Assembly (NCBI GenBank): GCA_028753945.1
Contig: JAPNXP010000013.1
Coordinates: 3,224,001-3,288,000, forward strand
Reading direction: 5' to 3'
DNA length: 64,000 bases
Origin: Hexactinellida sp. DTS-2022
Lineage: Eukaryota; Porifera; Hexactinellida
Shown here one piece after another: positions 1 through 64,000 of this stretch. A program made the position numbers and the translations under genes. The stretch's first letter is position 1, and every line of letters starts with the position of its first letter. The notes beneath the pieces were generated by a model. It saw only the letters and a list, made by a program, of their open reading frames with translations. It was not told the origin of the DNA and did no database searches.

Positions 1-739
1 CGATCTACCTACCTATATCTACATAACTTATACTCCATAAATATTTCATGTGGCAGATAAAAATACTCAAATCAAACTTTCGCTACAAGATACAGTATAA
101 TAAAGAAACACAATGATATAACGAATGAAAATAGAACATTATTATAATATAAATTAATAGATTCAATTCTCTATTTCATGAGTTAAATTAGATTCAATGG
201 AGATATTCAATTAATTACCTAAATAACATATTCTTCATATAATAGAGGCTTTCAGTAAGTTATGACGAGTCTCAGCACTTGTCCAATACTAAACAAGGAT
301 TAAAGTAAATATAAAAGTCATACCAAAAATACGCATTGTCAAAGATAGACATCTAGATTATTTGATGATTCACTTAGATAACAAATGGTGGTCGAGTAAG
401 TACCCTTCTATTAAACCAATAAGTCATGCAGGTTTTCCCAGGAGAGATCCTAATTACGCTCTCTTCGTTTGTTGTATACCTGTATTTTGGATTATATACA
501 AACATAATTATCAGTTATTTTACCTTAAATAATGTATTATGAAGAAGTCAAAAGTGGGTTTGTAAAATGGCGCAATCCTGGAAGAGAATCTAATATTTTT
601 GGCTCTAGTTGGTTCAATTTCACAAGCATCATAATATTTTAAAGAATCCCCCTCTGTTATATGCATCAGAAGTGATAGGTATAATTAAAATTTTCACAGA
701 AAATTGAATTAAAAAACCATTAATGGGTGGTTGTCAATG
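1..739. other. Intergenic, nothing recognised
   Basis: AT-rich sequence without a convincing reading frame, terminal repeat or RNA structure. I see no feature here. Confidence 0.5.
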
Positions 740-747
740 CTTAACAT

Positions 748-1188
748 CAGTGGCGGCGCTAGCATGGGGCTAGATGGGGCGCTAGCCCCATCAGTTGATG
801 GGGGCTGAGAAGACATTAAATATGTAAAATTTTCATTATATCTCTACTTTAATTTTACATTTTGAAATAGTGAAGACTGAAGAGTAATCTAAATATATCT
901 AAAGTAAAGAAGAATTATAATTTTAAAGATCTGCCAAATAAATCTTACTAAAAGCTTGTTGTAAGCTTATCTGAGGAGGGTCACTTTGAACAGGTTAGTA
1001 TACTTGGGATAATCTTGGTTGGGTAATTTTTATCTGCCAATCCGGGGCGCTTATTCGGGGAAAAAATAGTAATGCGAAACAAGTAAATATAATAGCATAA
1101 TTTATATAGCAAGTTTGTGTTAGCCCCATTAAGAAAATTATCAGCCCTGGCTAGCCCCATTCGTTACAGTACGGTAGCGCCGCCACTG
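748..1188. mobile_element. hAT-type MITE, CAGTGGCGGCG family (441 bp)
   Basis: The ends are inverted repeats: CAGTGGCGGCGCTA at the left and TAGCGCCGCCACTG at the right. The 8 bp CTTAACAT is repeated directly at 740-747 and 1189-1196, the duplication length typical of hAT transposons. Just inside both ends are GC-rich TGGGGCTAG / CTAGCCCCA segments. No coding capacity is visible. Elements with similar ends lie at 1589, 8653, 11640, 40857, 57742 and 57891, and a truncated one ends at 53608. Confidence 0.9.
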
Positions 1189-1379
1189 CTTAACATACAA
1201 AAATATTTTGTCTATGGTTGAATAAAGATGTCACTCATTATGCAAGTTTGAGTCACTTAACTATAAATATTTCCTTCAATATATTATACCATAGATAGTC
1301 CTGTTCTGTGGTAATTTGAGACGCCTATATGATACACTCTATAAACCATGGATGTGATATTACAAATTAGACTGTGGAA

Positions 1380-1500
1380 TTTTGAGACGCAAATATATGC
1401 AATGGTAGATGTTGACACTTGGAACATGTTAACATCTACCGCGGTAGATGTTGTATTCTACTTCACTTTTAATTTTATAATTATAGTATGGCTTCTTGAT
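1380..1500. repeat. Dispersed CATCTACCGCGG repeat end
   Basis: This stretch carries a small hairpin in which GTTAACATCTACCGCGG is followed by GTAGATGTTG. Related copies lie at about 3016-3130 (inverted) and 6225-6315, where they form the outer tips of the palindrome. The adjoining sequence TGGCTTCTTGATTACT is found inverted at about 2836-2851. It looks like the end of an unclassified foldback family. Its element boundaries are unresolved. Confidence 0.5.
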
Positions 1501-1588
1501 TACTTACAGTAGATGTGATTTGTGTTAACATTAACTACAATTATTAATTAATACTATTACTAAACACTTATGAATAATTAATTAATAC

Positions 1589-1717
1589 CAGAGGCGGAGC
1601 TAGGGTGGGGCCTGTGCCCCAACTCATTAACGTTGGTGTGCCCCCAGTTTAATAGACTGTGCCCCACCAGTGACGCATTTGTGTCCCACTAGTGGAGGCC
1701 GTCTAGCGCCTCCACTG
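1589..1717. mobile_element. Short hAT-type MITE (129 bp)
   Basis: Termini are CAGAGGCGGAGCTAG and its near inverse ending CGCCTCCACTG. An exact 8 bp duplication, ATTAATAC, sits at 1581-1588 and 1718-1725. The interior is mostly a run of GTGCCCC/GGGGC motifs. It is related to the element at 748-1188. Confidence 0.88.
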
Positions 1718-1773
1718 ATTAATACAAGTGCTAAACACTTATGATTGATCCTAAGTCTAAGCAGCAAGCATGA

Positions 1774-2700
1774 TCAATCTAGCACTAACATGTATGCGAC
1801 GAAATTGATTTTAGAGGATTCTGGGAACTTTGACGGAAGTTCAATCTGAATTTTCGGGTTTCTAATCCCATCATATGACACGAGCTGTTCTTTTATGAAT
1901 GTATTTAGTGTGAAATGATTGCCATAGATAAGTGTATGACCTATGTGTCTGAAAGTTAAGATATCGTGCCCATGCCCCAGTTTTATATATGGACCAATCA
2001 ATTTCTCATTTACTTGCAAGTTTCCTCCTTCAATAAACAGTTAAGGACAAAGTTGAGGAAATTTACTTGACGCATTTCCTTTGGCATAATTTGCACTTTT
2101 TCGGGATCAGTTTAGACTTGATAGTTGTTTGAAAATTTATGGAAAGATGGTAATATTCCTTTTGATGGTAATATTCCTGGATGATTAATTCAACATTAAC
2201 TAGTGCGCTAACAAGTTGTATTCTCACCCAAAGAAATTAAGTTCATGATTTTCACATTCTACATTCATTTTCCTTGCTAACCAAAAGCGTAGGGAATCGA
2301 ACTTCACCGTATGAATATGAGCTAGAGTTTTCCTTAAGTAAACTTTGACCGCTGTCTCCAGCCCTTCAGAAGTCTTTGTAATTGGTAAAGTGGAGGAAAA
2401 TCGGAGTTAACAAATTATCAATAAGGAGGCTAATCAGAGTTAAAAATATCAGATCAGAACTATCAGTATCTAGACTAATCTAGCAAGCTTTTATTCTTGG
2501 GACACTCGTTCTTGGATATTTCTATACAATTACCTGCTTTATTGCTGAGATCTGCAACAGTTGAAATAGTGCCATCTTCAGCGAATATTTCCTTCCGTTT
2601 GGTTCACACAGTTGATCAATTATAAGTTGTACCTCTTCTTTATTCCAGATACGAGATTTTGGTTCCTGTTTTTGGCCAAGACTTCATTCTCGAACTTAAG
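1774..2700 (-). pseudogene. Ubiquitin-protease-like (C19-type) fragment of an integrase transposon
   Basis: Read on the minus strand, the last 81 codons contain an HGHDILTFRHIGHTL block, GNHFT, and then VSYDGIRN. The same order (HGDVIDTYRLLGYTL, HGHLT, YSYDGMM) occurs at about 59690-59880 minus, downstream of an integrase and a Cys-box-like segment. In C19 peptidases the histidine box has a GH-Y/F pattern followed by a tryptophan/tyrosine-aspartate stretch, so I infer the C-terminal half of such a protease. Upstream minus-strand sequence (2040-2700) keeps short open stretches but has stops. It is a relic of the same family as the gene at 59.6-64 kb. The peptidase assignment is inference. Confidence 0.4.
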
Positions 2701-3178
2701 ACAGTGATACTTTAACCGATTGTCAGACATACAATATGAAGACGTGAAATTATATAAAACTATAATATAAATATTATATATCTATTTGTTTACTCCTCTT
2801 AACATAATTATCCGTCCCCATCTGTACCAAACTGATAGTAATCAAGAAGCCATACTATCAGTGTTTTTTAAGGCAAATTAGGCCCAAAATGGGCTTCTAA
2901 TTTTTCTCAATGGGCTTCTAATTTTTAACGTGAAAAGTACTCAATATCATGAAATGTAGAGTGAGAGCCAGTAATTGTTGGGGTGAGGGCATCTACTTGT
3001 TGGTAGGGCCCTCTAAGCAAATCCCTAAAATACTATAATTATAAAATTGAAAGTGAAGTTGAATACAACATCTTCCGCGGTAGATGTTAACATGTTTCAA
3101 GTGTCAACATCCACCGTAGCATATACAAGGCAAATTTTATTACTCCTTGACTATAGCTATCACACAACTCACTCACTC

Positions 3179-4038
3179 CAGGCTTGGAGCGGGTCATGAT
3201 TTCATGACCAGGTGATCCGGTTGACCCAGTAAGCTCAGACCCGGTGAGTTCTGACCCGGTGACCCGATTGACCCGGTAAGTAGGTATACTGTGACCAGCG
3301 CTACCAAAGAAATTTAAATTGAAGTGCTATGTCTCATAACAATTAAACGCCCACTATATTAGATGAATCTTTCTAAGTTTTATAATTCTACAAACCAATA
3401 AATTTTTATTAGCATTACTAGGAAGAACCGGGTCAAATCAAGATTAAGTGATCCAGTTGACCCAGTGATCCGGTGACCCGGTCCAATCCGGACCCGGTAG
3501 TCACGGTTGTATCAACTCATTTTGAGTTGGAAGAATCAACTCATTTTCTTGAATGAGTTGAATGAGTTGGTGACAGCAAAATGAATGAGTTGAATGAGTT
3601 GGTAACAAAAAAATGAATGAGTTGAATGAGTTGGTAGACAAAAAATGAGTTGATACAACCCTACTTCCGACCATGGCCAGACAACTTTCACTTTGTCGTA
3701 ACATTAATGCGTAGGGAGATCCAAATTTGGCCATATCACTTTTGAGAGCCGACCGACGCAGCTGTAAATGTATTATTAAACTGAAGATTTAAGATATACG
3801 TTAGTTACAATTAGTTTAATAAAAAATGAGTTGGCAGAATCAACTCATTTTCTTGAATGAGTTGGTAACAGCAAAATGAATGAGTTGAATGAGTTGGTGA
3901 AGGAAATTTGAATGAGTTGGTAGACAAAAAATGAGTTGTTTTGCCAACTCAAAATGAGTTGATACAACCCTGCCGGTAGTGACCCAGAATTTTAGCGAAT
4001 ATTGTCACCCGGTTGACCCGTGACCCGGTTCAAGCCTG
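3179..4038. mobile_element. hAT-type MITE with GACCCGGT arrays (860 bp with insert)
   Basis: Left terminus CAGGCTTGGAGCGGGTCA, right terminus TGACCCGGTTCAAGCCTG. The exact 8 bp duplication ACTCACTC lies at 3171-3178 and 4039-4046. The interior near both ends is an array of GACCCGGT/GACCCAGT motifs. It contains the 471 bp MITE at 3502-3972. A partial second copy, without the right end, is in the other arm of the palindrome (about 5840-6163). Confidence 0.85.
3502..3972. mobile_element. hAT-type MITE, CAGGGTTGTATCAAC family, copy 1
   Basis: Ends are CACGGTTGTATCAAC (one change from the family) and GTTGATACAACCCTG, with CCGGTAGT duplicated at 3494-3501 and 3973-3980. The interior consists of two blocks rich in AATGAGTTG repeats, separated by a unique segment of about 130 bp (TTCCGACCATGGCCAGACAA onward). 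Open frames encoding runs of LIQLIQ/NSFNSF come from this 9-mer array and are not genes. Other full copies: 15463-15942, 39291-39706 and 62745-63192. Confidence 0.92.
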
Positions 4039-4896
4039 ACTCACTCAATCAAATTAATTAAATAAAATTAATCCAAAAATCAAACTCAGTTTAATAATCA
4101 ATCAATAAATCATTCATTCAATCATTTCTATTCCGGATTGCAAATGAATAGGAAAATTTCCAGTTTATTCACGAAGGAAAATATGGGACAGCGGAATATG
4201 ATCAACTTTAGGTAGGAATATGACCAACTAGCGTGATGCTAGGAATTAGACCAACGCATTTCTAAAGTAGGAATCACACCAATGCAGTGGTAGGAATTAG
4301 ACTGTGGATCTTGAGGCGCAATTATTTAAGGAAAATATTATTTATTCTAAATTTACTCTATACTACAATAAATTATCTTGTGAATTATCACATTTGAAAG
4401 ACTTAATTGTAAATTACTTGCCTTCAAAAAGACCGGGATTTTATCTGTATTCTCCTTATTTATTTATTTATTTATTATTTGATACAATAATAGTAGGAAC
4501 TCAATTTTATTTTATTAACCTATTAATTAATTGAAACAACAAACGGAAAACATACAAGTTATTTAGATTGCCATCATATGGGAATCTAAATAACATTTTC
4601 GCATTTCCTCAAAATTTCCTTCTTCAAACCTCTAACTTTCCTCATTCACTAAAATTCCCCAAACTTAGCCCCAACTTAGTTTCTACTTATGCTTAAACGA
4701 AACTAAGCAAAAACTAAGTTTGTGCTCAAACTTAACTTAACTTTGATCAAACTTCACACAAGCCTACTTGTTGCTAAACTTAACTCAATCTTATTTGGTG
4801 TACCTCTACAAACTACAGTATATACATATATTTCATTTCTATCTACAAGCAAATTACATACAAACAAATATAAATATATACATACATACACCCAGC

Positions 4897-5531
4897 TGTG
4901 ACCTTCGATATATAAGGCCTGAGTGCTGGTTTGAACCATGGATCACTTAAAGTGCATTGAAAAATGGAGAATTGATCTTTATTCCAATAATTAGCAATGA
5001 TAGAGCTGAAAAGTGTATTATAACTATATAGGAATATGGTATCCAGGTATACATAGCACCCTCCAGGATTGTGATATGTCATCATCTGATGACGTTATGG
5101 TAATTTTTGTAGCGAATTATCTTGTTTTTCTAGCGTACTTTTAACATAGTTAAACGCGTTATAAATGTTCTAAATTGGAACATGGTTATACCCAGAAGTA
5201 GTAGAATAAAATATATCGAAATTATAAATGGAATGTTACACACTCCTCGGTTGCCATGGAAAATGTACATTTCCTAAAATGTGCCATAACTCAAAAACTA
5301 TTAATGTTATGTAAACTAGGCTGGTACTGATCTATCCGGAATAGGTAACTTCCTATTCATCGATAATACATTTTCTATGCCTAACTTCAATAATCTTTGA
5401 GATAATGAGATAATTAACACTTAATTCATTATTAGGTAATGACTGACTATCTCAAAAATTATTGAAGTTAGGCATAGAAAACAAACAGATAAACCAAACA
5501 CAACAATGGAGTTTTAATAATCTAAACTATT
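4897..5531. mobile_element. P-like foldback/MITE in palindrome loop
   Basis: The left end reads TGTGACCTTCGATATATAAG, resembling the terminus of the P element at 15140 (CGTGACCTACGTAATAAAAG). Inside, two inverted segments (ACTTCCTATTCATCGATAATAC...CTAACTTCAAT and ATTGAAGTTAGGCATAGAAA) form a hairpin around 5330-5490. A related copy with the same order in inverse orientation is at about 37835-38488. I found no clear right terminus or target duplication, so boundaries are approximate. Confidence 0.5.
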
Positions 5532-5725
5532 AGGCTGGGTGTATGTGTGTATGTGTGTACATATATATATATTTGTTTGTATGTAATTTGCTTGTAGATA
5601 GAAATGAAATATATGTATATACTGTAGTTTGTAGAGGTACACCAAAGAAGTTTGAGTTAAGTTTAGCAACAAGTAGGCTTGTGTGAAGTTTGATCAAAGT
5701 TAAGTTAAGTTTGAGCACAAACTCA

Positions 5726-5838
5726 TTCATTTTTTTGTTACCAACTCATTCAACTCATTCATTTTGCTGTCACCAACTCATTCAACTCATTCAAGAAAAT
5801 GAGTTGATTCTGCCAACTCAAAATGAGTTGATACAACC
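5726..5838. mobile_element. Truncated CAGGGTTGTATCAAC MITE
   Basis: Only one terminal block is present: AATGAGTTG-type repeats running into GAGTTGATACAACCGTG. It is the partner, in the right arm of the palindrome, of the left part of the copy at 3502-3972. The remainder was lost in this arm. Confidence 0.75.
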
Positions 5839-6339
5839 GTGACTACCGGGTCCGGATTGGACCGGGCCACCGGATCACTGGGTCAACTGGATCACTTAAT
5901 CTTGATTTGACCCGGTTCTTCCTAGTAATGCTAATAAAAATTTATTGGTTTGTAGAATTATAAAACTTAGAAAGATTCATCTAATATAGTGGGCGTTTAA
6001 TTGTTATGAGACATAGCACTTCAATTTAAATTTCTTTGGTAGCGCTGGTCACAGTATACCTACTTACCGGGTCAATCGGGTCACCGGGTCAGAACTCACC
6101 GGGTCTGAGCTTACTGGGTCAACCGGATCACCTGGTCATGAAATCATGACCCGCTCCAAGCCTGGAGTGAGTGAGTTGTGTGATAGCTATAGTCAAGGAG
6201 TAATAAAATTTGCCTTGTATATGCTACGGTGGATGTTGACACTTGAAACATGTTAACATCTACCGCGGAAGATGTTGTATTCAACTTCACTTTCAATTTT
6301 GTAATTATAGTAGGACTTATAATATACATTGATTTGTTA

Positions 6340-7140
6340 GTATATTCCGAGTTGAATGAAGAAACTGGACGGTTTTCAAATCTGATTTTTGACATAAATT
6401 AGTAACTTTTTTCATGCAAAATTTATCACTCCTCCTCGCCAACTCCTTGCCAAGTTATAACGTCATTGTCACATATTGAGAAGCTTGTAAAGTCACTTAA
6501 TCGCACATAATTTGCACCTTCTAAGAAGTAAAATCTGAAAATTCAATAGAACGTGTAGATTAATGATGCGGATAAGTTGTTACACCAGGTAACGTATAGC
6601 TGGTTCATCATCGTGTGATGACGTATTCATTAAACTTTCAAATTGTAAATTTTGACTATTTTAAACCTATTCACGGATATAAATCAAATTATAAGTATTC
6701 ATCGTATACATTTTCATTCATGGTCTGAAATCTATATAATAAAACGCAATTATTCTTTGTGTGTAGGTTTGTTTGTCCAGAATTAATTGTAAAGAATACG
6801 AGTCCCAGAATGTTGAAAAATTGAATTTAGGGATAATTTTGTACTGTGATAACGATCAACCTTCCTTGGCCAAAAGTATTTGAATAACAGGAATTGTAAT
6901 GCAGACCAACAATCTTCCAACTGCATATTAAAGGCGATTTTTGCTACCTTGAAATCACTTTAAATATATTGCTATATTTAAGAATATTAATTAAACATGT
7001 AATTTTGGTCATTTTCAGCCAATTTCCTTGAAGTGGCATAAGTGTCCTGCCACTTTCCACTTGTGGCACAAGTGATACAAATGGGAAGGTGGCTATAACT
7101 CAGTGGAAAATAATCGTAATGATTAGAAGTTAAGCACCTA
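6340..7140. repeat. Dispersed repeat family, copy 1
   Basis: This segment shares ordered blocks with 7530-7920, and in inverse orientation with about 61640-62040: a GACGTCATTCTCACA-like block, TTAATCGCACATAATT, and a downstream TCATC/ATGATG hairpin. Its 3' portion (CTTGAAGTGGCATAAGTGTC, then CCACTTGTGGCACAAGTG) recurs at about 30185-30250. No ORF, TIR or target duplication was found, so the class is unknown. Confidence 0.5.
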
Positions 7141-7143
7141 GAG

Positions 7144-7469
7144 CAGTGGTTCCCAACCTTTTCCAAAAGATTTCAGGATATTACCCCCCTAACCTATATT
7201 TTTGCTATAATTCCCCCCAGCACACAATGTAGAATTTTGGTATTGAAATAACTGAAAAACTAAGTGAAATATAAATAATACTGTCAATGAGAACTGTCAA
7301 TATTATTAATACTAGGTATTTTTAATTACTCAGTGATTAAATCATTCAGTGAGACAAAGCAATCCAGAATATTTCATTAATATTTATAAGTACACCTATG
7401 TCGAATTCCTCCCAGAGGATGGCCAAATTCCTCCCCAGGGAGGAATTCCTCCCAGGTTGGGAACCACTG
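7144..7469. mobile_element. hAT-type MITE, CAGTGGTTCCCAACC family (326 bp)
   Basis: Terminal inverted repeats CAGTGGTTCCCAACCTTTT and GGTTGGGAACCACTG are flanked by the exact 8 bp duplication ACCTAGAG (7136-7143 and 7470-7477). Related ends occur at 21987-23450 and 41049-41175. The interior has no coding capacity. Confidence 0.92.
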
Positions 7470-7529
7470 ACCTAGAGTAATTCGACCAAGTGGTAATCAA
7501 ATATGGATGGTTAGAGTATACGTATATTT

Positions 7530-7920
7530 GTTGTATTTTCAAAGTTAATTGAAGAAACTGGGCGGTTTCGAAGTCTCATTTTTGGCATATAGGAGTAACC
7601 TTTGGCCCCTAACAAGAAGTAGAGGGTTCCAATCAAAATCTCTCACTCCTCGCGAAGTTATGACGTCATTCTCACATTTTGACAAATGTGAAAATAATTT
7701 AATCGCACATAATTCGCACCGTCTAGGAGATAAAAATCCAAAATTTAATAGGAGATGGTCAATAACACATCTTCACACCAGATTATCAATATGCATATTC
7801 ATTATCAAATGATTAAGTAATCATTACAATTTCAAATTGTCAAATTAGACTTCTAATGCATATTTACGTTATACTATGTTCTGCTGCGAAGCGACCAAGC
7901 AAGCGAAGCGAACTGGTTGA
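7530..7920. repeat. Dispersed repeat family, copy 2
   Basis: It has the same block order as 6340-6720 and ends in GAAGCGACCAAGCAAGCG-type sequence, which also appears at about 61650-61680 (GGTCGCTTCGCGG). An 87-codon plus-strand frame here (7549-7812) follows the repeat and has no recognisable domain. Confidence 0.45.
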
Positions 7921-8390
7921 TAATAAATTATTTTAAACATGGTGAAAATAGCTAAATCCAAGTCAGTTTTTTGGAAAATATTATACTACATTTAATATAG
8001 AGGGTAGATGGTTATTGACTGTAATTATTCCATGTACAAGTACTTTTAGAACTGAAGATAGTGTTTTTTAAAGAATGATTGACCATAATGAATAATAGGT
8101 GGCTCTTAAAATTCCTCTGAATCTTATAAGATTCATATACTACTGGAATTTTCGCGTTCCTAAACGCCTCTGTTGCTTCCGCGAATCATAGATGCGAGTA
8201 AAAAATCAATGACTTTATAAATCATCCATTAGACCATAAATAATCTGATTTATACTATCCATATATTTATAAACAGCTAAAATGAAACTAAGGTGATGAT
8301 GAATTTAAAATTTTTACCGCAACAGAAATTGATTTAATAAGACTTACATTTGGTGTTCCTCGGGGCATTTTATTTGTTAAATGTATAGCC

Positions 8391-9241
8391 TATATATTAG
8401 ACCTCTGCGGGTTGTATGCGGGTCCCGCAACCGCCCGCATTTACGGGTGATTGACCCGCCCCGCCCCGAAAGCCACATTTTATAACCAAATGAACCCGCA
8501 ATAACCATCACCGAACTCACAATGACCCGCTCCCAACCGGCACTAACCCGCGCAAGCCAGTATTCTCACCAAGATTATATAATACGGTGTAAACACTCGG
8601 CGCACAATGCGGGCACAAAAATATTTTTAGTTTAAGGAATAAGGAATAGGGCCAGAGGCGGCGCCACGCTGGGGCAAGGTGGGGCAAATGCCCCACCACT
8701 GGTGGGGCAAGCCTTATCAATAGCTTAGAATTTATTTGGGCGCTTTGAAGTTTTTTTCGCTCGTCTTCTTAATAGGACGCTTTTTGAAACCAATTTTGTA
8801 GCATGGATTACGTTTGAATTGGTTTTCATGTTTTGAACCTTGTTGTTACTGTTAGTCTTACCATGAAATTCCCCTTCCCACTATTGTGTGTCTACCTATA
8901 TTTTTTGATAGTGGTTTTATAGTTAAACATTTTGCCTCATCTCAAATGTCCTTTGCCCCGGCCAGCCCCATCGCTCATTTTGGTCTCGCGCCGCCACTGA
9001 ATAGGGCAATACGTTTTTTGGCGGATATTTGAAAGCGAATTCCGAGTATATTTAACGGGATTAAGGAATAATTTACTGTACAATAACCCGCACCAACCCG
9101 CAGGAAGGCTCTCTGATCCGCACCCGCCCCACCCCGCAAAGTATTCTGATCCTTTGACCCGCAATAACCCGCGGGTTGCCCCCCCCCCACCGCATTTATC
9201 CCGCATTTATTTACCCGCCCCGCGCAGAGGACTAATATATA
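8391..9241. mobile_element. GC-rich TIR element (CCTCTGCGGG ends), with nested MITE
   Basis: Ends TATATATTAGACCTCTGCG and CGCAGAGGACTAATATATA are inverted repeats. The subterminal regions are dense in GCGGGT/ACCCGC motifs, unusual in this AT-rich window. Because the outermost AT-rich bases are themselves palindromic, the target duplication cannot be fixed. The ORFs over it are GC-rich frames with no domain. It is interrupted by the MITE at 8653-8999. Confidence 0.7.
8653..8999. mobile_element. hAT-type MITE nested in the GC-rich element (347 bp)
   Basis: Ends CAGAGGCGGCGCCA and GCGCCGCCACTG, with AATAGGGC duplicated at 8645-8652 and 9000-9007. It belongs to the CAGTGGCGGCG group. The insertion post-dates the host element. 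Confidence 0.9.
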
Positions 9242-10230
9242 AAGGAACAGTTTCCCACGACTGCCCATAGTAAGTTCCCGAATAAATTAATCAAGGATTA
9301 TTATTTGTCTAAAACAATTGAAAATTATAATCAAAAATCTGAAAATACTAGTTGTCAATCCCAATCAAGTTAGAAACATGTAGAAACTAGAAATATATTC
9401 CTACCTACGAATAAAAGTATTTAAACTGTAACTGCAATGCTTCTTATAATTATGAAAAGAGCTATTGATTGATTGAATCTATAATAAGAATTATAATATG
9501 TAAATTCAATGACTGATACTTCAGTCAGTAGTTTAGTAAGAAAATGGAATTTAACCACGAAACTTCAGATTTCTAGGTTTTAGACAAAATTAAAGAAGAT
9601 AAGAAATATATTCCGAAATTGATTAGAGAAAATAAATATTTTGGCCTAATTATTTGTGTCAAGTCATTGTGCCCTACTAAAATGAATATTGAACTCTGAT
9701 GTGCAAGTCAGTGTATTACTAATAATCAATACTGAGTAAATATACGTAAACTATCAATGGACTGAAGAAAACAAGTAAACTATGTTATGTATAAACGAGT
9801 GGGACGGATCATTTAAATAAATCAACAATTATGGGTGTAGAAACATTATCATGTGATATGGGGTGGAGGGGCAGGCGACATACACGTATAGTCGCACCTG
9901 CCCCCCAGTGATAAAATATTCGATTTTAACACAGACATCTGTGTAAAGATGTCATCAGTTTTAGATCCGGTGGATACATCCGGCTTCAACTTCCTTCATT
10001 TAAAAATATCTCCATTCGTCCAGGGAATCTAGTTGAAGAAAACGTAGTGTTTCTAAACACGTAAGTTGGTAGGAAAATCTAACTTTCTTATCATAGTTAT
10101 CATTATATATCACATTCACTATGTGTTAAGGATTCTAGACTACGAGGGCAATAAAAATGTGAAGGTTGGTTAACTGGGGGTCATACCCCCTGCCCACTGG
10201 ACTACGCCTATGTATAAATAGACTAAATTA
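9242..10230. other. Intergenic, nothing recognised
   Basis: AT-rich, with no ORF above background and no terminal repeats that I could pair. It lies downstream of the TMEM14-like exons on the minus strand and may hold a missing last exon, but I could not identify one. Confidence 0.4.
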
Positions 10231-10403
10231 CAATAGTGCAAACACGATTATCCGAACTTCGATTAAAGGAACACTTTGATTATCCGAACAAGTCAGAATG
10301 GTCCCAATAGCGTTGCATAAATTAGTTCAGCCTTAAAGTATTCAAATGTAGATTATCCGAAATTAATTGACTGGTCACAGTTCTGATAATCGAGGTTTCA
10401 CTT
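10231..10403. mobile_element. pogo/Tigger-like MITE, degraded
   Basis: Inverted ends AGTGCAAACACGATTATCCG and GATAATCGAGGTTTCACT, with inner GATTATCCGAA repeats, are characteristic of pogo/Tigger-derived MITEs. The TA duplication is not exact. It lies just downstream of TMEM14-like exon 10437-10524, within an inferred intron. Confidence 0.6.
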
Positions 10404-10436
10404 TAATAAACACCTATTAAAAAGCATTAATAATAC

Positions 10437-10739
10437 CTTACTAGAGCGATTAAACCTCCTGGCATGAACTTGCCGCTTAACGTGAATCTGTATCCCATTA
10501 TCACTGCTAGTAGAACTGCCACTACTATGGATAGATGGTTAGTACTTAGCTATATTAAAACTAAAACCAAAAGTTAAAACAATTCATTGAAGAATTTTCT
10601 AATTTGTTAATTTGTTAGTTCACAAACAAAAACTTACCAAGTGATACTTTAGAATTTTTTGGATTTACACTTGTCTGATACCCTCCAAACAAAATTAGTA
10701 CACCAGCAACAACTGCAACAATAAGAGAGAGTGCACTAT
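10437..10739 (-). CDS. TMEM14-family membrane protein, two internal exons (partial)
   Basis: Two minus-strand exons with consensus splice sites join in frame: 10739-10638 (acceptor TTTTAG, donor GTAAGT) and 10524-10437 (acceptor CATAG, donor GTATTA). The first encodes a hydrophobic segment ending in GGYQTSVNPKNSKVSL. The second encodes VVAVLLAVIMGYRF, then LSGKFMPGGLIAL. The small-residue helices, the GxYQxSxxPxN motif and the GKFMPxGLIA motif match the TMEM14 family. These are small, multi-spanning proteins of the mitochondrial inner membrane; vertebrate TMEM14C is linked to porphyrin transport. The intron is 113 bp and phase 1. The first exon (N-terminal helix) should lie upstream, above 10740, and the last exon below 10437; I found neither. 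This is the only host gene recognised in the window. Confidence 0.82.
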
Positions 10740-10848
10740 CTAAAATAAACAAATATTTGTGCTATAAAATTATAGTCATTACACGTACAAGGTTTTACAT
10801 ATATAAAATATTCCGATATCATTAGGCGATATTTTTCTGTATTATTGG

Positions 10849-10880
10849 CATACCGATATATCGATATATCGGTATGCCGA
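10849..10880. repeat. Perfect short palindrome GGCATACCGATATATC...
   Basis: A 32 bp perfect inverted repeat centred on GATATATCGATATATC. It sits in an intronic or intergenic region with several other CGATAT motifs (10815-10900). Function is unknown; it may be a degraded MITE core. Confidence 0.6.
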
Positions 10881-11419
10881 AAATATAGAATCGATATGAA
10901 TCTTCGGAGCAACCATGATTATTTTAACACTAAATATATTGCTATTAGGAATTAGTTAGCCTAAACATGCTTAGAATGGTCAATGAGTAAAAATAAGAAC
11001 TACGGAAAATATCGGACATTTTCCAATATTTTTTGGGAAATTGCAATATAATATTTCAGAAAAATATCAGAATATTAAAATTTGTGATATTCTTGTCATT
11101 CCGATAAAACGATCTCAAAATGTGTAGAACAGAAAAGATAGTGTCCATTATTTAAGGGTAGTCCAGCGACATAGCCATAAAATTTCAACAGATTGTCATT
11201 TTTTAAATAAAAGCACCAAAATTTGTACACATGTACTTTGATGTAGTGCGAACATTCTTGGATATTGAGGCAATTGAAAGAGTGTCTATATCGGCCATAA
11301 CAGCTCGCCAAAGTAACCACGTCCGATACTGTTCGCCGGACTTGTCTTCCATAAAAACTAGTTCCAAATTAAGTTACATCGTTTTGTTTATTGTTGAATT
11401 CGGTTTCGAAGTAAATTTC

Positions 11420-12270
11420 CGATAATTTGATATATCACATGAGCATATTAGGAAGAATTTTTCCATAGCAACGATGGAATGTATCATGAATCAGTAAAAT
11501 TCCATTCTCCTATTGTATCCTTACCCAATCGAGTGACCCTCTCTTTCGACTCCTATCAACTAACTACCGGAGTATAATAATACACATACCAACCATGTAA
11601 AACGTGAATTGAAAAAATTATTCGAGATTCACCGTAATTCAGTGGCGGCGCCAGGGGGGGGCCAGGGGGGGCACATTTTTGAAAGATTCTTTGGAAAACA
11701 AATATTCTCAGATATTTTTAGCGAAATATGAACAATATTGAACATGAACAACAAGATTCATCAGAGTCTTCTAACATGAATGCCTAATCAATGTGAAGTG
11801 TTAAATGCAACAGTGGTATTTGGCTAAGGCGAGTATAATGGATTTGCTGGAGAAGGACACATGTGACATCATTGCATATTTCCACCAGTTTGAAATGTCA
11901 ACGGCTTGCGATTCTTGGAGTTTTGGGCAAACTGGGATTAGTTTTTTATACTTACTGGGAAAATATGTGGATTCTCGAGTCTCGACGGCAACTATGAATT
12001 CCTACGTTTTTTTTCCAAAAAGGTGTGCCCCCCCTGGGTTCAGGTTTGCCCATCTGGTGTCCCCCAAGTGGCGGCGCCCTGGCGCCGCCACTGCCGTGAT
12101 TTACTATAAATATCGATTAATTTTATCAAATCACGTTTTACAGGATCGGTTGTATATCATTATACTCAGGTAATTGAGCGGAGTCGAAAGAGGCGTCACT
12201 CGATTGGATAAGGACACAATAGGAGAATGGAATTTTTCACACATTCCTGATACATGGACATTGCAGAAGC
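11420..12270. mobile_element. Foldback element carrying a hAT-type MITE in its loop
   Basis: Sequence 11440-11630 (CCATTCTCCTATTGTATCC and following) matches the reverse complement of about 12100-12260 (GGACACAATAGGAGAATGG). The loop is occupied by the 454 bp MITE at 11640-12093. The foldback ends are not sharply defined and no target duplication was found. Confidence 0.65.
11640..12093. mobile_element. hAT-type MITE (454 bp)
   Basis: Ends CAGTGGCGGCGCCAGG and CTGGCGCCGCCACTG, with an 8 bp duplication carrying one change (CCGTAATT at 11632-11639, CCGTGATT at 12094-12101). A 122-codon frame at 11805-12173 runs out of the element through its right end and has no domain, so it is not called as a gene. 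Confidence 0.85.
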
Positions 12271-12279
12271 CATGGACTC

Positions 12280-13200
12280 AGAACTTAATAAATATTCTTG
12301 GTATAAATAGAACAAAATTACACTATATTTTAATCACCTAGGTCTATGGTTATTCGCGTGCTCATTACTGAATTTACTGTCAGTAGTTGTGAGATGAGTT
12401 AGTTTATTCAAGGTTACGAGATTTTTGTTTGTCTTTATTGGGATATCACTATGGCTATAGAATCGAAATTCTTAACTTTGTTGAGATAATGCAGTTTGAA
12501 GTTAAAAATGAATTTAAGTTAATCCCACCCAAAAAGATTTCATCAGTGGCATCACATCTTCTAGAAATTCAATTGAAATTTAACAAGAATTTTCTCACAA
12601 TACTTACATTTCGATAAAGGACAATCCGATACACGACTTTCGGCAAACCAAGATTTCGATACAAGTTGTAAGTTGTTTGTAAATATCGAGAAATGAATCG
12701 TTGTTGATCTTTCACAATTTTTAATATATAATCTGATTTTCATTCTTCTGATTAAAAAATGGTAATCATATAGGTGATAATATGATATAAAGATGATGTA
12801 GAGTGTAGACTGTCGTTAGATAAAAATAGTTTGATTAAGCAAATTTATTCGAAAACACGTCATGTCGATCTTTCCACAACAGCTTAGACTGCTCCAATCA
12901 ATTTTTGGTGGATTCAAGCTAGCCTAGTAGAAACCTTTTTTCATACATAAGACAAACAAAGATAGGGACATTATTCATTGGAAATGTGAACAGGAGTATT
13001 TGCAAAGCCATAATATTCACGAAAGATTCAAAATTGTTGGGAGATATTACGATCATATTTATGAAGCGGATGAGAATAAAATTAGCTACCATGAAACAAA
13101 AACACGAATAAAAGGCAGAAGTTACACAATATAGCACATAGAAAATTGCTGGAAACAGTCTCTGGTGGGTTCAAATGGCATAGCTGCAATATTACCCAAA
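12280..13200. other. Intergenic, nothing recognised
   Basis: AT-rich. A 72-codon hydrophobic minus-strand frame (12919-13137) shows no family signature and is flanked by stops. No repeats with ends were found. Confidence 0.4.
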
Positions 13201-13269
13201 CTTAACAGCTTGAACACACTATTCAACGTCAGCGTCAACGAGTTCATGCAGCCCTCGCATACCTCTCGA

Positions 13270-13830
13270 TCTACTTGAACTCGAGATTCCAATGGAATAC
13301 AGAACCACAGTAAAGGAGAGATACTCCTTTACGATTCTGGTATGATCCAGAAAGAATTCTAGTTCTGGGAAATGTAAAATGTTGATATTCAAGACAATTT
13401 TCAACATGGGTTAGCAACAGAACAGCTCCAACACTAATCCAGCAAGTGTATGTGATCCATGCACTGTGTGGTGGACCAAACCCTTTACTAGATGGCCATG
13501 TCTTCCTTACCCTATTCATCTTGTTACATACACAAAAAATGTGGAAGCAAATACATCCTATCTGTCCTCAACCCACCCTTTGCACATGTTGATGGACTAT
13601 GAGAAGGCTTCAATCAATAGTTTTCAGCAATTGTAGCCGAACACACAGGTGGTATTTCTTCCATCTAACTGAAAATGTCTGGAGGTAGCTACAAGGAGTT
13701 GGTTTACAAGCTGGATACAGTCAAGATGCAGAATTGGTAATTCACAGCGACTTAACTTGGCATTTGGTAAGGAATAGGTATCTGGATTAATTTTTACCGT
13801 ATATATTGTATTATTTGCGAACATTAGGAA
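13270..13830 (+). pseudogene. MULE-type transposase relic
   Basis: Across shifting plus-strand frames the order of motifs follows the MULE catalytic core: RDTPLRFWYDPERILVLGN, then VYVIHALCGGPNPLLDGHV, a DYEKA motif near 13594, and FFHLTENVWR followed by LQGVGLQAGYSQDAEL near 13655-13730. In MULE transposases the acidic DxE/A motif is followed by a G-C-x-F-H-x-x-Q helix; the spacing here fits. Several stops and frameshifts show the gene is dead. It abuts the end of the RAG1-like gene at 13951. It is on the opposite strand from that gene and from the TMEM14-like exons. Confidence 0.6.
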
Positions 13831-14025
13831 TCGATTGAGAAAATTGGACCTCTAAGTCTTGCGGTTTTGGAATTATGACGTAATCATAATTTCCCCAAAT
13901 TTAGAAAGCAAGAAAAAATTCACAATTCTTTGTAATTTTAAGCATAAAATTTATTTAACAATAAGAGAATGTACTAGACTATCTATAGATGACTCTATTG
14001 TGTTGTTTGAGTCGTATTTGCTACA

Positions 14026-14073
14026 ACACTTGGCAGACCTTCTAGTGTGACCCTCTTCGCCGCATCTCCAACA
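14026..14073 (-). other. Zinc-knuckle-like motif in RAG1-like C-terminal tail
   Basis: Cysteines and histidine are spaced C-x2-C-x4-H-x6-C (CWRCGEEGHTRRSAKC) about 20 codons before the stop. Several RAG1-like transposases have a cysteine/histidine-rich C-terminal tail. The other copy (48802-51074) lacks it and ends soon after FLRLIRE. Confidence 0.65.
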
Positions 14074-15333
14074 CCTCAATTTTGAGCGAAATCCTAATAA
14101 AACTGGATCACTTTCACAAGCTAGCCTAACAAAGATGTCAAAAATGTTATCTTAGAAGGATATCTTTCTTGCTAGATGCTTTGTATTTTTTTATTAATTT
14201 ATTACAAGCCTCTGAACCTTCTTCAGAGAAACATTTAAAACCATACCCAGAATTAACTTCCCTTAACAATTATTAGGAGTGTGCCAATAATTTGTGCAAG
14301 TTTTCCCATGGAAATGATTAAGGATTAAGAGATAGGTACCTTTACAAATTTTTCCAAGTTCATTGGTATTGATCTTTCTACCACTGTTGAAGATTCTCAG
14401 AATTGCAGATAATTGTGTATGAAGTTTTGAGAGTGCTTCTTTGTGCTGTTGTTCAACTAATGAAGATACACACTCAATGAACTGGGACTCGCTAGAAAAA
14501 GCTTTTCGTGCAATGCTACCAGTAGACGTCGTTCCACATGAAGGATCCGGTTGATCTATTTTTAATCCGATCCTTTCAAGTACCACGTTGCGCACAGAGT
14601 GCATCGATTAGTGGGTAGCTGGGGATGTAGGCGCCCATTTTAATTTACCACTGTTCAAATGGTATACTACTAAATTAAACCATCTGAAAATACATGTACA
14701 CATGTACATGTATTTTATAAGAGTGTAGCGGAGAAGCCGGTGTGATATTGATGGTTGAAACAGGTTCGTGAGTTAAATTGATCGATTGGATGGAAGAGAA
14801 AAAATGATTCGATATCATCCAGTTCTCTAAACATTTCTATCGCTTCAGAAATTGCCTGTTAATGGGGAATCTTTGCAGTATAAACTGTGGCTCCTTAAGT
14901 TCTTTGTGAGTTGCTGTGTATAGTGCTGTGCATAGCAACAGCTTGCTCCCCCTGCCCCTGAAATTATTGCAGTCATTTTCCCATCGAACATTGATCTAGT
15001 AAATCTACAGCTACATGACCTATTCCAGGTAATCAAATCCTTCACTCTTCAATTTGTCAGTGTCAGGGCATACATTCTATACATAAGGCAATGATACGCA
15101 CTCAAATTTCTGGAACAGGGATTAATTAGTATAGTCAACCGTGACCTACGTAATAAAAGGCCTGATCACCAACTATATATTTCTGGACCATGGATTAATG
15201 GAAGGCGATTTTCTTAACCAACCATAATTTTAAGAATTGAAATATACATGATAACTATTATCCCCATTTATCTAAGCCAATGTTTCAACACTATTTAGAT
15301 ATATTTCTCTACGTTAAAGTATCTTTATTAGTA

Positions 15334-16006
15334 CAGTCGAAACCGGTGTATTCTAACTCGGTTTATTCTAACTTATCGGTTTTTCTAACAATTAGTAATG
15401 CAATCTTTTGTAAGAAATTCCAACTATACTGTATTTTTCATCGGTTTTTTCTAACTATCGGTCAGGGTTGTATCAACACATTTTGAGTTGGCAGAATCAA
15501 CTCATTTTCTTGAATGAGTTGAATGAGTTGGTGACAGCAAAATGAATGAGTTGAATGAGTTGGTAACAAAAAAATGAATGAGTTGAATGAGTTGGTAGAC
15601 AAAAAATGAGTTGATACAACCCTACTTCCGACCATGGCCAGACAACTTTCACTTTGTCGTAACATTAATGCGTAGGGAGATCCAAATTTGGCCGGATCAC
15701 TTTTGAGAGCCGACCGACGCAGCTGTAAATGTATTATTAAACTGAAGATTTAAGATATACGTTAGTTACAATTAGTTTAATAAAAAATGAGTTGGCAGAA
15801 TCAACTCATTTTCTTGAATGAGTTGAATGAGTTGGTAACAGCAAAATGAATGAGTTGAATGAGTTGGTGAAGGAAATTTGAATGAGTTGGTAGACAAAAA
15901 ATGAGTTGTTTTGCCAACTCAAAATGAGTTGATACAACCCTGCTATCGGTTTTTTCTTACTATTTTTATCTGAAAAGAAATGGTTAGAAAAAACCGGTTA
16001 GAACTG
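15334..16006. mobile_element. pogo/Tigger-like MITE with nested hAT-type MITE
   Basis: Ends TA-CAGTCGAAACCGGTGTATTC and TTAGAACTG-TA, with repeated TTCTAAC/GTTAGAA motifs inside. The TA dinucleotide flanks both ends. The element lies upstream of the THAP ATG of the P transposon and is interrupted by 15463-15942. Confidence 0.75.
15463..15942. mobile_element. hAT-type MITE, CAGGGTTGTATCAAC family, copy 2 (480 bp)
   Basis: Exact ends CAGGGTTGTATCAAC / GTTGATACAACCCTG and exact duplication CTATCGGT at 15455-15462 and 15943-15950. The structure is the same as copy 1 at 3502-3972 and the two are nearly identical in sequence, indicating recent spread. Confidence 0.93.
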
Positions 16007-16083
16007 TACATAAACTTCATCATGTACCTTATTCAACCTCCTATTTATGTTAGCAAACTTTTTATTATTAATTATTAGCACGA

Positions 16084-18900
16084 ATGCCGAATAAATGCTC
16101 AGCACCTAAGTGCAGGAGTAATTACGCTGGCGAGCAACCTACACCTGTGTTCAAGATGCCAGATGCCCCCCCCCCCGAGATCGTTGCTCTATGGAAAGCG
16201 TTTCTTCACAGAGAACATATCGAAGACATTAAAAAGATCTACGTCTGTCTGAAACACTTCCACGATGAAGATGTTGAAACACACTTTCTATCCCCCAACC
16301 AGACGGAACTAGGCTGGAGGTTAAGCGTAGTGTTCCTAGACTTCATAAAGATGCTATCCCAAGAATTCTACCTGGTTGTCCGAGTTATCTTTCTAACTTA
16401 ACCCAGAAACAAAATTGTTTGGATCGTTGTACTAAAGAGCGAGACCAGTTGGATGCTGCGATAAAACAAAGCTTGGAACAACAGAAGGTAGAAGAAGGAA
16501 AATTAAAATGAGCTACGCTATGTGAGTTAAAGTCTAAAGTTCATAGTTTGACCCTTCCACAGGATTGGCTAATCTGGTTACGTGGTGTTAACCAACTACA
16601 TTTTCTTAAGCTATCTACGTCGCATGAAAATGGTGCCCATTTTATTGAGTGTTCACTCACGATAGACGAATCTTTTAAGTACTAAAGGTTTTTACAACAG
16701 TAAACGAATTCCCGTTTCGATAAACCAGATTCGAGACCTTAGAGATATTGAAATCTTATTGAGAGAACTATCTCATAATAGTCTTAGTAATAAAATCTCA
16801 GATAATGTTTCTAATAATCAGGGATCGAAACAGCCAAGCTGTTAACAGCCACTGGCTGTTAACAGCTATTGAAAATCGAAGCTGTTAACAGCTAGATGCT
16901 GACCAATGCAATAATTGAAATATTATTATATAATCATTTAGTTTCAAATTTCACTGTTATGTAAATACGATATACAATTCGAATTTAAACATTTTTGAGT
17001 ATAACTTTCTTTGCTTGTCCCTTTTCCTTAATTTTTACTGATATAATTATTGAATTTGAACAGCTTGAATTGGCTGTTAACAGCTCTCATTAGCTCTTAA
17101 CAGCTTAAAGGCGACTTAAATTCGTTAAGGAATTGGGGACGAATTCTTAGCTGTTAACAGCGCTGTTAAGAGCAAATAGTTAGCTGTTAAGAGCAAACAG
17201 CCAAAATGGCTGTTAACAGCAGATTCACCACCCCTGCTAATAATACTTTAAAACTTGTAAGTGATGCCACCGAGGTCTTAAATCTCGCGATTGATGAAAT
17301 ATCCAAGTCAGAACTTGAATCTCACAACGAAAACAACAAGTTACCTGCTATCCAGTTCATACATTGTCAATTAACAAATCTTCTATGTAAAAGAATCATC
17401 GTAGCTATAATATTGGAACTATAATAATTGCACTAAAATGTAAACTTATCTCTCCAGCCTGCTATCAATATCTACAATCTCTTGATTCTCTCTCGCTTCC
17501 TCACTATTCAACCCTCAAGCGTTTATATTCAAAATTTGGCTTTGATTGTGAATATAGTTCATTTTTGGAAAGAGCTACATCTCATTTTAACCAGAGAGAA
17601 CGAAACGTGATACTACAGATGGATGAAATACATGTTAAATCTGAGTTAGCATACAAAGGAGGAAAAGAGTTCGGTTCGTCTCACAATACTATAGAACCTG
17701 CAAAAACAATTTTTGCATTTATGGTTTCCAGTTTATCTAAGAAGTGGTCCACTATTGCACCACACATTGTCGATCCTAATCGTCCGTTATTCTTAATATT
17801 TGATTTCGTACACATCATTAAATCTATTCGAAATAACTGGATCAATCAGAAAGATTCCTGCAGGAGCTTTACATATCCAAACTTCGAAGATTTTTCGACT
17901 AATTACACTGCTTCATTTGAAAACATTAGAACTCTTTATAAGGCTGATCAACATTCTATAGCAAAATTGGCTCCTCGCTTAACAGCCAAAGCATGCTGGC
18001 CTTCTAACTTGGAGCGTCAGAATGTTAACTTAGCGTTAAAAGTTTTTGATGATTCTACTCACTCGGCGCTCAGGCTTCAATATCTTTCATTTCCTAATCT
18101 CCATACCTATCATCACACAGCTGTTTTAATTCGAGTTGTTTGTGATATATGGAAGATGTTCAATATTAACACTCCATCTAAATCAATTCGATTAAACGAT
18201 CAACTTTGTAAACCATTCGTAGAAAACGATCCAAGGTTCTGCTATCTATCACAAGTTGTTGATTGGCTCGAAAAATGGGAAAAATTACCTGGTAAAGCTG
18301 GGAAACTTACTTCTCAGACTTTTAAAAGCTTTCGCCACTCTACTTTAGCACTACCTTCAATAGTTAACCATCTTACTCAAAACTGTAACTTTTCGTTTGT
18401 TCTCACATCTTTCCTACAGAATGATCCTCTTGAGCACCACTTTGGAATATACCGAATGATGTCCGGTGCTCAATATCATATTAGCTTCTGTCAAATCCTC
18501 GAGAGTGAACGACGTTTAAAGTTGTCAAATATCCTAAAAATATTTTCAAGTGGTGGTTGAGAAAAAGATTGTTCTATCAAAGAATTTATTGACTCTTTTA
18601 TAGCATTGACAGAATCTCAGCCTGCTAGTCATTTTCAAATTGAACATTTCCTACCCGCTGTGCAGAATTTATCCCTCGTTAATGTTCCGACTCAAACTCT
18701 TCAGGCACTCGCGTTTATAGCTGGGTATACTGTTTATAGTTATTTTAAAATTCAAACCGTTGTCAATCTTGCTTATCTTTCCTGACAGAGGATAAAGAGA
18801 TGGAAATCGAGACATCAGAATCAATTTACAAGCTGCTGCAAATTATGGATCGTGGTGCACTGAAATGGCCATCTGGATTTGTAGTTAATGAATAGTTTGC
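16084..18900 (+). pseudogene. THAP-domain P-element transposase, interrupted
   Basis: The gene starts MPNKCSAPKCRSNYAG at 16084; C-x4-C and a later VCLKHF give the C2CH zinc set of a THAP DNA-binding domain (residues 1 to about 75). A glutamine/lysine-rich, probably coiled segment follows (16399-16510). Next is WLRGVNQLHFLK (16575-16610), then a MITE (16819-17236), then the catalytic part: QMDEIHVKSELAYKGG (first Asp, about 17617), FIFDFVHIIKSIRNNW (about 17790-17840) and DPLEHHFGIYRMMSG (Glu, about 18425). C-terminal IAGYTVYSYFK (18717 on) and DRGALKWPSGFVVNE follow. This order matches THAP9/P transposases, which bind element ends and cut and paste DNA. Frameshifts near 16400, 17430-17565 and 18560, plus stops, make this copy inactive. 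Confidence 0.85.
16819..17236. mobile_element. hAT-type MITE with GCTGTTAACAGC array (418 bp)
   Basis: Ends CAGGGATCGAA and TTCACCACCCCTG; exact duplication CTAATAAT at 16811-16818 and 17237-17244. Several copies of the palindrome GCTGTTAACAGC (and GCTGTTAAGAGC) are clustered at 16835-16900 and 17085-17220. It splits the P transposase gene. A related element is at 56250-56873. Confidence 0.9.
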
Positions 18901-19914
18901 TTGTGGCGAATTTTCACATCACTCGAACAACAGCCCCAACTTTTCAAAGATCTCATTAGAGGACCTTCTAGACAACTTATTGTGAACTTAACATTGAGAG
19001 TGATAGAAGACGAAGACAGCGTTTGCTGGAGGAATTGTTGCCTGAATTGTCATATTATTGGTTGGGATATATTAAATAAATTACTCACTGCTGCTGCAAA
19101 TTGTTTTCTCTCGAACAAAATAAAGAACTTGAATGCTGTGAATAAGAGGCAGGTTGAGCATTCTCGTAAATTGAAGAAGTTTAAAAGTATGTGATTAATT
19201 AGTAATGCTAACTATTGATAGTTCATCTCTCATCATAATTCACTTAATATTGGAGCTCTTTAGTATTAATTCTAATTTATGTCATCTCTATTTGTTTCAT
19301 TTAATTATACCTCTATTTCAATCAGAATAAAATATTAAGAAGAGTTTTAACTAAGTCAATTGGTAGTTTGAATTGTTAGGAACAATGGCCTTCCATTAAT
19401 CCATGGTCCAGAAATATATAGTTGATGATCAGGCCTTTTATTACGTAGGTCACGAGTCAACTAAATAGATGCAATTCAATTATTCTTCGAAATAAGTAAT
19501 CCAGGGTGCTTCTACTTATGTAATTGTTTTTTATAAAGGTAGTCATGTACAAGACGCATATTTTTGAGGTGCCACTTGGGCGAAATGACGTCACTGTATT
19601 GTCTAATAGTCCAAATTTGCCAGAACTTTGAACGCATGTAAAATGTTCAATTTCGCTTTTTAAAACAAATCGCTGTGACTAACCCATCTAGGAGTCATTT
19701 TAAATAAAATATCTTAGAATCAATTATGTAATGTTGACACATTCCTCTGTTGCTATGGAAATGTGTTTTCAATGCTTGAGTTCATATCTCGAGAAGAAAT
19801 ATAGTTACAGCTTAGTCAATGGTTCCAATTGATTACCCGTCCTCAACTTCCTATTCAATGATAATACATTTCGATGCTCCATCTCCAACCAATTTGGCGC
19901 AAAATCTGTATATA

Positions 19915-20974
19915 GTAGGGTCAAAAATGAAGGTTCCGTGACCAACCTCTGGCTAGTTAAGTTTTATGCCTGATTCTGATACTTTAGGATATAACTCGCG
20001 ATTTAAGCTCCCATGCCGCTCTGGAAAGTTTGGGCAAACTTTTTTATAGCGACAAATTCAAAGGGCTTCCGGCAATCATTTTGAAAAATTAAGGCCCCTC
20101 TCTGAACATTTCATAAATTGAGATTAGAGTATTTTTGAACAGTATGCAATTAGTAGTAGCTGCACTGAAAATTTCAACTCAATCGGGACTATACTTTTAA
20201 TGTAATAACCTTTTGAAGATTCTTACGTCATTTGTCACCATGGGAGGTCCCTTCTTTAAACTATTTCTTAAGGGATTTGAGGCATATCTCATCCTATATA
20301 CATGCAATAACCTTTTAACTCGCTATGTAGTATGTCTCCATGTAAATCTCGGTAATAGACCTAAATTTACCACTTTGACTATACAAAAATTAAAAAATCC
20401 AGTCATTTGACGTCAAAATTGTGATAATTATATATATAAAGTGGCCGAATAAAACGATTATGGGTCAATTTTTTTTGCTTCGTCACCCCCATGTGAGATC
20501 TCCAGAAGAGTCAAAGTGGTAAATTTAGGTCTATTACCGAGATTTACATGGAGACATACTACATAGCGAGTTAAAAGGTTATTGCATGTATATAGGATGA
20601 GATATGCCTCAAATCCCTTAAAAAATAGTTTAAAGAAGGGACCTCCCAAGGTGACAAATGACGTAAGAATCTTCAAAAGGTAATTACATTAAAAGTATAG
20701 TCCCGATTGAGTTGAAATTTTCAGTGCAGCTACTACTTATTGCATACTGTCCAAAAATACTCTAATCTCAATTTATGAAATGTTCAGAGAGGGGCCTTAA
20801 TTTTTCAAAATGATTGCCGGAGGCCCTTTGAATTTGTCGCTATAAAAAAGTTTGCCCAAACTTTCCAGAGCGGCATGGGAGCTTAAATCGCGAGATATAT
20901 CCTAAAGTATCAGAATCAGGCATAAAACTTAACTAGCCAGAGGTTGGTCACGGAACCTTCATTTTTGACCCTAC
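19915..20974. mobile_element. TA-flanked foldback, non-autonomous partner of the 43089-46210 transposon (1060 bp)
   Basis: The whole element is a long, nearly perfect hairpin: 19915-20400 pairs with 20500-20974. Ends are GTAGGGTCAAAAATGAAGGT and its inverse, flanked by TA. The outer 180-300 bp match both ends of the transposon at 43089-46210 (GTGGGT-CAAAAATTAAGAT..., the block GCCTGATTCTGATACTTT, and AAAGTTTGGGCAAAC), so its mobilising protein is plausibly the one encoded there. The 65-72-codon frames over it follow the hairpin arms and are not genes. Confidence 0.88.
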
Positions 20975-21986
20975 TAATAAGCGTTTGAATGTATATTACA
21001 ATTATCACAATTCTCAGAAAATTATTTGGAGATAGAGCATCGAAATGTATTATCATTGAATAGGAAGTTGAGGACGGGTAATCAATTGGATCCATTGACT
21101 AAGCTGTAACTATAATTCTTCTCGAGATATGAACTCAAGCATTGAAATCACGTTTCCATAGCAACAGAGGAATGTGTCAACATTACATAAATGATTCTGA
21201 GATATTTTATGTTTTAAAATTACTCCTAGATGGGTTAGTCACAGCGATTTGTTTTAAAAAGCGAAATTGAACATTTTACATGCGTTCAAAGTTCTGGCAT
21301 ATTTGGACTATTAGACAATACAGTGACGTCATTTCGCCCAAGTGGCACCTCAAAAATATGCGTCTTGTACATGACTACATTTATAAAGAACAATTACATA
21401 AGTAGAAGCACCCTGGATTACATATTTCGAAGAATAATTGAATTGCATCTATTTAGTTGACTATACTAATTAATCCCTGTTCCAGAAATTTGAGTGCGTA
21501 TCATTGCCTTATGTATAGAATGCTATGGTCAGGGTTTATTATGTCAGTCATAAATTGTCTCATATTTGACTTGTTTTCTTTAGCAGCGCACAAAAAATTG
21601 GCCGTTGACAAAATGGAGAGTTAGGGGTAGTATTTTCCAGAGTTCGTTTCCACTTGAAGACTTGATGGAAATGGATTTGAAGCAAAAAAATATCAATGAC
21701 TTGGTGGAAGTATTTGTATTTTGTTGGTTGTAGTCTTGTAGATAGTATGACTTCCTGATCCATCTAAACCATCCACAATTTGGTAAATAAGCGGGAAATC
21801 CTCTACTAATGGACGAGATATTGTAGAAAGGATTCTACTAAAGGTATGCTCTACATATTGGGCGTAGGATACACATGCATCAATCGGTTCTAAAACATTA
21901 GGACACAGCCTTATTGAAGAACGTAAATGATACTGTTTCTCCTATCGACAAGCTTCTGGCAAGCAGGAAATTGAATATAACTAGAT

Positions 21987-23450
21987 CAGTGGTTCCCAAC
22001 CTGGGGTGCATGAACCCCTTGGGGGTGAACCACAGTGGGCATTTTCAGGTGTGTAAGTGGAAATAGGAAAAACTATGCTAGATAGAATCTAATGAAGTAT
22101 AATTGACATATAGGTTATCGGTAGCTGCAAACTGAATGGCAATATCAAAATTGATATATGTAGTCTCCTAAACGCAGTTTTAGACGATTAATGATAAATC
22201 AGTCATAAATTATATTTTAGGTTTGTTAACAAAAATTTATTGTTCAACCATGATTATTGATTATAATTCTTGAACCTGATATAATTTTTCAAAAATAGTT
22301 AAAATCTTAATATATTATGTTTAAAAGTCATTAGATGACCCCAGTCGCGCTCTTTCGCGCATCTAGAATACTTTTTAAATTGAAGGTATCATCATAATCT
22401 TTCATTTAAAATGTAATAACAAATTGCTCATGATTGCTCTCAAAAGTTCTTGAACAATATTGGAAATTAGTAAATGCGTCCGAATCACCAAATTCTGGTC
22501 GGAATGTAGTATAATTTTAGAATATAAGAAGTTAAAATGCATTCATGTACATTGATTTCAGACAATGCCAATTACAATGATAAAGCTAACTTGAATATTT
22601 CATCAACATAATATAATTTGTTGCATTTTGTACGACTTTGACACTGCAATTCTGAAACCACAAAAATTGCTTTTTTTAGAATTGTTGTAACATGATGATC
22701 TCATTACACATAACTCTTGACCTCGAATGTTTCTCAGCACAATAAATTGGATTTTTAGGTTTTCATGTATACTGAAAACGATGTCAATAATATCGAGTCA
22801 ATCTGACTCTGAGGCGCTCGAAAAATGCTCTATTTCCACTTGTTTGCCCACTGTGGCATGCATGCATGCATGCACGGGACACATCTCGGGGGTGCACGGG
22901 ACAGAAGTGGAGTTAATATTGAGCATTTGAAAATAAAGTTTATAAATATAGCTATAATCTACAGGTTAAATTCAGACTATATTGATTTATTACTATTGTG
23001 TTCTGTAAGTTACCCGACGCTTTTTCAAAGAGGGCTTGGTCCGTACTAGTCCATTCACCACAACCTACCTTTGGGCATTTCCCCCTCCCCCCCACCCCAA
23101 TATCGGTGCACCTCACAATTTTATCCTCCCTAAAATCAGCAAAATATTGTTGTAACAAATTGTTAGTAATACTCAATGATATTCGAAAATCCTCTTCACC
23201 CCAGAGATTTTTTCTCGCTCGCTGCGCTCGCTCGTCTATAAACCCATGTATACCTAGATTAACCTTGTGATATTATTAGATACTGACGCTTTTCATCCTA
23301 ATGAGACCATATGATGTTCACCCCCCATCCTGTTTATATAATTGATTCCCTTCTCAATAGAATCCTTCAGACTTAGGTATGTCCTAGGGGTGCACCACCA
23401 AATTTTCGGGTATCAGGGGGTTCACGAGTTAAAAAGGTTGGGAACCACTG
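21987..23450. mobile_element. hAT-type non-autonomous element (1464 bp) in the RAG1-like gene
   Basis: Ends CAGTGGTTCCCAACCTGGGG and AGGTTGGGAACCACTG; exact duplication AACTAGAT at 21979-21986 and 23451-23458. No transposase is visible. Its left interior (about 22085-22240) resembles, in inverse orientation, about 28210-28420 of the CACAGTG MITE. It also contains a (GCAT)n run at 22857-22875 and a poly-C/GC block near 23080-23100. Confidence 0.88.
22857..22875. repeat. (GCAT)n microsatellite
   Basis: Four to five GCAT units in a row, inside the hAT-type element. Confidence 0.9.
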
Positions 23451-24229
23451 AACTAGATAGTAGATGTTGACGCAGCTTAGTATATTTCCTCATGCCTATT
23501 TCCAGCATATCAAGAAGGAACAATGACTTATCAACATCAACATCTTTCTTGACTACTTTAACAAAATCCCCAGGAAAATTGTTAGTTACAATTAACTTAG
23601 ATACCTTAGCTACTTGTCTGGAATCATACCCAATAGAAACTAACTGTAGAGCGAGTGCAGCAATCTTGATTTCTGAAATGTTTTCAAGTTCAGCAAGTAC
23701 TCTGATAGAGTCTAACACATTTGATAGACGTGATCGCTGTTGCTTAAATTAAAGTTTGTCATTACTCTTCCTATGATGCACTGAAAATTTTTGTATATCT
23801 GCATCGCAAGATAAACGCCTCTTCTTCAAATCTGGCCCGAGAAAGACAGCAGAGTTCCACCATTCTCACCCAGTGAGTCTATGGATTTTTTAAACTTTCT
23901 GATTGTATCCCGAACCCTGGATAGGATTATGTGTATACTATATCTCTTAGCAGGGTCTAAATCAAAATATTCCTCTAATTTTCCAATCGTTTGAGAAATA
24001 TTGATGTCATTTTCTTACAGGGTTCTTGCAAAATCAAGCCTGGTTTGGGGGATAGTAATTGAGCTCTCAGCCATAGATGAGGATATAATACGTAATTCGT
24101 TGTTATAATTATTGAAATCTTCCTTATTCTTTATATTATCTTACATACACCTGTATATATTATAATTTGTAGATGGAAACAACATGCCATTTGCATATTC
24201 CGAAAGGTATATTGTTACATAGCAACAAA

Positions 24230-24797
24230 TAACAATCATTGGAATTTCCTTAGCAACAGAAATTGACAATGGAATTCAATAACATTTTAGAAGTTGCGCA
24301 CTGTTTCGGAAGCTAAGATTTCAATAATTAATGCTTACAACATTAATCTATAACCTGTCAAAATTTCTCGCTGATCTTTGATGTACTTTTTTCCGCATAC
24401 CTGAGATTTTTATATAAAAATGTTGTACATTTTGTACATGGAGCTTTTACCCCCTGTTAAAATTAAAATGTATCAGTGTATCAGTTAATCAGTATAGAAA
24501 TATATATATAGCATACTCATTTTGTATATACTATTTGAATCCAAAATAACCACGATTCCTTATAATACATTGTAATTCAGAGTGAAATGAAATATGTTGT
24601 ATTTTTAGAATTCTCAAAACCACAAATTAAATTATAATTTGATAAATTCATAAGTATATTTAAAGGCGTAGTTTGTGTTCAAACCAATAGAAATTTAATA
24701 TGAACGTTAGTATACTATCTAAATTTAATTTAATACCATTTAGAAGCATTGTGATAACCACAAATATTTTCCTATTTCCACGTGCTAAGCCACTGTG
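24230..24797. repeat. RAG-like element 5' terminal region, shared with the MITE at 27316
   Basis: The sequence from 24797 downward to about 24230 is matched by 27316-27860, starting at the heptamer CACAGTG. It lies immediately upstream of the N-terminal codons of the RAG1-like copy 1 (24074), so it reads as that element's left end and promoter region. The flank beyond 24797 is TATAA. Confidence 0.75.
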
Positions 24798-25669
24798 TAT
24801 AATTCGCATCAGGTTGTGCCCAGCACGGCTTTTGCCACACCTGATGAGGTTCCATAACTGTTCGTACTTGTAGTAAACAAATTCCCATAACTGAGGCAAG
24901 AGATCTCATACTCTACTTCGAAAACAATAACATAGGACGTGTTCTACCAGGTGTTCAGGCCCCTCTGTTTCCCATCTATATGTAGAAATATTTCATCAAT
25001 GCTCTGTAACGTGAACAAGCTCTTGTTGAGTTTAAGCATGTCAAATATATTGCATGGTCTAGGACTCTAGGCCAACCAAGGGACAAAGGGTCAAAGTAGC
25101 AATACGGCACTCAAAGAACTTCTCATAAGTTTATATTACAGGCGAAGGATGGAATTCTTTCGTGGAGTGGCGCATAAATTTACTACCCAAAAATCATAAT
25201 GACCAATGTTTAAGTTAAGAGTAGCCCTGATAATTATTAATACTATCTCTGCAATCCTATCAGTTAATTAATGCAATTTTTTATCAACATAGCACAGAAT
25301 GTACTTGTATAAATCAACTTACGTGTAGCAAATTGTCGTGGATCAAAATGAAATGTCCGTATTCCATTTTTCTCGGTTACAGGCCAGAAAATTCAGAAAG
25401 TAGAATGCTATCTTGTTCAAAATATTACCATGGATCTAGAACAATATATCAGATGTTCATTTCAGCTTAACCTCCACCAATAAATTCAAAATATGTACCT
25501 TCAGCCCGAATGATTTTTATACCGATCCGATTAGTCCAACAGACCTCTCAAAGAAGTTATATTTGTGACTAATTAATACACTACTAATATCTCTTTTTCT
25601 TACTACCGTACAGAACTAATATATTAATCTATACTCGAAGCTTGTCTGTTTGGTTACTGCATACTAGTG
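24798..25669. other. Intergenic, nothing recognised
   Basis: No paired ends or domain-bearing frames. A minus-strand frame at 24660-24899 spans the element end and is not convincing. Confidence 0.4.
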
Positions 25670-26001
25670 CATAGACTACTTTAATTAAGGACTATAGGCT
25701 GCCAGCTCGTGTCCTGGAACTTGGGTCCATTGGGTCTTATTGATATCTCTTAATCCGCTGATGCTAGACATAGGAAATGTATTATTGTCATATAGGAAGT
25801 CATATTTTGGGAGTCCATTGGTCATATTGCCTTATCTCAAATATTTGTGGATTATGAGTTTTGCGATTTTCAAACCTTTTCCATATATGGTAATAATCTC
25901 AAATTCTCGACTTCAGTTACAGTTAGACATAAGAAATGTATTATAGCGAATAGGAAGTCACATGTAAGGAAGATATTGGCATATTTACCATCACTAATTA
26001 C

Positions 26002-26236
26002 CAGTGCTCGACAAATTAGCAGATTTGTTGCCATTAGCCACCAAAAATATTTCTTAAGCCACCAAATTTTGCCTTTGGAGGCTGAACTAATCCACCATTG
26101 TGGAATATTTGACCATGTGTAGATTATATTTTGCTGCATTATTTGTTATTAATATTAGTGTTGTTTTATGGTATCAGAAGTTTGTTAAGCCATCAGTGGT
26201 TTGTTAAACCAGCCATTGTTTAACGATTTAAATCGG
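26002..26236. mobile_element. CAGTGCTCGACAAATT MITE, left partial copy
   Basis: It starts CAGTGCTCGACAAATT and matches the reverse complement of 26999-27273 over about 230 bp. Its own right terminus is missing. It forms the left half of the inner palindrome. Confidence 0.6.
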
Positions 26237-26711
26237 TAGGAGGTCCAACTGGCTGCTTTCCACCTTTTACACATTCGCCCAAACAATTCAAAATGTGATT
26301 CACGCACAAATATTTCTAGTCGATCTTTGAGACTCCCTGGATTATTTGGCATTGCCTCAATCCACCTATTCCGTTCATTTTAATCAGTATGAAAACGGAG
26401 TATAAACTATTGCCCACCTATCTAATTATATCCTGCAGAATGCTTTGCATAATTCGTATCCTGATGTCAGTCTCTCAGACGCTTCAAGTTGCGTGAATGC
26501 AACTAATAAACATAAAGAGTTGAAATATTAATAATCAAAGGTCGTTCAACAAATGTCAATAGTCAATATTAGTCATTAATCCATAACTAAGTTCCTAATT
26601 TACATATCGATTCTAAATAATCATTCTGGCTATTTTACAATCCTTATAGCTCTACTCATAACAAATGTATACTATACTATCAACAAATTTAACCATATAT
26701 ATATATATATA

Positions 26712-26896
26712 CAGGTAAACCCCCGAAATGCGACACTTTTTGGGAGCAGCGCTTGTGCCGGATATTCGGAGGTTGTCGCATTTCGGAGGTTGCCCCACAT
26801 GAATTATTTATATTGGAAAGTCAATCGGGAGAATGGTTTGTGCCGTATCTCGGAGGTTGTCCTATTTCAGAGGTGCCGCTTTTAGAGGTTTACCTG
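26712..26896. mobile_element. TA-flanked MITE, CAGGTAAACC family (185 bp)
   Basis: Ends CAGGTAAACCCCCGAAATGC and GAGGTTTACCTG are flanked by TA, which suggests a Tc1/mariner/pogo-group MITE. A 100 bp relative with the same ends is at 54199-54298. Interior motifs GGAGGTTGTCGCATTTCGGA repeat inversely. Confidence 0.85.
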
Positions 26897-26998
26897 TACA
26901 CCTTGTTTGTTGTTTGTTTATAACAAGTTTTAGTGATATATCTGTTTGTTATTTATTATAATAAACAATGATACTACGAGTTATTAAACTAATTACTG

Positions 26999-27273
26999 CA
27001 GTGCTCGACAAAATGTAATTTTGATGGTCACTAATTAAACCACCACTTCACTTTTTATGGTGGCTAAAGAATAAACAATGGCTGGTTTAACAAACCACTG
27101 ATGGCTTAACAAACTTCTGATGCCGTAAAACAGCACTAATATTAATAACAAATAATGCAGCAAAAATATAATCTACACATGGTCAAATAATCCACAAATG
27201 GTGGATTAGTTCAGCCTCCAAAGGCAAAATTTGGTGGCTAATGGCAACAAACCACCTAATTTGTCGAGCACTG
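26999..27273. mobile_element. CAGTGCTCGAC MITE, full copy (275 bp)
   Basis: Inverted ends CAGTGCTCGACAAA and TTTGTCGAGCACTG. The flanks show no matching 8-mer, so the duplication may have been lost when the palindrome formed. The interior repeats the word TTTGTTAAACC/GGTTTAACAAAC. Confidence 0.7.
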
Positions 27274-27315
27274 CAAATTAGTGATGGTCAATATGCCAAT
27301 ATCTACCTTACATGT

Positions 27316-28462
27316 CACAGTGGCTTAACACATGGAAATAGGAATATTTGTATTTATCAAAATGCCTCTAAATGGTAATAAATTAAAGTCAGATAGTATA
27401 CTAACATTCATATTAAATTTCAATTGATTTGGACACAAACACGGCGATAAATATATTTTTGAATTATATCAAATGTATAGTTCCATTTGCGGTTTTCAAA
27501 ATTCTAAAAATACAACATATTTCATTTCACTCTGAAATACATTGTATAAGGAATCGTGGTTATTTTGTATTCAAATATATACAAAATGAGTATGCTAAAT
27601 ATATATTTCTATACTGATTTAATGTTACACTGTTGCATTTTAATTTTAACAGGGGGTAAAAGCTCTTATGTCAAAAATTCTTCAAAACTTTCAAAATCAA
27701 AAATCTCAGGAAAGCGCAAAAAAAAAGTACATCAAAGATCAACGAGAAATTTTGACAGGTTTTAGATTAATGTTGTAAGAATAATTATGGAAATCTTAGC
27801 TTCCGAAACAGTGCGCAACTTTGAATATTTTAGCAAATTCCATTGTCTCTTTGTGTTGCTATGAAAATGCAAAAAATAATTATTCGATACTATTCAGTAG
27901 TATATCTAATTGGTTACCCAAATATATGGAAATTATTGTATATTAAGAACAACTGAGCACGTAAGGACAATTTCATCAATTAGAGCAGCGAACTATGAAC
28001 TCATATTGGGTTTTTGATATTAAAGGCTGTTAGTTTTGGACAATTCGAAGGTTATTTAGTGTGATGCACAATTGACCGCTATGCTAGAAAAAGTCATCTA
28101 GGGTATTATGAGTTCTAATACACGTTATAATTACATTCAGTAACCATCTACCCCCTTTACATGAGTGTACAAATCCTTATATCCCTTGGGAACTGGACTT
28201 TTACGAAATATTCCCCATGTTCAAGATATTTGAACAATAATTATGGGTGAGTATTAAAAGATTGTTAACAAACCAAAAAATTTGTGTTTCATTGATTTAC
28301 AACAAATCGCCCAGAACTATACTTAAAAGAGTGGATAGATCATTTTTGATGATGCCATTCAATTCGCAGCTATCAATAACCTATATGTCAATAATACTTC
28401 ACTTTTGAGTACCTGCAACCTAAATGGCTATTTCCTATCAACTACAGTTTTAAGCCACTGTG
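27316..28462. mobile_element. RAG-like non-autonomous element with CACAGTG ends (1147 bp)
   Basis: Left end CACAGTGGCTTAACACATGG, right end TTTTAAGCCACTGTG, flanked by an exact 5 bp duplication, CATGT, at 27311-27315 and 28463-28467. The opposite palindrome arm (25955-25975) carries the uninterrupted site with CATGT once. CACAGTG is the heptamer of RAG recombination signals and of RAG-like/Transib termini, whose insertions duplicate 5 bp. The first 545 bp match 24230-24797, the 5' end of the RAG1-like copy 1. Frames inside (27429-27765) have no domain. Confidence 0.88.
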
Positions 28463-29300
28463 CATGTGAATTCCTATTCGACTATAATACATTTCTTATG
28501 TCTAACTCTAACTGAAGTCGAGAATTTGAGATTATTACCATACATGGAAAAGGTGTAAAACCGAAAACTCACATTCCACAAAAAATTGAGATAAGGCAAT
28601 ATGACCAATGGACTCCCAAATATGCATCCTATATGACAATAATACATTTCCTATGTCTAGCATTAGCGGATTAAGAGATATCAATAAGATACAATGGGCA
28701 CAAGTTCCAGGACCCGAGCTGGCAGCCGACAGTCCTTAATTAAAGTAGTCTATGGGTTACTGAAATGAGACCTCAATCTCATGTGTGGCTTTAGTTTTTC
28801 TAACGATATTTAAGTGATTTCATCTCCATAAGGATTCTAACATACAATATGTATAGTCATAGCATTCTATACATAAGGCAATGGTACGCTTTAAAAAACT
28901 TGGACCATGGACAAACTAGTATAGTTGGAATACTATAACTTGATTGGGTGGAATTTGATCGCCAAATTAGTACTAAGCTAGTTCTGTTACGCCCTGATTA
29001 ACCACTGCTATATAGCTGTGCATGATATTTTGAGACGCGTGAGATTTGAGACATACTATTAGCATATCATGGATATGCTATTAGAAATTATACAGTGCTA
29101 TTTTGAGACGCTATAAAAGGAATTTTTGGCTTATTTTTACTTTTTGTTATGAATTTAAGAATAGTATGATTTTGAGATCACAATATAGATAAACCATATA
29201 CTATTATCAAATTAACTACGTATCTAAGAAACTTAATATTTGCATTAATTGTCTTATTCATTTACAACTTATAAACAATCAAATCCTTTCTTATTTTGAA

Positions 29301-29625
29301 ATGAATCCAAATGAATATGACGAAATCATTCACTTTCTTCGGGAAAAAAAATATCCTGAAGCATATCAAGCTTCACGTCAGACAAAATGGAACTGCAAAA
29401 GAAGATTGTCTTCCTATTTTATTGGGGATACCAACAGACTTTTCAAGGTAATTTTGACTTCCGTATTCCCCAGACCAATTTTAAATATACCATGGTTCAA
29501 TTGAATGCTCCATTTAGAGAGTAAAAGGGGATAACGAAGTCGGTCATCCCGGAATAAATACGACCCTACATTCATTTCAGCAAAGATACACATGGGCAGA
29601 CGTTTCCCAAGACGTTAAATAATAT
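29301..29625 (+). pseudogene. N-terminal region of Ginger-like integrase
   Basis: It begins MNPNEYDEIIHFLREKKYPE, followed by a basic RQTKWNCKRRLSSYF segment. The layout (short acidic start, then basic segment) is seen upstream of Ginger/KRBA2-type integrases. A probable intron follows RLFK (GTAATT...CCCCAG), and 29537-29620 encodes EVGHPGINTTLHSFQQRYTW, the HxPG segment of the integrase zinc-binding H2C2 domain, then a stop. The opposite copy (39767-39140, minus) has the same frame split by a MITE in codon block YPEA. It is non-functional through stops and indels. Confidence 0.6.
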
Positions 29626-29929
29626 GTGAGTTTAATTATCGGGTATACTTTCCTGGGTAGCACGTGGTTCGGTCATAGCCGGACCACTTTCCATTTACAG
29701 TGACATTATTATAAAGGATAGTCCATCTTTGGCCGGACCACTTGTGTATTTTGTTCATACTTTATAAAATTTTCCTACCTCTCTCGTTTCATTTGAACAT
29801 TCTAAACAACTGATGTTTTATTCCTGAGTTACAATATACACGTATACGTACTTCTCGTTTGCGTAATAAAGCCTGCTGAATTAAACTATTTTCAAATGAC
29901 TTTATTTGTAATATAATTATAAACAAGCT

Positions 29930-30360
29930 GCTCGTCCGCGCTACGCGCGTTCTTACAACTTGCACTCGGGCCTGCGGCCCTCGCTTGTATTCATGGCAAA
30001 TACCTTTTCAAATGTTATGCCTATTGTATTTAGATACTGTGTAGTGTAACGGAAATTTAACGAAAATTATACATCCCTTTCCTTACGTCACGTTTTTTGC
30101 CATTTTGGAATAAAAAGTACGATCTGTGACATTCGTAATTATATATATCATAACATTATGATTTTAAGTCAAGTTTGTCCAATAACCATGAAGTGGCATC
30201 TATGTCACGTGCCACTTGTGGGACAAGTGGTACATAAGGAAATGTGGCTGTATGTCAGTGTAAAATATTCGAAAATTCAAAAATATTAGAAACTATTCAC
30301 TTAGCTTTGTAACATAGTCGTATTAAATTATACAATAGTATGTAGCTTTCTTATATTATA
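29930..30360. repeat. Inserted dispersed repeat in the left integrase copy
   Basis: Absent from the opposite arm. It starts with a GC-rich block (AAGCTGCTCGTCCGCGCTAC, then GGGCCTGCGGCCC) and later contains AGTGGCATCTATGTCACGTG ... CCACTTGTGGGACAAGTG, shared with about 7030-7075. It resembles the dispersed family at 6340 and 61640. Class unknown. Confidence 0.5.
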
Positions 30361-30369
30361 AAGGTAAGA

Positions 30370-31738
30370 CTTCAGATGACAGCGGGCTTGCCACCTCAAC
30401 CGCAAAAGAAACTCCAACCAATACCACTTCAGTCTAAAACGTGGAGATATATAGGAATGGACCTTTTATGCGACCTCCCTGAGAGTGAAGACGGCTATAA
30501 ACACATTCTAGCAAAAGTAAGCTACCTGAGCAAATATGTTGCTTTACGCCCTCTCAGGACTAAGTCTTCACAAGAAGTTATTCTGAATCAGATGGATATT
30601 TACCTCGAAATGGGATTACCTGATATTATCTAGCCCGACCAGGGCAAAGAGTTCACAAGCAGTGTGAGTAGTATAATGTAATACTGTTTGTTAGATTAGT
30701 GATAACTATCTAATTTTAGACACTAACATTATAGTATGTATTGTTATTTGTATTTATTTATTGTATTTTATTTATTGTATTTAACAGATATTTAAGGAAT
30801 TCAACCAGAAATTGGGTATAGACAATCGTAGCACTCGTGCTTACCACCCGATGGCTAACGGCTTAGTCGAAGCGCACAACAAGATTTCTGAAACAGTATT
30901 TTGTAATATAAATTTAGACCCATTTACGAATTATCCATATAGAAAACTGATTAAAATGGAGAGTCAGATAGGGAATCATTGGTCCAAACTAGTGTTGTAA
31001 AATTTCCAAAAATTTTGTTTTCTAAGGAAATTTCAGGAAAGACTACATATATTTCAAATTATGCTTAGGAACTTTATCTGAAATTGCCAAAATTTTTGTG
31101 CTACTTAAGTTAGACTGTCATGAGGGAAAATAACAAGTTGCACAGTAACAACTCTACATTATAGATATGGTTTATCAAAATTAAAAAAACTAGGTATATC
31201 TAATAATTTTTCCTTGTAAAATTACTCAAACAGGCTGTGCTTGCAATGAACTCCAGAAAGAAAAAATTCCTCGGACAAACTCCATTCAAGGTTATGTGGG
31301 GAAGAGAGTCCCGGCATCAAGATCTCTTGTCCACCACCATTAACGACCTGCATACCTACGATGAGGAAGACTTTTATTTGGAAGAATCGATTTTCTCTGA
31401 AGTCACAGATCCACTAGATGATATCGAAGGGATGAACGACATTTTTTTCCCACCTCCTGATAATCCCCTCGAAGCAGTTAGCAACATCGATTAATCTCGA
31501 ACTTCTACACCGGAATCGGCAATGGAAACAGCAATGGACAAGCAAACGAAACATCTTGGGACTTACACAGTGTCGAAATTAACAGAAAGCCATGTTACAA
31601 TCTAAAACAGAATTAACGAAGGACAAAAAGATTCCAATCCATATCACAAGACCCTACTTCGAAAGATCCTCCAGTCCCAAGAATACTAAGAAGAAAGTAA
31701 GCCTCGATACTACCATATGAATCAACACCTCACAGGTA
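30370..31738 (+). pseudogene. DDE integrase core of Ginger-like transposon, left copy
   Basis: Exon 1 (about 30370-30663) carries TWRYIGMDLLCDLP (first catalytic Asp) and, after an in-frame TAG, PDQGKEFTSS (second Asp). An intron with GTGAGT/TTAACAG borders separates exon 2 at 30788, with GIDNRSTRAYHPMANGLVEA (catalytic Glu) then HNKI. A 235 bp insert (30991-31225) splits SKL from KQAVLAMNS; the right-hand copy lacks it. The tail GQTPFKVMWGRESRHQDLL and an acidic stretch (EEDFYLEES) follow. A TAA at 31491 replaces a GAA codon present in the right copy. Such integrases join element ends to target DNA. The copy is inactive. Confidence 0.75.
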
Positions 31739-31808
31739 AATTAATTGTGATTGAGTTGTTATTTAATTAAATGATAATATAGTGTTAATAGTAAATATTC
31801 CTTTTTAG

Positions 31809-33784
31809 ATGTAAAGAATCTTTACGGATTTTCTACGGAATCTATATTTCAACACCTTAATAACTTAAAAGTAATGTTCCGTTTTCACATCTACAGTCTA
31901 ATTCATTGAGTGTAATCTTTATTGACCCTCATTGTTATTTTAGCTTTACACCTTCAATTGACGTCTGTCCAGAATATTTGTAACATCCAGTAATAATGTT
32001 CTTACAATGTTGTCTTTGTAGGAAATCCTAATGCAGAATATACGTGGGCAGACCTTCATGACTCCTCTACATTAAGAGCCAAGGGCGTCGATCCTGGGGG
32101 GGGGGGGCAAGTGGGGCGAATGCCACCCCAATGTCAATACAGGGGGGGCGAGAGCATCATTTCGCCTCCCCATTATTTGGCGCACATTACATTTTTATTT
32201 CCACTAAATTATTAATTTATTGGTGTCGTGAAATTATTTATTAATAATGCGTGATATGTTAAGACAAGACCTAAAAATACAACTATGAAACATACGATTT
32301 GTTTCAATGATGTTAATTGTTATAAGTTCTCTAGGGCTGAAGAAAATTTCCAGCTCGCTCAGTTGTATTGTTAAATTACATGTTATAATAGCCGGCGCAG
32401 CAGGTACGACAGTTACGGCAATTGAAGCACCACTTTTTCCTAAGATGAATAATTCATTAATTATTGAATTATTAATGAATTATTCATAATTCACGGGAAT
32501 TATTCAATGAATTAGTCAACATAGCTTTTTTCAGAATTGTTATAGCTACCTATTCGCAGGCGTGGAAATTGCCGCACCAGTTTTTACTATGTATAATTTT
32601 TCCGTAGCACCTTAATTTTGCTTCCGCCGGGTCTGTACAACAAAATAATCTGTGAAAGAAACTTTCATTGCTTCAACCAATGCAAATATACAAATTGTCC
32701 CACCCACTATAGGTTATGTATTTCAATTATTTCCATTAGAAGGTGTTTTCTATCAAAAAGCAAACATTTAATGTTAGTTATGTTCCACTAATAGCAAGTT
32801 TGTCTATTGGCAAACAAATTTCATTTAAAATACGACTTATTATCTCGCGAAAGATAATCGTGTCCGAAAAATTTAGGCTTGTCCCCCAGTTTCAGAGAGA
32901 TACGCCACTTTTTAGTTAAAGTAACTTGAATATTTTGTAAATTCTAAATTTTGTCCTGGTTCGTGGATTTGGTAATCTGCCAACCCTAACGTAATGACCG
33001 ATTTCAGCTCAGGGCGAAACTACGCTTTTCAACCTAATATGAGACAACATGATGTTCGCCCCCCCCAATCTTCTTTTCAAATCGACGCCCCTGTGAAGAG
33101 CTGCACCACTTGTTATACAAAGCGCACAACTACACTGCCAACACGATGTTATTCGAGTAATTGGATGGGAAAAGAAGAGGATGTTGTAAGTTAACAATGA
33201 TTCATACGATAACTACAAATTATTATTTTATCCATTTATTGTAGAAGAGAGATATTATGGAGATTATACCCAGATGGACAACAGATCTCTATCCCACCCA
33301 GCTATACATATACCCAACGTGCTAGATACATACAGAAAGTACTGTATTTCGTGGCAAGTTAAATTGATCTAACAATGCACTCATACAACTCAAATTCAGT
33401 TAAATTAATTTGTTTGTTCAGTCTATACGTACATTCGAAAGCAGGCTATAACATAATAATAATTATTTTATTAATTAAATTGTAAACAAATTAATATTTT
33501 AGGGAATGCAGTATCTAAATACAATGCTATGGGATTCATTTCACGACGCAGTTCCGCTCCGTAATCCATACGACACACCGATTGAACCAAGGATCACTGT
33601 GATAGATGAAAACTGGCAGCGGGGTAAATGCGATATGTTGGGGATATCATTTGAATCAGTTTGCAGACAACCATATAATAGTGTTGGGAAGTTACTTAGC
33701 GGTTTTGAACCTGGAAAGCGGAACATATCGGAGGAGATGGTAATTGTCTATTTCGATGACATCCAAATTAGTTATTGGGAGTAA
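31809..33784 (+). CDS. Unrecognised multi-exon region downstream of integrase, broken by a MITE
   Basis: A series of open segments bounded by plausible splice sites follows the integrase: 31809-31870 (DVKNLYGFSTESIFQHLNN), 32022-32079 resuming at 33094-33186 after a MITE (EYTWADLHDSS...), 33245-33358 (REILWRLYPDGQQISIPP...) and 33503-33784, which encodes MQYLNTMLWDSFHDAVPLRN, DENWQRGKCDMLG and a stop after ISYWE. I do not recognise the product. It could be the C-terminal part of the transposon protein, an accessory gene, or a captured host gene. The last exon is fully open for 92 codons, better preserved than the integrase, although exon 33094-33186 needs a frame choice. Whether all exons belong to one mRNA is inference. 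Confidence 0.4.
32080..33093. mobile_element. hAT-type MITE (1014 bp) inside the multi-exon region
   Basis: Ends CAAGGGCGTCGATC and GATCGACGCCCCTG-like sequence; flanking 8-mers TTAAGAGC (32072-32079) and TGAAGAGC (33094-33101) differ by one base. A poly-G tract (about 32096-32109) and poly-C tract (about 33058-33066) lie just inside the ends. No transposase. Confidence 0.75.
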
Positions 33785-34884
33785 AAACAGCCCCTACATT
33801 CGTTCTATAATCTCTCGCTTTATTGCCAGTGGAGGAACAAGGAAACTAGGATGGTATTTTAAAACCAAACAAATTACACCTTACCACACAACTACTTATG
33901 AATCGTGAATAAGTTTGGGGAACAGATGTGGAAATTTATGCTGCTTCTGCAATTCTTGATGCCGATGTCTACGTTGCCAATAACTTCTAGTCTTCTACAC
34001 AACGAAAGACTCAGTAATTCGCGAGGTGCGTTGAAGTTGGCACAGGGCCACAGATAACCCTACAGCCATCCTAATATCCAAAACTACTTCGACCACTATC
34101 AACCTGTTGTATCAATGCTGAACACAAATTACAAGACTCATGGAACAACTTCAGATTATGTCCAAAATAAATATCTTCGCAAAAAATAGAATTTGATTAT
34201 GTCGATTTCTTTGACTAAAGTATAGTCAAATATATGGATGTCCGGACCATTGAACTTCGTTATAAGTCGATTTATAGCCGACTTGGAGTTCACTGTAATA
34301 CTGGTTAATTCATAGTTTGAGTAATTAAGTGTAACTTAACCTATTTTCTTTTGAGATTGTTTTTCTAAACTGGGAACCGCTTGACCAGCGCGCATCAATG
34401 CGATGCTCAGTTTGTAGTGTCGTTACACAAATACGAACAAAGGATATTTTAATTAAAAATGGGATCTGATTGAATGGCTATAGATGTGCGGTTTCCACTG
34501 TATGAATGAAGAGGGTAGGGCAGCTGTATGGGTAAGGAGGAGGCCCCAATTAATAATTGGTTAATACAATCATAACTGTTGGAAAAATAGTTTACATTTT
34601 ACTTATCTTAAAAATATATGTATATATGTTTCTAGGCATTCGCCTAGTAAATTTAGAAAGAAGTTAATCGTTGTGATTATTTCTATACCCAATAAAATTG
34701 GTAGGATAGTAACAATAAGTCGTAAGAAATTAAGGATTAGATTATTGAGATTCAGGAGAAATTAGAAGGTTTGAACAGTTTTCAAATCGTTTTATTTCAC
34801 AACAACAAATTTTTTTATATAATTTTGTTAATCGTAATCAGATAAGGTAGTGTTGGCTATTTTCGTAAATGACACAGTGTATTA
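33785..34884. other. Intergenic with degraded pogo-like ends
   Basis: Two separate TA-bounded termini are seen (GGAGTTCACTGTA near 34292 and GTTTCCACTGTA near 34501) with inner TTATAAGTCGATTTATAG-type motifs. They cannot be paired into complete elements. Otherwise nothing. Confidence 0.4.
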
Positions 34885-35215
34885 CAGGACCGTGGGAGCC
34901 TATTGATACCTACCCAGGTCAAACCTAACTAGAGTAAGCATCATTGCTACCCAATGTATCTATTTTTTAATATTATTAACTTCTTAAACTCTTAATATCA
35001 TGGTTTCCTTTATTTTAGTTTTCGCAAGAAAATTATACTAGTTTAAACTTTAAATATTATATTATTATTTGTTTTGAAACTCAGCAAAGTTAGTAAGAAC
35101 CTGGTCATATTACCAGGTTGACCTGGTTAAATGACCAGGTCAACCTAGTCAGAACCTGGTCTGGAAAATTCTGCCAAGGTTTTACCTGGTCAGTTTGTAT
35201 TAGTGGCACGGCCCT
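34885..35215. mobile_element. MITE with ACCTGGTCA arrays (331 bp)
   Basis: Ends CAGGACCGTG and CACGGCCCTG, flanked by TATTA on both sides. The inner right half repeats ACCTGGTCA/TGACCAGGT, an organisation like the GACCCGGT element at 3179-4038. The 5 bp flank is short for hAT, so class is uncertain. Confidence 0.6.
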
Positions 35216-35689
35216 GTATTATAATTTCCTATGTTGGCTATACAAAGTAATTACTGTATAAGTAATAGCTAACAAACTTACCTAATTTAAATGTTACCAC
35301 TTTATTTGCTCTGGTTTCGTTTTTGGAAGTGGGAAGGGGAGAGAAGAGGAAGGCGATGGAGATGAGGTGGAGTGGAGAAGGGGAGATTTTGAGAATAAGG
35401 AGAATGCTTGGGGGAGGAGGAAGGGGTGACATTGTGGTTTTTATAATATTTTTTGTATTTAAATTCTTAGTTAGTTTATGTATTTATAAGTGTATTTTAT
35501 TTAATTAATTTAGTATATTTATTCTGTTTGTTTGTAATACCAGGGACTTCTTTAATATAGGGACTGTAAACTTCGTTTTACGGTAAAATTAGCGTAGGCC
35601 TAAAACAGTATTGTTACTTAATGATATCCCGTAATTCGCTAATGGTAGACAAAGGAAATGTATTATTAACGTATAGGAAATCATATTTG

Positions 35690-36065
35690 GGGAGTCCAAA
35701 GGTCATATTGGTTTATCGAAAATATTTGTGGAATGTAAGTTATTCGATGTTCACACCTTTCCACATATGGCAATATTGTTAAAATCTCGAGATTAGTTAG
35801 TTTCATACATATGAAATGTATCATTGTCGTATAGGAAATCATATTTTGGGGGTCCGACGGTCATATTGGTTCATCGAAAATATTTGTGGAATGTAAGTTA
35901 TTCGACGTTCACACCTTTCCACATATGGCAATATTGTTAAAATCTCGAGATTAGTTAGTTTCATACATATGAAATGTATCATTCTCGTATTGGAAATCAT
36001 ATTTTGGGGATCCAACGGTCATATTGGTTTATCGAAAATATTTGTGGAATGTAAGTTATGCGGTA
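35690..36065. repeat. Tandem repeat, 158 bp unit, about 2.4 copies
   Basis: The word GGTCATATTGGTTTATCG recurs at about 35701, 35859 and 36017, a spacing of 158 bp. Copies differ at only a few positions. The unit resembles the arms of the palindrome at 25670-28753. Confidence 0.85.
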
Positions 36066-36276
36066 ATGCGGAAATGGTTCGAATTTTTCAAAATAGGAAA
36101 TAGTTCGAACAAAAAAGGAAATAGTTCGAATTTCATTTTGTATTGTTGGACCATGGATTCAAGCCGGGATTTTCTCATATCCATGGTGCAGCAACACTAA
36201 AAAATTCGAACAATTTCCGGTTTTGGTTTTTCGAACAATTTCCAGTTTTGGTTTTTCGAACCATTTCCAGCATACC
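36062..36276. mobile_element. MITE with TTCGAA-rich ends (215 bp)
   Basis: Ends GGTAATGCGGAAATGGTTCG and CGAACCATTTCCAGCATACC, with exact 8 bp duplication AGTTATGC at 36054-36061 and 36277-36284. It is inserted in the last unit of the 158 bp tandem repeat. The interior has multiple GGAAATAGTTCGAA/TTCGAACAATTTCC words. Confidence 0.85.
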
Positions 36277-36727
36277 AGTTATGCGATGTTAAACCTTTTC
36301 ATATATGGTAATATTGTTAAAACCTCGAGATTAGTTAACTTTATCCATATGAAAAAAAGGAATAGATTTGAAAAGAAACTCATCAAGATTTTTTAATAAA
36401 CAACATAATTACAGATATCTGATAGGTAAGAATTAGCTGAACTACAAAATAGGGTTGGGGCAATCCTCCTGTGGAGAGTGCCAAAATAATAATATAGGCA
36501 AAGGGCCTTAGGTAAATCAATGTGATCTACTGAGTCCCTAAATATGAATTGCCATTTCCCATTCGCCAATACTAAATTTCCTATATTAAAGAAGTCCCTG
36601 GTAATAAGTAGTAGTTTTTGTTTTAAAATAAAGTTGTGTCCCTGTAATTGTTAGTATTATAACCATATGCAGAATTGGGAAATTATTAGATTAGGAAAAA
36701 CTAGTCAAATCAGATATACATTGGAAA

Positions 36728-36891
36728 CAGTGTATTATACAGACATTTGTAAATACTCTCCTAATCTTGTTCTGATCCAATTTTCATACGCTTAAATCAC
36801 AAATTAATGTTACGGTATAGGAGAAGTTTCCAATAATTTTTTCCTAAACCAACTCCAAAAGGAGCGTCTCGCACTCCTGGATAATTTACTG
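36728..36891. mobile_element. hAT-type MITE (164 bp), twin of 49876-50058
   Basis: It starts CAGTGTATTATACAGACATT and ends ATAATTTACTG. Exact duplication ATTGGAAA lies at 36720-36727 and 36892-36899. It is closely similar, in inverse orientation, to the MITE in the RAG1-like gene at 49876-50058. Confidence 0.88.
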
Positions 36892-37229
36892 ATTGGAAAT
36901 TGGGCTACTGGTATAAGCTTGCTATAATTATCAGTAATTAAGTAAATTAAAAAGGGAAAAATATTGCAATAGAAAACAAAAAATAGTGAGACGTTCAAAA
37001 CAGGTAATCAAGCCAGAAATTGTTATATACCAGCGTCTCAAAACAATATATAGCTATCACATCTATGTCTCTATGGTTTAACTAGACTATCGTCTCAAAA
37101 TTGTAAGAATCTTAAATTCATAATAAATAGTTATATTAAGTAGAAAATTACTTTTATAGTAGTGTCTCAAAATCTCACGCGTCTCATTCTTAAATTAAAT
37201 TCATAATAAAAAGTAAATGGGGCAAAAAT

Positions 37230-37333
37230 TCCTTTTATAGTGTCTCAAAATATCACTGTATAATTTCTAATACACATCCATGGTTTGCTAACAGTTGTCT
37301 CAAAATCTTAAGCGTCTCAAAATATCATGCAAC
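37230..37333 (-). repeat. Second copy of the integrase-element terminal region
   Basis: Reads inward from TGTTGCATGATATTTTGAGA on the minus strand, the same as the end at 40050 and in the same orientation. Direct rather than inverted repetition is odd for a DNA transposon. It could be an LTR-like arrangement or a second truncated element. Confidence 0.5.
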
Positions 37334-37834
37334 AGCACTAATTTCAGAGAGGATAATAATTATAAAAGTATAAATGAATCGAACATTATAAAAAAATGGA
37401 CTGTGTAGAAAGTATGAATTAAACATCGGCATCAGTTCAACTAACCGAAATTGTTTTAATTAATTAACTTTCTTATCATATTGTATATTCTGCTTGAGTT
37501 GTTCAAAATTGATAATGTCCATTGCTGATTGGACTGTAGAAGTTCGAGATTCATCGATGTTGCTAACTGCTTCGAGGGGATTATCAGGGGGTGGGCAAAA
37601 TATGCCGTTTATTCCTTCGATTTCATCTAGTGGATCTGTGACTTCAGAGAAAATCGATTCTTCCAAATAAAAGTCTTCCTCATCGTAGGTATGCAGGTCG
37701 TTAATGGTGGTGGACAAGAGATCTTGATGCCGGGACTTTCTTCCCCACATAACCTTGAATGGAGTTTGTCCGAGGGGAGCATTGGTCCAAACTGCTTAAA
37801 CAGGCTGTGCTTGCAATGAACTCCAGCAAGAAAA

Positions 37835-38488
37835 GATCTATCCGCAATTGGTAACTTCCTATTCATTGCAAATACATTTTCTAGGCATAACTTCAATAAT
37901 ATTTGAGATAATGAGTGTATTACCATATAAGGAGTTAAGTACTAATAATCTCATTATCTCAAAAAATATTGAAGTTAGGCCTAGAAAATGTATTATCAAA
38001 TGAATAGGAAGTTACCTATTGCGGATAGATCAGTACAAGCATAGTTTACATAAAATCGATAGTTTTTGAGTTATGGCTCATTTTATAGGAAATATACATT
38101 TCCCTGCCACCGAGGAATGTGTCAACATTCCATTTATAATTTCGATATATTCCATTCAACGAGTTATGGACATCCTCATGTTCCAATTTTGAACATTTAT
38201 AACGCGTTTAACTATATTAAAAGCAGGCTATAAAAACACGATAATTCCCACGAAAAACAGCGATTACGTAATCAAATGGTGATGTATCACAATTCTAAAG
38301 GGTGTTATGTATGCCTTGATATTATGTTCCTAACTTCATATACAATTATAATGCATTTCTCAGGTCTGTCATTACTAGCTATTGAGATAAAGATATGTCA
38401 GCTAATAATCAATGGCCTTTAAGTAATACATGGTTCGGAGTAGTAGTAAGGCCTTATATAACGAAGGTCACGATACAATAAATAAATA
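37835..38488. mobile_element. P-like foldback/MITE, relative of 4897-5531
   Basis: Right end (inverse) CGTGACCTTCGTTATATAAG. Internal hairpin TCTATCCGCAATTGGTAAC / GTTACCTATTGCGGATAGA spans 37848-38028. It shares blocks AAGCAGGCTATAAAAACACG, AACGCGTTTAACTAT and others with 4897-5531 in inverse order. The left terminus is not clear. Confidence 0.55.
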
Positions 38489-39290
38489 TGTATAAATAAC
38501 AATACTCTAATGTTAGTGCCTAAAATTAGATATCCGAAGAATCTAACAAACAGTATTACATTATACTACTCACACTGCTTATGAACTGTTTCCCCTGGTC
38601 GTGCTGGGTAATATCAGGTGATCTCAAATAGAGGTAAATATCCTTCAGATTCTGAAAAACTTCTTGTGAAGTAGACACAGATGCCACTTCATGGATATCG
38701 GATAACATAACTTAAAATCCAAATGTTATGATATTTATAATTATATTACAAGATAAATTCATTTGAGAGTAGTTTAATTCAGCAGGCTTTATTACGCAAA
38801 CGAGAAGTATATTGTAATTCAGGAATAAAACTTCAGTTGTTTAGAATGTTCAAATGAAACGAGATAGGTAGGAAAATTTATAAAGTATAAACAAAATACA
38901 GAAGTGGTCCGGCCAAAGATGGACTATCCTTTATAATAATGTCACTGCAAATGGAAAGTGGTCCGGTCATGACCGAACCACGTGCTATCCAGGAAGTATA
39001 CCCGATAATTAAACTCACATAATATTTAACGTCTTGGGAAACGTCTGCCCATTTGTATCTTTGCTGAAATGAATGTAGGGTCGTAGGTATTCCGGGATGA
39101 CCGACTTCGTTATCCCATTTTACTCTCTAAAGGGAGAATTCAATTGAACCATGGAATATTTAAAATTGGTCTGGGGAATAAGGAAGTCAAAATTACCTTG
39201 AAAAGTCTGTTGGTATCCCCAATAAAATAGGAAGACAATCTTATTTTGCAGTTCCATTTTGTCTGACGTGAAGCTTGATATGCTTCAGGA

Positions 39291-39706
39291 CAGGGTTGTA
39301 TCAACTCATTTTGAGTTGGCAGACTCAACTCATTTTCTTGAATGAGTTGAATGAGTTGGTAGACAAAAAATGAGTTGATACAACCCTACTTCCGACCATG
39401 GCCAGACAACTTTCACTTTGTCGTAACATTAATGCGTAGGGAGATCCAAATTTGGCCGGATCACTTTTGAGAGCCGACCGACGCAGCTGTAAATGTATTA
39501 TTAAACTGAAGATTTAAGATATACGTTAGTTACAATTAGTTTAATAAAAAATGAGTTGGCAGAATCAACTCATTTTCTTGAATGAGTTGAATGAGTTGGT
39601 AACAGCAAAATGAATGAGTTGAATGAGTTGGTGGAGGAAATTTGAATGAGTTGGTAGACAAAAAATGAGTTGTTTTGCCAACTCAAAATGAGTTGATACA
39701 ACCCTG
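39291..39706. mobile_element. hAT-type MITE, CAGGGTTGTATCAAC family, copy 3 (416 bp)
   Basis: Exact ends, and exact duplication CTTCAGGA at 39283-39290 and 39707-39714. The left integrase copy (29355-29375) has the uninterrupted sequence with TCCTGAAG once, an empty site in the same window. Confidence 0.95.
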
Positions 39707-40059
39707 CTTCAGGATATTTTTCTCCCCGAAGAAAGTGAATGATTTCGTCATATTCATTTGGATTCATTTCAAAATAAGAAAGGATTTGATTGTTTATTTG
39801 TAGTAAATGAATAAGACAATTAATGCAAATATTAAGTTTCTTATATAGTTAATTTGATAATAGTATAGGGTTTATCTATATTATGATCTCAAAATCATAG
39901 TATTCTTAAATTCATAATAAAAATTAAAAATAAGCCAAAAATTCCTTTATAGCGTCTCAAATATCACTGTATAATTTCTAATAGCACATCCATGGTGTGC
40001 TAATAGTATGTCTCAAAATCACACGCGTCTCAAAATATCATGCAACAGAGCTATATTCG

Positions 40060-40455
40060 GCGAACTAATAGGGAGGTGGATAACTCATAACAGTCTTACT
40101 ATAAAGTACATATTTGGATCTAGTGATATATTTGGATGTAGTTGTATTTACTATAATATATATCGGATGTAGTGCTAATTTAGTCGCTTTAGATGTATCC
40201 CTGAGCATACCCCATGCAAAATTTATTGGTTATCAAGTGTATCACCATTGGATAGAGTGAGAATTTGTGCATTGATTAACTACGAATATTGGATTTTCAC
40301 CTTTTTTGTTGACCCATAATTTAATATTCTATGTTCTAAATATCGTTCCCAGTCGAATTCGTTAAGGAATTTGATTATATACTACTATTATTGAACTTAC
40401 AAACACAAACTCTTCATACACATTATTGATTATACTGGTATAATTTCTAAATATC
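40060..40455. other. Intergenic, nothing recognised
   Basis: AT-rich flank between the integrase element and the second THAP gene. It presumably contains the left end of that P element, but no CGTGACC-like terminus was found. Confidence 0.35.
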
Positions 40456-40856
40456 ATGGCTTGTCTTGTGCGGCAAGTTGTGCTTGAATTTAAATCAAAC
40501 TATAAAGGCCAAGCCGAATTCATCACAGCCTTCAATTTCCCAAAAGATCAAGAATTAAGTGATAAGTGGTTTAGAGCAATTCCACGAAAGAGAGCAGACT
40601 ATGAGAGTAACAAACTATTGAAGGTTAGCTATAAACTCTTGAATACCATAATTGTCAGATGGTGTAGTTATATACTTTTTTTATTAATTAGCTGGGCGCT
40701 GAAATACTGAATTATTATTCCAATCCATTATTTGTAGGTATGCATCACTAATTTCAAAGAACACGATATTGAGAGAACATTATAATATATTGACGGACAG
40801 CGCACGGTAACAGTTCCGAGAAATAGATTAGCTCTGAGAAAAGATGCAGTACCATC

Positions 40857-41541
40857 CAATGGCGGTGCATGATCTGATCAGCCCGGGGCAGGGGCGGGGC
40901 TACGATTAAGCCCCCGGGGCATGTTTTGCTTGATGTTCTAAGGAAGTGCTTCTACATCACAAACGTCCAACTGGATGGAAACCACACTTAATACCATGGA
41001 TCACCCTAAAGTACTTACATAATCCAACTCAAATTATATCTACTAGTACAGGTGTTCCCAACCTTTTCTCAGGCGCGTACCCCTTATAAACAAATGTAGG
41101 GGATACGCGTACCCCCTCCCATCAACAGTAATGTAGCCTTTTTAGCTTCCACGTATCCTAGGTTGGGAACCACTGCACTGTATTAGTAGTTTGGAATACG
41201 ATTATCATTTAATGATTCCTTTCAATAATGTTAATTCAACTTAATTGGTATAAGTTTGGTAAATATAAAAACATCTAAGAACAGATTTTTGATAGTCGCT
41301 TTTGTTCGATGAATTGAATTTACGAGGTTCAAGTTCAAAAGAATCAATCAACTAGAATATTCCATCACAGGAATATTCTAATTGATTAATGTAACAATAG
41401 TAAACTCTACAAAAAGATTAGGATGGCAATTCAACCCGATGTCTACCCGGGGCGAAAAACAACTAAGAACCCGGGGCCGGGGCAGAGTCTACTAGATCCG
41501 GGGCATTTGCCCCGGTTGCCTCCCCCATGGGACCGCCACTG
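40857..41541. mobile_element. hAT-type MITE (685 bp) splitting the THAP domain
   Basis: Ends CAATGGCGGTGCATG and GGGACCGCCACTG. Flanking 8-mers GTACCATC (40849-40856) and ATACCATC (41542-41549) differ by one base. The interior is rich in CCCCGGGGC and contains the smaller element at 41049-41175. The joined flanks restore the THAP AVPSIF motif. Confidence 0.85.
41049..41175. mobile_element. hAT-type MITE, CAGTGGTTCCCAACC family (127 bp)
   Basis: Ends CAGGTGTTCCCAACCTTTT and AGGTTGGGAACCACTG. No matching 8 bp flanks. The interior repeats GCGTACCCC. Nested in 40857-41541. Confidence 0.75.
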
Positions 41542-42162
41542 ATACCATCCATATTCCCCAATTTACCTTCTTACCTCAGTGACCACAATATCCAGACGAA
41601 AAGGATATCTATAGACGATAAGGAGCGATTTAAGTCAGAAGAGGCTTTTTCACAAAGTTTGAGACAACGAAGAAACGGTTGTTAAGTTCTTAGTTACTTA
41701 ATATCATGAACTTATTGCTAAATTGAATTTAATCGACCTCCACAGCGGGTGGACACTCCATTTATCTAATGACAACTCCTTAGCTTTTTATAAAATAGTT
41801 ATTTACGATTCTGAGCCTACTATCAAACGATCATTTATAGTTGATCAGGATCTGTTTGTAAAAGCTTTTTATAAACAAATCCCGAATTTAATTTCACAAC
41901 TTCTATCAGTGATACGATACTCGTCAAATTGACAGTCTCCTTATTGAATTTGATAAATTTTCTCACATTATTGAAACTCCGAATCAAAATTCCGTTCACA
42001 CTCATGTAAGAAATGCTATCAGGGAATTATAAAACGCGCTTACATTAAGTCAAAGTGAATTTCTTGGTTTCGAAATAGATGACGGTGCAAATGATAGCAA
42101 TGAATCCTTGCGATTTCTACTCCATTTTATGATTGGCCAACTAACTACCACCAAAACAAATA

Positions 42163-42336
42163 CAGTGGATGCCGGTTATAAGCACATCGTCGGGAACTGC
42201 ACTTAATGTGCTTATAACCGGCATGTTCTTATAAACGACATAAATTATACAGGGTATATGGCAACCGTTTTCCAACATAGTGTGCTTTTATCCGATATGT
42301 TCTTATAACCGGTGTACTTATATCCGACATCTACTG
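42163..42336. mobile_element. TA-flanked pogo/Tigger-like MITE (174 bp)
   Basis: Ends TA-CAGTGGATGCCGGTTATAAG and GGATATAAGT-type inverse ending CATCTACTG-TA. Inner CTTATAACCGG words recur. It interrupts the degraded P transposase. Confidence 0.85.
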
Positions 42337-42579
42337 TAGAAGGTATAATATACTAACTCAGGTATTTTCACTAAATTCCAATCCTCAAGTTGCTTATACT
42401 TCCACATGAACGAAATTTACTTACTATCAAGTATACTTTGGGAATAGAAGGTGAATATTTTAGTACTTCATGAAATCACTTCTAATTTTCATAACAGAGA
42501 ATGACATGTAGTATACTTCAAATGGACGAAGTCCATATTCGCAGTGACGCATATTATAAAGGTGGTAGAATCAAACCTG

Positions 42580-42670
42580 GGGCTGATTACAAGTGAGTGA
42601 TTACGATTACGATTACAGGAAATGTTGTAATCGATTACAATCAATTACGATTGTAATCGTAATCAACCCC
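42580..42670. repeat. Short palindrome GGGGTTGATTACGATTAC
   Basis: GGGGCTGATTAC at the left and GTAATCAACCCC at the right, filled with GATTAC/GTAATC repeats. Probably a small MITE; no target duplication was seen. The 42671-43086 stretch beyond it holds nothing recognised. Confidence 0.65.
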
Positions 42671-43088
42671 ACCTTAGCAGTGTTTGCATTCACTGTTTGC
42701 AGCGCTATCTTGATTTCCAGCGCAGGTCTTTCAGGAAAGTAATATATTCTTATCTATTTCGAATTATGTTATTGTTCATTATCATTTGTCTTTGCTTGAT
42801 TATTAAATAATGAGATAAACCATATGAAAACATGTCTAACCTAAGAGTATTGAATTTGAATACGAACTGGAATCCTAGTGTAAATCAACTAATAAGCGAT
42901 AAGAATTCATTTTTATCATATGGTTTACATAAGTGTACCAATATGTGGTTGGATTAGTGCCACTCCTGATTACGTCTACGTCATTTTGCCACGAGTGTGA
43001 AGTTGGCGCAGTATTCAACTGAGCACAGATCAAATCTAAATTTTAGGCCCTTCCCAAATTGGATTTGGCCAAAAATAAACACCTTATA

Positions 43089-46000
43089 GTGGGTTCAAAA
43101 ATTAAGATTCCGTGACCAACATCTGGCTACTAGTTAAGTTTTATGCCTGATTCTGATACTTTAGGATATATCTCGCGATTTAAGCTCTCATGCCGGTCTG
43201 GAAACTTTGGGAAAAAATTTATAAACCGACAAATGTAATGGGCCTAAGGCGATCATTTTGAAAAATTGACTTTTTTGTCAAAGGGTCTACTAACTTCAAT
43301 AATACCTCTTTTTATACTTATTTGAGTGCGAGTAATCCATTTCCGAGGTTATTTCGGAGATTAGAAGTGTGCTTGGCAAATTAATTCAGTATGGCCTCCG
43401 CTTATAGAGACAAAAATGTACATTTCGTAGAAATTATGTAACCTTAATAAATAATATTTAAAATTTATAGTGGAAATATATAATAGGAAGTGATAATACT
43501 TAGTCTTAGATTATTATTAGACATTGTATAGCTAACTCTTCTTTTAATTACCCTAGTGTCATTTTTCACATTCCTGAGACTGAGTAGTGTAGTAATCAAC
43601 TCGTACTGTACACCGCATAATAATTACTTGATGACTTCTATACAACTCGAGTGTCTTCTTCAATGTGGAATACCCTGTGAGTCATCAGAATCAATGGACA
43701 GCATTTTGAAAGAAACATGGGACAATTTAAAACTTAAAGCATTTAACTGGAAAGGCCTTGATAGGTTTGGGAATGTGTATGATACTGTGGATTGGGAACT
43801 GGGCCCCTGTGGCAAATATATAGATAGTAACTGTCGATTCGATATTTCCAGCTCAGATAAATTGAATAGATCTAAGACGAGGCAGCAAAAACTTTAGGGA
43901 GAATCAGCATCTCTTGTTCAAACCGACGATTACACTAGTCAACATGGTCAAGATTTGTTCCCATCTGCCCCTAAGCGTCTTCGATCGAGCGTAGGTATCT
44001 TGCATGACAAAAATCTATGTGTATGGTGTATGAAACCTGAAAATACTAAACATCCTGAACGAACGGGAAAATGGTTTCTCATTTCCTATACACCAGCATG
44101 GAATATCTTTAGAAGCCACACTCTAGCGCTACAGGATGACGCCATGAGGGAACGAATCAACCGCCTCATCGATTCAACTATTGACCCATTTTCAACCGAG
44201 CTAAGGTACCACCATAAGTGTTGGCTTAAGTACATTAATGCCTATCAAAAGATGTCGTTTGAACATAAACTCCCTCTCCTACACGAACTAAACTTACGTG
44301 AAGCACAGATTATGTTCATAGACCATGCTCGCCATGTCATATTTGCTGACCATGAAATCAGTACGCTCCAGGGGTTGCTGCTTGATTATCAAAACATTGT
44401 GAGTACTTATGGGTTTCCGAATTCGGGAATCATGTCAAGGTATATAAAGGAGTTATTAGTGCGAGATTTTGGTGCTGACATAGGTTTTCATTCTCGTCCT
44501 CATAAGAATCAGAGTGAGGTTGTCTACGATACCGGGGCGGTGGCTCATACATTGAGGTTGCTATATCTTCACTGGTAATTACCAATGAGCAGCTGGTGCA
44601 GAATGTGGCGAGTAGAGGTAAAAAATACAACGACAGCCTCATGGCCCCCACAAGTTGCTGAGCTCAAACAGGAGGAAAATATCTCCAATCTCATTGTCCA
44701 ATTTATCTCTTCGCTTAAAAAAGCTGGTCAGGCCGAGCCTGACGCCAAGACACGCGCACTTGCTTCATTGCTTACATACTACGTTACGGGCAGTCCGACA
44801 ACTAAGTCAATCAACCTGACGATGAATTTGCATGGAATTACTCGAAGCAAGGAGCTAGTCGATACGTTTCACAAAAGGGGTGTTTGCATTAATCATGCAT
44901 CAGTACTCCTTCTGCGAGATGCATGGGCGATGCACGACCTCAAGTTCTGCACAGACTGTCCCAATGAAATCGCTGAGGCCGAGCCTGGCGTCGTCATCGT
45001 AGACAACGATGACTTTCGAAACGACACGTTTACTGGCGGGAACACATCACATCGAACAAACGTGATGTATGTTCGGCGGATATCCCTTGAACATCGAGGT
45101 CCTCATTATAGTGAACGTGTTAAAGACCCAAAAGCACCATCATCGACCCTAAAGGAGATAGCGAAAGAGATGCATACCCATCAGCTTTACCTTACCCACA
45201 ATCGGGGAGCGCCGCCAGTTAGAAATAGGGTACCGCCTGATGCTGGGAATATTAAGCCTCAAAGCACACATTGGTTCGTGCAGATGCTGCTGGTGAGCGG
45301 CCTTCGTGTATTCTCCAAAAAGTTCCTGGTTTCGCTGGCTTACAAGCTTTGATCTCTGTCCCCGTAGAGAGGAGCAAGGCTTATTACTTAATGACCTACC
45401 CAGATCCGCCCAAGAAGTCAATTATCAACGATGTTATGGCAAATGTGAAGAACGCTATCGAGAGAAAACGTATGCCATTTGCGGTAATGGTTGGTGATCA
45501 GCCAGTATACACACTGCTTGTTGAGATCAAGAGCGAGCATCCACAAAAGTACGATAAGATTATTCCGTTCCTCGGACCCTTCCATACTCATTGTTGCATG
45601 ATATATGCTATATACAAGCGGCATAAGGGGAGTGAGATCGCCGAGGTTCTGGTTGCTGGTGGCGTAATAGCTGATGGTTCTGTAGATCAGGCCTTAAGAG
45701 GGAAGCGTTATAGGCGAGCCCTGCTTTGCCTTATGCATATGTATGAAGCACTCATGTATCTTCTTCTAAATAGAAATCTAGCAAGATTTGAGCTCGCGCC
45801 TTCTACGAGGGCGCGGCTTGCCGAGCTTCGTGACCCTAAGCATAACTGCCAAGAGTTCCTATCCACTGGTCATGAGGAGCTCGAGAATGATCCGTGCATA
45901 GATAACTTCTTCAAAAGGTTATTACATTAAAAGTATAGCCCCGATGAGACGAAATTTTCAGTGCAGCTACTACTTATTGTATACTGTTCAAAAATACTCT

Positions 46001-46210
46001 AATCTCAATTTATGAAATGTTCAGCGAGGGGCCTTAATTTTCCAAAATGATTCCCGGAAGCCCTTTGAATTTGTCGCTATAAAAAAGTTTGTCCAAACTT
46101 TCCAGAGCGGCATGGGAGCTTAAATCGCGAGTTAAATCCGAAAGTATCAGAATCAGGCATAAAACTTAACTTGCCAGAGGTTGGTCACGGAATCTTAATT
46201 TTTGACCCAC
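43089..46210 (+). mobile_element. Novel-looking TA-flanked DNA transposon (3122 bp)
   Basis: Inverted ends GTGGGTTCAAAAATTAAGAT and ATCTTAATTTTTGACCCAC, continuing for about 180 bp (blocks TTTTATGCCTGATTCTGATA and AAGCTC-CATGCCG), are bounded by TA at 43087-43088 and 46211-46212. The element encodes one long plus-strand gene (43556-45930). The right terminal region starts inside the last codons (CTTCAAAAGG TTATTAC), at the same word where the foldback at 19915-20974 continues into other sequence, so the right part of this copy probably has an internal deletion that removed the end of the gene. Confidence 0.88.
43556..45930 (+). pseudogene. Transposase-like protein of unplaced family
   Basis: One frame is open from 43553 to 45352 apart from TAG at 43895 and TAA at 44576, then continues in another frame from about 45285 to 45930: two stops and one frameshift. 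Order of features: a conserved-looking N-terminal region (AFNWKGLDRFGNVYDT); a probable zinc module, CVWC then RYHHKCWLKYI (about 44016-44235); a helical region; VVIVDNDDFRNDTFTGG (44986-45036); SHRTNVMYVRR; THWFVQML; VPGFAGLQALISVPVERSKA; FAVMVGDQPVYTLLVEIK (about 45478-45531); PFLGPFHTH; and ADGSVDQALRGKRYRRALL with MYEALM (about 45740). Two Asp blocks, a following His and a Glu would suit an RNase H-fold DDE transposase, but that is inference. Similar uncharacterised proteins exist, I believe, in cnidarians and amphioxus. The C-terminus is truncated. Confidence 0.6.
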
Positions 46211-46847
46211 TATAAATGGTATAGAATATATTTCAAACAATGATAATAAAAATATTAATCTACAAGTACATATGTAGTCCTTGCAGGTATAAAACAATTG
46301 CAGGAGATGGGAATTGTCTATTTTCATCATTATGTTATTGGAACTGGCAGTGTTGATGACCAAACGACAGTACGCAATATAACAGGGTTGGGTTTTGTCC
46401 AGTCCAAAACTGGTTTTGGACGGACAGTGGACAAAACCCGGTTTAAACCGGATAAAACTATTTTCATTGTTTGTATTAATACATAATATCTACCTTGAAA
46501 TTAATATAGTAGAATATGATGTTGGGCCGATCTATCAGTGAAAAATGTATTACTCAATGGGATACAAAGCAAATATATATTCATCACATTAATAATAAAG
46601 TAATTTTATATAGTATATCAGTTTAACATTTTAAACTTGATCTTGCTATTTCTTTTTCATTAATTAATAATTACCACACAGGCTCATACACACACACTCA
46701 CACAAGTATTATAGGTATTCGTCTTTGTTATTTGTCCTTGCGTTATTCATCTTTAATTAGCATAAGTATTAGGATATTTAACTAACAATACTTCGGAAAT
46801 AATCTTATAATTCTCTAAATAAATTTACTATTCAAATTTAACTGAAT

Positions 46848-48480
46848 TTGTTTCGAATGAGTCAAGGAGGAAGAGCCAATGACTCAGTGTGGAAATTTTT
46901 CATAACAATCGAAGAAGGAGGGAAAGTAACAAAAGCTAAATGTATTAAATTCGATACTTTTGTAAGTCCGAAACCTTGTATGCTTAGAGCTCACCTTGCG
47001 AAATGTAATTCAAATAATTCTGAAGAAACTCCTTCTATATCAAAACTTACTGATGCTGTAATTACAAGTAAAGATCCATATGTTCCATCAGCAAAACGTG
47101 CATGCAATACGAATATTCAACACAAAATGAATAGTTTCACTATTAGGACAAACTCTCAAGAAAAAGTTGCTCTTGATGATCAAATTTCCGTTTGTTTTAT
47201 GCTTGTAATCTACCTTTCAACCTTGCTGACCATGTAATATTCAACCAGGTTATGTTCCTCCTTCAAGAAAAGATTTTGCCGGTCCACTTCTTGAAAAGAT
47301 ACACGAAGAGGTAACGAAAACTGCAGCATCAGAATTAGAAGGGAAAAATGTTACTTTAGTCCAAGATGGATGGAGCGACATACATAACACTCCCGTTATT
47401 GCACACAGTGTACACACAGGTGAAAAATCTTACTTTGTAAAATCTATAGACACTGGTTCAAATAAATAAAAACAGCAACATATTGTGCCTCATTGGCAAT
47501 TGAAGCATCGCTGGAAGCAACTCAAAAGTTTGGGTGCAAAGTTGTCGCAGTTGTAACTGATAATGAGAATAAACTGCAGTCCATGCGGTCTAAATTGAAA
47601 TCAAATAATGATTCCCTTACTGTTTATGGTTGTGCTTCTCATTTTTTAAATTTGCTTGGTAAGGATGTAACGCCTTCACAAGTAATAATCCGTGTGACAG
47701 AAATAAACAAATATTTTCGCAATCATCATGGACCAGGAGCCCTTCTGGCTAACCAGAAAGGATCAATTAAACCTCAATACCTGTTGTTACATTCTGGAAC
47801 AGTCAGCTAGAGTGTATCCAAACGTATTTAACAAATAGACCTTTCCTACTAATTATTTTGGCACAGAATGAAGATGCAATCGAAACTCATATTGCTAACC
47901 TCATTAACAATATAGGTCTCTATCGTGAAGCAAAATATCTCTATGACCAGCTTCAACCAATTGCAATATATCTGGATAAATTGCAGGGTGACGAATCAAA
48001 TATTGCAGATTCATGTGAAGAGTGGTTAAATTTACTAGAGTTAGTGCAACTTAGCAATCATCACACCAAAATTCAACAACGGTTTCACCAAGCTATCACA
48101 CCAATTCACTACCTTGCTAATATTCTGCATCCAAAATACATGGGACAGAGATTGACATGTGAACAACAAGAAGATAGGAGGATATTTGTTGACCAAGATG
48201 CCTCTCTATTACCACAACTATACCAATATCAAGCAAAGACGGCGCCATTTCCTGCATCATTATTTACATGCACTTATAGTTTAAAGCCTACGACGTGGTG
48301 GAAAACAGTCCAGGCATCTAAAATTTGGTCTCGGATGATCTCTGTAACATTGCCATCAAATTACTTAGCTTGCCCTCAAGTTCGGCATCAATTGAAAGAA
48401 TATTTTCAAATTTTGGAATCATTCAAACTAAATACGAAATAGACTCGGGCTTGAGAAAACAGCTAAGCTTGTAGCTTGTT
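46848..48480 (+). pseudogene. hAT transposase with BED zinc finger
   Basis: The first 45 codons, from SVWKFFITIEEGGKVTKAKC to LRAHLAKC, form a BED-type zinc finger (C...C...H...C; the second Cys position reads IKFD, so one ligand is altered). Then PPSRKDFAGPLLEKI and VTLVQDGWSDIHNTPVIAHS (first catalytic Asp, about 47360), VVAVVTDNENK (second, about 47545-47575), CASHFLNLL (about 47630), ANILHPKYMG (about 48115) and, after a frameshift near 48385, SASIERIFSNFG and SGLEKTAKLVACY, the hAT dimerisation region with the third acidic residue. Stops near 47237 and 47470 and frameshifts make it inactive. hAT proteins cut and paste with 8 bp duplications, matching the many 8 bp MITEs in this window. 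Confidence 0.82.
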
Positions 48481-48509
48481 ATAGAGGACTGAGGGGATGC
48501 CAAAACTAG

Positions 48510-48521
48510 AGTGGCACAGTG
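48510..48521 (+). other. RAG-like terminus: target duplication AGTGG plus heptamer CACAGTG (3' end of element)
   Basis: AGTGG (48510-48514) directly abuts CACAGTG (48515-48521). Confidence 0.9.
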
Positions 48522-49875
48522 GTCTAAAATGGCAAATCAGGAGAAATCGCTATAAAAGCCATTCTAAACCTTTTTTAGACATCCTAAACCTATTATTGTT
48601 GAATAGTAAATCAACCACGGGAAATCCAATGATTACCTAAAAAACAGTGTATGACTTCAATTTTTCGAGTAATGACGTAATCACTTTATATATCATTAAT
48701 ATTAATTTCTCAAATTTGGTTGAGTTAATTTTTAATGCTGCCAAGTTATAGAGGTATACATAGTATTGTATTTATATGCAACTATAAAGATATTACATGA
48801 ATTATTCTCTAATTAACCTCAAGAATAGCTCATGATTCGTTAGATGACCGATTTTTTGTTTTTGTTTGAGTTCTATGTTTTTCCTTTGTAAGAATGAAAC
48901 ATAATTACTCTGACAGAGGAGACGCACGAACACATCGCGGATATTATCCTCGAAGTTTGTTTTTCGTGCCAATAACTCGCGGTATCTTCTTATGTGCTTG
49001 TTGCACGATTCCAAGCCTTCTTCGGAAAACGCTTTAATTCCTCTTCCTTCATTAAATCTTGACATTAATTCTACTGAGTGAGCTAAAATCTTATGGAGCG
49101 TTGGTGTGACATTGGCCCAAGAAAAGTGATCAATGATAAGTTGGTAAGTGTCCTTGCAATGAGTTTCTAATGTTTCCTCGTTAATAGTATTGTCGCTGTT
49201 GTAAATCCTGAGAATGATACCAAGATTCGAGTGAATGGTGGTAAACGACTGTCTGCAATCATTCGGTAACAAGGTCACAACCCATCGGAGATAACTATTT
49301 GTTTCATCGCACTTTCCAGAAAAACACTGCCTTGCCACGTTTCCAGTGGTTGATGTTCCCCCTTGACTATTTGGAAAGTCGATCCTAATTCCCGTTTTCT
49401 CTTGTAAGAAATCGCGAACAAATGCTTTAGAAGTTTCGATTTTGGAAGACGTAGGTGATCATTTTCTTACTCCTGCATGAAGGTGGTAAACAAGGTTCAT
49501 CAACCAAGAAAATATTCTAATGTATCCGTGTAATGGAGAGGCTGGTAAGATATCGATTGTTGAAATTGGTCTGTGAGTAATATTGAATCGTTTCGAAGGA
49601 TGTCTGGCCAAAAACTCTTCTTCGTATACCTCAAGAAATATCTCCTTTGCTAGTTGGATGCTTCGATTAATGGGGAACCCGTGTTGGATTAAATACCTGT
49701 CTTTTAATTGTTCGGTACATAAGTGACAAGCCGCTCCACCGGCACCATCCAGAATACCTGCCATTTTAGTATCGAACATAGCTCGTTCAACCCTCACGTT
49801 ACATTTCCCTTGGGGAAGCTCAAATCCGTTCGTTTGAATGTATTCCGTTTGAAAATTAATGTTCTCCATTAGAAA

Positions 49876-50058
49876 CAGGGAATTATCCAGGAGAGCAAGA
49901 CGCTCCTTTTGGAGTATGATATAAGGAAAAAAATTAATTAGGAGCGCGAAAAATTGGATCTTCTCCTATACCGTAACATTAATTTGTAATTTAGGCGTAT
50001 GAAAATTGGATCAGACCAGGATTAGGAGCGTATTTACAAATGTCTGTATAATACACAG
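49876..50058. mobile_element. hAT-type MITE (183 bp) inside the RAG1-like gene
   Basis: Ends CAGGGAATTATCCAGGAGAG and TATTATACACAG; exact duplication ATTAGAAA at 49868-49875 and 50059-50066. Reading frames on both sides are in phase if the element and one duplication are discounted. The twin copy is 36728-36891. Confidence 0.9.
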
Positions 50059-50924
50059 ATTAGAAAGCGTACGTTATCTTCATTTTCTGGGACTGCAAAT
50101 AATGACAAAGGACGCACAGCAAAAGGAGAGTTAGGTATTGGATTTTTCCAAATTATTTCCTTTGTATTATCCGTAATGTGTATTATTCGGAAACAAAATA
50201 AAAGGAATGTTTTAGTTGAGATATCAGGATGTTCTTGCAATTGGTTGTAGAGTCTGTGACAACCAGATCCATCTAAGCCATCAACTATTGTTATATTAAT
50301 TGGGTAACGGGTATTTTGAAGGCTTTCGTCAAATTCGACCAGTTGGTGCACTGTGATGGCGAGGATATCTCTATAAGGTATCGTGATTCCTATAGGATGG
50401 TTTAATTTGGTCACAATTTGGAGTTCGTTTAATAAATTAACCTTTGAACGGAAGAGGCTAAGCTTATTATAGGAAGATAAAATTACATTCTCCGATTTCA
50501 AGAAGCGTCGAAATTCGGTATACTTTCTCCTCCCTAAAGATAAGAAATCGATAAGAAATGAGCAATTAGATTTACTCAGTTCACGACTAGAGGAGCCAAA
50601 AGTACCAGTTTCGACTATTTCTTTGCAAAAATCTGACACCGTATAATCCTTCTCGTCGTTTGAAATAAGCTGCAAAAGTAAGGCAGCTACTTGTTTTGCA
50701 GAGATTTTTTCAATTTCGGCATAATCTCGAACACAGTCCAAGAGACTTGACAATCTGTTTCATGATGCTTTACAGAACATTCTAGCAAGGGCTTCAATCG
50801 AGAACTAGGCTTTTCTCCTAGATCTGAAGAAGTAGCAGTTACTGTACATGTATGTGCAATAGATGGGCCGAAGAAGCCAAGTTTCCAAGCTTCGAGTGTT
50901 TGTCTTTTTCTGACAAACACTCTC

Positions 50925-50940
50925 TCTCTCTCTTAGTAAC
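50925..50940. repeat. (CT)n microsatellite in the RAG1-like coding region
   Basis: A run of CT dinucleotides (AG on the coding strand) where the reading frame shifts. A slippage change of repeat number explains the frameshift. Confidence 0.75.
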
Positions 50941-51697
50941 CCCACAAATTTCATTCGGTAATGGTCAGAATACTCGTCTTGAACAGAACATTGTGCCATG
51001 AACTTACGAGTCAAGGAACTAAGGTTTTCAGAATCATTCTCTTTCAAAAAGGTGTACACTTTGTTATTGTCCATGAGTCTTGTAATTTCTATTCATAATG
51101 TAACATTTATAAACAAAACAAAAAATTATATCTTGTCAAATTTAAGTGAGATTTTAGGTGATTGGGCTTACTCTTAGCCTATTTTTAAGATTGTTTGCGG
51201 GTACCTGCGGGTATAAATATATTTTTAATTATACTAGAATAGATATATAACTAATAATTTATGTTGGTATTACGCTTCTCAATTCACTTCAATTTGAGAT
51301 TTTGCTCTCTGATTACCTGAAAATTAGTTAAATTAATACAATTGATTGGAAAATTTGAACAGCTCATAATAGGTTTAATAAGCAAATAAATCTGCAAGAA
51401 ATTATTAATATCGAATAAAGGAGAAAAAATGCATTATAAATATGGTTACACTTTGCATTCACTATTTATAGAAAGTAACCTGGAGATTGGAATAGTCAAT
51501 GGTATTTTGATAGACGTCATTTGACACTGTAACTCAATATCATAGTTATGACTTCAGTCGAGTGTTATCGGAATGTAACCACACTCAATTTTCAAAATCA
51601 ATGCATTTTCTAGGTTTACAACTATGCAGAATTTTATGAAGCTAAAATTACCCAAAACAAGTGATGTCAAAATTTCGAATTTTTCTCCTGGTTTGAC

Positions 51698-51709
51698 CAC
51701 TGTGAGTGG
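51698..51709 (-). other. RAG-like terminus: heptamer CACTGTG plus target duplication AGTGG (5' end of element)
   Basis: CACTGTG (51698-51704, inverse of CACAGTG) directly abuts AGTGG (51705-51709). Confidence 0.9.
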
Positions 51710-51817
51710 TAGAGTGGTTTTCTTACAATATTACATTAGTAATTTAGAGATTGTAGCTTAAAAACATATATTTTGTCATTAATCAGGTTTTGTCCAGTTT
51801 CGTCCAGTTCTGTCCAC

Positions 51818-52430
51818 CAGGGTTGCCGTGGGAGTGGAATTTCCATTCCCATCCCCATTCCATCCCCACAGGATTTCTGTGGGGATCAGCATATAGGGAT
51901 CCCTATATGAATCAGCATAGAAATCCTTGAATAATGGAGATGGTATTAATGGGAATTGGAATAGAAATTCCACTCTCACACCAACCCTCGTGCGGCGGGC
52001 TGAGACAAATTTCCCACTCACCAAATCAATATTATCAATATTACAGGCCCGGAGGGCGGAGGAAGCAAAAATAAAGTGGTATGTCAAAAATTCTAAATTG
52101 GGATTATTCAAGATTTTACGGCCATTTGAGTCGCAAGATTAGTACGCCATTTGCAATTTTCCATACATACAAATAGGCTGATATAACATTTCAGAAAAAA
52201 GTAGCATGAAAATGAAGTAACAGGTATAAGGCCCTGTCGGGCTTGTATGAGTAGTATTGGTATCCATAAGAGTATCCGTTAGGGGATTCCCATGGGAATT
52301 CCGATATGGATAAAAAAAATCAAATTTTTCACAGTGGGAATCCCCATGGGGATCCCCACAGGGGAAATCTGATTCCCATTCCCATCCCATTCCCATGGGT
52401 ATGGGGATCCCCATACCCACGGCAACCCTG
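51818..52430. mobile_element. hAT-type MITE, CAGGGTTGCCGTGGG family (613 bp)
   Basis: Ends CAGGGTTGCCGTGGGAGTGG and CCCACGGCAACCCTG; exact duplication CTGTCCAC at 51810-51817 and 52431-52438. The interior near the ends is made of CCCATTCCCAT/ATGGGAATGGG words, which give spurious GMGIPIPMG-type frames on the minus strand. A weaker ATGGGAAT cluster lies near 55910-55995. Confidence 0.92.
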
Positions 52431-52527
52431 CTGTCCACTCATGAGGTTTTGTCCAGGACGGTTTAAACCAGGTTTTAACCACTAAGTTTTATCCACACGG
52501 ACGAAACCTGCCAACCCTGCAATATAA

Positions 52528-53547
52528 TAGTCAATATTATAGTAGGGAAGTATGGGAATATCTGCTATAATGATATTAAAAACAAAGTTTCCAATCACAG
52601 TCAGTGGTTTCAGAAGTACCATAGAACGTAATAAAATCAGAATGAGAAGAGACAGAATATATTTCTATATGGGGAACTGATACTGGATTGTTTTCCGCGG
52701 CCTTAATTTTCCAAACTGATATTTGAGTCTATTCAGTTGGAAACAAATGGGAAATATTCTCAGGATCAGGAAAAGTATAGGTGAAGTGATACAATCCCTA
52801 ACAAATAACTATTAGGGAGTATTTACATACATTACACAGGAAATCATTATGAACCCATTCTAGGAGTAGTAAAAACAGTTAATACTTACTCTAGCATCTA
52901 AATTATGTAATAGGTACTTAGTGAGGATTTGTATAGTTTCTACAGTTCTATGCATATTATTAGTCTCTATTATCATTATTAGTTATTATTTTTATTAAAT
53001 GTTGTCTAAAATATGAATTAACTATTTCAAATTGTATCGAATGGCATCTATAGATTCTGAAGGTCTTAGATTTACAATAGTAAGTGAATAAGTGGAAAAA
53101 CTAAATTAAACTTTAAATTATCAGAGTAAGTTGGAAATACTGATCACTTCATGACATTTTGAGATCTACGTATAATTCACTGTTACATAAACTTGTAGGC
53201 TCAAAGAAAAAATAGACAATTTTCTAAAAAACTTTTTGAAAGAAATTGGAAATTTTAAGTAAAGATCTCACACCTTTTTGTGTAAAATATGGGATATTCC
53301 TAATCCACTTTATCCCCTCTTTCAAGCAAAACAAAGATCAAGTCAATTGAGCATGTATAAGTGGGTCAAATTGGCGTTTGAAGTGTGCTCGTTTGAATCT
53401 TTTGATAACTTCACACTCGTTTTTGAATAAGGGCCAGCGTTTATTGGGGAAATACGCCATATCTATAAAGTAATTTGAAAATTAGTTACTAATACTCAAG
53501 TAAAGATGAATGGACGATACAAATAATTACATGTTTAGTATAATCTC
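52528..53547. other. Intergenic, nothing recognised
   Basis: AT-rich, with no domain-bearing frame and no paired ends. It may contain the decayed remainder of the MITE ending at 53608. Confidence 0.4.
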
Positions 53548-53608
53548 AGCCCCATGGGGCTAACAAAAAATGTTTTGATGGGGCTAGCGCCCCATCTCGC
53601 CGCCACTG
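53548..53608. mobile_element. Truncated CAGTGGCGGCG-type MITE
   Basis: CTCAGCCCCATGGGGCTAAC ... GATGGGGCTAGCGCCCCATC ... GCCGCCACTG matches the inverse of the left end of 748-1188. The opposite end is not found. Confidence 0.65.
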
Positions 53609-54198
53609 ATTGTGACAAATTGACAAATTTGGTCAGAGCTAATTTTAGGTTCCCTTTAATTATAAAGCATCTACTGAACATAAACATTACGAAGGAGATG
53701 AGGTGGCAAATTCAAATCATTTTTGTATCGTTACTATATACACGTATACTAAAGTACTCCATTTTGCAATGCTTATACAATATACATCCTTAAATTTGTA
53801 CTAATTAAGAATCCCTTTATCGTTTCCCAGTTACCAATAATTCGTTAAATTCGTAATTTCAATTTCTAGTTAGGGAATTTTAGCCCAAATTATAAGTCAA
53901 CCTCGAAAAAACGTGTTACCAAACAATTTCTACACTGGAGTTTTCTTCTGGGCCCGAATAAATATAGAAAAAAAGTTGCAAGCCCAAACCCAGGAGGAAA
54001 CTTTTTTATACCCCCTCCACCCCGCTGACCAGGGGCCAAAAATCGCCGATATTTTTTACCTTTTTTTCATTAAAATCAATTTATATGGTGTATTTGGAAC
54101 AAGGAATTGTTTAGAACCACACATTTTATGCTAGCATCAATAGAACCTCTCGAACTTTAAGCATTTACTCGAAAAATTCGAATATTTGTAATCTAATA

Positions 54199-54298
54199 CA
54201 GGTAAACCTCCCAACCGGCACCTCCGAGTAGCGGCAACCTCCGAAGAAGCGGCACAAAATCATTCTCCCGATGGGTGCCGCTTTGGAAGGTTTACCTG
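54199..54298. mobile_element. TA-flanked MITE, CAGGTAAACC family (100 bp)
   Basis: Ends CAGGTAAACCTCC and GGTTTACCTG bounded by TA. The opposite arm (about 59128-59150) has the uninterrupted TA site. Relative of 26712-26896. Confidence 0.9.
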
Positions 54299-54689
54299 TA
54301 CAACTAAAGTTAGGCCCTATCAAATAAATTACTTGTTTATTATTCCCGCCCGTCCCAATTTTTACACTCCGTCCGGATTCATTTACTATTAACATATGAA
54401 CTTAAAAGTGCAAAATATTAGCATATTGACTGATGTTAAATATTCCTAATGCATCAATTTTAATAAGTCAAGAATTTTAGAGCATTACTTTTATATTTTG
54501 GGCATTGCCTTGTGTTTTTCTAATTAAATTAAATGAGAATATGTATTATTTGACATTGGATATGTTGTTTCATATTAATGGAAATAAAAAGAAAAAGAAA
54601 ATCCCGTCCGCTGTCCTTATTTTCTAAAAAATCTGGATGATAGACAAGTAAATATTTTACATGTATTTATGTTGCGGTGTGTACCCACC

Positions 54690-54770
54690 AGAGGCGGCGC
54701 CAGGAATTTCAGGTAGGGGAGCTCTGGGGGGATTTATGGGGGGCCACATGAAAACAATGTTATTCTTCAT
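54690..54770. mobile_element. Partial CAGAGGCGGCGCCAGG MITE, left-arm copy
   Basis: It starts CAGAGGCGGCGCCAGGAATT and matches the inverse of 57742-57872 for about 80 bp, lacking the far end. It was therefore present before the arms were duplicated and has since been shortened here. Confidence 0.7.
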
Positions 54771-54950
54771 GTTAGTGTGTACAGGTACACACTGCTGTAT
54801 GACCGCACACAATCAGTGTCTTAGTGTGTGCAGGCACACACTGGAACCTCCACACAATTAATGACTAGACTACATTGTATCAATAAACACTAAGGAGTTT
54901 GTGTAATTGGGATGCCGGCTGCTATCCTCGTGTATTCGGTACATACAAAC

Positions 54951-55199
54951 CAGGGAATGAAAGGTTCACGAACGAACTTTTTGAACTTGAACTGAACGAA
55001 CTGAACTCAAGACTTTTATGGCATTTACGCTGAACGAACTGAACGAACGTCAACGGTTGCCTAAACGGCAGTTGAACGAACTGAACGAACGCTGGTGGTG
55101 TTGAAGTTAGGAGGTGAACGTGAACGAACTGAACGTGCGTTAATTTGAAAAGAACTGAATTTTATTTATTCAGTACTTTCGTGAACCTTTCATTCCCTG
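54951..55199. mobile_element. hAT-type MITE with GAACGAACTGAACG array (249 bp)
   Basis: Ends CAGGGAATGAAAGGTTCACG and CGTGAACCTTTCATTCCCTG; exact duplication ATACAAAC at 54943-54950 and 55200-55207. The opposite arm (about 56915-56930) has the site once. The interior repeats GAACGAACT. Confidence 0.95.
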
Positions 55200-55456
55200 A
55201 TACAAACTATAATTTTTTATTCCGTAATAATGATTATTAAATTATAGACTATAGTAGATACTACTATTATTTAATACTACTCTAAGCAGCAAAGTTTCAA
55301 AATTGTTCGCTTATTTTCTAGGTGGCCTTTCTGCCTTTTAGATAAGCCTATCTAGACCATTTATGATAGGGGTATAAAATTTAGGCAGGAGAAAGAGAAT
55401 CGAACTTCGAATTCTCAATTTTTCCTTCAATTCCAGTAATACATCGAACTTAGTGT

Positions 55457-55722
55457 ACCGTATATAGTACTCTAATAGTAGCCCCTATTCGAATAATCGC
55501 CAACCTCCAATAATAGCCCCCCCCCAAATTAGCAAATACAAATTTACTACCGGTACCCTGAGTAAATTTATTTGTCTAATATTAGTCGCAATACGATTAT
55601 CAACCGACTCAACTAAATTAATTGTATGAACAAATAATATTCTCGAAAAGTAATAAAAATTATTGGTCAGAAAATGGCCTAAAAAACAATAATCGCCTAG
55701 GCTACTATTCGAATAAATACGG
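55457..55722. mobile_element. TA-flanked MITE, CCGTATTTATTCGAATAGTAGC family (266 bp)
   Basis: Ends CCGTATATAGTACTC... and ATTCGAATAAATACGG bounded by TA. Inner AATAATCGCC/GGCGATTATT and AATAGTAGC words repeat inversely. Probably mariner-group. Confidence 0.7.
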
Positions 55723-56249
55723 TATTTGTAATTTTTCCATTTAAACTTTACTACATTGAATTCAAATCAAAGTATGTTTAAAGAGTTGCTTAGGGTTTTC
55801 ATGTAGGTACTAGGTAGACTCAATGGATAGCGAACCGACACGAATATTGCTTACTGCATTATGTATTTCAAATTGTTTACTACTTCGTGGCAGTATTGCC
55901 GTCGATATGGGAATACCCATAGCATTTCCATATGATGGGAATGGGGAAAATTTTCAGGCGATGGAAATTCCCGAGAGTTGAAATCCTATGGGAATGCTCT
56001 TTGCTGCGTGGTCATGTAAAGAATAAAAATGCTATTTTAATAAAACGAAAACATGTTCCAAAGTATTCATAAATTTGTAAGCATACGAAAAAATGTGTCA
56101 TCCATCCTGTCTGTGAGCTGTTTTGTAATATATTATGTATTATTGACTTTGTAGTATGATCTAACTAACATCAACTGTGTAGTTAGGCTGGTCACGGAAT
56201 GATCTATAAAGCTGAATTGCCAGCCTGAAAAAATGATGTAATTTATAAT

Positions 56250-56873
56250 CAGGGTTGGAAGGAGCTGTTACAGCTAACAGCAAATATAACAGCCAACTGT
56301 AGTTTAACTAGTAACATTAAATGCGTCATTAACGGCATATTAAGGGTCTGATATTTACATTAATCTCCTTTTGTATCTCATAGGAGACATTCTATAATAA
56401 TTGGGATCGAAATTCAACTGTGAAAGAACGATTTGAAATTACTGGGCCCTCTTAATTAAAAGCGAATAGTTTCTTATTTCTAGAAACTTAAAAAAAGCTG
56501 CTAAATACAATTTTACCTCTGTGGCTTAAATATACTGACAATTGGTCAAGTGTACTTTTGTGTAAGCAGGTGAATAGATAAATTTTCAGTAGTGTGGCGC
56601 TTACACCGCAAGCAGAGTAATATACTATATGTATAGTATGGGCATATAGTTCACAGTTTGTATAATATCTGGAGTGATTAAAACTCCTCTACCCCCCCTT
56701 ATCTACACCCATCGTAAGTGTTTCCAGATACTCTATACTTGATAAATTTACTGAAAATAGGCTTGATAAAAATTTCCAAAGAAGGAGTGTAAAAAATATG
56801 CTGTAAACAGCAAGAGTAACGCTGTTAACAGTTAACAGAAAAATAGGCGATTACAACATTTCTAACACTCCTG
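56250..56873. mobile_element. hAT-type MITE with GCTGTTAACAG array (624 bp)
   Basis: Ends CAGGGTTGGAAGGAGCTG and TTTCTAACACTCCTG; exact duplication TTTATAAT at 56242-56249 and 56874-56881. Clusters of AGCTGTTACAGC/GCTGTTAACAG lie near both ends, as in 16819-17236. Confidence 0.88.
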
Positions 56874-57055
56874 TTTATAATTAAATAATTATTATTACGG
56901 AATAAAAAATTATAGTTTGTATGTACCAAATACACGAGGATAGCAGCCGGCATTTGATCTATTTCCCAATTACACAAACTCCTTAGTGTTTATTGATACA
57001 ATGTAGTCTAGTCATTAATTGTGTGGAGGTGCCAGTGTGTGCCTGCACACACTAA

Positions 57056-57663
57056 CAGTGTTCGGAAAAAACCACCCTTTTCTAGAAAAGACCAGGGCAG
57101 GTGGAAAAAAACGGTTTTTTCCGGAAAAAAACGCCATTTTCTGGACTTTTCTGCCTTTTTCTATTTACTGGCCTCGCATGATTAATATACTTCGGTGACA
57201 GATCGGATACTATGTTACTGTCTATAGTAAGTAAATGCTTATTCCACAATTTGATATCTTTCACACGGTTAGATCACTTTTAAATGATTATTTGGTATCA
57301 AAGAATTCCTACATACCCACTTATCAGCGTTCACCTAGCACCTTTGGTACTTCGTATTATTAAACATACCATATACGTATATCAGTGTATTCAGTGGTTA
57401 ATCCACTTACCTTAGTTTAACATTAGGGACCCACTCTCAATAGTCCTAAATTTAACAATATTTGCACTAGAAGTGTAGAATCTCTTCAGTAAATATGTCT
57501 CTTGCAAATAGAAGCTGACCATAAATGGGCATGCAGTATTGCCTTATATGGTCATAAGTGTTTTTTTCCAAATTTACTGCCCTTTTCAGGGGTGGAAAAA
57601 ACCGGTTTTTTCCGGTTTTTTCCAAGGGGTTTTTTCCGGGGTGGTCTTTTCTGGCAAACACTG
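57056..57663. mobile_element. hAT-type MITE with CCGGTTTTTTCC array (608 bp)
   Basis: Ends CAGTGTTCGGAAAAAACC and GGCAAACACTG; exact duplication CACACTAA at 57048-57055 and 57664-57671. The left arm (54815-54835) has the empty site. The interior near the ends repeats GGAAAAAACCGG/CCGGTTTTTTCC. Confidence 0.95.
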
Positions 57664-57741
57664 CACACTAAGACACTGATTGTGTGCGGGCATACAGCAG
57701 TGTGTACCTGCACACACTAACATGACAGTGTGTGTGGGTAC

Positions 57742-57872
57742 CAGTGGCGGCACCAGGTGGGGCTAGGGGGGCCATGGCCCCCCTAGAATAACATTGTTTT
57801 CATGTGGCCCCACATAAATCCCCCCTGGCCCCCCCAGAGTTCCCCTGCCTGAAATTCCTGGCGCCGCCTCTG
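57742..57872. mobile_element. hAT-type MITE (131 bp)
   Basis: Ends CAGTGGCGGCACCAGG and CTGGCGCCGCCTCTG; flanking 8-mers GTGGGTAC (57734-57741) and GTGGATAC (57873-57880) differ by one base. The interior is almost entirely GGGGGCC/GGCCCCC. Confidence 0.85.
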
Positions 57873-57890
57873 GTGGATACACACCGCAAT

Positions 57891-58055
57891 CAGTGGCGGT
57901 CTCAGGGGGGGGCATCCGGGGCAAATGCCCCGGGTTAAAATATTTTGCCCCGGATTCCAGCCCAATTGGTAGTATAATTACATGGAGCATGCCCCGGATT
58001 TATACTAAAAGCTGCTCTTTTGTCCCGGGCTGGCCAGATCCTGCGACCGCCCCTG
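57891..58055. mobile_element. hAT-type MITE (165 bp)
   Basis: Ends CAGTGGCGGTCTCAGG and CTGCGACCGCCCCTG; flanking 8-mers ACCGCAAT (57883-57890) and ACCGCAAC (58056-58063). The left arm (about 54665-54680, inverse) has the uninterrupted site. It repeats CCCCGGG/TTTGCCCCGG. Confidence 0.88.
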
Positions 58056-58331
58056 ACCGCAACATAAATACATGTAAAATATTTACTTGTTTATCATCCA
58101 GATTTTTTAGAAAATAAGGACAGCGGACGGGATTTTCTTTTTCTTTTTAATTCCATTAATATGAAACAACATATCCAATGTCAAATAATACATATTCTTA
58201 TTTAATTTAATTAGAAAAACACAAGGCAATGCCCAAAATATAAAAGTAATGCTCTAAAATTCTTGACTTGTTAAAATTGATACATTAGGAATATTTAACA
58301 TCAGTCAATAGCTAATATTTTGCACTTTTAA

Positions 58332-59032
58332 GGCCTCTGACCTTCTGGAATATGGCCACAGGACCCCTAATTTTTTATGTTAAAATCCATTAGATTATTG
58401 TATTTTGCTATATAATCAAAACAAAGTTTGACTCTCTAGCTCATATAGTTTCCAAGTTACAGCAAGGTATGTGAATTTGGAACTAAATGACGAATCATTG
58501 TATTTAACATTAATTGAGAATTTTCTATTCACTTTAATTTCCAGGAAAATTGGGTAGTTATCAATGCGATGTTAGTGCCAATATAGTTAGTACTAACTAG
58601 CTACCTCGACGTAACAGAGCGTTTTAATTGATATCGTGTTTACTTTCAACACTGTCGTAATGATGTTGGAATTTCTCACCTTTGAAAAAATTTCCACTAA
58701 GTCATTGATGTAGTATTGAAAGTAAACAAGATATCAATTAAAACGCTCTGTTACGTCGAGGTAGCTAGTTAGTACTAACTATATTGGCACTAACATCGCA
58801 TTGATAACTACCCAATTTTCCTGGAAATTAAAGTGAATAGAAAATTCTCAATTAATGTTAAATACAATGATTCGTCATTTAGTTCCATATTCACATACCT
58901 TGCTGTAACTTGGAAACTATATGAGCTAGAGAGTCAAACTTTGTTTTGACTATATAGCTAAATAGAATAATATAGTGGATTTTAACATAAAAAATTAGGC
59001 GTTCAGTAGCCTATTCCAGAAGGTCAGAGGCC
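58332..59032. mobile_element. TTAA-flanked perfect palindrome element (701 bp)
   Basis: Ends GGCCTCTGACCTTCTGGAAT and its inverse; TTAA at 58328-58331 and 59033-59036. The left arm (about 54398-54412) has TTAA once. The two halves pair almost completely around 58680, leaving a very short loop. TTAA targeting suggests piggyBac or Kolobok machinery; no transposase of either is in the window. Confidence 0.93.
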
Positions 59033-59639
59033 TTAAGTTCATAAGTTAATAGTAAATGAATCCGGACGGAGTGTAAAAATTGGGACGGGCGGGAATAATA
59101 AACAAGTAATTTATTTGATAGGGCCTAACTTTAGTAGTATTAGATTACAGATATTCGAATTTTTCGAGTAAATGATCAAAGTTCGAGAGGTTCTATTGAT
59201 GCTAGCATAAAATGGGTGGTTCTAAACAATTCCTTGTTCCAAAATACACCATATAAATTGATTTTAATGGAAAAAAGGTTAAAAATATCGGCGATTTTTG
59301 GCCCCTGGTCAGCGGGGTGGAGGGGGTATAAAAAAGTTTCCTCCTGGGTTTGGGATTGCAACTTTTTTTCTATATTTATTCGGGCCCAGAAGAAGACTCC
59401 AGTTTAGAAATTGTTTGGTAACACGTTGTTTCGAGGTTTTGAGTCATAATTCCCTAACTATTCACAGGATCACATTTCTCGCATTAATCTGTAACTTCCA
59501 TTGACAATATTACTTTAAGATACAAACTAAGATATATTATAACTAAGGGATAATAAGTTATAACTAATCAAAATCCTACTACACATGCTTCCACTATTAG
59601 AGAGCTGTATCTATAAGCATGCCTGATCGATAATAAATA

Positions 59640-60110
59640 ATAAGAAATTTACTTTTTCAGAAATTGTAGATGGATAATTACTTTGTGCTACCTTTCGAAT
59701 CTTTTCACCAGTGGAGTCCATCATCCCGTCATAACTGTACAACTCATTATTTATGTATGTTTTCAAGGTCAAATGTCCATGTGAGAGTAAAGTGTATCCT
59801 AAAAGTCTGTAGGTATCAATTACATCTCCGTGAGTGATTGATACTGTATTTTCAATAATATTTTCTAGTGAAGATGATCCATTAAATGGTCAGTTTCGAG
59901 AATGAGGGAAGGAGAGTATTCCAATAGTTTCCACTTATTATTTCTACCTTCACAGGTACTTCACTGCATGAGGAACACTTTGTCACAGTAACTCTTACAT
60001 CAATACTCTTCTGACAACTTAAGATAAACGTTTGCAATGATGATATATCATGCCATGATCAAAATAATTCATACAATGCCAGCATTGAATTTGCATATCA
60101 TACCTTCTAA
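59640..60110 (-). pseudogene. Ubiquitin-protease-like region of Ginger-like protein (finger and His box)
   Basis: Minus-strand coding stretches: SIDVRVTVTKCSSCSEVPVK (about 60020-59960), with a CxxC pair like the zinc ribbon of USP fingers; then HGDVIDTYRLLGYTL, HGHLT, YINNELYSYDGMM (about 59840-59720), like the His box and the following YDG region. A frame change lies between the two. It follows the Cys-box-like segment at 61101-61466 after removal of the foldback 60142-60929. If joined, this is one C19-type peptidase domain at the end of the integrase protein. The reading is inference from motif order. Confidence 0.45.
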
Positions 60111-60141
60111 CGTTGAAATTCATTTTCTGCATTAGCATGAC

Positions 60142-60929
60142 CATGGCCTACTTAATATACGGCTAGATATGTCACCGAGAAGGCCATAAAACGAGAAGGC
60201 CAGTTTCTAATTTTCATTTTAGGATAAACTATGCCTCCTATTGTTATTATTTGGGTTGTATATGGGGTAATCAACCATTGCGAGTCCATTAGAACCACTT
60301 TTGAGAATCTCAGATCTGTGGTTAAGCTGTTTAGGCGCCATTTAATGATGACACCACAAATATACAAAAAAATAAAATTCGAGTCTAAAGAACTGCGAGA
60401 AAATGAAAATAATTTACTAATATACTTAGAATACATTTTCAGAATATATAATGAGAATGAATATAAATAAACCATCAATTATATACGTTTTATGTACGAA
60501 AATAGTAAGTTTTAATTCGGAACTACTTGTATTTTAGCATGTGATTGCTTTATAATTTTTTTAAATTTTTAGAATGTCGCCATTTTGTGATTTAGTAGCC
60601 TTTGGGGTATGAAATATATCCCTATATTAGTATTCCTATTATAAAATTATTAGAAAGTAGGGAGTAACTGAAATTTATGATATTTAATTTTTTTTTCATT
60701 TTACCATAAATTGTTACCGTCATCATTAAATTGCGCCTTAACAGCTTAACCATAAATCTGAGATTCTCAAAAGTGGTTCTAATGGACTCGCAATGGTTGA
60801 TTACCCCATATACAACCCAAATAACAACAATAGGAGGCATAGTTTATCCTAAAATGAAAATTTGAAACTGGCCTTCTCGTTTTATGGCCTTCTCGGTGAC
60901 ATATCTAGCCGTATATTAAGTAGGCCATG
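60142..60929. mobile_element. P-like foldback element, 7 bp duplication (788 bp)
   Basis: Ends CATGGCCTACTTAATATACG and its exact inverse; GCATGAC at 60135-60141 and 60930-60936. The arms pair over at least 220 bp (60142-60370 with 60700-60929). It interrupts the minus-strand integrase/protease gene. Frames at 60152-60478 and 60622-60840 read the arms and are not genes. Confidence 0.88.
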
Positions 60930-61100
60930 GCATGACAAATGAAAATTCCGATCCAAAAAATCGATAATAGTTAATTTAGGTAGTATTAGAGTAATTTCTT
61001 TGGATATCCAAAGTCGTAGCATATCAAAATATTATTTCCGAAATAATGTGATCAGCCCATAAATTTCCATCAATTGTGAATTTGAGAAATTGAAACACAC

Positions 61101-61466
61101 TTAGATTTCTTCAATATGTAAATTTATGAGGGTAATAAAATTATCAATGCTGCATGTATTAACGAAGTGAATCCCTTGACAAGTACAATTCCATGTGGCA
61201 CAACGATTTTGTAAATTAGTTGTATTTCTTTTTGCTGTATTAAAGTATTTACTATCCGGTAGGTTAGGGTTTAGTTTATCTCCTCTCTTTTTCCGTTTCG
61301 AATCTTTTGACCATAGCTTTAGATATTTTCGTTTGATGAGAAGTATGTTTCGGCCTTTACGGATGTAAAATATATTAAACTTTTCTTGGACTACTTCATA
61401 GGGTCCCATCCACGAATCTTCATATTGTGTACCAGGTTGAGAATTCTTTTTCCAAACAATCCACAC
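61101..61466 (-). pseudogene. C-terminal part of Ginger-like integrase with Cys-box-like motif
   Basis: The first half, VWKKNSQPGTQYEDSWMGPY then EVVQEKFNIFYIRKGRNI, resembles the C-terminal DNA-binding (GPY/F-like) domain of Ty3/Ginger integrases. The end reads CATWNCTCQGIHFVNTCSID then NFITLINLH. VNTCSIDNF has the form of a Cys-protease nucleophile box (N-T-C-x-x-x-N/D). A stop follows IEEI. It continues the integrase core at 63502-63957 after intervening insertions. Confidence 0.6.
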
Positions 61467-61639
61467 GAGAACGAACTATTGCTCCAGTTTTTATTACTGT
61501 ACACGATTTAATGCCTAACTTGGAATCATAATTTCTCTACATTGCTTTCTGTGCTTTGGTAAGGTTTTCTAGTGCTTTGGGGAAGGTGGTTAATTTGGCT
61601 TTACTCATGGGATCACAAATAATCTTTAATTTTATTTTC

Positions 61640-62040
61640 ATCTGAAACTAGCGCGCTTCGCTTGTAGGTCGCTTCGCGGCAGAACACAACCACACACCAA
61701 CCGCAAAGCGGTTGGTGTGTGGTTTACATACTTCTAACATTGATTATAAACCGTAAATAGGCCTAAATATAGTCAATTTAAAAATGTGAAAATTTAGTGA
61801 TCAAGTCCTCATGCGAAAATAAGTTAGCATATTGGCAATCTGGTGTGACCAACGTGTCCGCATCATTAATGTACATGTTCTATTTAATTTTTAGATTTTT
61901 ATTAGAGGGCGGGAATTATGTGTGATTAAGTGAATTTTCAGGGTTCACGAACTGTGACAATGACGTCATAACTTGTCGAGGTGTGAGAAATTTTGAGTGG
62001 AAACCTCAACTTGTTGGCGGGTGCCGAAAGTTACCCTAAA
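61640..62040. repeat. Dispersed repeat family, copy 3, with long hairpin
   Basis: Inverse relative of 7530-7920. It carries a 36 bp perfect hairpin (61689-61724, ACCACACACCAACCGC paired with GCGGTTGGTGTGTGGT) next to GGTCGCTTCGCGG. A GC-rich hairpin near one end would suit a Helitron 3' end, but no 5' TC or 3' CTRR pair could be confirmed. Confidence 0.5.
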
Positions 62041-62043
62041 TGC

Positions 62044-62456
62044 TAGGGCTGAAACGAATATACCGAATATTCGAATATTCGTTCGAAATGATTGAACGAA
62101 TATTCGTTCGTTTGCAAACGAATATTCGCTACGAAACGAATATTCGTTTGGACGAATATTAGATTGAAACGGATATTCGTTAACTAATTTTGGGCAACAA
62201 CAAGACTTTTGTATAGCTGAGAAATATTGTAAATATATATTCCCACTTAAACTAGCTGATTATTAGTCAACTTGTGTATAATACACTTTGTGACTATTAT
62301 TATACCATTCTAACATTATCAAACACCTATTTTCCAATGTATTTTGTCTCTTGAAATTGATTTAATGCTTAGTCATCCAAACGAACGAATATTCGAATAT
62401 TCGTTCGTTTAGAAAAAGGTTCGTTCGTTACATTTCGAATATTCGTTTCAGCCCTA
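62044..62456. mobile_element. hAT-type MITE, TAGGGCTGAAACGAATA family (413 bp)
   Basis: Ends TAGGGCTGAAACGAATAT and ATTCGTTTCAGCCCTA; exact duplication CTAAATGC at 62036-62043 and 62457-62464. Both ends carry arrays of the palindrome CGAATATTCG. Confidence 0.92.
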
Positions 62457-62532
62457 CTAAATGCCAAAATCACATTTGGAAACCATCCAGTTTATTCCAT
62501 CAACTCGGAACATACAAACAAATATATATATA

Positions 62533-63534
62533 CAGTCTACTCCGCTTAATTGGGACACGTTTGTTCCAGGTCTCTTGTCCCAATTAAGCGGCGATCCCAA
62601 TTAACCGAAAAACCTTTGTAAAGTAGTGATTTACCTGTGATTTACACAAATTTTGGTTTTAAACCTGTTACAACAATTCCTCCAATGCCTGCGGATCCTT
62701 GATTATCTCAAAACCCATATAATGAGCCGTAATATTCTCTGGACCAGGGTTGTATCAACTCATTTTGAGTTGGCAAAACAACTCATTTTTTGTCTACCAA
62801 CTCATTCAAATTTCCTTCACCAACTCATTCAACTCATTCATTTTGCTGTTACCAACTCATTCAACTCATTCAAGAAAATGAGTTGATTCTGCCGACTCAT
62901 TTTTTATTAAACTAATTGTAACTAACGTATATCTTAAATCTTCAGTTTAATAATACATTTACAGCTGCGTCGGTCGGCTCTCAAAAGTGATCCGGCCAAA
63001 TTTGGATCTCCCTACGCATTAATGTTACGACAAAGTGAAAGTTGTCTGGCCATGGTCGGAAGTAGGGTTGTATCAACTCATTTTTTGTCCACCAACTCAT
63101 TCAACTCATTCATTTTTTTGTTACCAACTCATTCAACTCATTCAAGAAAATGAGTTGATTCTGCCAACTCAAAATGAGTTGATACAACCCTGCTCTGGAC
63201 CGTTTGATATATCCCTGAACCACAAGGTCATAATCTCTGGTAGATTTCGATATTACGAAAATCAATAAGAAATAGAGATTAATTAGATATTTTCTCCTGC
63301 CTTCATCAGTATTGACAAAGATCATTAGAATTTGTTTTGATCAATATGAATTTTCTATTGAGCGAGCACCAATTTTGAACCAAATTTGTTTAGTTTGTCC
63401 AGATTAAGCGGAGTTTGTCCGATTAACCGAAAATTTAGTAATAGCTTCTAAAGAAAGGATTCTGTTCTTGGGGCGTTGTCCCAATTAAGCGGCTGTCCCG
63501 ATTAACCGGTGTCCCAATTATTCGGAGTACACTG
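62533..63534. mobile_element. pogo/Tigger-like MITE (1002 bp with insert)
   Basis: Ends TA-CAGTCTACTCCGCTTAATTG and ATTCGGAGTACACTG-TA, with repeated CCCAATTAAGCGG and GATTAACCG words, the usual look of Tigger-derived elements. It interrupts the minus-strand integrase gene and contains 62745-63192. Confidence 0.88.
62745..63192. mobile_element. hAT-type MITE, CAGGGTTGTATCAAC family, copy 4 (448 bp)
   Basis: Exact ends and exact duplication CTCTGGAC at 62737-62744 and 63193-63200. Inverse orientation relative to copies 1-3. Confidence 0.93.
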
Positions 63535-63957
63535 TATCAATATACACACCCAGCCTTGTGTTTTAATAGTATAGATTAGATTTTCGGAACATATTTCACC
63601 TATATGTATTACTTCTATAGGTGTACGTGCTTTCCTTAGCCAAGACATTAACTCAAATGGGGAATACCCTGTGGAAGGCCTCTTTCTAATATTTATCCAG
63701 AATACCACTTGCTCAAGCTAGCATATTCATTTAATATCTTTTGATCGTTTTGTTCGAGGAATGTCATCTAATCCATTAGTTTGAGGATGATATGGAGCGG
63801 ATAAAAGCATTTTACAGTTATAAGTAATTTGTAATTTCTGCATTGTGGAATTTACAAATTCCCTCCCGTTGTCAGAAAAGATCTCGACTGGAGCTCCCTG
63901 TCTGTTGAAAATAGAAAAGAGACATCTTGCGGTCTCTTCAGCCGATTTTGATTTCAA
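63502..63957 (-). pseudogene. DDE integrase core of Ginger-like protein (partial, runs off the window)
   Basis: Minus strand from the window edge: KSKSAEETARCLFSIFNRQG, APVEIFSDNGREFVNSTMQK (second catalytic Asp in SDNGREF), LLSAPYHPQTNGLDDIPR, where the usual Glu after NGL reads Asp-Asp (QTNGLDE in relatives, from family knowledge). After a frame change follow FWINIRKRPSTGYSPFELM and RKARTPIEV, the typical post-catalytic helix region. The first catalytic Asp lies beyond 64000. The gene then hits a pogo-like MITE at 63534 and resumes at 61466. It belongs to a different subfamily from the integrase at 30370. Confidence 0.72.
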
Positions 63958-64000
63958 CGAACGTGCTTCTATATTTCTGGTAAAAGTCTGTAACTGTTAG

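Follow-up and report, generated by a model that had tools for sequence, protein, structure and literature searches.

The recombination signal sequences (RSSs) of V(D)J recombination have spacings of 12 and 23, and the order in which the heptamer, the nonamer-binding domain, the rule that unlike ends are paired, and RAG2 originated is an open question in V(D)J recombination. Among the related transposons, ProtoRAG has spacings of 27 and 31 and most insect-type Transib families have symmetric ends, according to PMC8289069, and autonomous Transibs are described in PMC4411706 as present in one or few copies per genome. Subgroup I represents the Transibs nearest to RAG1L, its tail is CTT1 with a CCGHC zinc knuckle, and ctenophore proteins and Hydra Transib-9_HM appear to belong to it (PMC9435367). 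The same source describes AanRAGL, a RAG1L-RAG2L transposon of the alga Aureococcus, the ends of which consist of a 13-bp element, 4 or 13 bp, and a 10-bp element. We compared with these systems a transposon located in the window, which is the whole stretch of 64,000 nucleotides analysed, and its relatives in the same genome.

The window element was found to be delimited by CACAGTG heptamers and an exact AGTGG duplication at both sides (Table 1), with CACAGTGGTC being read inward from both termini, and the blocks DGLDGSGCH, GAGGAACHLC, GNVAR, HKILAH and SEEGLESCNKHIRRYR were located on the minus strand in the order of the RAG1 core. The catalytic acids in the blocks DGLDGSGCH, MFDTKM and SEEGLESCNK are what we take to be the counterparts of RAG1 D600, D708 and E962, respectively. 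A sequence-only reading of the locus had claimed these termini, this duplication and these blocks, and the observation is confirmed. It had also called the transposon complete, which holds for the ends and fails for the gene, the frame of which is in pieces because of a 191-bp insertion and several small indels, by which the window copy differs from the sister copy L009. The repeat family of this insertion was detected at at least 10 other places in the genome with 85–94% identity, and the 8-bp duplication ATTAGAAA that flanks the insertion suggests that it is a hAT-type non-autonomous element. The window copy is a dead fossil, and intact relatives exist elsewhere in the genome.

Table 1. Coordinates of the features of the RAG1-like element in the window
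Feature	Position	Strand	Length	Remark
Whole transposon	48515..51704		3190 bp	between AGTGG duplications
Left target-site duplication AGTGG	48510..48514	+		
Right target-site duplication AGTGG	51705..51709	+		
Left-end heptamer CACAGTG	48515..48521	+		gene's 3' side
Right-end heptamer CACAGTG	51698..51704	-		gene's 5' side
Left-end second conserved block CAGGAGAAA	48538..48546	+		begins at nt 24 of end
Right-end second conserved block CAGGAGAAA	51682..51690	-		begins at nt 15 of end; 9 bp nearer heptamer than left
RAG1-like transposase gene	about 51074 down to 48799	-		broken: several frames, one insertion
DGLDGSGCH, first catalytic Asp block	50256..50282	-		
Asp of MFDTKM	49771..49773	-		
SEEGLESCNK, third catalytic acid block	48997..49026	-		first ten residues of SEEGLESCNKHIRRYR
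Insertion interrupting gene	49868..50058		191 bp	one 8-bp repeat ATTAGAAA counted in; separate short repeat family

Other mobile elements were also observed in the window. The RAG1-like element adjoins a hAT remnant, a frame with the hAT C-terminal dimerisation domain (Pfam PF05699) at 48322-48474 (+), the end of which is 35 bp to the left of the AGTGG duplication. The frame at 17391-18560 (+) carries TNP-like RNase H and GTP-binding insertion domains (PF21787, PF21788), a pair presumably as in P-element/THAP9-type transposases, and three consecutive long frames at 43898-45930 (+), of which the last matches DUF6589 weakly, with a score under the cut-off, are probably another mobile element.

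The genome of the window (112.4 Mb, 18 contigs) contains at least 76 pieces that match the element, 40 of 1,858 candidates having been scored. The sequence-only reading had called for a search of the genome and counted several copies with CACAGTG ends as support; many copies with CACAGTG ends and 5-bp duplications were found. The near full-length sister copies were L009, L010, L011 (one side absent) and a single copy, the two parts of which (L012 and L013) are separated by about 14 kb of other DNA, with TTACT at both sides; pairwise identities of the sisters were 97.9–99.2%. Among the 31 loci, 13 were counted as two-ended, two were the halves of the split copy, and 16 were excluded for having a missing or altered end or for belonging to another subfamily; one of these 16, L030, has a shortened right end, yet CGTAG flanks both sides. 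Beyond the window copy, L009 and L010, the eleven counted copies were ten internally deleted ones of 1.1–1.3 kb and L035 of 5.5 kb. The presence of CACAGTGG at each end together with an exact 5-bp duplication in 14/14 two-ended window-family copies, the window copy included, within different flanks indicates that the ends are far beyond chance.

A search of the same genome with the Pfam RAG1 profile gave 68 places at E ≤1, 15 of them above the cut-off. Of the 68, 13 lie in uninterrupted frames of 690 aa or more (about 700 aa), one being the L013 copy, which contrasts with the Transib copy numbers in PMC4411706. Twenty places were fetched, comprising 18 with long transposase frames and two broken ones. 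By a strict end scan, in which a CAC start, an exact 5-bp duplication and the best inverted match were required, CAC ends with the exact duplication at both ends were found in 12 of the 18 long-frame relatives, with inverted-match scores of 9–18 compared with at most 6 in 90 shuffles. Both heptamers were CACAGTG in 11 of these 12 elements, and L058 has one CACATTG. A relaxed scan added L048, with an exact duplication, and L053, with a duplication matching at 4/5 positions, and did not add L042, L046, L056 or L059. The own-genome subfamilies are mutually about 40–60% identical. Among intact copies inside a subfamily, dS was at most 0.02 (six pairs) and dN/dS was 0.38–0.74 where defined, and between subfamilies dN was 0.24–0.33 with dS saturated, from which we infer that the family has moved recently and that selection has maintained the protein in the long run. 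Separately, an intact, highly divergent RAG1-like frame of 698 aa, which has the top RAG1 Pfam score of the genome, lies at L042:2716-4809 (+). It is followed by a stop, then by the zinc-knuckle motif in its exact form and, more distally, by a 3' end CACAGTGGG; a second copy was not found among the scored candidates, nor a 5' end by the relaxed end scan.

The predicted protein was found by structure matching to correspond to RAG1, HzTransib and ProtoRAG, and its match spans the RAG1 core from one end to the other, including the nonamer-binding domain. The Pfam RAG1 score was 25 bits for one window frame (cut-off, 25) and 24.5, just under it, for the longer L013 frame. The D-D-E residues and the CxxC and HxxxxH zinc ligands are present and aligned to those of RAG1 and HzTransib, in agreement with the RAG1/Transib homology claimed from the sequence. 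HzTransib was the best single PDB sequence match, and its score against the family profile was twice that of ProtoRAG. The proteins are about 700 aa long and begin about 90 residues ahead of the nonamer-binding domain, and in the full-length RAG1 chain the profile matches start at residue 370. The zinc-binding stretch, as judged by length alone, had a median of 62 residues in the family (43/62 measured; range, 4–63), compared with 27 in Transib-type proteins (95/120 measured; range, 25–28). A CCHC zinc-knuckle pattern was present in 8/24 family proteins and, by eye, in 5/10 own-genome alignment rows, some of the own-genome patterns being 1–2 residues longer or shorter than the published spacing and the exact form occurring in L042 past the stop. 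By the pattern scan, the zinc-knuckle tail was absent from the window subfamily, and a zinc knuckle was present in none of the 105 insect-type Transibs scanned.

An unrooted tree (LG+C20 PMSF) was built from 39 selected rows, which comprised 21 family rows, 15 of 120 Transib-type proteins, HzTransib, ProtoRAG and mouse RAG1 fragments, with mouse RAG1 being a long branch and ProtoRAG odd in its letter make-up. The 16 Transibs formed a 100/100 group without any of the 21 family rows, and ProtoRAG and mouse RAG1 formed another 100/100 group. Between the two lay a 100/99 group of 20 of the 21 family rows, consistent with the place between Transib and RAG1/RAG2 that had been proposed; L042 was unplaced, the tests of its joining its own family versus the Transibs being indecisive.

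In each element, the heptamer region is shared between the two ends, as is a second block. In the window family, this block starts at nt 24 at the gene-3' end and nt 15 at the gene-5' end, and an offset of 9 or 10 gave the best match of 14 bp of the gene-5' end to the gene-3' end in 10 of 12 subfamilies, when each was represented by one row and the near copies L045, L047 and L055 were dropped, with the 14-bp comparison window having been picked after the window-family ends had been seen. L043 was tied with offset 0 and counted as 9–10 by tie-break, L054 and L058 were best at other offsets, and an earlier count without the tie-break gave 7/10 (ten subfamilies); the dropped L055 has a shorter 5' end and a best offset of 14. 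L048 and L053, both found after the idea had formed, showed an offset of 9, the number of block matches out of 10 being 10 and 10 in L048 and 10 and 8 in L053. Pairing ends of the same element gave 116 identities; the 20,000 permuted pairings averaged 89 and reached 112 at most, none being as good, which indicates that the two ends change together. Where clear (7/12, fixed motif), the second block reads about TGGAAATAGG at nt 17–18 and 27–28, a sequence that differs from the RSS nonamer. The gene-5' ends have only A/T at nt 32–35 in all 12 subfamilies and are A-rich at nt 30–33. By eye, a nonamer-like A-rich tract was observed 20–22 bp from the heptamer, as AAAAAAATC in L051 and L054 and as ACAAAATC in L053, and no such tract was seen at the gene-3' ends of the 12 subfamilies. 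Also by eye, the gene-3' ends of most relatives, the window family excepted, have a block near ATGTATTATTNNCNTATRGGTTATCG at about nt 62–90.

As for the second gene, nine intact elements (2975–3831 bp, with transposase frames of 711–744 aa) among the 14 two-ended relatives were examined, and no RAG2-like gene was found; the longest frame mostly outside the transposase was 95 aa, and therefore no RAG2-like propeller is encoded in them, which bears out the lack of a RAG2 partner noted from the sequence. A genome-wide RAG2 Pfam search was empty, which says little as the control was likewise without a match. The convergent RAG2-like gene of RAGL transposons is thus missing from these nine elements, and the traits of the Transib superfamily, namely, a RAG1-core D-D-E transposase, CAC heptamer ends, 5-bp duplications and a single gene, are all present, together with the asymmetric terminal repeats of Subgroup I. 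The sequence-only reading of a RAG1L-only transposon stands as to the single RAG1-like gene, but the traits fit a Subgroup I Transib better than a RAG1L-RAG2L element that lacks its partner. The family is better called one with Subgroup I Transib traits, a designation that rests on traits and tree position and not on a clade, and as a real RAG1-like transposon family of this kind it is well supported.

In comparison with Subgroup I as described in PMC9435367, by description and not by sequences, the family is alike in its single RAG1-like gene, asymmetric ends, zinc-binding region of RAG1L length, place between RAG1L and insect-type Transibs and, in some of its members, apparently the zinc-knuckle tail, and the window subfamily is unlike it in having no zinc knuckle. 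The second block of AanRAGL computes to nt 18 and 27, the same geometry as the family's nt 17–18 and 27–28 where the block is clear; however, AanRAGL carries RAG2L and its block is CCTCAAYAYG, which differs from the family's block of about TGGAAATAGG. With HzTransib and the insect Transibs (Subgroup II), the family shares the transposase fold, D-D-E and one gene, as well as CAC ends and 5-bp duplications as known from papers, but the latter differ in their short zinc-binding stretch and lack of a knuckle. The RAG1 core architecture with a nonamer-binding domain, the bipartite ends and the two spacings are as in ProtoRAG and RAG1-RAG2, and the CACAGTG heptamer is identical to the RSS consensus, whereas RAG2 is lacking, the second-block letters differ and the spacings are about 9–10 and 19–20 from the heptamer.

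The window element is, therefore, very probably a fossil cut-and-paste transposon of the Transib superfamily with Subgroup I traits, in which unlike ends were probably preferred. Its single gene encodes a RAG1-core-like transposase with nonamer-binding, dimerisation, pre-RNase H, RNase H (D-D-E), zinc-binding and C-terminal domains, a dimer of which most likely holds one gene-5' and one gene-3' end. The catalytic core would recognise the CACAGTG heptamer, with the second block being contacted otherwise, probably by the nonamer-binding domain, and the enzyme would cut at the heptamer edge and insert with a 5-bp stagger. At the gene-3' end, the second block lies deeper in the element than at the gene-5' end, by 9–10 bp or about one helical turn, so that an unlike pair of ends would probably be preferred, by analogy with the 12/23 rule in V(D)J recombination. 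The absence of the zinc-knuckle tail from the window subfamily, the failure of L054 and L058 to show the offset, the tie of L043, the after-the-fact choice of the 14-bp comparison window and a second-block sequence unlike the RSS nonamer are points against this explanation.

The asymmetry could instead have arisen incidentally, through decay or through common ancestry of the end sequences, with no role in pairing, and the partial likeness of the second-block letters across subfamilies would allow the layout to be passively inherited, as would fit the two of 12 subfamilies in which the offset is not best and the one in which it is tied. We consider this unlikely, as the within-element match exceeded every permuted pairing and the later-found L048 and L053 showed the same offset. 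The family might also descend from a RAG1L-RAG2L transposon after loss of RAG2L (as in the loss model put forward by Martin et al. 2020), which would account for the features that it has in common with RAG1L, i.e., an extended zinc-binding region, a nonamer-binding domain and a zinc knuckle in the tail of certain subfamilies, and for an end geometry equal to that of AanRAGL as described in PMC9435367; this appears distinctly unlikely, given that no trace of RAG2 was present in the nine intact elements and that HzTransib outscores ProtoRAG twofold against the family profile.

An ordinary insect-type (Subgroup II) Transib acquired by horizontal transfer would agree with HzTransib being the top single PDB sequence match and with the horizontal movement of Transibs (Tao et al., PMC9435367). 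It is, nevertheless, very improbable, since the 100/100 group of the 16 chosen Transib rows leaves out all 21 family rows, the median zinc-binding stretch of 62 residues is far from 25–28, and the genome itself has many subfamilies at about 40–60% identity. Compared with these alternatives, the reading as a Transib-superfamily transposon with Subgroup I traits is retained.

With respect to the host, 7 of 44 sequence matches carry a source name, and all seven, as well as two further named matches, are from the glass sponge Oopsacas minuta; one of the O. minuta proteins shows 85% identity to the L053 frame of the window's genome. A glass sponge is, hence, the probable host. In a term search of the available main text of two glass-sponge genome papers, RAG1 was not found, and no report of a sponge Transib or RAG1 was found by title or abstract start in the available open-licence literature among the matches listed. 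The intermediate class itself is no new find, as it had already been described (Tao et al. 2022, PMC9435367); the main text of that paper names no sponge, and its supplementary species lists may hold sponges. The class is known, and the probable glass-sponge host and the breadth and scale of the recent radiation look new.

Sponges, as the probable host, would join the hosts of the intermediate branch. A tentative reading, to which we give less than even weight, is that glass sponges may harbour a living radiation of pre-RAG2 RAG1-like transposons, the ends of which would already join the V(D)J heptamer, letter for letter, to a second signal that occurs at two spacings differing by one helical turn and that a RAG1-type nonamer-binding domain reads. 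If this is true, a 12/23-like pairing rule would predate the joining of RAG2 and could be dissected in a one-protein system, and the 17–18/27–28 geometry, in which the family and the algal RAGL element agree, would represent the ancestral state. The family has the heptamer and the nonamer-binding domain without RAG2, a paired one-turn asymmetry, many subfamilies and recently copied intact genes, so that whether a 12/23-type rule came before RAG2 can be tested in a simple in vitro set-up. Of the whole finding, the paired one-turn asymmetry in elements that lack RAG2 most deserves testing.
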